Of a stretch of 36,326 nucleotides of DNA, positions 1-36,326 are shown one piece after another. Both the position numbers and the translations under genes were made by a program. Below the pieces are notes generated by a model. It searched no databases. It worked only from the letters and a program-made list of their open reading frames with translations, and was not told the DNA's origin. The stretch lies in the NCBI RefSeq assembly GCF_000442515.1, contig NZ_AQPH01000032.1, positions 1 through 36,326 of the forward strand, given 5' to 3'. Position 1 is the first letter of the stretch; the number at the start of each line of letters is the position of its first letter. The DNA comes from Magnetospirillum fulvum MGU-K5. GTDB taxonomy: Bacteria; Pseudomonadota; Alphaproteobacteria; Rhodospirillales; Magnetospirillaceae.

Positions 1-620
1 GCCAGCGGTGCCCCGGCAGCGATGCGCCGCGCGGTCACCGCGATTTCCGCCTCCAGCGCTTCATCCTCGACGACGCGGGTCAACAGCCCCTTCGCCAGCG
101 CCTCGTCGGCGTCAATCACGCGGCCTTCCAGCAGCAATTCCAGCGCGACAGCGACCCCGGCGACCCGGCGGATTTCGGCCAGCTCGGGATAGGCCATCAC
201 CACCGAGATACGGTTGATCGGCACCCCGAAGCGACCGGAGCGAGCCGACAGGCGCAAATCGCAGCAACAGGCCAGTTCCAGCGCCCCCCCGACGCACGCC
301 CCCCAGATCGCCGCGATCACCGGATGGGGGCAAAGCCGCACCGCGTCGAGCGCGGCGCGCAGCACCAGATCGTATTCTTTGGCCTGAGCGGCATCGGCCC
401 GCAGGGTATCGAACTCGTCGATATCGGCCCCAGGAGCAAAGACACTGGTCCCCGCCCCGCGCAAAATCACCACCCGAACCTGCGGATCGGCGGAGAGACT
501 GGTAAATGCCTCGGCCAGCCCCTGCCACATCGGAAGGTTCAAAGCGTTCATTTTTTCCGGGCGATTAAGCGTAACGGTGGCAACACCGTCGGCACGGATG
601 ACCTCGATCACGTCAGACAT
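1..620 (-). CDS. Enoyl-CoA hydratase/isomerase family protein (C-terminus beyond window)
   Basis: This is a crotonase-fold acyl-CoA hydratase or isomerase. It is read on the minus strand from ATG at 618-620, preceded by a GGGAGA ribosome site, and runs off the window edge after about 206 codons, so roughly the last fifth to quarter is missing. Visible features are the N-terminal VTLNRPEKMNAL segment (residues 16-27), the first oxyanion-hole loop APGADIDEF (62-70), and the second loop in IWGACVGGALELAC (106-119) followed by DLRLSA, all diagnostic of the crotonase family. The substrate cannot be assigned from sequence; fatty-acid or branched-chain acyl-CoA oxidation are options. It diverges from pyrE across about 100 bp. 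Family assignment is firm, specific reaction is not. Confidence 0.9.
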   Translation of the reverse strand, partial: MSDVIEVIRADGVATVTLNRPEKMNALNLPMWQGLAEAFTSLSADPQVRVVILRGAGTSVFAPGADIDEFDTLRADAAQAKEYDLVLRAALDAVRLCPHPVIAAIWGACVGGALELACCCDLRLSARSGRFGVPINRISVVMAYPELAEIRRVAGVAVALELLLEGRVIDADEALAKGLLTRVVEDEALEAEIAVTARRIAAGAPL

Positions 621-643
621 TGCGTCTCCCTGTTTCTGTCTTC

Positions 644-673
644 TTGCAGGACGGAAGCGATTGTGCCTATAGA
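644..673 (+). promoter_or_regulatory. Candidate sigma70 promoter of pyrE
   Basis: TTGCAG (644-649) and TATAGA (668-673) are separated by 18 bp, about 47 bp before the pyrE ATG. The hexamers are close to the housekeeping consensus and lie in the divergent gap between the enoyl-CoA hydratase gene and pyrE. Inferred from sequence only. Confidence 0.5.
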
Positions 674-719
674 GCGCCCACGCGACAAGGCGACACGGCG
701 ATCAGAAGAGGGTTCCCCC

Positions 720-1412
720 ATGGCAAACACAGTTTCCCGCACCCACGAGCAGAAACAGGCGGCCCTGACCACGGCCCGCATCCTGCTGGAGATCGGGGCG
801 GTCAACTTCCGACCCGAGGAACCCTATATCCTGACCTCGGGCTGGGCCAGCCCGGTCTATGTCGATTGCCGTAAGGTCATCTCGTTCCCGCGCGCCCGGG
901 CCCGCATCTCAGAATTGATGAGCACCGCGATCCTGCGCAATTGCGGTTATGAATCGGTTGACGCCATCGTCGGCGGCGAAACCGCCGGCATTCCCTATGC
1001 CGCCTGGATCGCCGACAAGCTCGGCCTGCCGATGCTGTATGTCCGCAAGAAGCCGAAAGGCTTTGGCCGCAATGCCCAGATCGAGGGCGATTTCCGCGAC
1101 GGCGCCCGCGTGGTGCTGGTCGAGGATCTGGCCTCGGACGGTGCATCGAAGGTCAATTTCGTCAACGCCCTGCGCGATGCGGGCTGCACGATCGATTTCT
1201 CCTACGTCGTGTTCTTCTATGGGGTGTTCCCCGGCGCGCTGAAGAGCCTGGAAGAAATCGGGGTCAAGCTCGGCTACCTCGCCAATTGGTGGGACGTGCT
1301 GGAAGTGGCGGAACAGGACGGTCCGTTCGACCGTCGCGCCATCGAGGCGGTGCGCTCGTTCCTGCACGATCCGGTGCAGTGGTCGTCTCTGCATGGCGGC
1401 CGCAGCGCCTAA
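720..1412 (+). CDS. pyrE: Orotate phosphoribosyltransferase
   Basis: PyrE joins orotate to PRPP to give orotidine 5'-phosphate in cytosolic pyrimidine synthesis. The 230-residue protein is the alphaproteobacterial form. The PRPP-binding loop is VVLVEDLASDGASK (131-144), and the substrate region is around FRPEEPYILTSGWASPVYVDCR (30-51). I chose ATG 720 because homology starts just after it (MANTVSRTHEQK) and a purine-rich AGAAGAGG precedes it; the reading frame stays open upstream without family similarity. A candidate promoter lies at 644-673 and a strong terminator at 1421-1455, so it is probably monocistronic. Confidence 0.95.
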   Translation: MANTVSRTHEQKQAALTTARILLEIGAVNFRPEEPYILTSGWASPVYVDCRKVISFPRARARISELMSTAILRNCGYESVDAIVGGETAGIPYAAWIADKLGLPMLYVRKKPKGFGRNAQIEGDFRDGARVVLVEDLASDGASKVNFVNALRDAGCTIDFSYVVFFYGVFPGALKSLEEIGVKLGYLANWWDVLEVAEQDGPFDRRAIEAVRSFLHDPVQWSSLHGGRSA

Positions 1413-1420
1413 GGTGATGG

Positions 1421-1455
1421 GGGCGGGATCCAGCGGATCCCGCCCTTTAACTTTT
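1421..1455 (+). terminator. Rho-independent terminator after pyrE
   Basis: A perfect 11-bp stem (GGGCGGGATCC at 1421-1431 pairing with 1435-1445) has a 3-nt AGC loop and is followed by TTTAACTTTT. It sits 9 bp after the pyrE stop codon. Confidence 0.85.
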
Positions 1456-1728
1456 CCGGCAGAAGACGGACGTGACTTGACCACCCGGATCGGCCCGGCC
1501 AAAATCGCCGACAGATCATAAGCGGCAGCCCATTGGCCCGGTCGCCCCCCCCCCGAACCAGAACCCCCTCCCCACTGAAAGCGAGATGCGCGGGTCTGCC
1601 GAGTGCGCAGGGTCTTGACCGTTTGCGGGACGAAGACCACGGTAGGCACCATTCCGGCGACCGCCCCCCTCGGTTGATCGACTCGGGGAACGGCCTTTGG
1701 ACCCTCCGGCTCGGGAAAGGAAGCAACG
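1456..1728. other. Intergenic region pyrE-lrgA
   Basis: About 270 bp without a supported gene. It contains a run of C residues near 1546-1555. A TTGACC at about 1615 could be a -35 element for the lrgA operon, but no good -10 hexamer follows, so no promoter is called. Short ORFs crossing it have no recognisable similarity. Confidence 0.4.
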
Positions 1729-2082
1729 GTGCTTGGTTCTATCACGGTTCTGGTGCTCTGCCAGCTTGCCGGAGAAGCCATCGTCCGGCTGTTCGGCCTG
1801 CCGCTGCCCGGCCCAGTGGCGGGAATGGTGATCTTGTTCCTGGGATTGCTGATCCGGGGCCGGGTCCCCAAATCGCTTGACCGCGTGACCCGCGGCATCC
1901 TCGGCAATCTCGGTCTGCTGTTCGTTCCGGCCAGCGTCGGGGTGATGGTCCAGACCGACATCCTGGTTGCCGAGGCGGTACCGATCGGCGTCGCGGTGCT
2001 GGTCAGCACCCTGCTGACGATGCTGGTCAGCGGCCTCACTATGCAGTTGCTCGACCGCAAGGCCCGAAAGGATCAGCCATGA
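1729..2082 (+). CDS. CidA/LrgA family holin-like membrane protein
   Basis: A 117-residue hydrophobic protein of the CidA/LrgA family, small inner-membrane proteins related to phage holins and linked to murein hydrolase control and to export of small organic acids. About four membrane segments are visible (approximately 2-20, 27-43, 59-77 and 84-107). The family-typical PLPGPVAGMVILFLGLL (25-41) and a short basic tail ending RKARKDQP are present. The start is GTG at 1729, behind the purine-rich GGGAAAGGAAG. Its stop overlaps the next ATG by 4 bp (ATGA at 2079-2082), the standard lrgA-lrgB arrangement, implying translational coupling. Confidence 0.85.
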   Translation: MLGSITVLVLCQLAGEAIVRLFGLPLPGPVAGMVILFLGLLIRGRVPKSLDRVTRGILGNLGLLFVPASVGVMVQTDILVAEAVPIGVAVLVSTLLTMLVSGLTMQLLDRKARKDQP

Positions 2083-2804
2083 GCTTCGATCCGCGCGCCG
2101 CCTGGGACGCCATCATCTCGTCGCCGATGTTCGGCCTGGCCCTCACCTTGCTGGTCTATCAGGGCGCGGTGTGGCTGTTCGAACGCTGTGGCCGCCGACC
2201 GGCGATCAATCCGGTGCTGGTGACGATGATTGTGATCATCGCGGTCTTGAGCGTCAGCGGCGTCACCTACCAAACCTATTTCGACAGCGCGAAGATGGTT
2301 CACCTGCTGCTGGGACCGGCGACGGTCGCGCTGGCGGTGCCACTGTACCGCCAATTGCCGTCGCTGATCCGCTCGTGGCCCGCCGTGCTGGTAACGGCGG
2401 TGGCGGGATCGGCGATGGCGTTGATCAGCGTTGTCGTCTCGGCCCGGCTGCTGGGGGCCTCGCCCGCGGTTCAGCTCAGTCTTGCCCCCAAATCGGTCAC
2501 CACGCCGATTGCGATGGGGATTTCCGAACGGATCGGCGGCATCCCCTCGCTGACCGCCGTTCTGGTGGTTCTGACCGGGGTGGCCGGGGCAATGTTTGGA
2601 ACCTGGGTGTTGAATCTGGCCCGGGTACGCTCTCCGTCCGCCCGCGGGCTGGCGTTCGGCATCTCGGCCCACGCCATCGGCACCACCCGCGCCTTCCAGG
2701 AAGGCGAGACGCAAGGCGCCTATGCCGGTCTGGCCATCGGTCTGGCTGGTATCGTCACCGCGATCCTGACTCCGCTTCTGATCGGCTGGCTGACCCACAT
2801 CTAA
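2079..2804 (+). CDS. LrgB/CidB family membrane protein
   Basis: A 241-residue polytopic inner-membrane protein of the LrgB family, partner of the preceding CidA/LrgA protein. The LrgB signature SLAPKSVTTPIAMGISERIGG (about 138-158) and the later AFGISAHAIGTTRAFQEGE segment (about 194-212) are clear, with seven or more predicted membrane helices. It starts at the ATG overlapping the lrgA stop. LrgA/LrgB-type pairs are connected to autolysis control and, in several organisms, to pyruvate or glycolate transport; which applies here is unknown. A class III aminotransferase starts 43 bp downstream and may be cotranscribed. Confidence 0.9.
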   Translation: MSFDPRAAWDAIISSPMFGLALTLLVYQGAVWLFERCGRRPAINPVLVTMIVIIAVLSVSGVTYQTYFDSAKMVHLLLGPATVALAVPLYRQLPSLIRSWPAVLVTAVAGSAMALISVVVSARLLGASPAVQLSLAPKSVTTPIAMGISERIGGIPSLTAVLVVLTGVAGAMFGTWVLNLARVRSPSARGLAFGISAHAIGTTRAFQEGETQGAYAGLAIGLAGIVTAILTPLLIGWLTHI

Positions 2805-2846
2805 GCCGCCCGCCCCATTCTTCCGTACCCCCCTTAGGGAGAGATC

Positions 2847-4229
2847 ATGACCTCCACCCCGACCAACCGCACCACCGCCGAGCGAGACATCGAATCGCTC
2901 TTTCACCCCTACACCAATCCGATCCGTCACCAGGAAATCGGGCCGGTGGTGATCACCCGCGGCGAAGGCGTCCGCGTCTTCGACGATTCCGGCAAGGATT
3001 ACATCGAGGGACTGGCCGGTCTGTGGTGTACCGCGCTTGGGTGGGGCGAGGAACGGCTGGTCACCGCCGCTACCGAGCAGATGCGCAAGCTGCCGTTCTA
3101 CCATCTGTTCGGACATAAGAGCCACGACCCGGCCATCGACCTGGGCGAACGGCTGCTGGCGATGGCCCCGGTGCCGATGGCGCGGGTGTTCCTGACCGGC
3201 TCGGGCTCGGAAGCCAACGACACCGCGCTGAAGATGATCCGCTATCGCGCCAACGCGATGGGTCAGCCGAACAAGAAGAAGATCATCGCCCGCGACCGCG
3301 CCTATCACGGCGTCACCATCGCGACGGCGTCGCTGACCGGGCTGGCGGTCAATCACCGCTCGTTCGACCTGCCCGACCCGGCGGTGCTGCGCGCCGCCTG
3401 CCCGCATTACTATCGCGGCGGCCGTCCCGGCGAGAGCGAAGAGGCGTTCGCAACCCGTCTGGCCGAGGAACTCGAAGCGATGATCCTGGCCGAGGGGCCG
3501 GAGACGGTCGCCGCTTTCTTCGCCGAGCCGGTGATGGGCGCGGGCGGCGTGGTGGTTCCCCCCGCCGATTATTTCCCCAAGATTCAGGCGGTGCTCGACA
3601 AATACGACATCCTGCTGGTCGCCGACGAAGTGATCTGCGGCTTTGGCCGCACCGGCAAGATGTTCGGGTCCGAGACCTTTGGGATGCGTCCCGACATCAT
3701 GACGGTGGCCAAGGGGCTGTCGTCCGGCTATCTGCCGATTTCCGGCCTTCTCATCAACGAACGGGTGCTGGCTCCGCTCGTCGCCGAGGCGGGACGGATC
3801 GGCACCTTCGGCCACGGCTACACCTATGGCGGCCACCCGGTTTCGGCGGCGGTCGCGGTCGAGACCCTGAAGATTTATGCCGAACGCGACATCCTCGGCC
3901 ATGTCGCCCAGGTGGCTCCGGTGCTTCAGGATGGGCTGCGCGGCTTTGCCAACCACCCCATGGTCGGCGAAGTGCGCGGGATCGGCCTGATCGCCGCCGT
4001 CGAACTGGTCGCCGACAAGGAGACCAAGACTCCGTTCGATCCGGCCTGGGGTGTCGGCGCGGCCCTGGTCGCCCGCGCCCAGGATCACGGATTGATCCTG
4101 CGGGCGATGGGCGATTCGATCGCGTTCTCGCCCCCGCTGATCATCACCGCCGACGAAATTTCCGAGATGCTGTACCGCTTCGCTCTGGCGCTGGCCGACA
4201 CCGCCGCCTGGGTCGCCGAGCGGCGCTGA
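2847..4229 (+). CDS. Class III PLP-dependent aminotransferase (omega-amine/pyruvate type)
   Basis: A 460-residue fold-type I, class III aminotransferase. Visible landmarks are GLAGLWCTALGWGEERL (57-73), the PLP phosphate loop GSGSEANDTALKMIRYR (117-133), the PLP-ring aspartate in LLVADEVICGFGRTGK (approximately 254-269), and the Schiff-base lysine K289 in TVAKGLSSGY. Overall similarity is to omega-amino acid, putrescine or taurine:pyruvate transaminases; the amine donor cannot be fixed from sequence. The start is ATG 2847 after AGGGAGAG. It follows lrgB by 42 bp on the same strand without an intervening terminator, so it probably belongs to the lrgAB transcript. Confidence 0.9.
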   Translation: MTSTPTNRTTAERDIESLFHPYTNPIRHQEIGPVVITRGEGVRVFDDSGKDYIEGLAGLWCTALGWGEERLVTAATEQMRKLPFYHLFGHKSHDPAIDLGERLLAMAPVPMARVFLTGSGSEANDTALKMIRYRANAMGQPNKKKIIARDRAYHGVTIATASLTGLAVNHRSFDLPDPAVLRAACPHYYRGGRPGESEEAFATRLAEELEAMILAEGPETVAAFFAEPVMGAGGVVVPPADYFPKIQAVLDKYDILLVADEVICGFGRTGKMFGSETFGMRPDIMTVAKGLSSGYLPISGLLINERVLAPLVAEAGRIGTFGHGYTYGGHPVSAAVAVETLKIYAERDILGHVAQVAPVLQDGLRGFANHPMVGEVRGIGLIAAVELVADKETKTPFDPAWGVGAALVARAQDHGLILRAMGDSIAFSPPLIITADEISEMLYRFALALADTAAWVAERR

Positions 4230-4538
4230 TCCTCCCTCACCGGATGGGGGGGACGTGCCCTACCCGGCGCGAGCCCCCCTTCCAAGCGAAAAATCAGCAA
4301 TACCCGGACGGGAAGTGAGGAAAATTACCTCAAGTACACTTGCAACGTCCCTTTTCGATCCACTAGGATCGGCGCCTGTTCCGGTTCGCTCTGCGCAAGG
4401 GCGGATCGGGCAGAGTTTTGACGCTCACCGCCCGCTCGTGCGAACGATCGCAGACGTCCCCTGCGGGCAATGTAGTTGGCTCGAACCGCCGGGAGATGGG
4501 GGGGTTTCCTCCCCCGGTAGGTCGGAGGGAGGACTGGG
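4230..4538. other. hemA upstream region
   Basis: About 310 bp between the aminotransferase and hemA. It holds a weak G/C hairpin after the aminotransferase (G-run 4246-4252 with C-run 4274-4279), a candidate promoter (4340-4369), an inverted repeat CAAGT-N2-ACTTG (4331-4342) abutting the -35, and a G-tract/C-tract hairpin (4498-4515) just before the ribosome site. I searched it by eye for FnrL (TTGAT-N4-ATCAA) and PpsR (TGT-N12-ACA) motifs and found no good match. Confidence 0.5.
4331..4369 (+). promoter_or_regulatory. Candidate hemA promoter with overlapping inverted repeat
   Basis: TTGCAA (4340-4345) and TAGGAT (4364-4369) are spaced by 18 bp. The inverted repeat CAAGT-AC-ACTTG (4331-4342) overlaps the left edge of the -35 element, which is a suitable position for an operator. 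This would place the transcript start about 160 nt ahead of the hemA ATG, giving a long leader. Confidence 0.4.
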
Positions 4539-5768
4539 ATGGATTACGAGCACTATTTTTCTAAGCGGATTGCCGATCTCAAGGCCGAAGGCCGCTATCG
4601 TGTCTTCGCCGATCTCGAGCGGATCTGCGGCCGCTTCCCGGTCGCGCTGAACCATCGCGACGGCAAGACCGTTGAAGTCGTGGTGTGGTGCTCCAACGAC
4701 TATCTCGGCATGGGCCAGCGCCCGGAAGTGATCGCCGCCACCCACGAGGCGCTTGATCGCTGCGGCGCCGGTGCGGGTGGTACCCGTAACATTTCGGGCA
4801 CCAACCACTATCACGTCCTCCTCGAAGAAGAGATGGCCGACTTCAACGCCAAGGAAGCGGCGTTGCTGTTCACCTCGGGCTATGTCGCCAACCAGACCGT
4901 CCTGTCGACGCTGGGCGCCACCATCCCCGGCTGCATCATCTTCTCGGACGAGCTGAACCACAATTCGATGATCGAGGGCATCCGCCACGGCCGGTCGCCC
5001 AAGCAGATCTTCCGTCACAACGACGCCCAGGACCTTGAGCGCCTGCTTGCCGCCGCGCCCAAGGATGCGCCCAAGCTGGTCGCGTTCGAGTCGGTCTATT
5101 CGATGGACGGCGACATTGCGCCGATCGCCGAAATCTGCGACGTCGCCGAAAAGTACGGCGCGATGACCTATCTCGACGAAGTCCATGCCGTCGGCATGTA
5201 TGGCGAGCAGGGCTCGGGTGTCGCCGAACGTGATGGCCTGCGCGACCGCATCACCATCCTTCAGGGCACGATGGCCAAGGCGATCGGCGTCGTCGGCGGG
5301 TATATCGCCGCCAGCAACGCCTGCGTCGATTATGCCCGCAGCTTCGGGCCGGGCTTCATCTTCTCGTCCTCGATGCCGCCCGCGACCGCCGCCGCCTGCC
5401 TTGCCAGCATCCAGTACCTGCGCAAGCATCCGGAACTGCGCGAGAAGCATCAGGAACGCGCCGCCACCTGCAAGCGTCGCCTGTCCGAGCGTGGCATTCC
5501 GGTGCTGCCGTCGGTCAGCCACATCATCCCGGTGATGGTCGGCAATGCCTCGCTGTGCAAGCAGGCCAGCGACATGCTGCTGTCGGACTACAACATCTAT
5601 GTTCAGCCGATCAACTACCCCACCGTTCCGGTCGGGACCGAGCGTCTGCGCATCACCCCCACCCCGCTGCACGACGATTCGATGATGGATCATCTGGTCG
5701 AATCGTTCTGCGCCGTGTGGGACCGCCTCGGCATCGCCAAGGCGCAGGAGCAGAAGGCGGCCGAATAA
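4539..5768 (+). CDS. hemA: 5-aminolevulinate synthase
   Basis: HemA (ALAS) condenses glycine and succinyl-CoA to 5-aminolevulinate, the first committed step of heme, bacteriochlorophyll and corrinoid synthesis in alphaproteobacteria (C4 pathway). The 409-residue length matches the family. Landmarks are the substrate-binding [14 protein letters not shown] (about 47-60), the glycine-rich [18 protein letters not shown] (about 76-93), the cofactor aspartate region [12 protein letters not shown] (about 211-222), and the PLP lysine K247 in [18 protein letters not shown] 4539 is preceded by the strong ribosome site GAGGGAGGA. The gene stands alone between a long leader and a terminator. Other tetrapyrrole genes (bchIDO, bchJ) and a heme-uptake-like operon lie within 20 kb. 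Confidence 0.98.
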
Positions 5769-5800
5769 GCCGTCTCGCCCCTCTCAGGCGTTAAATACGG

Positions 5801-5831
5801 AAACGGCGGGGGACTTTCCCCCGCCGTTTTT
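5801..5831 (+). terminator. Rho-independent terminator of hemA
   Basis: A perfect stem AAACGGCGGGGGA / TCCCCCGCCGTTT with a 3-nt CTT loop, ending in a T-run, lies 32 bp after the hemA stop codon. Confidence 0.92.
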
Positions 5832-5847
5832 GTTTGGCCGTCACCGA

Positions 5848-5882
5848 TAAAAAAACGCCGCCCGGATGGTCCGGACGGCGCC
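5848..5882 (-). terminator. Rho-independent terminator for the minus-strand epimerase
   Basis: Read on the minus strand, CGCCGTCCGGA-CCA-TCCGGGCGGCG forms a near-perfect 11-bp hairpin (one mismatch) followed directly by seven T residues (A-run at 5849-5855 on the + strand). It would end the epimerase transcript and sits tail-to-tail with the hemA terminator. Confidence 0.8.
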
Positions 5883-5892
5883 TTATATCATG

Positions 5893-6000
5893 CCGCGCGG
5901 ATCGAACCCGATCCGCGCGAGCCCCTCATTCGCCGGGCGCTGCCCATCCGGGCCGCTGGGCTCCGCGCCACGAGGCGCGCGGCCCTTCGGGCCTAACCAA
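5893..6000. repeat. Cluster of G/C-rich intergenic palindromes
   Basis: An 11-bp perfect inverted repeat CGCGCGGATCG / CGATCCGCGCG (5894-5904 and 5909-5919) is followed by a run of smaller GGGC/GCCC and GCGCC/GGCGC hairpins up to about 5995. The style resembles the palindrome cluster at 24349-24465, suggesting a dispersed intergenic repeat family. It lies between the epimerase gene and its terminator. Function unknown. Confidence 0.5.
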
Positions 6001-6043
6001 ACAGCATAAGTTTCACTCAAAGAGCCGTTTGGTATTATCCCTC

Positions 6044-7024
6044 TTAGAGACCGTGATATTGCTTGAACCAGTCGATGAAGCGCGGCACGCCGACACTGAT
6101 CGGCGTGGTGGGGGCAAAGCCGACATCGCGGGCAATCGCCGAGATGTCGGCGGCGGTTTCCTTGACGTCGCCCGGCTGCATCGGCTCGAACACATAATTC
6201 GCCTTGCGGCCCAGCGATTGCTCGACCAGACCGATGAAATCCATCAGCCGTTCCGAGCGGTTGTTGCCGATATTATAAAGCCGATAGGGCGGCTCGGCAC
6301 CGGTATCGGGCGGCGGGTTATCGAGCACACCGACGATTCCGGACACGATATCGTCAATGAAAGTGAAATCGCGCCGCATGTCACCATTGTTGAACACCCG
6401 GATCGGCTCGCCGGCGATGATCGCCTTGGCGAATAGATAGGCGGCCATGTCGGGGCGTCCCCACGGGCCATAGACGGTAAAGAACCGCAGGCCAGTGGTG
6501 GGGATGCGGAACAGGTGGCTGTAGGAATGGCTGATCAGCTCGCCCGCGCGCTTGGTCGCGGCATAGAGCGAGATCGGGGTATCGACGCGATCCTCGACCG
6601 AGAAGGGGAGCTTGGTGTTCGAGCCATAGACCGACGATGAGCTGGCATAGACGAAGTGGCGACAGACGGGCAACCGCCGCGCCAGTTCCAGCATCACCAG
6701 ATGGCCTTCGACGTTGGAATGGGTGTAATCGTGCGGCGCGGTCAGGGAATGGCGCACCCCGGCCTGGGCCGCCAGATTGATGATGGCGTCGATGCCGGGA
6801 TTGGCGCGCTCGATTTCGGCCACAGCAGCGCGGTCGGCGATATCGGCCCGCGCAAAGGAAAAGCCGGGGAATTCCCGCAGCCGAGCAAGCCGCATTTCCT
6901 TCAACGCGACATCGTAATACGGGTTGAGATTATCGAGGCCAAGAACCGACTCACCCCGCTCCAGCAGGCGCAGAGAAGTGTGATAGCCGATGAAACCGGC
7001 GGCTCCGGTAACGAGAACGGTCAT
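6044..7024 (-). CDS. NAD-dependent epimerase/dehydratase, UDP-glucuronate 4-epimerase type
   Basis: A 326-residue extended short-chain dehydrogenase that converts one nucleotide sugar into its C4 epimer, probably UDP-glucuronate to UDP-galacturonate for surface polysaccharide. The Rossmann motif TGAAGFIG is at residues 6-13, the NAD-binding DNLNPYYDV (31-39) is the form seen in the CapI/LspL group, the catalytic Ser is in YASSSSVYG (126-134), and the Tyr/Lys pair is YAATK (Y154, K158). The sugar-binding RRDFTFIDDIV segment follows near 240. ATG 7024 is preceded by AAGGGG. It diverges from rpsD and has its own terminator at 5848-5882. No other polysaccharide gene is adjacent. Confidence 0.9.
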   Translation of the reverse strand: MTVLVTGAAGFIGYHTSLRLLERGESVLGLDNLNPYYDVALKEMRLARLREFPGFSFARADIADRAAVAEIERANPGIDAIINLAAQAGVRHSLTAPHDYTHSNVEGHLVMLELARRLPVCRHFVYASSSSVYGSNTKLPFSVEDRVDTPISLYAATKRAGELISHSYSHLFRIPTTGLRFFTVYGPWGRPDMAAYLFAKAIIAGEPIRVFNNGDMRRDFTFIDDIVSGIVGVLDNPPPDTGAEPPYRLYNIGNNRSERLMDFIGLVEQSLGRKANYVFEPMQPGDVKETAADISAIARDVGFAPTTPISVGVPRFIDWFKQYHGL

Positions 7025-7158
7025 CTTGCAAAAGCCCCTTGTGTCTTAAGCGGTCTGATATAGCCTGATCCCAGCGGGAAATCACCCCCCTTTCCCAAAG
7101 CGGGGGACACCGCCCTCATCGCGCGGGCGGAGAATCGACCTGTTTACGCTTGTTTCGT

Positions 7159-7186
7159 TTGACATCCCGGCCGCGGTCCGTATAGT
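7159..7186 (+). promoter_or_regulatory. Sigma70 promoter of rpsD
   Basis: The consensus -35 TTGACA (7159-7164) is followed after 16 bp by TATAGT (7181-7186), leaving a leader of about 115 nt before the rpsD ATG. The near-consensus hexamers fit a highly expressed ribosomal protein gene. The leader might carry S4-type autoregulation, but I see no clear structure to prove it. Confidence 0.7.
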
Positions 7187-7308
7187 TCCGCCCTCTCTCC
7201 CGAGAAAACGGGCGGGCGCCCCTTTGGTGTGCTCACCCTCCCCCGGCTGTGCCGGACCAGGGCTATCGGGACAATCGTGAACCGATTAATTCGGACCGAA
7301 GGACGACC

Positions 7309-7926
7309 ATGAGCAAGCGTATCGAAGCAAAGTTTAAGATTAACCGCCGCCTGGGCGCCAATCTGTGGGGCCGTGGCAAGAGCCCGCTCGCGCGTGGCAA
7401 GGAAAACCCCCCGGGCCAGCACGGTCAGCGCCGCAAGAAGCCTTCGGACTTCGGCACCCAGCTGATGGCGAAGCAGAAGCTGAAGGGTTACTACGGCAAC
7501 ATCGGCGAGAAGCAGTTCCGCCGCCTGTATGACGAGGCCGTGCGCCGTCGTGGCGACACCTCCGAGAATTTGATCGGCCTGCTGGAAAGCCGGCTCGACG
7601 CCGTGGTCTACCGCCTCAAGTTCGCGCCCACCCCGTTCGCCTCGCGTCAGCTGGTCAACCATGGCCACGTCCGCGTCAACGGCAAGCGCGTCAACATTCC
7701 GAGCTATCAGGTTCGTGAAGGCGATGAAATCTCGGTCAAGACCAAGTCGAAGGATCTGGCTCTGATCGTCGAAGCCTCGCAGTCGCCCGAGCGTGACGTG
7801 CCCGATTACCTCGAAGTCGATCACAAGGACATGAAGGGCAAGTTCGTCCGTATCCCGAAGCTGGCGGACGTTCCCTACCCGGTCCAGATGGAACCGAACC
7901 TCGTCGTCGAATTCTATTCGCGTTAA
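7309..7926 (+). CDS. rpsD: 30S ribosomal protein S4
   Basis: S4 is a primary 16S rRNA binding protein that nucleates 30S assembly. The protein is 205 residues, the standard length for the family. The N-terminal domain begins [15 protein letters not shown] and includes [14 protein letters not shown] (about 42-55). The S4 RNA-binding domain covers [16 protein letters not shown] through [20 protein letters not shown] placed the start at ATG 7309 because it matches the family N-terminus; the frame extends 20 codons upstream without similarity. It has its own promoter and terminator, unlike the E. coli arrangement inside the alpha operon but usual for alphaproteobacteria. Confidence 0.98.
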
Positions 7927-7940
7927 GAGGGTTTCTATTG

Positions 7941-7977
7941 CGGCCCCTCCTCTCCCGAGCGGAGGGGCCGTTATTTT
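7941..7977 (+). terminator. Rho-independent terminator of rpsD
   Basis: A perfect 10-bp stem CGGCCCCTCC (7941-7950) / GGAGGGGCCG (7961-7970) with a 10-nt loop is followed by TTATTTT. Confidence 0.88.
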
Positions 7978-8019
7978 CTGTCGCACCTTTTGCGTCGCGA
8001 ATCCCCGACAGATCGGCCG

Positions 8020-8048
8020 TTGCCAGCCTGTCCGGTTCAGACTAAGGT
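8020..8048 (+). promoter_or_regulatory. Candidate promoter of tRNA-Gln
   Basis: TTGCCA (8020-8025) and TAAGGT (8043-8048) are separated by 17 bp and end 15 bp before the mature tRNA 5' end. Confidence 0.5.
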
Positions 8049-8062
8049 GCCTCCCACCCTGG

Positions 8063-8137
8063 TGGGGCGTCGCCAAGCGGTAAGGCAGCGGTTTTTGGTA
8101 CCGCCATTCGGAGGTTCGAGTCCTCCCGCCCCAGCCA
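8063..8137 (+). tRNA. tRNA-Gln (anticodon TTG)
   Basis: A 75-nt cloverleaf with CCA encoded. The acceptor stem TGGGGCG pairs with CGCCCCA (discriminator G), the D arm contains GCCAAGCGGTAAGGC, and the anticodon stem GCGGT/ACCGC encloses the loop TTTTGGT with anticodon TTG. The T arm is GGAGG-TTCGAGT-CCTCC. Decodes CAA/CAG. Confidence 0.95.
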
Positions 8138-8168
8138 CCTTCCCCAATAGTTTCGAGCTAAACCCGGT

Positions 8169-8209
8169 GCCGTCGAGTCTTCGACGGCGGCATTGTTGCG
8201 TCCGGACGC
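8169..8209. repeat. Two palindromes between tRNA-Gln and hemP
   Basis: GCCGTCGA-GTCT-TCGACGGC (8169-8188) and the perfect 12-bp palindrome GCGTCCGGACGC (8198-8209) lie between the converging tRNA-Gln and the hemP operon. Neither is followed by a good T-run, but either could help end transcription from both sides. Confidence 0.45.
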
Positions 8210-8263
8210 GACAAGACAGGCGGTCCGAACGGACACACCTGCCTGACCCAAACGATGTCACCC

Positions 8264-8461
8264 TTATTTGGTCAGAATCAGCTTGTTCTGACGGGTGACC
8301 CGAAGCGTGTATTCGCACCCTTCGTGCTCAATAATCAAAGCCTTGCGATTCGATAGCAACGCTTGGCTGCTGATCTTCGCAAAAGCGGAATCGTCGGGGC
8401 GGCAAAGCGTCAGCGTCCCCCACCCGTCCGACTCTTCCCCCCGGTCACGCGGTACCGACAT
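8264..8461 (-). CDS. hemP: Hemin uptake protein HemP
   Basis: A 65-residue protein whose C-terminal half carries the HemP signature YTLRVTRQNKLILTK at the very end, preceded by LIIEHEGCE. HemP/HmuP proteins are small, accompany heme-uptake genes in proteobacteria and, in Bradyrhizobium and Burkholderia, are needed for expression of the heme receptor. I chose ATG at 8459-8461 because a strong GGGAGGGGG precedes it; the frame extends 12 codons further upstream. It is the last gene of the minus-strand receptor-tonB-cobN-like-exbB-DUF2149 operon, 50 bp after DUF2149. Its presence is independent evidence that the operon substrate is heme or a related tetrapyrrole. Confidence 0.88.
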   Translation of the reverse strand: MSVPRDRGEESDGWGTLTLCRPDDSAFAKISSQALLSNRKALIIEHEGCEYTLRVTRQNKLILTK

Positions 8462-8511
8462 AGCCCCCTCCCCTCGTCTGGTTCTGTCCCCCATCACATC
8501 GTCCGGTCGGA

Positions 8512-8823
8512 TTATTCCGGAACGTAAACCATCGAGCCGTCCTTGAGACGATAAGCGATTCCGGCCTTGGCCCCTTCGCCCTGGCCGATGCTGCCGCTCG
8601 ATTTATAGCGGTCGAGCTTCTGCCCATCTTTGACCACGATCTCCATGTTGGGCTGGCCGGGATTCTTGATCATTGTCACCTGATCGGCGCTGAACGGATT
8701 CATCGGATTGCTGGCGACCGCAAGCAGCAGGGCGGCGATCACCACCAGAAACACGTCGATCAGATTGACCACCGACAAGATCGGATCGTCGGCATCGCTT
8801 TCTTCAAGCAGTCGGGAGGTCAT
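8512..8823 (-). CDS. DUF2149 family protein (ExbD-like partner of the Ton motor)
   Basis: A 103-residue protein with a short cytoplasmic N-terminus (ESDADDPILSVVNLIDV), one membrane helix (about 18-38) carrying an acidic residue at D23, and a small periplasmic domain. This layout matches DUF2149, a family found next to MotA/TolQ/ExbB and CobN-like genes in archaea and bacteria and equivalent to HmuV of the Bacteroidetes hmu loci. The intramembrane Asp is positioned like the proton-carrying Asp of ExbD/TolR. The start overlaps the upstream exbB stop by 4 bp (ATGA at 8820-8823 read on the minus strand). Upstream frame extension to 8955 lies inside exbB and is rejected. Confidence 0.82.
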   Translation of the reverse strand: MTSRLLEESDADDPILSVVNLIDVFLVVIAALLLAVASNPMNPFSADQVTMIKNPGQPNMEIVVKDGQKLDRYKSSGSIGQGEGAKAGIAYRLKDGSMVYVPE

Positions 8824-9365
8824 TGCGCCGCCTCCATCGTCAGGACCGCATCCACCGCCCGAGACGACAGAATCGCGGCATCGGGGCATGGGCGCAGGCG
8901 ATCGATCGCGATCATATCCTCGGCGTACCAACGGCGACGAACATTGACGACCCAATAGGCCAGCGACGCCGCCACCAGCGACAGGATCACCGCAGAGAAC
9001 GCGACGGTCAGATTACCGCCGACGGCGGCGAAATTGCCATCGGCCAGCGATTTCAACGCCGGTCCCATCGGAATCATCGTTGCGACCAAGCCCAGCATCG
9101 GGGCGACCCGGCTGACAATTCGGGCGCTTTCCAACCGGCGAAAGGCCAGGGTTTCCAACTCGACCGCGTTCATGTGGCGATTGCCCCGCCACGTTTCGAT
9201 AAGATCGAATCCGGCTGGGTCGTCCTGTCGCCGCTGCCGCATCTGCCACAGAAAGCCGCCGACGGCGTAAAAGGCGTAGAGGAACAGGGCCACGACCGCG
9301 ACAAGGACGGGGATCTGGAACAATTGGCTGGCACCATAGAGAAGGTCTTCGAGGTGAAACGCCAT
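8820..9365 (-). CDS. MotA/TolQ/ExbB proton channel family protein
   Basis: A 181-residue inner-membrane protein with three hydrophobic helices, one near the N-terminus (about 17-40) and a pair within the MotA/ExbB domain (about 88-110 and 124-146). The domain carries the conserved VSRVAPMLGLVATMIPMGPAL and FSAVILSLVAASLAYW segments. ExbB-type proteins form the proton-driven stator that energises TonB. ATG 9365 follows the CobN-like stop by 2 bp and its stop overlaps DUF2149 by 4 bp, so the three proteins are made together. It replaces a standard ExbB for this dedicated system. Longer upstream extension in this frame would lie inside the CobN-like gene. Confidence 0.88.
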   Translation of the reverse strand: MAFHLEDLLYGASQLFQIPVLVAVVALFLYAFYAVGGFLWQMRQRRQDDPAGFDLIETWRGNRHMNAVELETLAFRRLESARIVSRVAPMLGLVATMIPMGPALKSLADGNFAAVGGNLTVAFSAVILSLVAASLAYWVVNVRRRWYAEDMIAIDRLRPCPDAAILSSRAVDAVLTMEAAQ

Positions 9366-9367
9366 GG

Positions 9368-12300
9368 TTAGGCTCCGTGCGAAAGTGAAGAGAGGGAAAG
9401 CCCCGGCTGGCTCCGCCGCGCCTGCCGCACCAGCCCACCAACCAGGGCGGACATGATCACCAGGGCCGACAGAAGAGCGGTCCAGTCGAGCGGGACCGGG
9501 GATGAATCCGGCTGTTTTTCCAGCTTTTGACCGCTGACGGTCTGGGTCGGCGCCGCAGGAGCGGCCGATTGCGGCTGGGCGGGCGACGCGGGCTGGGCCG
9601 AAAGCCCATAGCCCGCCGCCTGGGCGACGAATTCGGTGAATTTGGCGTTGTCGCTGACGATATCGTGGCGGCTGGCCAGATCTTGCCAACGGCGCGCCAG
9701 ATCGGCGACGGTCTGGGACTCGGCGTGCCAATAATCCTTGCGCACCGCTTCCAGCATCCGCTCGATCATCTGGGCCTGAGCCTGGGGATGGGTCTTTTCG
9801 AACCATTCGTTGACGCCCAGCTTGTATTTGTCATCGACATAGACCGCCTTGAACTCGGCCCATTGGTCGTCGCGAACCGTTTCCGGCGCGGTGGCCTGCC
9901 ATCCCCACAGATTATTGACGCTGTCGAGGATTTCGATCGCGCCGCTATAGCCTTCCTTCTGGGCCTTCTCGATCCAGCCGGGATGGAGATAGCGGGACTT
10001 CAGATCGCGGGCGAGGAAGCCCGCGGCGGTTTCGGTGCGCGGACGCCCGGCTTCGCGCAGATTCGAGATATAAAGCGCGGGCGACTGACCCGACAGATGC
10101 CGCACCGCGAGCGAGATGCCGCCCAGATATTGGAACGGGTCGTCGGTGGTCAGCATCCCATACAGGTTCGACGACCGGGACAGCACCGCCCCCTTCACCC
10201 CTTTCAGATGCTCGGCAAAGGCGTTGACCGGCGGCTTTTCACCCCAGCGCGATTCGTCCGGGCCATAGGCGAACTGCATCCGGTCGAGATACAGCCCGGC
10301 CAGCTTGCGCTCGCCCTCGGCCCGGTTCTCCTTGCCGTCGGCACCGGTGCCCCAACTGTCCGACGCCAAGGTAGCGCCATCGAGTCCGGTGCCATAGGCC
10401 CCGGATTCCGATGAGAACAGCCGGGTCCGGGCCAGACGGGCCGCCTCGTCCGCCGCGACTCCCTGACCGCGCAAGGTCGCTTCGACCGCGTTGGTATGGG
10501 CGGCGATCGCGTTGCCCGGCTCGCTCAACCGGCTGGTCTGGGCAGCGGCCTCGGCCAGCCATTTCATCAGATTGGGAAAGTGATCGCGGTACAGCCCGGT
10601 GACGGAAATCACCGCATCAACACGCGGACGCTTCAACTCGGCGGCGGGGATCACCTCAATCCCGATCACCCGTCCGCCCTGATCCCATTTCGGGCGCACC
10701 CCCATCACCGCCATCGCCTGGGCTTCCAGAACGCCGAAGTGACGCATCGTTTCGACCGACCACAGGGTAAAGGCCAGCTTGTCGGGGAATTGGCCGGTAC
10801 TGTCGCGGTGCTGGGCGATCAGCTTTTCCGCCGCCTCGCGCCCGGCCTCCCACGCCTCGCGGGTCGGCACCCGCGACGGATCGAAGCCATAGAGATTGCG
10901 CCCGGTGGGCAAACTGTCGGGATTGCGGATCGGATCGCCACCATACGAGGTCGGGATCATCCGCCCGGACAGACCGGCCAGCAACGATTGGGTCTCGCGC
11001 GGGGCCGACAGCGCCAACCAATAGCCCCGCCCCTTTTCGATCAGATCGGCAATCGCCTGCTTGCCCTGATACGGCTCGCCCCGGCGGACATGACGGTCAA
11101 GCAACGCCCAGGCGGCGGTCTGTTTCAGCTTGGTATAATCGCCGACGACGCTTTCCTCGGGATCGGCGGGGTTCAGAGCGGTCAGCAACGGCTTGCCCAA
11201 CATCTGCATCACGGTGAACAGGCGGTCGTCCGGGGCGGCGGGTTGGCCAAAATGGGCCAGCCCGATCGGCTGCTGCGCCAGCGCAAGCTCGTGCAGATGG
11301 GTATGCAGGGCATCGACGAAATGGCGAAAATCGCGCTCGATCGCCTCGGGCGTCAGTCCCATGTCCTTGTCCAGGGTCAGACTTTTGGCCTGGGCGCGGA
11401 TCTCGGCGGCGGTCTTGGCGCGGACCTCGCCCTCGTCCATCGACAGCCACGTATGAAGCAGATCGTGCAGCCGGGTGATGTCGCCATGCAGCCCGGCCGG
11501 ACCAAAGAACGGCGTCGCGTGCGAGATCGTCACCGCCCGGCCACGCCGCTTGGCCTGGAGCGCCTCGCCGATATTATCGACGATATAGGGATAGAGAACC
11601 GGGAGGTCGCCCAGCACGAGGTAGGGGAAGTCCTCGACCGCCAGACCGCGTTCCTTGCCGGGTTGCCATTCCTGGGTGCCGTGGGTACCGAAGTGAATCA
11701 GCGCGTCGGCGCGGAACTGATCGCGCGCCCACAGATAGGCGGCAAGATAGGCATGGGACGGCGGCGCCTTGGTGTCGTGGTACAGCGCCTTTTCGCGGTC
11801 GTCGAGCCGTTCGCCGCGCGGCGGTTGCGGCAGAATCGTCAGATTGCCGAGCGACAGGCGGGGAATCACGAACGAGCGTTCGAACAGGTGGCGGACCACC
11901 ATCCCCGACTGTTCCGGCTGGCCCCAGCGATCGAGAATCGGACGGCGCACCGTTTCGGGCAGGCTGTCGAACCACGCTTTGTAGCGCGCCACCGGCAGCT
12001 TGGCCGCCAGTCCCTGTTGCAGCAGGGATTCGGCCTCGCCGTCGCGATAATAGGGGCGCAGCATCGCCGTCATCTGCTCGATCAATTGATCGGAGGTGCG
12101 CGGCGTGACGCGGTATCCCGCCTCCTGCATCGCCGCCAGCACGGTTTCGAGACTCTGGGGTACGTTAAGGAACGAGGCCCCCAGATTCTTTTCGCCCGCA
12201 GGGTAGTTATAGAAGAACAGCGCCACCTTCTTGTCGGCGGCGGGCAGGCGCTGAAGCCGGACCAGCCGTAGCGCCTTGTCGATCGCGGCCTTGGCCTGAC

Positions 12301-13336
12301 GTTCGATCGGCCGGATCGCGCCGTCGCTGGCCCGGTTGACGCTGGCGATCAGCGGATCGGCGATCCCGGTATATTCGGGTTGGGAGAGATAGAACGGAAT
12401 GTCCTGGGTCGCGATGCCGACCGGGTCTTTTTCCCAATCCGTCTGCTCGCCCTTGCGGTAGGGCATCGCCTGAATCACCGGCAGGCCAAGCGCCTCGAAC
12501 TCGGCCTTGCGGCCCTCGGGGTTCAAGACGATCTGGGTGTTGACGATCACCGAGGCGATCGGCTTGCCCGCAACCGACATCAGCCGGGTGATTTCACCAT
12601 TGGCCATCGGCGAGACATAGACCGCCAGCGGCACCGCTCCGGCGCTTTCGATCCGGTGGATCAGGTCGTCGATAAAGCCGGTGACCTCGGAATCGATATG
12701 GGTGCGGTGGATCAACAGCCCGATCACCGGCCCTGGCTTGGCCAGATCGATCCCCTTCCAACTCAGATAAGCCTCGGCGGTGGCAAAGATGCGCGGCCCG
12801 TATCCGGGGTGATAGATGCCGGATTCGGGGAAGACCATCGCCTCGGCGCAAGCCGGGCCGCCGGTGTGGAACAGTGACTGGTTCATCTGGCACAGGAAGC
12901 CGGCGAAATTGGCCCGCCCGCCATTGATGAAATAGCGGTGAAGCCGGGCGGCGGTCTCTTCGTCCACGCCGTTCGAAAGGGCGCGGTTGGATTGCATCCA
13001 AATCCAGGGCGCCGACACAGCGGGCAGCAGCGGGGCCAGTTTCGACTGGGCCGTTCCCAGGGCCGATCCGAACGGGGCATCGATCACGACCAGATCATGG
13101 CCGGACAGATCGTCCGGACGCAGTTCGGTGCCGGGCCGGTCGATGAAGCGGTACTCCATCTCGATCCCGGCCGCCTGGGCCAAGGGGGCGATTGCCTCGT
13201 ACTTCCCCGCCTGCATCGGCGCGGCGGACAAAATCAGCAGCGACCGCGCCGAAACCGGAGCCGCCCCGAACAGGGTGCCGATCAGAAGCGCCAACAGCGC
13301 CCAGGCGCAGAGCCGCAGATAAACAGACGAAACCAT
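9368..13336 (-). CDS. CobN-like chelatase with signal peptide and C-terminal membrane anchor (HmuS-type)
   Basis: A 1322-residue member of the CobN/BchH/ChlH large-subunit chelatase family. Family motifs are HFGTHGTQEWQPGK starting at H548, YPYIVDNIGEALQAKRRG, LPTGRNLYGFDP, LWSVETMRHFGVLEAQA, RPRVDAVISVTGLYRDHFP, ESGAYGTGLDG and DDPFQYLGGISLAVRHL. The canonical CobN NREHDLLDSDDY stretch is replaced by SRSSNLYGMLTTDDPFQYLG, as in the membrane-associated CobN-like group. An N-terminal signal peptide (1-30, ending APVSA) and a C-terminal helix (about 1285-1303) followed by RQARRS indicate a periplasmic, membrane-anchored protein. That is incompatible with cytoplasmic cobalamin synthesis; no CobS/CobT gene is near. 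Proposed role, by analogy with HmuS of Bacteroidetes: metal removal from (or insertion into) an imported tetrapyrrole. ATG 13336 is chosen for GGAGAG upstream and the signal peptide. Confidence 0.9.
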   Translation of the reverse strand: MVSSVYLRLCAWALLALLIGTLFGAAPVSARSLLILSAAPMQAGKYEAIAPLAQAAGIEMEYRFIDRPGTELRPDDLSGHDLVVIDAPFGSALGTAQSKLAPLLPAVSAPWIWMQSNRALSNGVDEETAARLHRYFINGGRANFAGFLCQMNQSLFHTGGPACAEAMVFPESGIYHPGYGPRIFATAEAYLSWKGIDLAKPGPVIGLLIHRTHIDSEVTGFIDDLIHRIESAGAVPLAVYVSPMANGEITRLMSVAGKPIASVIVNTQIVLNPEGRKAEFEALGLPVIQAMPYRKGEQTDWEKDPVGIATQDIPFYLSQPEYTGIADPLIASVNRASDGAIRPIERQAKAAIDKALRLVRLQRLPAADKKVALFFYNYPAGEKNLGASFLNVPQSLETVLAAMQEAGYRVTPRTSDQLIEQMTAMLRPYYRDGEAESLLQQGLAAKLPVARYKAWFDSLPETVRRPILDRWGQPEQSGMVVRHLFERSFVIPRLSLGNLTILPQPPRGERLDDREKALYHDTKAPPSHAYLAAYLWARDQFRADALIHFGTHGTQEWQPGKERGLAVEDFPYLVLGDLPVLYPYIVDNIGEALQAKRRGRAVTISHATPFFGPAGLHGDITRLHDLLHTWLSMDEGEVRAKTAAEIRAQAKSLTLDKDMGLTPEAIERDFRHFVDALHTHLHELALAQQPIGLAHFGQPAAPDDRLFTVMQMLGKPLLTALNPADPEESVVGDYTKLKQTAAWALLDRHVRRGEPYQGKQAIADLIEKGRGYWLALSAPRETQSLLAGLSGRMIPTSYGGDPIRNPDSLPTGRNLYGFDPSRVPTREAWEAGREAAEKLIAQHRDSTGQFPDKLAFTLWSVETMRHFGVLEAQAMAVMGVRPKWDQGGRVIGIEVIPAAELKRPRVDAVISVTGLYRDHFPNLMKWLAEAAAQTSRLSEPGNAIAAHTNAVEATLRGQGVAADEAARLARTRLFSSESGAYGTGLDGATLASDSWGTGADGKENRAEGERKLAGLYLDRMQFAYGPDESRWGEKPPVNAFAEHLKGVKGAVLSRSSNLYGMLTTDDPFQYLGGISLAVRHLSGQSPALYISNLREAGRPRTETAAGFLARDLKSRYLHPGWIEKAQKEGYSGAIEILDSVNNLWGWQATAPETVRDDQWAEFKAVYVDDKYKLGVNEWFEKTHPQAQAQMIERMLEAVRKDYWHAESQTVADLARRWQDLASRHDIVSDNAKFTEFVAQAAGYGLSAQPASPAQPQSAAPAAPTQTVSGQKLEKQPDSSPVPLDWTALLSALVIMSALVGGLVRQARRSQPGLSLSSLSHGA

Positions 13337-13349
13337 CAGGCTCTCCAGA

Positions 13350-14045
13350 TCAACGCAGAACGAAATGCACCGGAACCTGGACCCAGGCCTCGGTGTGACG
13401 CCCATTCCAATAGGCCGGTTCGAAGGTCCAGCCGCGAACCGCCGCCTCGGCCGCCGTATCGAGCAGGCGAAAGCCCGAGGTCTCCCAGATACGAACATCG
13501 CGCGGGCGGCCATCGGTCCCGACCAGGGCGCGGACCAGCACGGTGCCCTGCTGGTTGGTGTCCATCGCCCGCTTCGGGTACGACGCCGGGGCCGGGGGAT
13601 GCCGAAAGCGTGGCACCGTGATCAATGGCGGCTCGGCCGGAACCGGGTCCGGATCTCGCGCCTGCTCCGGTTCCGGCTCCGGCCCCGCCGGGCCGACCGC
13701 CGGGGCGAGAGGCAGAGCCGCCGGAACAGACGGCTTGGTCACCTCGCGCACCGGGGATGGCGGCGGCGGTTTGGTGGGACGCGAGACCGGGCGGGGCGTC
13801 GGCTGCGGACTCACATCGGGCGGCCTGGGATCGCTCCGGGCCGGAGCAACCGACGGGGCGGGCCGCTCCGATGCCAACGTCACCCATGTCACCGACAGAG
13901 ACGCGGCCGGAACCGCCACCGCCAACGGGGGAGACGGCGGCGGTCTGGTCGCCCAGATCAACAATCCGCCATGAACCCCGGCCGAAATCAGCAAGGCACC
14001 AAGATAGGCCGGGGGCGAAGGCCGGATGTCGATCCGTCTGTCCAC
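13350..14045 (-). CDS. TonB family energy-transducing protein
   Basis: A 231-residue protein with a single N-terminal membrane helix (about 13-32, AYLGALLISAGVHGGLLIW), a long Pro-rich periplasmic spacer (about 35-150, with many PxP repeats and an acidic PEPEPEQ patch), and a C-terminal TonB domain (about 150-231). The domain starts YPKRAMDTNQQGTVLVRALV and includes AAEAAVRGWTFEPAYWNG. TonB couples the inner-membrane proton-motive force to outer-membrane receptors. The start is GTG at 14043-14045, directly abutting the receptor stop codon (TAAGTG), so translation is probably coupled. It is dedicated to this operon, 13 bp ahead of the CobN-like gene. Confidence 0.9.
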   Translation of the reverse strand: MDRRIDIRPSPPAYLGALLISAGVHGGLLIWATRPPPSPPLAVAVPAASLSVTWVTLASERPAPSVAPARSDPRPPDVSPQPTPRPVSRPTKPPPPSPVREVTKPSVPAALPLAPAVGPAGPEPEPEQARDPDPVPAEPPLITVPRFRHPPAPASYPKRAMDTNQQGTVLVRALVGTDGRPRDVRIWETSGFRLLDTAAEAAVRGWTFEPAYWNGRHTEAWVQVPVHFVLR

Positions 14046-16028
14046 TTAGAATTGCCGACTGAGCGTCAGCTTCAGATTGCGACCGGGATCGCGGGTGCTG
14101 GCGAGGTGGGGGCGATAGGATTTGTCGAACAAATTATCGACGGCGAATTGAATGCGGGTTCCCTCGGCCGGGCCGTCGCTGGGAGTCCACCCGGCAAACA
14201 GATCGTGCAGGGCATAGCCGCCGGTCGGCAACCCGCCGGTCGGCACGTCCTTCTGACTGCCGACCATCGTGCCGCGCCAACCGAAATCGAGATCGGCATC
14301 AATCCAGCGGCCGCCCAGCATCAGGGTCAGCTTGTCGGCGGGAATGCTCGACAGCGGCGATCCGCTCTCGGAATCCTCGCCCTCGATATGCGCCGCGCCC
14401 AGGCTGGCGAACAGAATCGTCATGTCGTAATTGGCTTCGGCCTCGATTCCCTTGATCTCGGCCTTGCCGACATTGACATAGCGGGTGGTGGTGGCCCCAA
14501 CGATCTGATCGATGAAATTATCGACCGAGTTGGCATAGGCCGAGACCTTGGCCCGCAGCTTGTCGTTGGACTGGAAGACGTCGCTGAACTTCAGATTGAC
14601 GCCGACTTCCTTGTTATGCGCCGTTTCCGGCTTCAGGTCGGGGTTGGCGATGAAGGTGTTGCCGGGATAATGCTGGCCGCCGACATAAAGCTCAGTCAGA
14701 GACGGAGCCCGGAACGCCTCGGCATAGGTGCCCCAAAGCTGAAGCCACGGTGCCGGGGTGACCTTGATTGTGGCCTGCGGCGAGAAATGCTCGCTGGTGA
14801 CATCCTCGCGGCCCGCACGTTCATTTCCGATCCGATCATAGCGTCCGCCGACGATGAGGCTGAGAACCGGCAGCAACGTCACTTCGTTCTGGGCAAAGGC
14901 CCCGAACGTGTCCTGATTGGCGCGGGGGAAGCTGTCACGGGCGGCCCCGTTGCGGGTCGCCTTTTGCTGATCGGTCAGATAATCAATGCCATAGGTCAGG
15001 GCATGGCCGACCCCCACCGTCGAGAATCGCGAGGTGTTGGACAGATCGAGACCCTGGGTTAGCAGCTTGGTCTGGTCGCGCCGATACGAACTCTTGCGGT
15101 CTTCCTCGATCGCCAGATTGGTCTGGTGCAAGGTGGCGTGGGCGTCCAGCCACTTCAGATCGCTGGGGGCCAACGCCCAGTTCAGCGCGATGGTATCTTC
15201 CGAGGTCTTGCGCTTCACCAGCGGGTTCGAGGCGGTGACCGTATCGCCATCGGCATTGCTGGGAGCGTCGAGGGTATCGCGGAACTGCATCCCCATCAGG
15301 CCGATTGTGTGGCCGTCGCCCAGCTTGACCGAGCCCTTGACCATCCCGCTGCCGATATCGTCGCCGGAATAGGGAACCTTGTCGCCATTGCCGTCTTTGG
15401 TATTGCCATCGTGACGTCGGGTCACGCTGGCGAGAAGGTCGACCGCGTCAATCGGACGGGCAAAGGCGGTCATCGACGCCATCTTTTGCGCATTGGCGCT
15501 CTGGAAGCCGACGGTGCCGACCCCGCCCCACGTTTCGCCGGGACGAAGGAAATCGGCGGCATCCTTGGTCCGCATGTTGATGACACCGCCCAAGGCCCCG
15601 CTGCCATACAGCACCGAATTGGGGCCGCGCTGAACATCGACTTCTTTCAACAGCAGCGGATCAAGGAAGAACCGGCCCTTGTGCCCGGCATTGAAGGTCT
15701 TGCGCGCCCCGTCGATCGTGGTGACGACCCGGTCATCCGACATGCCGCGAATATTGGCACTTTGCGCCGAACTGCGGGTGCCGCCGCTGATGGTGACGCC
15801 GGGAATGTCTTCCAGCAGATCGCCCACGGTCTGGGGCTGCTCCCGCTCGATTTCCTCCCGACCGATCACCGTTACCGCAGCGGCAGCATCGGCGACGCTT
15901 TGCTGGGTGCGGGTCGCGGTTGTCGTCACCGCATCAAGCGCAGTGACCGGAACCGGATCGGCGGCAAAAGCGGCCAGCGGAAACAAGGACGCGGAAACAG
16001 AAAGATACAGACCGGAACGCAAAGCCAT
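14046..16028 (-). CDS. TonB-dependent heme/hemoglobin-type outer-membrane receptor
   Basis: A 660-residue outer-membrane beta-barrel receptor. A signal peptide (1-22, ending AAFA) is followed by a plug domain (VTVIGREEIEREQPQTVGDLL, RGMSDDRVVTTIDGARK, VDVQRGPNSVLYGSGALGG) and a barrel ending in LKLTLSRQF with a terminal Phe. The heme-receptor signature is present: FRAP (439-442) and NPDL (462-465) with a histidine between them, H453 in GGQHYPG. This is the arrangement of HemR, ShuA and P. gingivalis HmuR, where the His binds heme. The first gene of the operon, it follows a Fur-box-like promoter (16121-16149). ATG 16028 has TTGGAG about 11 nt upstream. Substrate heme is inferred; cobalamin is less likely because BtuB lacks this motif. 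Confidence 0.92.
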   Translation of the reverse strand: MALRSGLYLSVSASLFPLAAFAADPVPVTALDAVTTTATRTQQSVADAAAAVTVIGREEIEREQPQTVGDLLEDIPGVTISGGTRSSAQSANIRGMSDDRVVTTIDGARKTFNAGHKGRFFLDPLLLKEVDVQRGPNSVLYGSGALGGVINMRTKDAADFLRPGETWGGVGTVGFQSANAQKMASMTAFARPIDAVDLLASVTRRHDGNTKDGNGDKVPYSGDDIGSGMVKGSVKLGDGHTIGLMGMQFRDTLDAPSNADGDTVTASNPLVKRKTSEDTIALNWALAPSDLKWLDAHATLHQTNLAIEEDRKSSYRRDQTKLLTQGLDLSNTSRFSTVGVGHALTYGIDYLTDQQKATRNGAARDSFPRANQDTFGAFAQNEVTLLPVLSLIVGGRYDRIGNERAGREDVTSEHFSPQATIKVTPAPWLQLWGTYAEAFRAPSLTELYVGGQHYPGNTFIANPDLKPETAHNKEVGVNLKFSDVFQSNDKLRAKVSAYANSVDNFIDQIVGATTTRYVNVGKAEIKGIEAEANYDMTILFASLGAAHIEGEDSESGSPLSSIPADKLTLMLGGRWIDADLDFGWRGTMVGSQKDVPTGGLPTGGYALHDLFAGWTPSDGPAEGTRIQFAVDNLFDKSYRPHLASTRDPGRNLKLTLSRQF

Positions 16029-16120
16029 GCCGAATCACTCCAACGCAAGGACCGTTGTTTGCAAGGAGGCGTGGCTGGCTGCCGCGGGGGGAGCGGGCTG
16101 GCTGGCTATTCCCGGGCGGC

Positions 16121-16149
16121 ATTTTATGAGATTGAGAGTCGTTTGCAAT
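16121..16149 (-). promoter_or_regulatory. Candidate iron-regulated promoter with Fur-like box
   Basis: On the minus strand TTGCAA (16143-16148) and TAAAAT (16121-16126) are spaced by 16 bp, ending about 90 bp before the receptor ATG. A 19-bp imperfect palindrome at 16131-16149, with ATTG and CAAT ends and a 7-1-7 core TGAGAGT-C-GTTTGCA, overlaps the -35 and spacer. The layout resembles Fur boxes of alphaproteobacteria. Binding of Fur (or Irr/RirA) is inferred. Confidence 0.5.
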
Positions 16150-16316
16150 AACAAAGACAGGCCGCCCCCCGATACCAGGGCGAAAGGAACGGTGCCGGAC
16201 GTTCTCGTATCCAAATCGGACAAAGCGAGGCACGACTGCCCGCCTCGGTCTGGCTCAGTCAAACGGCCAGAGCGCGCGGCCGCCACGAGGAGCGGAGGAG
16301 TGGGAACAGTCCGGTC

Positions 16317-16502
16317 TTACTCGATGCCGTCGCGGAGAATTTTGAAGCAGAAAAACACATCGCCCACGACGGCGACGAGATGAACAAAGGCCCAGATCCA
16401 TTCACCCTCGGCCACCGAAACAAGCAACTCAGCGGACGCGCCGGGAAGCTGGGCAAGGAGAACGAAGCAGAGGAGAGGCCTGAATATCCAGCCTGGAGAC
16501 AT
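16317..16502 (-). CDS. Small hypothetical membrane/secreted protein
   Basis: A 61-residue ORF, not recognised. It has a possible signal peptide or membrane helix (about 6-24, ending GASA), a short linker ELLVSVAEGEW, and a second hydrophobic helix (about 36-52, IWAFVHLVAVVGDVFFCF), ending KILRDGIE. ATG 16502 is preceded at good spacing by AAAGGA, and a TATGAT hexamer lies about 45 bp upstream. It lies upstream of, and on the same strand as, the heme-receptor operon, but that operon has its own promoter in between. Whether it is expressed or linked to the uptake system is unknown; it could also be a chance ORF. Confidence 0.4.
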   Translation of the reverse strand: MSPGWIFRPLLCFVLLAQLPGASAELLVSVAEGEWIWAFVHLVAVVGDVFFCFKILRDGIE

Positions 16503-16635
16503 CCGATAAATCCTTTATTCTCGCTTGAAATATCATACCCGCCCTGGCGGCCGAAAGGGAGGCGCCCCACCGCCGCCCTGTGTTGAGGTCCTATAGATGG
16601 CGGTACCAGAAGCGGGCGTCAATCAAACAGCAAAA

Positions 16636-16674
16636 AGACGACCGGCCCGCCAGACAAGTGTCGGGCGGGCCGGG
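16636..16674 (-). terminator. Rho-independent terminator after azoR
   Basis: Read on the minus strand, a stem built from CGGCCCGCC / GGCGGGCCG plus an inner GACA/TGTC pair is followed a few bases later by CTTTTTG (A-run at 16633-16637 on +). It ends the pirin-azoR transcript. Confidence 0.7.
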
Positions 16675-16719
16675 TGAATCGTCAGCAAGGACAGCGCCTC
16701 ACCCCATAAATCGGGCAGA

Positions 16720-17337
16720 TCAGCCTGGGATCAATTGGCGGATCTCGTGTTCGGCCGCCTCCAGCGCCTTGGCGCGGGCTTCCGGACCCATCGCGACGCC
16801 TTCGGCACGGATGACGGCAATGTCGGTGATGCCCAAGAAACCGAGAATGGCGCGCAGATAGGCTTCCTGGTGATCGAGCGCGGTTTCATAGGGCGTTCCG
16901 GCATACAGACCGCCCCGGGCCGAAGCGATGATCACCTTGCGCCCGCCCGCCAGACCGATCGGCCCGGTTTCGGTATAGCGGAAGGTCCGCCCCGCCTGGG
17001 ACACGCGATCGATCCACGCCTTCAACTGGGTGGGGAGCGAGAAATTGTACATCGGCGCGCCGATCACGACGACATCGGCGGCCAGGAACTGATCGACCAG
17101 ATGGTCGGTGCGAGCCAGTTCCTCGCGCTGCGCCGCGTTCAGCGTGTCGAGGTTGCGGAACTTCACCACCTGGATCAGTTCGCCGGTCAGGTGGGGCGGC
17201 GGGGTCTCGACCAGATCGAGGTGAGTGACCTCAAGGCCTGGATGGGCCTCGGTCAGGGCCGTAACGATCGATTTCGTCAGCAGACGCGAGACCGAGGCAT
17301 CGGCCAGAGGGCTGGAATCGATATGCAGTACCTTCAT
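16720..17337 (-). CDS. azoR: FMN-dependent NADH-azoreductase
   Basis: A 205-residue flavodoxin-like quinone/azo reductase (AzoR/AcpD family), which uses NADH and FMN for two-electron reduction of quinones and azo compounds in the cytosol. The N-terminal FMN phosphate loop IDSSPLADASVSRLLT (6-21), the PMYNFSLPTQLKAWIDR segment (about 94-110) and SARGGLY (about 139-145) are family hallmarks. ATG 17337 is chosen because homology starts at MKVLHIDSS; the frame continues upstream into the pirin gene. It lies 31 bp after pirin and has a terminator at 16636-16674, so a pirin-azoR operon facing a LysR regulator is likely. Confidence 0.93.
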   Translation of the reverse strand: MKVLHIDSSPLADASVSRLLTKSIVTALTEAHPGLEVTHLDLVETPPPHLTGELIQVVKFRNLDTLNAAQREELARTDHLVDQFLAADVVVIGAPMYNFSLPTQLKAWIDRVSQAGRTFRYTETGPIGLAGGRKVIIASARGGLYAGTPYETALDHQEAYLRAILGFLGITDIAVIRAEGVAMGPEARAKALEAAEHEIRQLIPG

Positions 17338-17368
17338 CGGGAACGTCCTATCGTTTTGAATGGGGGGA

Positions 17369-18070
17369 TTAATCAAGGTCGAACAGCAGAAATTCGGCCC
17401 GCTCTGGGGCGGTGATCCGGATCGTCTCTTCGTTTTCGATCGCGGCACCATCGCCGGATGCCAGCGCGACGCCGTTGACCGAGAGCTGTCCATCGACGAC
17501 CTGAATCCAGACACCCCGCCCGGCAGTGAGCGGATGGGAAAGCGCGGTCCCGCCCTCCAGCAGCGCGGCATAGACCCGGACATCGCGATGAGTGGTCAGG
17601 GCGGCCCCCGACCCTTCGGGACCGGCGATCAGGGCCAGGACATTATGCTTATCCGCGTCGGACACGGCTTCCTGGTGGTATGAGGGCGGCAATCCCGGAC
17701 GCGGCGGCTCGATCCAGATCTGAAGCAGGCGAACATCCTCGCTGACCGATGCGTTGACCTCACTGTGGCGAATGCCGGTTCCGGCGTTCATGTACTGAAC
17801 ATCGCCCCGGCGCAGCACACCCGTCGATCCGGTGGTGTCTTCGTGGGTCAGTTCCCCGGCGACGACATAGCTGACGATCTCCATATCACGGTGACCGTGC
17901 ATCCCGAACCCGGTTCCGGGGCGGACGATATCGTCATTAATCACCCGCAGCGCCCGGAACCCCATGTGGGCGGGATCGAAATAATCGGCGAAGGAAAAGG
18001 TGTGATGGCTGTCCAGCCAACCGTGGTTGGCGTGGCCGCGCGCATCGGCGGGGCGCAGAACAAGGCTCAT
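17369..18070 (-). CDS. Pirin family protein
   Basis: A 233-residue bicupin of the pirin/YhaK family; some members are quercetin 2,3-dioxygenases or redox sensors. The four metal ligands are present: H58 and H60 in GMHGHRDMEIVSY, and H102 and E104 in GTGIRHSEVN. The N-terminal segment SHHTFSFADYFDP (21-33) is typical. ATG 18070 follows GGAGAAGAG. It is the first gene of a pirin-azoR pair and is divergently arranged from a LysR regulator 108 bp away, a pattern typical of electrophile- or quinone-responsive systems. The actual substrate is not known. Confidence 0.93.
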   Translation of the reverse strand: MSLVLRPADARGHANHGWLDSHHTFSFADYFDPAHMGFRALRVINDDIVRPGTGFGMHGHRDMEIVSYVVAGELTHEDTTGSTGVLRRGDVQYMNAGTGIRHSEVNASVSEDVRLLQIWIEPPRPGLPPSYHQEAVSDADKHNVLALIAGPEGSGAALTTHRDVRVYAALLEGGTALSHPLTAGRGVWIQVVDGQLSVNGVALASGDGAAIENEETIRITAPERAEFLLFDLD

Positions 18071-18178
18071 ATCTCTTCTCCGAAACCGGCGAAATACCGT
18101 TAAGGCAGCTTGCGCCGGATCGCAGAGAGAGACAATCTACCAACTCAGAGACTAACTGTTGCGGATAGAGCAACAATC

Positions 18179-19075
18179 ATGGATCGTCTGGCCGCGATGA
18201 CCGCGTTTGCCCGTGTCGCCGAAACGGGATCGTTTTCGGAAGCGGCCCGACGGTTGCGCAGTTCGAAATCGGTGGTCAGCCGCCAGATCGCTGCTCTGGA
18301 AAGCGAGTTGGGGGTGCGCCTGCTCCATCGCAGCACCCGGGCCCTGACCCTGACCGAAGCGGGACGCAGTTATTTCGACCAGCTTGTCCGCATCCTGGCC
18401 GACATCGATGAAGCCAACCTGTCGGTCAGCCATCTTCAGGCTGCCCCGCGCGGCCGATTGCGGGTCAATGCGCCAATGAGCTTTGGCATCCGCCACCTTG
18501 CCCCGGCGATCCCGGATTTCCTGGCCCGCTGCCCCGAGGTCGAAATCGACTTGACCCTGAATGACCGCTTCGTCGATCTGGTCGATGAAGGGTTCGACAT
18601 GGCGGTGCGGATCGGCCAGTTGATCGAGTCCAGCCTGGTGGCGCGCCGACTGGCCCCGCTGCGCCGGGTCGTCTGTGCCAGCCCGGCCTATCTGGCGGCA
18701 CGGGGCATCCCAACCACGCCGGACGACGTCGCCGGGCACGAATGCCTGTGCTACAGCAACATGTCGGCTGGGAATGAGTGGAAATTCGTCGATCGCGACG
18801 GCCGCCCCTGGCCGGTCGAGATCAAGGGCCGCCTGCGGATCAATAACGGTGACGCGATCCGAGTCGCGGCCTTGAACGGGCTGGGGCTGGCCTGCCTGCC
18901 GACTTTTATCGTCGGCGAGGATCTGCGGGCGGGGAGTCTGGTCCCGGTGCTGACAGAGGTGACGCACCAGGACGGGGCGGTGTTCGCCGTCTATCCCCAC
19001 GCCCGCCTGCTATCGCCCAAGGTGCGGGTCTTTATCGATTTCCTGGCCGAACGCTTTGGGCCAAATCCGCCCTAA
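18179..19075 (+). CDS. LysR family transcriptional regulator
   Basis: A 298-residue LysR-type regulator. The N-terminal winged helix-turn-helix is visible as MDRLAAMTAFARVAETGSFS, then AARRLRSSKSVVSRQIAALE and LGVRLLHRSTRALTLTEAG. The effector domain follows from about residue 90, with the characteristic RGRLRVNAPMSFG and DMAVRIG motifs of the AaeR/YafC-like group. ATG 18179 is selected because the family starts at MDRLAAM; a 23-codon upstream extension looks non-coding. It is divergent from pirin-azoR, which it most likely controls from the 108-bp shared region, responding to an aromatic or electrophilic compound (inference). Confidence 0.92.
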   Translation: MDRLAAMTAFARVAETGSFSEAARRLRSSKSVVSRQIAALESELGVRLLHRSTRALTLTEAGRSYFDQLVRILADIDEANLSVSHLQAAPRGRLRVNAPMSFGIRHLAPAIPDFLARCPEVEIDLTLNDRFVDLVDEGFDMAVRIGQLIESSLVARRLAPLRRVVCASPAYLAARGIPTTPDDVAGHECLCYSNMSAGNEWKFVDRDGRPWPVEIKGRLRINNGDAIRVAALNGLGLACLPTFIVGEDLRAGSLVPVLTEVTHQDGAVFAVYPHARLLSPKVRVFIDFLAERFGPNPP

Positions 19076-19084
19076 GCGCCGCAC

Positions 19085-19327
19085 TCAGCGGGCGATGGTC
19101 GATTGGCTGGCGGCAGGCAGCCAGTAATCGCGGTCCCGCAGAGTCAAAGTCGAGATCGTCTGTTCGCTGCTGCGATTATCGCATGAGGCCAGCCGGGCAT
19201 GCGGGATACCGTCGACGGTGATGCGGATCGCGACCACCTTCCACATCCGCCCGCGCGGATTGATAGATTTGACGAAGCGGTCGCCTTCGCTGACACCGCA
19301 CGTTTCGACACTGTACATCTGGCACAT
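19085..19327 (-). CDS. Small conserved-looking hypothetical protein
   Basis: An 80-residue protein, convergent with the LysR gene with 9 bp between their stop codons. No named domain is recognised. The sequence looks protein-like: an N-terminal SVETCGVSEGDRFVKSINPRG, a beta-rich centre MWKVVAIRITVDGIPHARLAS, and an ending STLTLRDRDYWLPAAS. It resembles short uncharacterised alphaproteobacterial proteins of this pattern. ATG 19327 has only a weak GGGG ribosome site, and a second Met lies three codons in. No signal peptide or membrane segment is visible. Confidence 0.6.
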   Translation of the reverse strand: MCQMYSVETCGVSEGDRFVKSINPRGRMWKVVAIRITVDGIPHARLASCDNRSSEQTISTLTLRDRDYWLPAASQSTIAR

Positions 19328-19450
19328 CCCCGATGGGCGACCGTTTCCGCCGAGAGACCGGCGAAGCAGCTCTGTTAGCCCGGAATGGGAAGACCCTCCG
19401 GACTCTAGGGCCGAGCCGGAGGACGAACCCGATTATCGCAAGAGGTTGGC

Positions 19451-19510
19451 GAAAAGGGAAGAAAATGCGACACGTTCTAAACGCCTATGCCTTTCTAAGG
19501 CGCGTGTCGC
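19451..19510 (-). terminator. Probable terminator of bchJ
   Basis: Read on the minus strand, a hairpin with outer 8-bp arms GCGACACG / CGTGTCGC (19503-19510 and 19467-19474) and inner CGCC/GGCG pairs is followed by the T-rich ATTTTCTTCCCTTTT. It occupies the 190-bp gap between bchJ and the small hypothetical gene. Confidence 0.6.
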
Positions 19511-19517
19511 TGCCCCC

Positions 19518-20126
19518 CTACTTCCAGCGAATCTCGAAGACGCAGGCCGGAGCACCCGCCGCCGCACAGGCGATCTCGGTGACTCGGGCAGCGGGATTGA
19601 CCAGGGTCGAGAAAATGCGCTCGAAGGTCGCGCTGTAGAAATCGCACAGCGGCCGGTCGGCGGTGGTTCCCCGCGCGGTGGGGCAATTGGCGATGGTGAT
19701 TCGCACCGGATGCCCGGCTTCATAGGAAAAGTGGCCGCTGCCCGCGAAGGTCCAGGCATGTTTGCCAATCGCCTGAAGCAGGGTCTTGGCGGCCAGACCG
19801 GCGGGCAACACCTTCAACACCCGCTGGGCCGGACGGGGAATCCGGTTGGCGAGCAGATAATCGCCGGTCCGCAGCCCGGCATCCCACGAGGCACGGGCGG
19901 CGGCGTCCAGCCCGATCCCGGCGCGCACCGCGTGATGCAGGCGGATGACCTCGGTTTCCTCGACCATCGTCGTCGGCGGATTGGTCAGATAGGCCGACAA
20001 TCCGGCATCGGCGAACAGCTCGGCGGTCCGCGCCTCGCCCTGCTGTTCCCGCAATGCCTCGGCCATCCGGATGATTGAATTCGGCCCGATCCGCGCGGGA
20101 CCGGAAGAATCGGGATGGGACGTCAT
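19518..20126 (-). CDS. bchJ: Bacteriochlorophyll 4-vinyl reductase family protein BchJ
   Basis: A 202-residue V4R-domain protein matching BchJ of purple bacteria. BchJ was named as a 4-vinyl reductase of divinyl protochlorophyllide; later work indicates that other enzymes carry the main reductase activity and that BchJ may act as a porphyrin carrier or assistant to Mg-chelatase-stage intermediates. The N-terminal GPARIGPNSIIRMAEALRE (9-27), the FADAGLSAYLTNPPTTMV segment and the C-terminal V4R Cys/His region (HFSYEAGHPVRITIANCPTA, CDFYSATFERIF, ACAAAGAPACVFEI) are visible. ATG 20126 is behind AAGGAG. It is divergent from bchIDO across a region with a shared 24-bp repeat, and has a candidate promoter at 20181-20208. 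Confidence 0.9.
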   Translation of the reverse strand: MTSHPDSSGPARIGPNSIIRMAEALREQQGEARTAELFADAGLSAYLTNPPTTMVEETEVIRLHHAVRAGIGLDAAARASWDAGLRTGDYLLANRIPRPAQRVLKVLPAGLAAKTLLQAIGKHAWTFAGSGHFSYEAGHPVRITIANCPTARGTTADRPLCDFYSATFERIFSTLVNPAARVTEIACAAAGAPACVFEIRWK

Positions 20127-20180
20127 GGCCTGCGGCTCCTTGGATCGGGTGGCATGGGCGGTTCGAACGATCGGAGCAGA

Positions 20181-20208
20181 ACCATAACCGACCGAGAAGA
20201 CGTGTCAA
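20181..20208 (-). promoter_or_regulatory. Candidate promoter of bchJ
   Basis: On the minus strand, consensus TTGACA (20203-20208) is followed after 16 bp by TATGGT (20181-20186), about 55 bp before the bchJ ATG. The -35 lies inside the first copy of the 24-bp repeat. Confidence 0.5.
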
Positions 20209-20364
20209 AGAGGTCAGAAAACAAAGGTGATATCTTCGGAGCGCAGCGACTGGCGCGCTGAGCGCCCGCGAGCCCATGCGAGCGAGAGCCAAGCGAGGGG
20301 ACCGAGCGCCCGGCGATTGAGGGACATACAACGAGCCAATCGACCGAGAAGACGTGTCAAAGAG
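20189..20364. repeat. Perfect 24-bp direct repeat flanking the bch control region
   Basis: Identical 24-bp sequences occupy 20189-20212 and 20341-20364, in the same orientation and offset by 152 bp. The core is GAGAAGACGTGTCAAAGAG. Copy 1 overlaps the bchJ -35; copy 2 ends 12 bp before the candidate bchI -35. They may be operator sites for a common regulator, or relics of a duplication or insertion. Confidence 0.75.
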
Positions 20365-20376
20365 TCCAGGAACCAA

Positions 20377-20406
20377 TTGCGGCGGCTGGTCCTTATGAAA
20401 TATCAT
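20377..20406 (+). promoter_or_regulatory. Candidate promoter of bchIDO
   Basis: TTGCGG (20377-20382) and TATCAT (20401-20406) are spaced by 18 bp, giving a leader of about 160 nt before bchI. The second copy of the 24-bp repeat ends 12 bp upstream of the -35, a position suited to an activator. Confidence 0.4.
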
Positions 20407-20574
20407 CCGCGCCTCGCACTTCGGGGGGAGCAGGCGGATTTTTCACCTAGACCTTCTTCGACGAAACGGCCGTCCCGTGGCTGACGCCCGGGATCATGCC
20501 CGTCCCTGCTGGACGGGACGGGGGGGAGACCCGATCGGCGCCGTTGCGCGACACATCATCCAGTTCGGAGCGGT

Positions 20575-21615
20575 ATGACCATGCGCGTTGTTTTTCCTTT
20601 TTCGGCGATCGTCGGTCAGGACGAGATGAAGCAGGCCCTGTTGGTCGCGGCGGTTTCGCCGACCATCGGCGGCGTCCTGGTTCTGGGGGATCGCGGCACC
20701 GGCAAGTCCACCGCCGTGCGCGCCCTGGCGACTCTGTTGCCGAAGATGGCAGTGGTGACGGGCTGTCGGTATAGCAGCGACCCTGCCACGGACGAAAAGA
20801 AGTGCGTCGATGGCTGCAACGGCCACCACGGCGTCAATGGGCAAAAGCCCGAAGTCTCTTATGTTCCGGTTCCGGTGGTCGATCTGCCGCTGGGCGCGAC
20901 CGAAGACCGCGTCGTCGGTGCGCTCGATCTCGAACGCGCCCTGACCCAGGGCGTCAAGGCGTTCGAACCCGGCCTGCTCGCCCGCGCCAATCGCGGCTTC
21001 CTTTATATCGACGAAGTGAACCTGCTTGAGGATCACCTGATCGACGTTCTGCTCGACGTCGCCGCTTCGGGCGAAAACGTCGTCGAACGCGAAGGCATCT
21101 CGATCCGCCACCCCGCCCGCTTCGTTCTGGTCGGTTCGGGCAACCCGGAAGAAGGCGAGTTGCGCCCGCAGCTGCTCGACCGGTTCGGCCTGTCGGTCGA
21201 AATCCGCACCCCCACCGATCTGGCCGCCCGGATCGAAGTGGTCCGTCGCCGCGACGCCTTCGACCGCGACCCCGAGGCGTTCGTCGCCCAGTGGGCCGAG
21301 GAAGACGCCAAGATCGGCGCGCTGATCGTCGCCGCCCGCGACCGTCTGCCCAACATCACCGTGTCGGATGCGGTGCTGGAACAGGCGTCAAAGCTGTGCA
21401 TGATCCTCGGCACCGACGGTCTGCGCGGCGAACTGACCCTGCTGCGCACCGCCCGCGCCGTCGCCGCCCTGGACGGTTCCGATGAAGTGCTGTCGGATCA
21501 CCTGCGCCGGGTCGCGCCGTCGTCGCTGCGTCACCGTCTGCGCCGCAACGTCCTGGACGATGCCGGTTCGACCGTCCGCATCGAGCGCGCGATGGAAGAG
21601 GTGTTCGGCAAATGA
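20575..21615 (+). CDS. bchI: Magnesium chelatase ATPase subunit I
   Basis: BchI is the AAA+ ATPase that, with BchD and BchH, inserts Mg2+ into protoporphyrin IX, the entry step to bacteriochlorophyll. The 346-residue protein has VFPFSAIVGQDEMKQAL (6-22), Walker A GDRGTGKST (38-46), the VVDLPLGATEDRVVGALD insert, Walker B LYIDEVNLLEDH (143-154), SGNPEEGELRPQLLDRFGL with the Arg finger region, and sensor 2 in SDGLRGELTLLRTARA. Three cysteines (C64, C77, C81) sit in the insert after Walker A. ATG 20575 lies close behind GGAG; ATG 20581 is an alternative. The stop overlaps the bchD start by 4 bp. Confidence 0.97.
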   Translation: MTMRVVFPFSAIVGQDEMKQALLVAAVSPTIGGVLVLGDRGTGKSTAVRALATLLPKMAVVTGCRYSSDPATDEKKCVDGCNGHHGVNGQKPEVSYVPVPVVDLPLGATEDRVVGALDLERALTQGVKAFEPGLLARANRGFLYIDEVNLLEDHLIDVLLDVAASGENVVEREGISIRHPARFVLVGSGNPEEGELRPQLLDRFGLSVEIRTPTDLAARIEVVRRRDAFDRDPEAFVAQWAEEDAKIGALIVAARDRLPNITVSDAVLEQASKLCMILGTDGLRGELTLLRTARAVAALDGSDEVLSDHLRRVAPSSLRHRLRRNVLDDAGSTVRIERAMEEVFGK

Positions 21616-23456
21616 GTGAGCCCGACGCGGGTCCCGGGGCGTCTTCGCCCTGGGCCTCGGCGGCGCTGGCCGCCGCCCTGCTTGCGGTCGATCCGGTCGG
21701 GATCCGCGGCGCTTCCGTGCGGTCGCTGGCCGGACCGGCCCGCGATCGCTGGCTTGGCCTGCTGAGGGATTATCTGCCCGAGGATGCGCCGATGCGGCGC
21801 ATCCCGACCCACATCACCGACAGCCGCCTGCTGGGCGGCCTCGATCTCGCTTCGACGCTGCGGATGGGCAAGCCGATTGCCGAACGCGGCGTGCTGGTCG
21901 AAGCCGATGGCGGCATCGTCGTCCTGGCGATGGCGGAACGGCTGTCGGCCGGAACCGCGGGCCGGATCGGCGGCGTGCTCGATCGCGGCGAGGTCCAGTT
22001 GGAGCGTGACGGCCTCGGCCTGCGCTCGACCGCCCGGATCGGCGTTGTCGCCCTCGACGAAGGCTTGGCCGACGACGAACGGCCGCCGACGGTGCTGACC
22101 GAACGGCTGGCGTTTCTGCTCAATCTCGACAACGTCGTCGAAAGCGATCTGTCCGCCTCGGTGATCCCGCCGTCCCAGGTTGCGGAAGCCCGCGCCCGGC
22201 TGGATTCGGTCACCTTCCCCGACGATATCATGGTGGCGCTGTGTTCGGCCTCGGTCGCGCTCGGCATCGCCTCGGTGCGTGCCTCGCTGCTGGCGGTCAA
22301 GGTCGCCCGCGCCGCCGCCGCCCTGGCCGGGCACGAGGCGGTGACCCAGGAAGACGCCGCCACCGCCGCGTCCCTGGTGTTCGGGCCGCGCGCCACTGTC
22401 ATTCCGAGCGGAGAGCCGCAGGAAGACGAGCCGCCGCCCGACGAACCGCCGCCGCCGGAAGAGCCGTCGGACCCCGACCAGCCGGAGGAACCGCAGGACG
22501 AGGACGACAGCGACACCCTCGACCCGCAGGAACTCGAAGACATGATGATCGCCGTCGCGCAGGCGGCGATTCCCGACAAACTGCTGGCGCAATTGCGCGA
22601 GGGCAAGGACGTGCGGTCGCGCGCCCAATCCTCGGGCGGTAGCCGCGCGGCCGGGGCCGCGAAGAAAAAGGGTCGGCGCGGCCGTCCCTCGGCGGTGCGG
22701 GCGGGCGAGCCCACCCCCAACACCCGGCTCAATCTGATCGAGACCCTGCGCGCCGCCGCCCCCTGGCAACCGCTCCGCCGCCAGGAAGCGGCCAAGGAAG
22801 GCCGCACCGCGACCCTGGTCGAAGTCCGGCGCAGTGATTTCCGCTGCACCCACTTCAAGCAGCGGTCCGAAACCACCACCATCTTCATCGTCGATGCCTC
22901 GGGATCGTCGGCGTTGCAGCGTCTGGCCGAAGCCAAGGGAGCGGTCGAACTGCTGCTCGCCGATTGCTATGTCCGCCGCGACAACGTTGCCCTGATCGCC
23001 TTCCGGGGCAAGGCCGCCGAGGTTCTGCTGCCGCCGACCCGCTCGCTGGTCCGGGCCAAGCGCTCGCTGGCCGGGCTGCCCGGCGGCGGCGGCACCCCGC
23101 TTGCCTCGGCGATCGACACCGCCTGGATGGTAGCCACCGGCTGTCGCGACAAGGGGCAGACCCCGGTGTTGGTGTTCCTCACCGACGGTCAGGGCAACAT
23201 CGCCCGTGACGGTACGCCGGGCCGCCCGATGGCCGAAGCCGATGCGATTGCCTCGGCTCAGGCCTTGCGGGTTTCCGGCTTCTCGGCGATGCTGATCGAC
23301 ACGGCCCGGCGTCCGCAGCCGATGGCGCAGAAGCTGGCGGCGGAAATGGGAGCGAAATATCTGTTGCTCCCCTACGCCGACGCCAACGCGATGTCGAAGG
23401 CGGTCAAAGCCACGGCCGCAGAATCGGCCGCCGCCGAAGGAAGGATGAGGGGATAA
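21612..23456 (+). CDS. bchD: Magnesium chelatase subunit D
   Basis: BchD is the second AAA+ subunit of Mg-chelatase and forms the platform with the BchI ring. The 614-residue protein has an N-terminal AAA-like domain without a functional Walker A (about 1-260), an acidic Pro-rich linker (about 266-310, many EPP/PEE repeats), and a C-terminal von Willebrand A/integrin I domain. The MIDAS motif is DASGSS (D428-S433), followed by AKGAVELLLADCYVRRD and the second metal-site loop GGGGTPLASAID. It starts at ATG 21612, overlapping the bchI stop, and is followed 2 bp later by bchO. The length and domain order are normal for the family. Confidence 0.97.
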   Translation: MSEPDAGPGASSPWASAALAAALLAVDPVGIRGASVRSLAGPARDRWLGLLRDYLPEDAPMRRIPTHITDSRLLGGLDLASTLRMGKPIAERGVLVEADGGIVVLAMAERLSAGTAGRIGGVLDRGEVQLERDGLGLRSTARIGVVALDEGLADDERPPTVLTERLAFLLNLDNVVESDLSASVIPPSQVAEARARLDSVTFPDDIMVALCSASVALGIASVRASLLAVKVARAAAALAGHEAVTQEDAATAASLVFGPRATVIPSGEPQEDEPPPDEPPPPEEPSDPDQPEEPQDEDDSDTLDPQELEDMMIAVAQAAIPDKLLAQLREGKDVRSRAQSSGGSRAAGAAKKKGRRGRPSAVRAGEPTPNTRLNLIETLRAAAPWQPLRRQEAAKEGRTATLVEVRRSDFRCTHFKQRSETTTIFIVDASGSSALQRLAEAKGAVELLLADCYVRRDNVALIAFRGKAAEVLLPPTRSLVRAKRSLAGLPGGGGTPLASAIDTAWMVATGCRDKGQTPVLVFLTDGQGNIARDGTPGRPMAEADAIASAQALRVSGFSAMLIDTARRPQPMAQKLAAEMGAKYLLLPYADANAMSKAVKATAAESAAAEGRMRG

Positions 23457-23458
23457 TC

Positions 23459-24334
23459 ATGCAAAGCCGGCTGATCTGGGATACGGACGGGCGCGATTGG
23501 CCCAACCGCCAGGCCAGCCGGTTTGTCCCTGCGGGTGGGATGGTCTGGCATGTCCAGCAGGCCGGAAGCGGCCCGGTGCTGTTCCTGATCCACGGCACCG
23601 GCGCCACCACCCATTCCTGGGCCGGTCTGTTCCCGCTGCTGGCCGAAAATTTCACCGTCATCGCTGCCGATATGCCCGGTCATGGTTTCACCACCCGACC
23701 GGCCCCGTCGCACATGTCGCTGCCCGGCATGGCGCGGTCGCATCATGCCTTGCTGCGGGCGTTGGGAATCGTGCCCTCCCTGGTGATCGGGCATTCGGCC
23801 GGAGCGGCAATCCTGGCCCGGATGTGTCTGGATGGGCTGATCGCGCCCAAGACCCTGATCAGCCTGGGCGGTGCCCTGTTGCCGCTCGACGGGCTGCCCG
23901 CGCGGATTTTCTCCCCGCTGGCTAAGATGATGGCCGCCCTGCCCCATCCGCCCTATCTGTTCGCGTTGCGCGCCCGCTATACCTCGATGGTCGATGATCT
24001 GATGAAGGGGACCGGCTCGGTGCTGGCCCCGGAAACCATCGAACTCTATCGCCGCCTCGGCATGTCGCCCGGCCATGTCGGCGCTGCCATCGCGATGATG
24101 GCCAATTGGGATCTAAAGCCGCTGCGGCGCGATCTGCCCCACCTGCGGGCCCATCTGATCCTCGCCACCGGCTCGAACGACCGCACCATCCCGCCGGTGA
24201 TGACCAAGAAGGTCAACGCCCTGGTGCCCGGTTCGGAAGTGGTGACGTTCGAGGGCTTGGGCCACCTCGCTCACGAGGAACGGCCCGACCTGATCGCCGA
24301 TCTGATCCGCCACGCCGCGGGCTTGCCGAAATAA
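23459..24334 (+). CDS. bchO: Alpha/beta hydrolase BchO (magnesium-chelatase-associated)
   Basis: A 291-residue alpha/beta hydrolase that accompanies bchI-bchD in photosynthetic bacteria. It is required for normal bacteriochlorophyll synthesis, but the reaction is not settled. The nucleophile elbow is GHSAG with S113, the oxyanion region is LIHGTGATTHSW (43-54), and the catalytic His lies in FEGLGHLAHEERPDLI near the C-terminus. The N-terminal DGRDWPNRQASRFVPAGGMVWH is typical of BchO. ATG 23459 follows the bchD stop by 2 bp with GGAAGGATGAGGGG just upstream. It is last in the bchIDO operon and is followed by palindromes from 24349 that may end transcription. Confidence 0.93.
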   Translation: MQSRLIWDTDGRDWPNRQASRFVPAGGMVWHVQQAGSGPVLFLIHGTGATTHSWAGLFPLLAENFTVIAADMPGHGFTTRPAPSHMSLPGMARSHHALLRALGIVPSLVIGHSAGAAILARMCLDGLIAPKTLISLGGALLPLDGLPARIFSPLAKMMAALPHPPYLFALRARYTSMVDDLMKGTGSVLAPETIELYRRLGMSPGHVGAAIAMMANWDLKPLRRDLPHLRAHLILATGSNDRTIPPVMTKKVNALVPGSEVVTFEGLGHLAHEERPDLIADLIRHAAGLPK

Positions 24335-24348
24335 CCTCATATCAATGG

Positions 24349-24465
24349 GCGGGCTCTGCCCGCACCCGCCAGGAGCCAGCGGCTCCTGGACCTGCTTAGG
24401 TCGGCTCAATCGCGGGGCGGCCGCCCCGCACGTAGAATGCCAGAGGCGACGGATGCGCCCCTGGC
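24349..24465. repeat. Palindrome cluster between bchO and amt
   Basis: Four consecutive hairpins lie in the convergent gap: GCGGGC-TCT-GCCCGC (24349-24363), CCAGGAGCC-AGC-GGCTCCTGG (24369-24389), the perfect 18-bp palindrome GCGGGGCGGCCGCCCCGC (24412-24429), and GCCAGAGGC/GCCCCTGGC (24439-24465, one mismatch). They probably act as bidirectional terminators and resemble the cluster at 5893-6000. None has a clear T-run. Confidence 0.55.
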
Positions 24466-24478
24466 AGACCAAATCCCC

Positions 24479-25753
24479 TTACCGCCGCAGGGCATTGCCC
24501 GCGTGGACCGACATCGCCAAAGCGTCGTCGTGAACCGACATCGTTTCTTCAGGATAGGCGCCGATCTGGTGGATGGCGAGATCGGCCCCGGAAAATTCCT
24601 GCTCGGGATCGAGGCGGATGCCGAACGCCGCCTTCAGCCCGCCATAGACGGCCAGGCCGCCAGCCAAACCGACGACGATGCCGGTGCCGGTGCCGACGAT
24701 CTGGGACATCAGGCTGACGCCCCCCATGCCGCCCAGCATCTCGGACCCGAACACGCCACAGGCGACGCCGCCCATCGCCCCGCACATCCCGTGCAGCGCC
24801 CAGACGCCCAGGACGTCGTCGATCTTCCATTTGACCTGACAGAGGGTGAACAGCCAGACGAAGCCCGCCCCGGCGATCCCTCCGGTAATCAGCGCGCCGA
24901 TCGGATGCATCACGTCGGACCCGGCACAGACGGCGACCAGACCGGCCAGCGCACCGTTATGGACGAAGCCGGGATCGTTACGACCGACCAGCAAAGCGGC
25001 CAGGATGCCGCCGACCATCGCCAACAGCGAGTTCAGCGCCACCAGCCCGGACACCTGGGCGATGGTCTGGGCGCTCATCACATTGAAGCCGAACCAGCCC
25101 ACCGACAAAATCCACGCCCCCAAAGCGAGGAAGGGGATGTTCGACGGCGGCACCGCGACCAGTCGCCCATCGGGGCGATAGCGGCCGAGACGCGCCCCCA
25201 GCACCAGCACTGCGGCCAGCCCGATCCAGCCGCCGACGGCATGAACCACCACCGACCCGGCGAAATCGTGGAACGGTGCCCCGAACAGGCTTTGCAACAA
25301 ATCCTGATAGCCGAAGCGGGTGCCCCACACCATGCCTTCGAAGGTCGGATAGACCAGCCCGACCAGGATCGCGGTGGCCATCAATTGGGTGTTGAACTTG
25401 GCCCGCTCGGCGATGCCGCCCGAGACGATCGCCGGAATCGCCGCCGCGAAGGTGGCGAGGAAGAAGAACTTGACCAGATCGAACCCCTGAGCGGCAAAGG
25501 CTCCCCCGCTTTTGCCCACCAGAACGTCCGCCCCGACCATGAAGGTGGTGCCATAGGCCACCGCATAGCCGACAAAGAAATAAGCCAGGGTCGAAACCGC
25601 GAAATCGGACAGGATTTTCACCAGGGCATTAACCTGATTCTTCCGCCGGACCGTTCCCACTTCCAAAAAGGCGAAGCCCGCATGCATCGCCAAAACCATC
25701 ACTGCCCCCAGCAGGACAAACAAGACGTCCACGCCCGTTTTCGCCGTCTCCAT
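24479..25753 (-). CDS. amt: Ammonium transporter Amt
   Basis: A 424-residue Amt/Mep/Rh channel for ammonium uptake in the inner membrane with about 11 helices. Family signatures are the DFAGSVVVHAVGGWIGLAAV segment carrying the first pore histidine, and ALHGMCGAMGGVACGVFG carrying the second. AAQGFDLVKFFFLATFAAA and the cytoplasmic tail after GLKAAFGIRLDPEQEFSGADL are also typical. ATG 25753 is chosen because GAGGA lies 6 nt upstream; another ATG at 25756 is too close to it. No glnK gene is adjacent in this window. A sigma54-type promoter and an IHF-like site lie upstream, implying nitrogen (NtrC) control. Confidence 0.94.
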   Translation of the reverse strand: METAKTGVDVLFVLLGAVMVLAMHAGFAFLEVGTVRRKNQVNALVKILSDFAVSTLAYFFVGYAVAYGTTFMVGADVLVGKSGGAFAAQGFDLVKFFFLATFAAAIPAIVSGGIAERAKFNTQLMATAILVGLVYPTFEGMVWGTRFGYQDLLQSLFGAPFHDFAGSVVVHAVGGWIGLAAVLVLGARLGRYRPDGRLVAVPPSNIPFLALGAWILSVGWFGFNVMSAQTIAQVSGLVALNSLLAMVGGILAALLVGRNDPGFVHNGALAGLVAVCAGSDVMHPIGALITGGIAGAGFVWLFTLCQVKWKIDDVLGVWALHGMCGAMGGVACGVFGSEMLGGMGGVSLMSQIVGTGTGIVVGLAGGLAVYGGLKAAFGIRLDPEQEFSGADLAIHQIGAYPEETMSVHDDALAMSVHAGNALRR

Positions 25754-25804
25754 CATCTTCCTCGTTCTATGATCCTCCCGCCGCAACGGCGGTACCGCCG
25801 GGCA

Positions 25805-25820
25805 AGCAATCCCCGCGCCA
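25805..25820 (-). promoter_or_regulatory. Sigma54 (-24/-12) promoter of amt
   Basis: On the minus strand TGGCGCGGGGATTGCT matches the sigma54 consensus TGGCAC-N5-TTGCW at all but one position, with the required GG-N10-GC. It would start transcription about 40 nt before the amt ATG, which fits nitrogen-limitation control of ammonium transporters. Confidence 0.72.
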
Positions 25821-25847
25821 CCTGGAACCGTGGGAAATACCTATATT

Positions 25848-25860
25848 TATCAGTTTATTA
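25848..25860. promoter_or_regulatory. IHF-like binding site upstream of amt
   Basis: TATCAGTTTATTA on the + strand matches WATCAR-N4-TTR exactly. It lies in an A/T-rich patch (25836-25864) about 28 bp upstream of the sigma54 -24 element, the usual place for IHF-assisted looping by NtrC. Confidence 0.5.
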
Positions 25861-25863
25861 ACT

Positions 25864-26014
25864 GACGCCCGAAAAACGGGCATACGACGTTTGATGTCGA
25901 ATTGAGCAAAACGGGGGAGGCAGATGCCTATTTGACGGGCAAGGGAAGAGATCCTCCCAGCACCCCGTCAGGCGATTGACCAAAGGGGGCGCATGCCGCG
26001 TCAGCGAAAGCGCT
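25864..26014. other. Intergenic region upstream of amt
   Basis: About 150 bp with no supported gene, between the amt promoter and the tRNA-Asp repeat unit. A small CCCG-AAAAA-CGGG hairpin (25868-25880) is present. It would be expected to hold NtrC enhancer sites, but I found no good TGCACC-N5-GGTGCA match. Confidence 0.35.
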
Positions 26015-26094
26015 GGATCACCAGGCCCCAAAACGGGACAAGCCGGACACCTGTTCCCGGGAGGGAGAGGGGTCCGGCTTGTGTCCGAGATCAA

Positions 26095-26171
26095 TGGCGC
26101 GAGTGACGGGGCTCGAACCCGCGACCTCCGGCGTGACAGGCCGGCGCTCTGACCAACTGAGCTACACCCGC
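26095..26171 (-). tRNA. tRNA-Asp (anticodon GTC), copy 1
   Basis: A 77-nt minus-strand tRNA with CCA encoded. The acceptor stem GCGGGTG pairs with CACTCGC (one G-T pair), the anticodon stem CCGGC/GCCGG encloses CTGTCAC with anticodon GTC, and the T arm is CGGGG/CCCCG-type around TTCGAGC. Promoter TTGCGC-N17-TATACA lies at 26183-26211. Confidence 0.95.
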
Positions 26172-26182
26172 GCGAGGTGGTG

Positions 26183-26211
26183 TGTATACCCAGGGGATCG
26201 GCCCGGCGCAA
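26183..26211 (-). promoter_or_regulatory. Promoter of tRNA-Asp copy 1
   Basis: Minus-strand TTGCGC (26206-26211) and TATACA (26183-26188) with 17-bp spacing, ending 11 bp before the mature tRNA. The same arrangement precedes copy 2. Confidence 0.6.
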
Positions 26212-26310
26212 GCCCAAATGGAGGCGGTGAGATCACCAGACCCCAGAACGGGACAAGCCGGACACCTGTTCCCGAGAGGAAGAGGAGTCCGGCTTGTGTC
26301 CGAGATAAAA

Positions 26311-26387
26311 TGGCGCGAGTGACGGGGCTCGAACCCGCGACCTCCGGCGTGACAGGCCGGCGCTCTGACCAACTGAGCTACACCCGC
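26311..26387 (-). tRNA. tRNA-Asp (anticodon GTC), copy 2
   Basis: Identical in sequence to the copy at 26095-26171, 77 nt with CCA encoded. It lies upstream of copy 1 in the direction of transcription and has its own promoter (26400-26428) and downstream hairpin, so both copies should be transcribed independently. Confidence 0.95.
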
Positions 26388-26399
26388 GCGAGGTGGGTG

Positions 26400-26428
26400 T
26401 GTATACCCATGGGATCGGCCCGGCGCAA
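26400..26428 (-). promoter_or_regulatory. Promoter of tRNA-Asp copy 2
   Basis: Minus-strand TTGCGC (26423-26428) and TATACA (26400-26405) with 17-bp spacing, the duplicated counterpart of the copy 1 promoter. Confidence 0.6.
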
Positions 26429-26496
26429 GCCCAAATCGCACATAGACCGAAAAAAGTGTAAGATTTTCGAAATCGGGATCGGACACAGGAAAAACG

Positions 26497-26679
26497 ATGG
26501 GCGAGATCGTCAATCTGAACCGGGCGCGCAAGAGCAAAGCCCGCGCAGAGAAGGAAGCCAAGGCCGCCGCCAACCGAATCGCGTTCGGCCTGCCCAAAGC
26601 CGAAAAGCAGGCGGCCCGGCGCGAACGCGAGCGCCAGACCCAGGATTTGGACGGCAAGAAGCTCGACCCCGACACTTAA
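26497..26679 (+). CDS. DUF4169 family protein
   Basis: A 60-residue, very basic, Ala/Arg/Lys-rich protein matching DUF4169, a short alphaproteobacterial family of unknown function. The conserved N-terminus is EIVNLNRARKSKARAEKEAK, followed by NRIAFGLPKAEKQ and a charged tail ending LDGKKLDPDT; most of it is likely a single long helix. ATG 26497 follows ACAGGAAAA at good spacing. Its stop overlaps the convergent Hpt gene stop (26676-26679). Confidence 0.85.
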   Translation: MGEIVNLNRARKSKARAEKEAKAAANRIAFGLPKAEKQAARRERERQTQDLDGKKLDPDT

Positions 26680-27080
26680 CCTCCGTCGATCCCGGCCAGC
26701 AACGCGTCCCCCGCCGCCCCGCCCGTACCGGATATCCGTTCGCGGATCACCCGACCGATCGCCGCGACCAGAGCGGCAAGGCGGACATGCCGATCGCTCC
26801 CCACTCCATCCGCCCTCGCCGCCTCGATCTCGCGGCAGAGACGGTTGCCAAGATCGCTGACCAGCTGATAGTCAAAGGTCGCCGCCTGCCCTTTCATATC
26901 GTGGGCGATCTGGAACAGGCGGCGCAGCGCGGCACCCTCCGGGTCCGGAGTGGTGGCGCAGGCGGCCCAGGCGGCGTCGAGCCGGGCATAATCGGCTTCG
27001 GCCCACTCTATATATCTGTGTTGAATCGCGGCGAGCGCGGCCTCGGCCCGTTTAAGGGCGTCGGGATCGAGTGTCGCCAT
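26676..27080 (-). CDS. Hpt domain-containing protein
   Basis: A 134-residue, mostly helical protein with a histidine phosphotransfer motif: H60 in FQIAHDMKGQAATFDYQLVS, matching the Hpt consensus AHxLKG. Hpt proteins pass phosphate between receiver domains in multistep phosphorelays. It stands alone, without an adjacent kinase or receiver gene, so its partner is elsewhere; a PAS-PAS-GGDEF gene starts some 260 bp away on the other strand. ATG 27080 is preceded by GGGAGCGGAG. The N-terminal helix LDPDALKRAEAALAAIQHRY may be for dimerisation. Partner unknown. Confidence 0.82.
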   Translation of the reverse strand: MATLDPDALKRAEAALAAIQHRYIEWAEADYARLDAAWAACATTPDPEGAALRRLFQIAHDMKGQAATFDYQLVSDLGNRLCREIEAARADGVGSDRHVRLAALVAAIGRVIRERISGTGGAAGDALLAGIDGG

Positions 27081-27123
27081 TGCAAATCTCCGCTCCCTTC
27101 GGCATCAACCGGCGGCGGAGCCC

Positions 27124-27151
27124 TTGCCATCGGCGGTTAAACGCCTTAGAA
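27124..27151 (+). promoter_or_regulatory. Candidate promoter of tRNA-Pro
   Basis: TTGCCA (27124-27129) and TTAGAA (27146-27151) with 16-bp spacing, ending 11 bp before the tRNA. Confidence 0.35.
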
Positions 27152-27162
27152 CCACTATGGAT

Positions 27163-27239
27163 CGGGGAGTAGCTCAGCCTGGTAGAGCATGGCGTTTGGG
27201 ACGCCAGGGCCGCAAGTTCGAATCTTGTCTCCCCGACCA
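27163..27239 (+). tRNA. tRNA-Pro (anticodon TGG)
   Basis: A 77-nt cloverleaf with CCA encoded. The acceptor stem CGGGGAG pairs with CTCCCCG (discriminator A), the D arm has GCTCAGCCTGGTAGAGC, and the anticodon stem TGGCG/CGCCA encloses TTTGGGA with anticodon TGG. The T loop is TTCGAAT. Confidence 0.95.
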
Positions 27240-27343
27240 ATTCCCGCCCCCTGCGCCGGGTGCGGGCACTCTCTGCTTCGGCTTTGCATGTTACGCATGG
27301 ATCTGTCCGACAGTTCCCCTTCCCGGTAGTCCTGGTGAAGCCC

Positions 27344-28645
27344 GTGTGTTCCTCTCCCACGACCACCCGCCCTCACACCCGATCAGACTCTGAGTTGCTT
27401 GATCTCGTTTCGGTTCTGATCTGCATCATCCGGGATGGCGAGGTCGAGTTCATCAACCGTGCCGGTGTACGGATGCTGGGGCTGCCTTCGCTTGAAGCGG
27501 CGGTGGGAGCCGCTTTCGTCGATTTCCTCGAAGACGATTACCGTGAACTGGCCGAAAGCTCGGGCTGGGCCCTGCTGGCCGAAGAGGATTTCCTGCCGCT
27601 GCGGATGAAGCGGGCTGGAGCGATCCTGTTCGAAGCGGAAATGCGGGTTCGCCACCTGCCCGGCGAGGCCGAGTGTTTTTTGATCGAAGCCCGCGACATT
27701 TCACGCTTCGTCCGCTCGGCCGAGGCCCTGCGCGAGCGCGAGGAGCGCTTGCAGGGCGTGCTGCATTCGGTGGCCGAGGGAATCGTCACCGTCAACGAAC
27801 ATGGCGTGATCGAGGCCGCCAACCCCGCCTTTGGCCAGATCTTCCGCACTGCGGCTCCGTCCCTGATCGGCCTGCCGCTCGGACGCCTGCTGATCGACCC
27901 CGACGACGACAGCGACCCCAGAGGCGATACGGCGGTGCAGGGGCTGCCGCTGGTGCCCAACGGCCGCACCGTCGAGGCGCAGGGCCGCCGCACCGATGGC
28001 AGTCTGTTTCCGCTGGAATTGTCCCTAAGCGAACTGCGCCATGGCAAGGGCCGTCTGTTTACCGGAATTGTCCGCGACATTTCCGAGCGCAAGGAAAACG
28101 AGGACCGGATCAACCGTCTGGCCCATCACGACACCTTGACCGGCCTGCCCAACCGCAACCTTCTCAAAGATCGGATCAATCACGCCCTGGCCCGGATGCG
28201 ACGTCATGGCGGGCAGATCGCGGTGCTGTATGTCGATCTCGACCGCTTCAAGCCGATCAACGACAATCTGGGCCACGAAGCGGGCGACGCGGTGCTGCGC
28301 GAAGTGGCGGACCGCCTGTCGCTGTGCATTCGCGGTTCGGATACCGTGTCGCGGATCGGTGGCGATGAATTCGTTGTGGTGGTCGAGGAGATCAACCGCC
28401 TCGACGAAGCGGCAATGGTGGCGCGCAAAATCCTCGACGTCCTGGCCCCGCCGATCGTCCACGAGGGCCATGCCTGCTATGTCGGCGCGTCGATCGGTAT
28501 CGCCGTCTATCCGCTTGATGGCACCAGCATGGAAGATGTCTGCAAGGCAGCCGACATCGCAATGTACCGGGTCAAGAACACCGGCCGCAACGGATTTTGC
28601 TTTTATTCCGAGGATGTGCCGCTCGAGGAAATCGACTCTCCGTAA
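27344..28645 (+). CDS. PAS-PAS-GGDEF diguanylate cyclase
   Basis: A sensor diguanylate cyclase that would make cyclic di-GMP from two GTP. Two PAS domains come first: about 15-125 (ELLDLVSVLICIIRDGEVEF), then about 130-255 (RLQGVLHSVAEGIVTVNEHG, ending GIVRDISERKENE). The GGDEF domain follows (about 262-425), beginning HHDTLTGLPNRNLL. The active site is an intact GGDEF (339-343), with a product-inhibition site RGSD five residues upstream. No membrane helix or EAL domain is seen, so it is cytosolic. The start is uncertain: I chose GTG 27344, but the frame opens at GTG 27260, only 21 bp after tRNA-Pro. Confidence 0.9.
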   Translation: MCSSPTTTRPHTRSDSELLDLVSVLICIIRDGEVEFINRAGVRMLGLPSLEAAVGAAFVDFLEDDYRELAESSGWALLAEEDFLPLRMKRAGAILFEAEMRVRHLPGEAECFLIEARDISRFVRSAEALREREERLQGVLHSVAEGIVTVNEHGVIEAANPAFGQIFRTAAPSLIGLPLGRLLIDPDDDSDPRGDTAVQGLPLVPNGRTVEAQGRRTDGSLFPLELSLSELRHGKGRLFTGIVRDISERKENEDRINRLAHHDTLTGLPNRNLLKDRINHALARMRRHGGQIAVLYVDLDRFKPINDNLGHEAGDAVLREVADRLSLCIRGSDTVSRIGGDEFVVVVEEINRLDEAAMVARKILDVLAPPIVHEGHACYVGASIGIAVYPLDGTSMEDVCKAADIAMYRVKNTGRNGFCFYSEDVPLEEIDSP

Positions 28646-28669
28646 GCGGCACCCCTTAACCGACTCGGA

Positions 28670-28996
28670 TTAACGCGACAGTTCTTCATTCAACTGAGCG
28701 CGGGCCGTGTCCAGCAACAACGCTGCCTGGGTCCGCACGTCGGCCGCGGAAACCGCGACATTGCGGGCGGCCAGATCGTTGGCCACCTTGTCGGCGATAT
28801 CCTGGTCAGGCGTATCGATCGCCGCTTCGATTACGGTCAAGGCATAGGCGTTCGCCGCGTCGCCGGTCAGCCCCATCAGCTCGGCCGCCCACAGCCCGAC
28901 CAACTTGTCCCGCCGCATCAGGGTCTTGAAATCCATATCCTGGTCCAGGCGATACTTGGCCTCGAAGGCTTTCTCACGGTCATCGAAAGTGGTCAT
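28670..28996 (-). CDS. DUF1476 family protein (ATPase inhibitor zeta-type)
   Basis: A 108-residue helical protein of the DUF1476 family, which in Paracoccus and other alphaproteobacteria includes the zeta subunit that inhibits ATP hydrolysis by F1FO-ATP synthase. The diagnostic N-terminus is TTFDDREKAFEAKYRLDQDM, followed by RRDKLVGLWAAELMGLTGDAA and a C-terminal helical tail. It is convergent with the GGDEF gene, with 24 bp between stops. The inhibitory role in this organism is inferred; many homologues are not strong inhibitors. Confidence 0.9.
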   Translation of the reverse strand: MTTFDDREKAFEAKYRLDQDMDFKTLMRRDKLVGLWAAELMGLTGDAANAYALTVIEAAIDTPDQDIADKVANDLAARNVAVSAADVRTQAALLLDTARAQLNEELSR

Positions 28997-29125
28997 GACG
29001 GACGGCGGCTCCCTGAAATCTGTCGTTCGAAGACCGGAACACGCGCGATGCCAAGCCTGGCCGGCACCGCTCCCGGCGAGCGTGTTATAATCGGCTATCG
29101 CCTCTCCAGAAACGGATTTTTATGC

Positions 29126-29860
29126 ATGTGCACTCTGGTCCTGCTACATCGCCCCGGTCAGACGTGGCCTTTGATCGCCGCTTCGAACCGTGACGAGATG
29201 CAAGATCGGCCCGCGCGGGGGCCCGGACGGTGGTGGGACGACCGCCCCGAAACCCTGGCGGGCCAGGATATCCTGGCCGGTGGATCGTGGCTGGGGATCA
29301 ACGATTTTGGCGTGATGGCGGCGATTCTGAACCGCGCCGGAACGCTTGGCCCGCTCGCCTCCAAGCGTTCACGCGGGGAATTGGTGCTGGAGGCGCTCGA
29401 CCATGCCGACGCCGATCAGGCGGCACTGGCGCTGTCCGGACTCGCCGCCGGATCGTACCGGCCGTTCAATCTGGTGATCGCCGACAACAGCACCGCCTTC
29501 TGGCTGCGCAACGATGGCCGCCGGGTGGTGTCGCATCGAATTCCGCCCGGCCTGCACATGCTGACCGAACTGGACCTCGACGACCGCGCCAGCGCACGGA
29601 TCGACAGCTATCTCGACCGCTTCCACGCCGCCCCGGTGCCCGACCCGGACCGCGGAGCGTGGGAGGGCTGGACGACAATGCTGTGTGAGAGCACCGAGAC
29701 CGGCGACGAAACCTCAATGTGCTTTTCTCGCCCCGACGGGTTCGGCACCGTGTCGAGTTCACTGATCGCCCTGCCCGCTCCCGGACTCGAGGCCGATCCG
29801 GTCTGGACTTTCGCCGCCGGGCGCCCTGACCGCACCCGGTTCGAGCCGGTGGTGTTTTAA
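29126..29860 (+). CDS. NRDE family protein (TANGO2-like)
   Basis: A 244-residue protein of the NRDE/TANGO2 family. It starts MCTLVLLHRPG with the conserved Cys2 and has the namesake motif AASNRDEMQDRPARGPG (about 18-34), then GGSWLGINDFGVMAAILNR (about 51-69). Eukaryotic TANGO2 relatives have been tied to heme trafficking and lipid homeostasis, but the bacterial role is not established. ATG 29126 is chosen because it places Cys at position 2; an upstream extension to 29048 has no similarity. The stop codon lies inside a 13-bp inverted repeat that opens a palindromic element (29854-30000). Confidence 0.88.
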   Translation: MCTLVLLHRPGQTWPLIAASNRDEMQDRPARGPGRWWDDRPETLAGQDILAGGSWLGINDFGVMAAILNRAGTLGPLASKRSRGELVLEALDHADADQAALALSGLAAGSYRPFNLVIADNSTAFWLRNDGRRVVSHRIPPGLHMLTELDLDDRASARIDSYLDRFHAAPVPDPDRGAWEGWTTMLCESTETGDETSMCFSRPDGFGTVSSSLIALPAPGLEADPVWTFAAGRPDRTRFEPVVF

Positions 29861-30000
29861 AGCGTTTAGCGTCACATTTGACACCAAACGCTTTAAAAAT
29901 TGTATGCCCCTCGTCGGGCGAAAACCTTCGGTTTTCTTGGCCGCTCGCTCAATGCTCGCCTAAGCAATGTGCGCCGGATCAAACGCGCATTGCTTTAAAC
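29854..30000. mobile_element. Candidate miniature inverted-repeat element
   Basis: A 147-bp block bounded by GTTTTAAAGC at the left and GCTTTAAAC at the right (imperfect terminal inverted repeats). Inside are a perfect 13-bp inverted repeat TTTTAAAGCGTTT / AAACGCTTTAAAA (29855-29867 and 29886-29898) with an inner GTCA-CATT-TGAC hairpin, a GAAAACC-TTC-GGTTTTC hairpin near 29920, and AAGCAATGTGCG / CGCGCATTGCTT (29962-29973 and 29984-29995, one mismatch). It encodes no protein. Both flanking genes take their stop codons from its ends. It may instead be a bidirectional terminator array. Confidence 0.4.
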
Positions 30001-31233
30001 CCGCGACAGCGAGCGCAGCCGCAACGCCGCCACCAGGGCCACCCCATGTAAGGTGAGCAGGAACAGCGCCACCCAGCTCCAGCCACCCCCGGCCCAGAAC
30101 CAGCCGCCCGCCGAGCCGACGATGCTGGAGCCGACATAATACGCCAGCAAATACAGCGACGAGGCGTGCCCCTTTGCCCCCGCCGCGATGCGGCCGACCC
30201 AGCCGCTGGCGACGGCATGGGTCAGGAAGAACCCGATCGTCAGCAGGATCAGACCGGCCACCATCGTCACCAATCCCTCGGGCAGAGTCAGGGCGACCCC
30301 GGCGGCGGTGATCAGCACCCCAGCCGGAAGCACGGCGCGGCGGCCGAACCGCTCGCTCAGTCCTCCGGCGGCCGAAGAACTGAAAATCCCGAAGATATAG
30401 ACGAAGAACAGCATCCCCAGCGTGGCCTGCCCCATCTCATAGGGCGGCGCGGTAAGGCGGAAGCCGATGTAATTGAACACCGCGACGAAACACCCCATCG
30501 ACAGGAAGCTCATCGCGAACAGCCAGCGCATTGACGGCACCGCCAGATGCCCCCGCCAAGCCGACAGGTGATAACGGACGTCGAACCCGGCATGGGGGGA
30601 GAAGTTGCGCGAGCGGGGGAGCAAAATCAGAAAGCCGATCGCGGCGACCAGACCGGCCACACCGATCCCGGCCATCGCGATCCGCCACGAGAACGCCTCG
30701 ACCAGATGGCCGGTGATGACGCGACCCAACATCCCACCCAGCGCGGTCCCGGCAATATAGAGTCCCATCGCCCGGCCCAGCCCGCGCGCCTCGATCTCCT
30801 CGGCAAGATAGGCCATCGCCACCGCCGGAACACCGCCCAGCGCCAGTCCTTCCAGAGCACGAAGGATCAACAGCACGGTCCAGTCCGGCACCAAAGCAGC
30901 GGCGATATTAAGGGCCGAGGCCACCACCAGCGACCCGAACATCAATCCACGCCGTCCCATCCCTTCCGACACAGCGGCGGCGCAGAGAATCGACACCGCC
31001 AGCAAACTGGTCGATAGCGACAAGGCCAGCGAACTGTGCGCCGGGCTGACCCCGAACTCGGCGGTGAATTCCGGCAACAGAGGCTGGACGCAATAGAGCA
31101 GAGAGAACGTCGCGAACCCGGCCAGGAACAGGGCCAGAGTCACCCGCCGATAGTCCGGACTCCCCAGACGGATGGCACGCACCGCAGACGTTCCATCAGC
31201 GGCGGAAGAAACCGAAGCGGGGGGATGAGTCAT
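29995..31233 (-). CDS. MFS transporter (YnfM-like)
   Basis: A 412-residue, 12-helix major facilitator with an N-terminal Ser/Ala-rich tail. The first half begins YRRVTLALFLAGFATFSLLY and VQPLLPEFTAEFGVSPAHSSLALSLS, resembling the YnfM/arabinose-efflux-like group. The loop 2-3 motif is SEGMGRRGLMFGSLVV, and its repeat in the second half is LSERFGRRAVLPAGV. The substrate is unknown; drug or sugar-metabolite export is typical for relatives. ATG 31233 follows GAAAGG, and a promoter TTGGAA-N17-TTAGAT lies 27 nt upstream. An upstream extension to 31398 has no family similarity. The stop lies in the right end of the palindromic element at 29854-30000. Confidence 0.9.
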   Translation of the reverse strand: MTHPPASVSSAADGTSAVRAIRLGSPDYRRVTLALFLAGFATFSLLYCVQPLLPEFTAEFGVSPAHSSLALSLSTSLLAVSILCAAAVSEGMGRRGLMFGSLVVASALNIAAALVPDWTVLLILRALEGLALGGVPAVAMAYLAEEIEARGLGRAMGLYIAGTALGGMLGRVITGHLVEAFSWRIAMAGIGVAGLVAAIGFLILLPRSRNFSPHAGFDVRYHLSAWRGHLAVPSMRWLFAMSFLSMGCFVAVFNYIGFRLTAPPYEMGQATLGMLFFVYIFGIFSSSAAGGLSERFGRRAVLPAGVLITAAGVALTLPEGLVTMVAGLILLTIGFFLTHAVASGWVGRIAAGAKGHASSLYLLAYYVGSSIVGSAGGWFWAGGGWSWVALFLLTLHGVALVAALRLRSLSRV

Positions 31234-31259
31234 TGAATGGCAACCTTTCTTGGTTCTCC

Positions 31260-31288
31260 ATCTAACGCAGGCGACCGACACTTTCCAA
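31260..31288 (-). promoter_or_regulatory. Candidate promoter of the MFS gene
   Basis: Minus-strand TTGGAA (31283-31288) and TTAGAT (31260-31265) with 17-bp spacing, 27 nt before the start codon. Confidence 0.5.
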
Positions 31289-31643
31289 GCGCAGACCGCC
31301 GTCCCTGACGGATGGCCAGGGTTGGTAAAACCGCATGTCGAGGCGATGGCGGCGGGGTCATCCCCCCGATGCTTGACATCGGACCGGGAATGGCGCACGG
31401 TGCGGGCTGCCTGGACGATCCGCGTTCAGTCCGCTCGCGACAGCGCGCTACGGTCCCTGCCTGACAGGGCGGACCCAATCGTCCCGAGCCATTTTTCCCT
31501 TGCCATGATGACCGTCCGGTCGCGCGTCCGGAAGGTGCCCCGATCGGGCCTCGCTTTTCTGCGTGGCCTATCTCGCCGTCTTTCGCCGGGCCGTTCAGGC
31601 TCTTGGGCGAAGCCGACGGTTCGTCTGCAAAGAAAGAGAGTTC
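31289..31643. other. Long upstream region of the RhlE helicase gene
   Basis: About 350 bp without a supported gene. It contains a bulged hairpin GGTCC-CTG / CAG-GGACC (31452-31475), a T-run at 31493-31497, and an inverted repeat TTCGCC/GGCGAA (31579-31617 region) close to the start. A long structured 5' leader of a DEAD-box helicase gene is plausible, but no convincing -10/-35 pair was found. Confidence 0.35.
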
Positions 31644-32945
31644 ATGACCCTTTTTTCCGATCTCGGTCTCGCCGAACCCCTGCTCAAGGCTCTGGCGACC
31701 GAGGGTTACACCTCCCCCACGCCGATTCAGGAACAGTCGATCCCCCACCTTCTCGCCGGTCATGACGTTCTGGGCCTCGCCCAGACCGGCACCGGCAAGA
31801 CCGCATCCTTCGCCCTTCCGCTGTTGCAGCGCCTTGAGCAATTCAAGAAGCGCGCGATGCCGAAGAGCACCCGGGTGCTGGTGCTGACCCCCACCCGCGA
31901 ACTGGCCGTTCAGGTCGGTCAGAGCTTCCGTACCTATGGCAGCCAGTACCGTCTGCGCCACGCTTTGGTGTTCGGCGGTGTCGGCATGGTGCCGCAGATC
32001 AAGACGATGGCGGGCGGCGTCGACATCCTGGTCGCCACCCCCGGCCGTCTGCTCGATCTGATGAGCCAGGACGCGATCCGCCTCGATTCGGTCGAAGCCC
32101 TGGTCCTCGACGAAGCCGACCGGATGCTCGACATGGGCTTCATCCAGCCGATCCGCAAGATCGTCGCCGCGATGCCGAAATCGCGCCAGACCGTTCTGTT
32201 CTCGGCCACCATGCCCGACAGCATCGTTGGTCTGGCCGAAAGCGTGCTGCACCGTCCGGTCCGGGTCGAAGTCGCCCCGGTCTCCTCGACCGCCGAGAAG
32301 ATCGACCAGAAGGTGATGTTCGTCGACCGCGAGAACAAGCGCACCCTGCTGACCGAGATTCTGGCCGGTAAGGATGTCGGTCGTGCCTTGGTCTTCACCC
32401 GCACCAAGCATGGCGCCAACCGCGTCGCCGAAATGCTGGACAAGGCCGGCATCAGCGCCGATGCGATCCACGGTAACAAGTCGCAAGGCGCCCGTCAGAA
32501 GGCGCTGGCCGACTTCCGCGACGGCAAGATCAAGGCGCTGGTCGCCACCGACATCGCCGCACGCGGCATCGATGTCGACGGCATCACCCATGTGCTGAAT
32601 TACGAGTTGCCGAACGAGCCGGAAAGCTATGTTCACCGGATCGGCCGGACCGCCCGCGCCGGAAACAGCGGTATCGCCGTGTCGCTGTGCGACGCCGATG
32701 AAGTCGCTTATCTGCGCGCGATCGAGAAGACGATCCGTCAGGCCGTTCCGGTCGATGAGGCCCACGCCTATCACGCCGCCCACATCGCCCAGCGCGGTGC
32801 CGGTGGTGGCCGTGGCCGTCCCCAGCAGGCTCCGGGCCGTCGCCCCGGCCAGGGCCAGGGCCGCCCCGCCGCCCGGTCCGGCAGCGGTCATAGCAACAGC
32901 GGCAAGCCCGCTGCGGCCCGTGCTGGTGGTGGCCATCGGGGCTAA
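31644..32945 (+). CDS. DEAD/DEAH-box RNA helicase, RhlE type
   Basis: A 433-residue ATP-dependent RNA helicase for RNA unwinding in ribosome assembly or mRNA turnover. All motifs are intact: Q motif PTPIQEQSIP (26-35), motif I AQTGTGKT (46-53), PTRELAVQV (Ia), TPGR (Ib), DEAD (156-159), SAT (III), VFTRTKHGAN (IV), ARGIDVDGITHVLNYELP (V) and HRIGRTARAG (VI). The C-terminal tail (about 385-433) is rich in Gly/Arg/Gln/Pro repeats (RGAGGGRGRPQQ and similar), an RNA-binding extension typical of RhlE. ATG 31644 follows AAAGAGAG; the frame is open to 31563 without similarity. A terminator lies at 32980-33010. Confidence 0.95.
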   Translation: MTLFSDLGLAEPLLKALATEGYTSPTPIQEQSIPHLLAGHDVLGLAQTGTGKTASFALPLLQRLEQFKKRAMPKSTRVLVLTPTRELAVQVGQSFRTYGSQYRLRHALVFGGVGMVPQIKTMAGGVDILVATPGRLLDLMSQDAIRLDSVEALVLDEADRMLDMGFIQPIRKIVAAMPKSRQTVLFSATMPDSIVGLAESVLHRPVRVEVAPVSSTAEKIDQKVMFVDRENKRTLLTEILAGKDVGRALVFTRTKHGANRVAEMLDKAGISADAIHGNKSQGARQKALADFRDGKIKALVATDIAARGIDVDGITHVLNYELPNEPESYVHRIGRTARAGNSGIAVSLCDADEVAYLRAIEKTIRQAVPVDEAHAYHAAHIAQRGAGGGRGRPQQAPGRRPGQGQGRPAARSGSGHSNSGKPAAARAGGGHRG

Positions 32946-32979
32946 TTCCCCGGTTCAAGACAGTTTTTGACGATCGATT

Positions 32980-33010
32980 CAGGGGAAGCGGGCAACCGCT
33001 TCCCCTGTTT
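32980..33010 (+). terminator. Rho-independent terminator of the helicase gene
   Basis: A perfect 12-bp stem CAGGGGAAGCGG / CCGCTTCCCCTG with a GCAA loop, followed by TTTCGTT. Confidence 0.85.
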
Positions 33011-33035
33011 CGTTGCCCTACCCAAAGGGCAGGGT

Positions 33036-33076
33036 GGTCAGTCGCGGCGATTGCGCTCACAGTGCGCTCACTGACC
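33036..33076. repeat. Nested repeats upstream of the first hemerythrin gene
   Basis: A 7-bp inverted repeat GGTCAGT (33036-33042) / ACTGACC (33070-33076) encloses an 11-bp tandem repeat, TGCGCTCACAG TGCGCTCACTG (33052-33073, one mismatch). It ends 19 bp before the hemerythrin ATG, so it could be an operator or an mRNA structure next to the ribosome site. Confidence 0.5.
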
Positions 33077-33095
33077 GAGGGGGTAGAGGCGGGCC

Positions 33096-33506
33096 ATGTT
33101 TCGTTCTGTGTGGAAATCGGCGTATGAGACGGGGCATCCCCGCATCGATTTCGAACATCGAATCTTTCTCGATCTGATTCTCCAGATCGAAACCGACCTC
33201 TTTGAAGGCGCCCCCCTCGATCTGGTCAAGAGACACATCTCTGAACTGTACAAGTACACTGACTTCCACTTTTTCAGCGAAGAAAGCATCATGATCGATG
33301 TCGGCTTTCCTGACCTGGAAGCGCATCACCGCAATCACGAGCTTCTTCTTGCCGAACTCAAAGGCTTCACCGGCTCGATCTCGCTGGAAACGATCCGCAA
33401 AAAGGATATCGTCGGCTTCCTGATCGAGTGGTTTTCCTTCCACACCGCAGGCGAGGACATCCGGCTGGCCGCCTATGTCCGCGGGAACACGCCAGAGGTG
33501 AAGTGA
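33096..33506 (+). CDS. Bacteriohemerythrin (copy 1)
   Basis: A 136-residue single-domain bacteriohemerythrin, a four-helix non-heme diiron protein that reversibly binds O2. All seven iron ligands are in place: H21 (RIDFEH), H58 and E62 (DFHFFSEE), H77 and H81 (EAHHRNHE), H116 and D121 (FHTAGED). The protein starts MFRSVWKSAYETGHP. It probably serves as a cytosolic O2 store, sensor or scavenger, useful in a microaerobic or phototrophic lifestyle. ATG 33096 is preceded by AGAGGCGGG. A close paralogue follows 67 bp downstream. Confidence 0.93.
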   Translation: MFRSVWKSAYETGHPRIDFEHRIFLDLILQIETDLFEGAPLDLVKRHISELYKYTDFHFFSEESIMIDVGFPDLEAHHRNHELLLAELKGFTGSISLETIRKKDIVGFLIEWFSFHTAGEDIRLAAYVRGNTPEVK

Positions 33507-33537
33507 CCCCTGGTCAGAAACACCGATTCGGACCAAA

Positions 33538-33563
33538 CTCGACCAATGAAAAGATCGGTCGAG
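33538..33563 (+). promoter_or_regulatory. Inverted repeat next to the ribosome site of hemerythrin copy 2
   Basis: CTCGACC (33538-33544) and GGTCGAG (33557-33563) form a 7-bp hairpin whose 3' arm overlaps the GAGGAG ribosome site (33561-33566). It could mask the site and lower or tune translation of the second copy. Confidence 0.35.
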
Positions 33564-33573
33564 GAGTGGAACG

Positions 33574-33984
33574 ATGTTTCGGGCGGAATGGAAGGCGGCT
33601 TACGAAACCGGCCATCAAAGAATCGACTTCGAACATCGAATCTTTCTCGACCTCATCCGCCAGATCGAAGCCGAACTGACGTCCGACGCCCCGGTTGAAA
33701 AGATCAGCCGCAGACTGACAGAACTTTACAAATATGCCGATTTTCACTTCTTCAGTGAAGAAGGCATCATGCTCGATCTGTCTTTCCCGGAATACGATGC
33801 CCACCGGAAAATCCACCTCGCCCTGCTCGATGAACTCAGCCGCTTCATCCTGTCGATGTCGATCGACCTGATCCGCCAGGACGACCTGATCGGCTTCCTG
33901 GTCAATTGGTTTTCCAGCCACACCGCCCGCGAAGACATCAAGATCGCCGACTTCACCCGCGCCCGGATCAAGGGCCAGGAATAA
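33574..33984 (+). CDS. Bacteriohemerythrin (copy 2)
   Basis: A 136-residue paralogue of the preceding gene, with identical length and the same ligand positions: H21, H58, E62, H77, H81, H116 and D121. The N-terminal 30 residues are nearly identical (YETGHxRIDFEHRIFLDLI), while the region between residues 35 and 50 and the last third differ considerably, so the duplication is not recent. ATG 33574 follows GAGGAG. It probably shares a transcript with copy 1. Divergence outside the metal site may reflect different O2 affinity or partner binding (inference). Confidence 0.93.
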   Translation: MFRAEWKAAYETGHQRIDFEHRIFLDLIRQIEAELTSDAPVEKISRRLTELYKYADFHFFSEEGIMLDLSFPEYDAHRKIHLALLDELSRFILSMSIDLIRQDDLIGFLVNWFSSHTAREDIKIADFTRARIKGQE

Positions 33985-34213
33985 ACGGCGATGGACCGGC
34001 CCGTCTGCCGGGGCCGTATTGTCCTAAATCCCGCCCCCTTGCCCTTCGCTCGCCTCTCGGTTACACCCGACACGAGTATCGTGGTCGCGGAAGTTAGGGA
34101 ATAGACAAGGTGAACCAGCACAAGGCGGATTTCGACACCCGAGAGACCAGAGGCCAAGGCTGTCCGGCCCCGATGATTGGGACAATCCTAACCCCCCGGC
34201 CGGAGTGGCGCCG
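33985..34213. other. Intergenic region after the hemerythrins
   Basis: About 230 bp without a supported gene. It begins with a CGGCCCCGGC-like pair (CCGGCCC near 33998 and GGGGCCG near 34010) that may act as a weak terminator for the hemerythrin transcript. No promoter for the following gene could be identified with confidence. Confidence 0.3.
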
Positions 34214-35806
34214 ATGATCCCCCGCCGGTTTTCCCGCAACACCCTTGTTCTGCTGATCCTGCCGATTCTGTTCGTCGCCATCTTGTTTGCGATGCGGACG
34301 GTCAGCCTGCCGCTGTGGCAGCAATTCAATCTCGACCCCGATTATTATTACCTGCTGAACGGGCTGCGGCTGGTCGAGGGGCTGGCGCCCACCGATGTCA
34401 GCCATCCCGGCACCCCGATCCAGGTGTTTGTCGCCCTGGTGCTGCGGCTGATGCATCCGACCGATTCGCTCGAGGCAGTGGTCGCCGCTGTCCTGGCCGA
34501 TCCGGAAGGGCATCTGCTAACCATTACCAGCGTCTTGTACCCGCTGGTCGGGCTGGCCCTGGCCGGGCTGGGCTGGGCCTTTCGCCGTGCCACCGGATCG
34601 CTTGCGGTCGGTCTGCTGGCCCAAAGCGCGCCGTTCCTGTCGATGATCGTGCCTAAATTCGCCCTGCACCCCAAGCCCGAGGCGTTCCTGATCATCGCCG
34701 CCGCTTTGGTGCTGATCGCCACCTTGCCGCTGCTGCGCCCCGAGCCGAGGCGCGACCGACAGGCGCTGTGGCTAGGACTGGCGATCGGGTTCGCGATTGC
34801 CTGCAAGCTTCAGGCGTTGACCCTGGGGCTGGTGCCGCTGTTCCTGCTCGACCGCCGCCGTCTTGTCCTGCTGGCGCTGGCCGCTCCTGCCGGGTTCCTG
34901 CTATTCACCCTGCCCGCCTGGCCCTCGGCCAATATCTGGTTCGACTGGGTGGGCAAGATGGTGCTGCATAGCGGGGCCTATGGCGGCGGTGCCGCCACCG
35001 TGATCGACCCCACCCGCTATCCCCGGGCCATCGTCGGCCTGTTCGGCTCGAAGCTGATCTTTACCGCGGTGTTCATCGCCTCGCTGGCGGCGCTGATTGC
35101 GGCCTTCCGCCGCCGTCGGGTCGATCCCAAAACCCGCCTGCTGGCCGGGCTGGTGCTGGCCCAGCTTTTCACCGTGCTGATCGTCGCCAAGCAATCGGCG
35201 GCGCATTACATGCTGCCCGCTTTGATGCTGACCGGCCCGGCGCTGGGGCTGCTGTACCTGATCACCGCTGAGACGGCGCGTCCGCTGTGGCACCGCCGCG
35301 GCTGGGCAGCGCTGGGGCTGGCGTTGGTGGCGCTGACCATCCCGGCGGTTCGTAGCCAGACCGCCGAACTGGCCCGCTGGACCCGTGCGGCGCAATCATT
35401 CGACATGAGCCGCTTCGCCGCCTGCGCCAAGATCGATTACGATACCGCCTCGTCCTTGCCCTACGCCCTGCTGCGGGGTGACCTGAACGCCCAGGGGCGT
35501 TATTCCCTGCAACTGGCCCGGCTGATGCCCGCCGACACCTATGCCTGGTTCATCAACGACCACACCTGGTGGACGCACGGCTTCATGCATTGGACCCGGC
35601 GGCTCGACATCGCGACTGAGACCGCCGCCTATCCCTGTCTGGTTTTCCGGGGCAGCCAACCCTATATAGCGATTCCCCTGGCGCGACAGGAGATTCCGAG
35701 CTTCCGGCTCGACGATCAGTGCGAGATCGGCGACGAAACCGTCTTCACCATGGGCATCACCTGTGAGGGAAAGCCGATAATGAGTCCGCCCACCACCCCG
35801 CAGTAA
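34214..35806 (+). CDS. Polytopic membrane protein, GT39/ArnT-like glycosyltransferase-type
   Basis: A 530-residue inner-membrane protein with about 10-11 hydrophobic helices and a C-terminal soluble domain (about 395-530). The first periplasmic loop after helix 1 contains LDPDYYYLLNGLRLVEGLAPTDVSHPGTP, where the acidic DPDY resembles the catalytic loop of GT-C (GT39/GT83) lipid-linked sugar transferases. Such enzymes move a sugar from a polyprenyl carrier to lipid or protein on the periplasmic face. The donor and acceptor are not known. ATG 34214 is chosen because GGAG lies 8 nt upstream; GTG 34205 is an alternative. No other polysaccharide genes are adjacent. Confidence 0.7.
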   Translation: MIPRRFSRNTLVLLILPILFVAILFAMRTVSLPLWQQFNLDPDYYYLLNGLRLVEGLAPTDVSHPGTPIQVFVALVLRLMHPTDSLEAVVAAVLADPEGHLLTITSVLYPLVGLALAGLGWAFRRATGSLAVGLLAQSAPFLSMIVPKFALHPKPEAFLIIAAALVLIATLPLLRPEPRRDRQALWLGLAIGFAIACKLQALTLGLVPLFLLDRRRLVLLALAAPAGFLLFTLPAWPSANIWFDWVGKMVLHSGAYGGGAATVIDPTRYPRAIVGLFGSKLIFTAVFIASLAALIAAFRRRRVDPKTRLLAGLVLAQLFTVLIVAKQSAAHYMLPALMLTGPALGLLYLITAETARPLWHRRGWAALGLALVALTIPAVRSQTAELARWTRAAQSFDMSRFAACAKIDYDTASSLPYALLRGDLNAQGRYSLQLARLMPADTYAWFINDHTWWTHGFMHWTRRLDIATETAAYPCLVFRGSQPYIAIPLARQEIPSFRLDDQCEIGDETVFTMGITCEGKPIMSPPTTPQ

Positions 35807-35868
35807 CAGGAAACCAAGACGGCGGACTGGAAAAGTTGTCCCTCACGTCGTATAGAGGACGCTTTCCG

Positions 35869-36326
<458 letters not shown>

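Follow-up and report, generated by a model that had tools for sequence, protein, structure and literature searches.

A putative iron-starvation operon of Magnetospirillum fulvum with a predicted periplasmic CobN-like protein

We analysed a 36,326-nucleotide stretch of Magnetospirillum fulvum MGU-K5 (contig NZ_AQPH01000032.1; this whole stretch is called the window) and propose that six of its genes form an iron-starvation operon serving Fur-controlled removal of iron from heme in the periplasm. From the sequence evidence given below, we assign this reading, in which we infer both metal and substrate, a probability of about 0.57. Judging by its receptor family, a TonB-energised receptor would bring heme into the periplasm, where a CobN-like protein, whose C-terminal helix is predicted to anchor it in the inner membrane, would admit it to the chelatase cleft. 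Iron would be released there via His551, with Asp1065 and Gln1068 in the places of His1209 and Glu1212 of HmuS, and the resulting Fe(II) could enter the cell through one of the genome's two FeoB proteins. From their gene association, ExbB and DUF2149 may form a proton-driven unit acting on the CobN-like protein and not only on TonB. HemP and a Fur-like box would link the operon to iron and heme.

Results

The operon and its relatives

The genes all lie on the minus strand between 8264 and 16028, behind a Fur-like box:
16131..16148, minus strand: Fur-like box TTGCAAACGACTCTCAAT, about 100 bases upstream of the receptor start
14046..16028, minus strand: TonB-dependent outer-membrane receptor of the heme/hemoglobin type, 660 aa (Pfam and NCBIfam profiles)
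13350..14045, minus strand: TonB energy transducer, 231 aa, GTG start (Pfam TonB_C, 76 bits, cut-off 24.6)
9368..13336, minus strand: CobN-like (BtuS/HmuS-like) chelatase-fold protein, 1322 aa (Pfam CobN-Mg_chel, 1029, cut-off 24.5)
8820..9365, minus strand: ExbB/MotA-like proton-channel protein, 181 aa (Pfam MotA_ExbB, 31, cut-off 22.9)
8512..8823, minus strand: DUF2149 protein, 103 aa (Pfam DUF2149, 103 bits, cut-off 27.1)
8264..8461, minus strand: HemP, hemin uptake protein family, about 65 aa (Pfam hemP, 63 bits, cut-off 25)

The spacings of 0, 13, 2, -4 and 50 bp given by an earlier sequence-only reading were exact on recomputation, and profile matches bore out its naming of all six genes (heme-type TonB receptor, TonB, 1322-residue CobN relative, ExbB-like protein, DUF2149 and HemP). 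The 1322 residues count from an ATG at position 13336; the reading frame as called mechanically begins earlier, at 13513. The Fur-like box lies inside the stretch which that reading assigned to the operon and went unmentioned there. The receptor also matches Pfam Plug and TonB_dep_Rec, and scores 557 bits with NCBIfam TIGR01785 for heme/hemoglobin receptors (cut-off 317) and 438 with TIGR01786 (cut-off 324). It has His116 in the plug (GHKGRFFLDP) and His453 in a FRAP...NPDL segment, putative heme histidines of a kind that marks heme receptors in work on HemR and HasR; in a loose alignment of 67 receptors of the group, that of the window alone has His in the column of residue 453.

The operon is not a chance arrangement, as its relatives repeat this order of genes. 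The group of the window protein is patchy in Pseudomonadota and is characterised by receptor-CobN-like-ExbB-DUF2149 operons and the Asp/Gln pair. Among relative loci with room for them, a receptor was present in 64 of 69 and ExbB together with DUF2149 in 62 of 64, the pair lacking in 2. The nearest relative is found in Azospirillum TSO22-1, with no Fur-like box before its operon, and most named relatives with the operon belong to genera that are presumably non-phototrophic. The closest relatives carry receptors unlike the one in the window's operon. The core of the operon was probably acquired horizontally.

The window had been described as lacking CobS and CobT. Neither was found among the part of its ORFs scanned by Pfam and NCBIfam, but AAA+ chelatase subunits are present as bchI and bchD, which lie with bchO at 20575-24334 on the plus strand. 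We rejected bchI and bchD as partners of the CobN-like protein, as they are on the opposite strand and known as cytoplasmic. Elsewhere in the genome, a search found no HemS, and the sole heme-oxygenase match adjoins a phytochrome.

A predicted periplasmic relative of CobN

The CobN-like protein has a hydrophobic stretch at each end, with 17-residue Kyte-Doolittle values of 2.20 and 2.41, whereas none of six cytoplasmic controls exceeded 1.6. Among 91 DD-motif proteins, a few of them truncated at contig ends, 85 have a hydrophobic N-terminal segment and 80 a C-terminal one. By hydropathy against the controls, the protein is thus predicted to be periplasmic and membrane-anchored, in agreement with the exported, C-terminally anchored CobN relative previously described.

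Two motifs, HFGTHG and TTDDPFQYLGG, were compared with their counterparts in known proteins (residues of the window protein are counted from Val2 of the 1322). His551 of HFGTHG aligns with His538 of HmuS, which is essential for heme turnover (PMC12583661). In LTTDDPFQYLGG, Asp1065 and Gln1068 stand where HmuS has His1209 and Glu1212 (LSLDHxxEFMGG). Features named as defining for HmuS include its heme ligands Met79 and His254, a Met-rich insertion in domain IV, and His1209/Glu1212 (PMC12583661). In a profile-sequence alignment the two ligands correspond to Pro and Ile of the window protein, and the Ile column recurred in a second comparison. Alignment to HmuS showed the insertion to be absent: residues 726-776 provide 50 residues and no Met between points that are more than 200 residues apart in HmuS. 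The DD..Q pair is also found in CobN, which has HxGKHG in place of HxGTHG. As a separate observation, His1117 occurs in all 83 window-clade rows, at a position where HmuS, CobN and ChlH have Asn.

The window protein reaches 1512 bits with NF004644, 'cobaltochelatase subunit CobN' (NCBIfam, cut-off 1248), so databases would name it CobN. With TIGR02257, the CobN equivalog, it scores 573 bits, below the cut-off of 822, compared to 1523 for a separate CobN that the genome encodes outside the operon, along with a BchH-like protein. In two quick, unrooted trees, both with HmuS as a long branch, the window group and HmuS share one side of a branch with 98-99% SH-aLRT support, the other side being formed by CobN and ChlH together with the CobN and the BchH-like protein of this genome. 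The trees thus place the protein beside HmuS, apart from CobN/BchH, as anticipated from the sequence. The first tree left out proteins of 1150 residues or fewer; the second used 48 sampled rows and omitted the longest row (ownC28b). SH-aLRT values of the window clade and of a neighbouring Zur-linked clade were 85 and 94 in the first tree and 81 and 90 in the second, below the starred level. A profile made from twelve relatives ranked PDB entries in the same sense (HmuS 699 bits, CobN 614 and 603, ChlH 560), while the single window sequence gave a tie (CobN 395.5, HmuS 393.0 bits). A predicted model of residues 30-1228 (pLDDT 83, pTM 0.79) matched CobN 7c6o and HmuS 9d26 equally, at TM 0.77, with CobN first on E-value, and ChlH at TM 0.65-0.68; the chelatase fold is thereby confirmed, within the limits of a prediction, with no preference for either CobN or HmuS.

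The kinship with HmuS thus held in the trees, but the protein is not HmuS proper: the defining features and the active-site His/Glu pair are missing. We rejected strict HmuS membership on four sequence features and on the complete hmuYRSTUV operon, and a cytoplasmic CobN on predicted location, the separate CobN paralogue and the tree.

Regulator boxes, receptors and the metal

In the first upstream window used, Fur-like boxes preceded 39 of 79 DD..Q operons, plus one that has both a Zur-like and a Fur-like box, and none of 20 DH..E operons; no box was seen in 39 of 79 DD..Q operons, 10 of 20 DH..E operons and the one DD..E operon. When the upstream window was widened afterwards, the counts over all loci were 15 of 21 for Zur and 41 (plus one with both) of 87 for Fur. 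Thresholds were reached in about 1% or less of single-letter shuffles. The box of our window scores 9 of 12, the count threshold being 10, and its score was reached by 0 of 60 and 7 of 200 shuffles in two runs. On contig C9 of the genome, a gene that reads as flavodoxin has a similar Fur-like box in front of it; a box search found none before the two feoB genes. Duplicates (L048, L058, L059, L062, L063) were dropped from the tree and from the box counts, which also exclude L009, L056, L139 and loci with a motif off the search pattern or fewer than 300 bases upstream.

The neighbouring clade combines an HmuS-like His/Glu pair with Zur boxes and probably includes PA1923 of Pseudomonas aeruginosa. 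One genome (G850) carries operons of both classes. DH..E forms one side of a 90% branch and DD..Q takes two changes, the second origin being a small group (L050-L052, L171) that also has Fur-like boxes. The match of box and residues rests on few events, so the 39 versus 10 operons are not independent. When the clades are defined by the tree, 23 columns separate them at a level of at least 90% within each clade, and only 1065 and 1068 are exceptionless; an earlier column comparison had set its classes by the motif itself and was circular for these two positions.

The contents of the operons bear on an alternative that we consider unlikely, namely that the protein acts on some other metal chelate (a Zn, Co or Ni tetrapyrrole or metallophore) and that the receptor's family name misleads. 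Of 60 window-group operons scanned, out of 65 listed receptors, 38 have heme-type receptors and 19 have CirA-like ones, including the closest Pseudomonas relatives, so heme may not be the sole substrate of the group. Another metal would also suit the Zur link of the neighbouring clade, which resembles PA1922-PA1925, the DD..Q pair of CobN, whose substrate is a corrin, and a Runella module surrounded by genes for hydrogenase maturation (hypF and hypC/D/E). However, Fur-like boxes, HemP (19 of 82 loci in the window clade, none of 20 in the Zur clade), the ChaN-family heme-binding gene (20 of 80 loci) and heme-type receptors go with DD..Q members and none with the Zur clade, which argues for heme iron.

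ExbB-DUF2149 as a candidate motor

The DUF2149 protein has an ExbD-like layout, with one N-terminal membrane helix containing an Asp (NLIDVFL), kept in 23 of 23 aligned rows, and then a beta-rich tail. Compared with ExbD by hhalign it gave 45% probability and an E-value of 2e-4 over just 29 columns; its predicted model is weak (pLDDT 68), with no PDB fold match at E 0.001. DUF2149 was found in 17 of 398 Pseudomonadota genomes, and at 18 of 18 places it stands beside both CobN-like and ExbB-like genes. Two loci with DUF2149 (L187, L189) have no receptor inside the 14-15 kb examined. In L056 and L139 an end-anchored CobN-like gene adjoins a true CobN, and neither these loci nor L045, with one CobN-like gene, show ExbB/DUF2149 in the part examined. 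Because of the gene association, we propose for ExbB-DUF2149 the role of a proton-driven motor that acts on the CobN-like protein, in the place that AAA+ partners take in cytoplasmic chelatases.

A second alternative, also improbable in our view, makes the CobN-like protein a periplasmic heme carrier or sensor that removes no metal, ExbB-DUF2149 simply energising TonB for the receptor. The second active-site His of HmuS is indeed missing, the operon includes TonB, and the legend of Figure 1 in PMC12583661 assigns HmuU and HmuV to powering the receptor. Yet the pair accompanies the CobN-like gene at every one of the 18 places, whereas TonB lies within the examined part of 9 of the 82 loci in the window clade and in none of the 20 in the Zur clade; the receptor-free loci and the retained essential His of HxGTHG likewise speak against this alternative. 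Far less credible still is an ordinary cobalamin CobN that acquired a receptor operon: the NF004644 match, the DD..Q pair and the E-value rank of CobN for the predicted fold are offset by the predicted export signal and membrane helix, the separate genomic CobN, the trees, HxGTHG and the absence of cob genes from the operon in the Pfam/NCBIfam scan.

Discussion

The heme-stripping pathway suggested by the sequence-only reading keeps its footing in the receptor type, HemP, the Fur-like box and the predicted periplasmic CobN relative; placement in HmuS proper is not supported. The parallel extends further than that reading took it, as the family also includes a Zur-linked class resembling PA1922-PA1925. 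For its suggestion that freed porphyrin could feed bacteriochlorophyll synthesis in this phototroph, no evidence turned up. If Fur-controlled heme-iron removal is correct, oxygen-independent removal of iron from heme would reach free-living and plant-associated Pseudomonadota, beyond gut Bacteroidota, genes named cobaltochelatase in databases would gain a function, and a role open to testing would emerge for the zinc-regulated, unexplained PA1923. Should ExbB-DUF2149 drive the enzyme, metal chelatases would have a new kind of energy coupling, and the uncharacterised DUF2149 domain a function. More speculatively, and held as tentative, periplasmic CobN-fold proteins at large could be proton-powered metal strippers, with ExbB-DUF2149 in place of AAA+ ATPases (ChlID, CobST) because the periplasm has no ATP, and with separate metal lines: Asp/Gln for Fur and iron, His/Glu for Zur and zinc, and possibly nickel in hydrogenase clusters. 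In a literature search, no description came up of the metal classes or of a link between ExbB-DUF2149 and a motor.

Comparison with known systems

CobN-CobST and BchH-BchID share the large-subunit fold with the window protein and are cytoplasmic systems driven by ATP via AAA+ partners. PA1922-PA1925 of P. aeruginosa has, in the available portions of the sources, the same receptor, CobN-like protein, ExbB-like protein ('ExbD' there) and DUF2149 (PMC4542158, PMC9431628, PMC8456098, PMC13083405), and differs in belonging to the Zur regulon (PMC4542158, PMC9431628). Probable orthologues of the PA1923 operon have CirA-like receptors, the HmuS-like His/Glu and mostly His at the HmuS His254 position.

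Periplasmic de-chelatases of this kind are already in print for Bacteroidota. As far as the accessible text on BtuS goes, that protein is likewise CobN-like, exported and distinct from CobN and ChlH, and a B. fragilis btuS1 btuS2 double mutant grows poorly with heme iron; the proteins studied there are from Bacteroidota. The window protein bears the marks of this periplasmic branch in its export signal and anchor, predicted by hydropathy, and its tree place with HmuS. HmuS, which releases Fe(II) and PPIX from heme in an NADH-dependent manner (PMC12583661), has in common with it an exported, membrane-anchored CobN fold (PMC12583661, PMC13227078), HxGTHG with the essential His, and an R-x-S-N stretch ahead of the second motif. 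According to PMC12583661, annotation is not possible for most of the remaining members of the superfamily; the regulator boxes and two active-site residues, which sort two large groups, bear on this. In the operons, a heme receptor comes before and HmuU (ExbB-like) and HmuV (DUF2149) after, an annotation also given in the part of PMC10434189 available. The window protein differs from HmuS in lacking the Met-rich insert and the Met79/His254 site and in having Asp/Gln for His1209/Glu1212. Of the hmuR/S/T/U/V-like set proposed from the sequence, R, S, U and V have counterparts and T, like HmuY, does not; compared with hmuYRSTUV, the operon adds TonB and HemP.

Genomic setting and distribution of the operon

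The window is the entire contig C32 (36,326 bases) of a host genome of 3.77 Mb in 178 contigs. The six genes described by the sequence-only reading, with their frames and spacings, were borne out on the window sequence, and family-model searches returned the families it had assigned to them. The features considered here are:

8063-8137: tRNA-Gln gene immediately past the operon's 3' end; it might be an integration site
8264-16028, minus strand: six-gene operon (heme-type TonB receptor, TonB, CobN-like protein, ExbB-like protein, DUF2149, HemP)
9368-13336, minus strand: CobN-like protein, 1322 residues
16131-16148: Fur-like box TTGCAAACGACTCTCAAT, candidate regulator site
20575-24334, plus strand: bchI, bchD and bchO, on the strand opposite to the operon and 4.5 kb from it

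Because of bchI, bchD and bchO, the host looks like a phototroph. Its genome carries four further CobN-family genes: a true CobN on contig C37 (TIGR02257, 1523 bits), a BchH-like gene on C2 that groups with ChlH in trees, and two consecutive genes on C28 adjoining ChlD- and ChlI-like genes. The C28 locus (1725-18441 of L009) forms a second tetrapyrrole cluster, in the order BtuB-like receptor, TonB, binding protein, FecCD permease, ATPase, radical SAM, two CobN-family genes, ChlD-like and ChlI-like, with two H subunits for one D/I pair; another genome, G006, has a similar CobN-family gene pair.

No close homologue of the window CobN-like protein was found in 39 relatives drawn from the host's genus (16), family (7) and order (16); their best matches, at most 310 bits against 3012 for the protein itself, were taken as paralogues. 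Such proteins are rare, occurring at 1e-150 in 5/385 genomes of the class and 10/398 of the phylum (own genome counted), and at 1e-90 in 21/148 genomes of the family of G441, Fur and Zur classes pooled. Among the best 80 matches listed, the nearest, with 66% over its best segment, is from Azospirillum sp. TSO22-1; those from species of Pseudomonas, Stutzerimonas, Halopseudomonas and Thiopseudomonas follow at 57-65%. This patchy spread suggests that the operon was acquired by horizontal transfer; base composition gives no sign of it (G+C 64.1% vs 64.4%).

The CobN-like protein groups with HmuS in trees

The protein body was aligned in 124 rows comprising HmuS, the periplasmic heme de-chelatase of Bacteroidota, two CobN chains, one ChlH chain and relatives. 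As the sequence-only reading had anticipated, the window protein falls on the HmuS side: a 98% branch separates HmuS and its membrane-anchored relatives from CobN, ChlH and the host's CobN, BchH-like and C28 proteins, and the split recurs at 99% in a tree of 48 rows that takes in more distant relatives, HmuS being a long branch and the trees unrooted in both cases. A profile of twelve relatives scored HmuS (699 bits) above CobN (614 and 603) and ChlH (560) among PDB chains. The single window sequence showed no preference for HmuS (393.0, CobN 395.5), and its predicted model (pLDDT 83) matched both equally well. Export and membrane anchoring of the protein are predicted from its end anchors. 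Among 91 DD-motif proteins (90 DD..Q, one DD..E), 85 have the N-terminal and 80 the C-terminal anchor; the figures are 18 and 20 for 21 DH..E proteins and zero for six cytoplasmic controls.

In HmuS, His538 is essential and holds the central cation together with His1209 (PMC12583661). Alignment places His551 of the window protein at the first position and Asp1065/Gln1068 at those of His1209/Glu1212, as in the two CobN chains (Asp/Gln) and unlike ChlH (His/Asp). Pro and Ile occupy the positions aligned with the HmuS heme ligands Met79 and His254, and the window protein lacks the Met-rich insert. Residue 1117 is His (RYxHP) in 83/83 rows of the window clade and Asn in HmuS, CobN, ChlH and 18/20 rows of the Zur clade; going by this pattern, His1117 might substitute for the missing active-site histidine.

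Fur-linked and Zur-linked classes

Next to the window clade stands a second clade of 20 rows (support 94), with His/Glu at the His1209/Glu1212 positions and His in the His254 column of 19/20 rows. Its DH..E operons carry Zur-like boxes (10/20 in the first interval searched, 15/21 in a widened one) and no Fur-like box above threshold. Among 79 DD..Q operons, 39 have Fur-like boxes and one both kinds; none has a Zur box alone. Of the shuffled sequences, roughly 1% at most reached these thresholds. The accompanying genes differ too: at 1e-84, 60 window-group operons have 38 heme-type and 19 CirA-like receptors, whereas 19 Zur-clade operons have 18 CirA-like and no heme-type ones, and HemP occurs in 19/82 window-clade vs 0/20 Zur-clade loci. 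One genome, G850, carries both classes.

The window's own box has a score of 9/12 against the general Fur pattern, a value reached by 0/60 and 7/200 shuffles. With up to three mismatches, TTGCAAACGACTCTCAAT has four sites in the genome (control 0): the window, C9 before a gene read by eye as flavodoxin-like, flavodoxin being a usual iron-starvation target, and C46 and C19, where no clear target gene was seen. No such box precedes either feoB gene of the host.

Further CobN-like lines were seen in the survey. On Runella slithyformis plasmid pRUNSL01 (L137, 1-11435), a receptor, a 'urease accessory protein', ExbB, DUF2149 and a CobN-like gene lie between hypF and hypC/D/E, a hydrogenase-maturation setting that hints at nickel. 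Loci L187-L191 encode a long class (1433-1568 residues) with HxGRHS replacing HxGTHG, plus NNDxxDYLGG, adjoining ExbB and a divergent DUF2149.

ExbB and DUF2149 as possible partners of the CobN-like protein

Gene order was surveyed in 80 named loci, with the counts of receptor, ExbB and DUF2149 restricted to those with room on the relevant side. A receptor lies upstream of the CobN-like gene in 64/69 and ExbB with DUF2149 downstream in 62/64; among 56 loci with 5 kb on either side, HemP occurs in 14 and TonB in 6. Clustering placed a ChaN-family gene in 20/80 (one member checked by Pfam). The window receptor shares only 23-30% identity with 59 other group receptors, the CobN-like proteins being far more alike, so that receptors seem to have been swapped between operons.

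DUF2149 was found in 17/398 Pseudomonadota genomes, including all ten with a CobN-like match at 1e-150. It occupies 18 places there, every one of them in a locus that also encodes CobN-like and ExbB-like proteins; L187 and L189, two of the 18, show no receptor within the 14-15 kb examined. Of 14 control genomes, only Methanosarcina acetivorans, an archaeon without an outer membrane, has DUF2149, co-occurring at genome level with CobN-family matches. The reverse association is not absolute, ExbB or DUF2149 not being seen beside the CobN-like genes of L056, L139 and L045. With its single membrane helix and conserved Asp, DUF2149 resembles ExbD and may be related to it; profile comparison gave 45% probability over 29 columns, and no fold match was found. 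HmuU and HmuV, the corresponding proteins of the HmuS operon, have been assigned to powering the receptor (PMC12583661). The association data favour, without proving, the CobN-like protein as the partner of ExbB-DUF2149.

Proposed fate of the iron

The host has two feoB genes, no HemS that we could find, and a single heme oxygenase match, adjoining a phytochrome. Of its two FecCD permeases, one lies with the C28 chelatase genes and the other with a tetrapyrrole methylase, at a C22 locus (L197, 2854-9347) where receptor, binding protein, FecCD, ATPase, TonB and methylase are consecutive. Gene order, families, residues, boxes and the association of DUF2149 with CobN-like genes are observed in the sequence. 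In the mechanism that we propose, heme would be the substrate of the CobN-like protein, predicted to be exported and membrane-anchored, which would take out its iron in the periplasm; ExbB-DUF2149 may provide motor coupling, and the freed iron would enter by Feo.

Comparison with known systems

By title, abstract and terms, no paper among the open-licence matches listed joins PA1923 to HmuS or describes a Fur-linked class; the search being limited in depth and to open-licence papers, this is weak evidence that both are new. Heme-iron use by B. fragilis requires FeoAB, and periplasmic iron removal has been proposed there (PMC6460266), a route that by analogy would fit the window operon. In P. 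aeruginosa, the Zur-controlled PA1922-PA1925 has CobN-like, 'ExbD' and DUF2149 genes (PMC4542158, PMC9431628, PMC8456098, PMC13083405), the same layout as that seen in the Zur clade.
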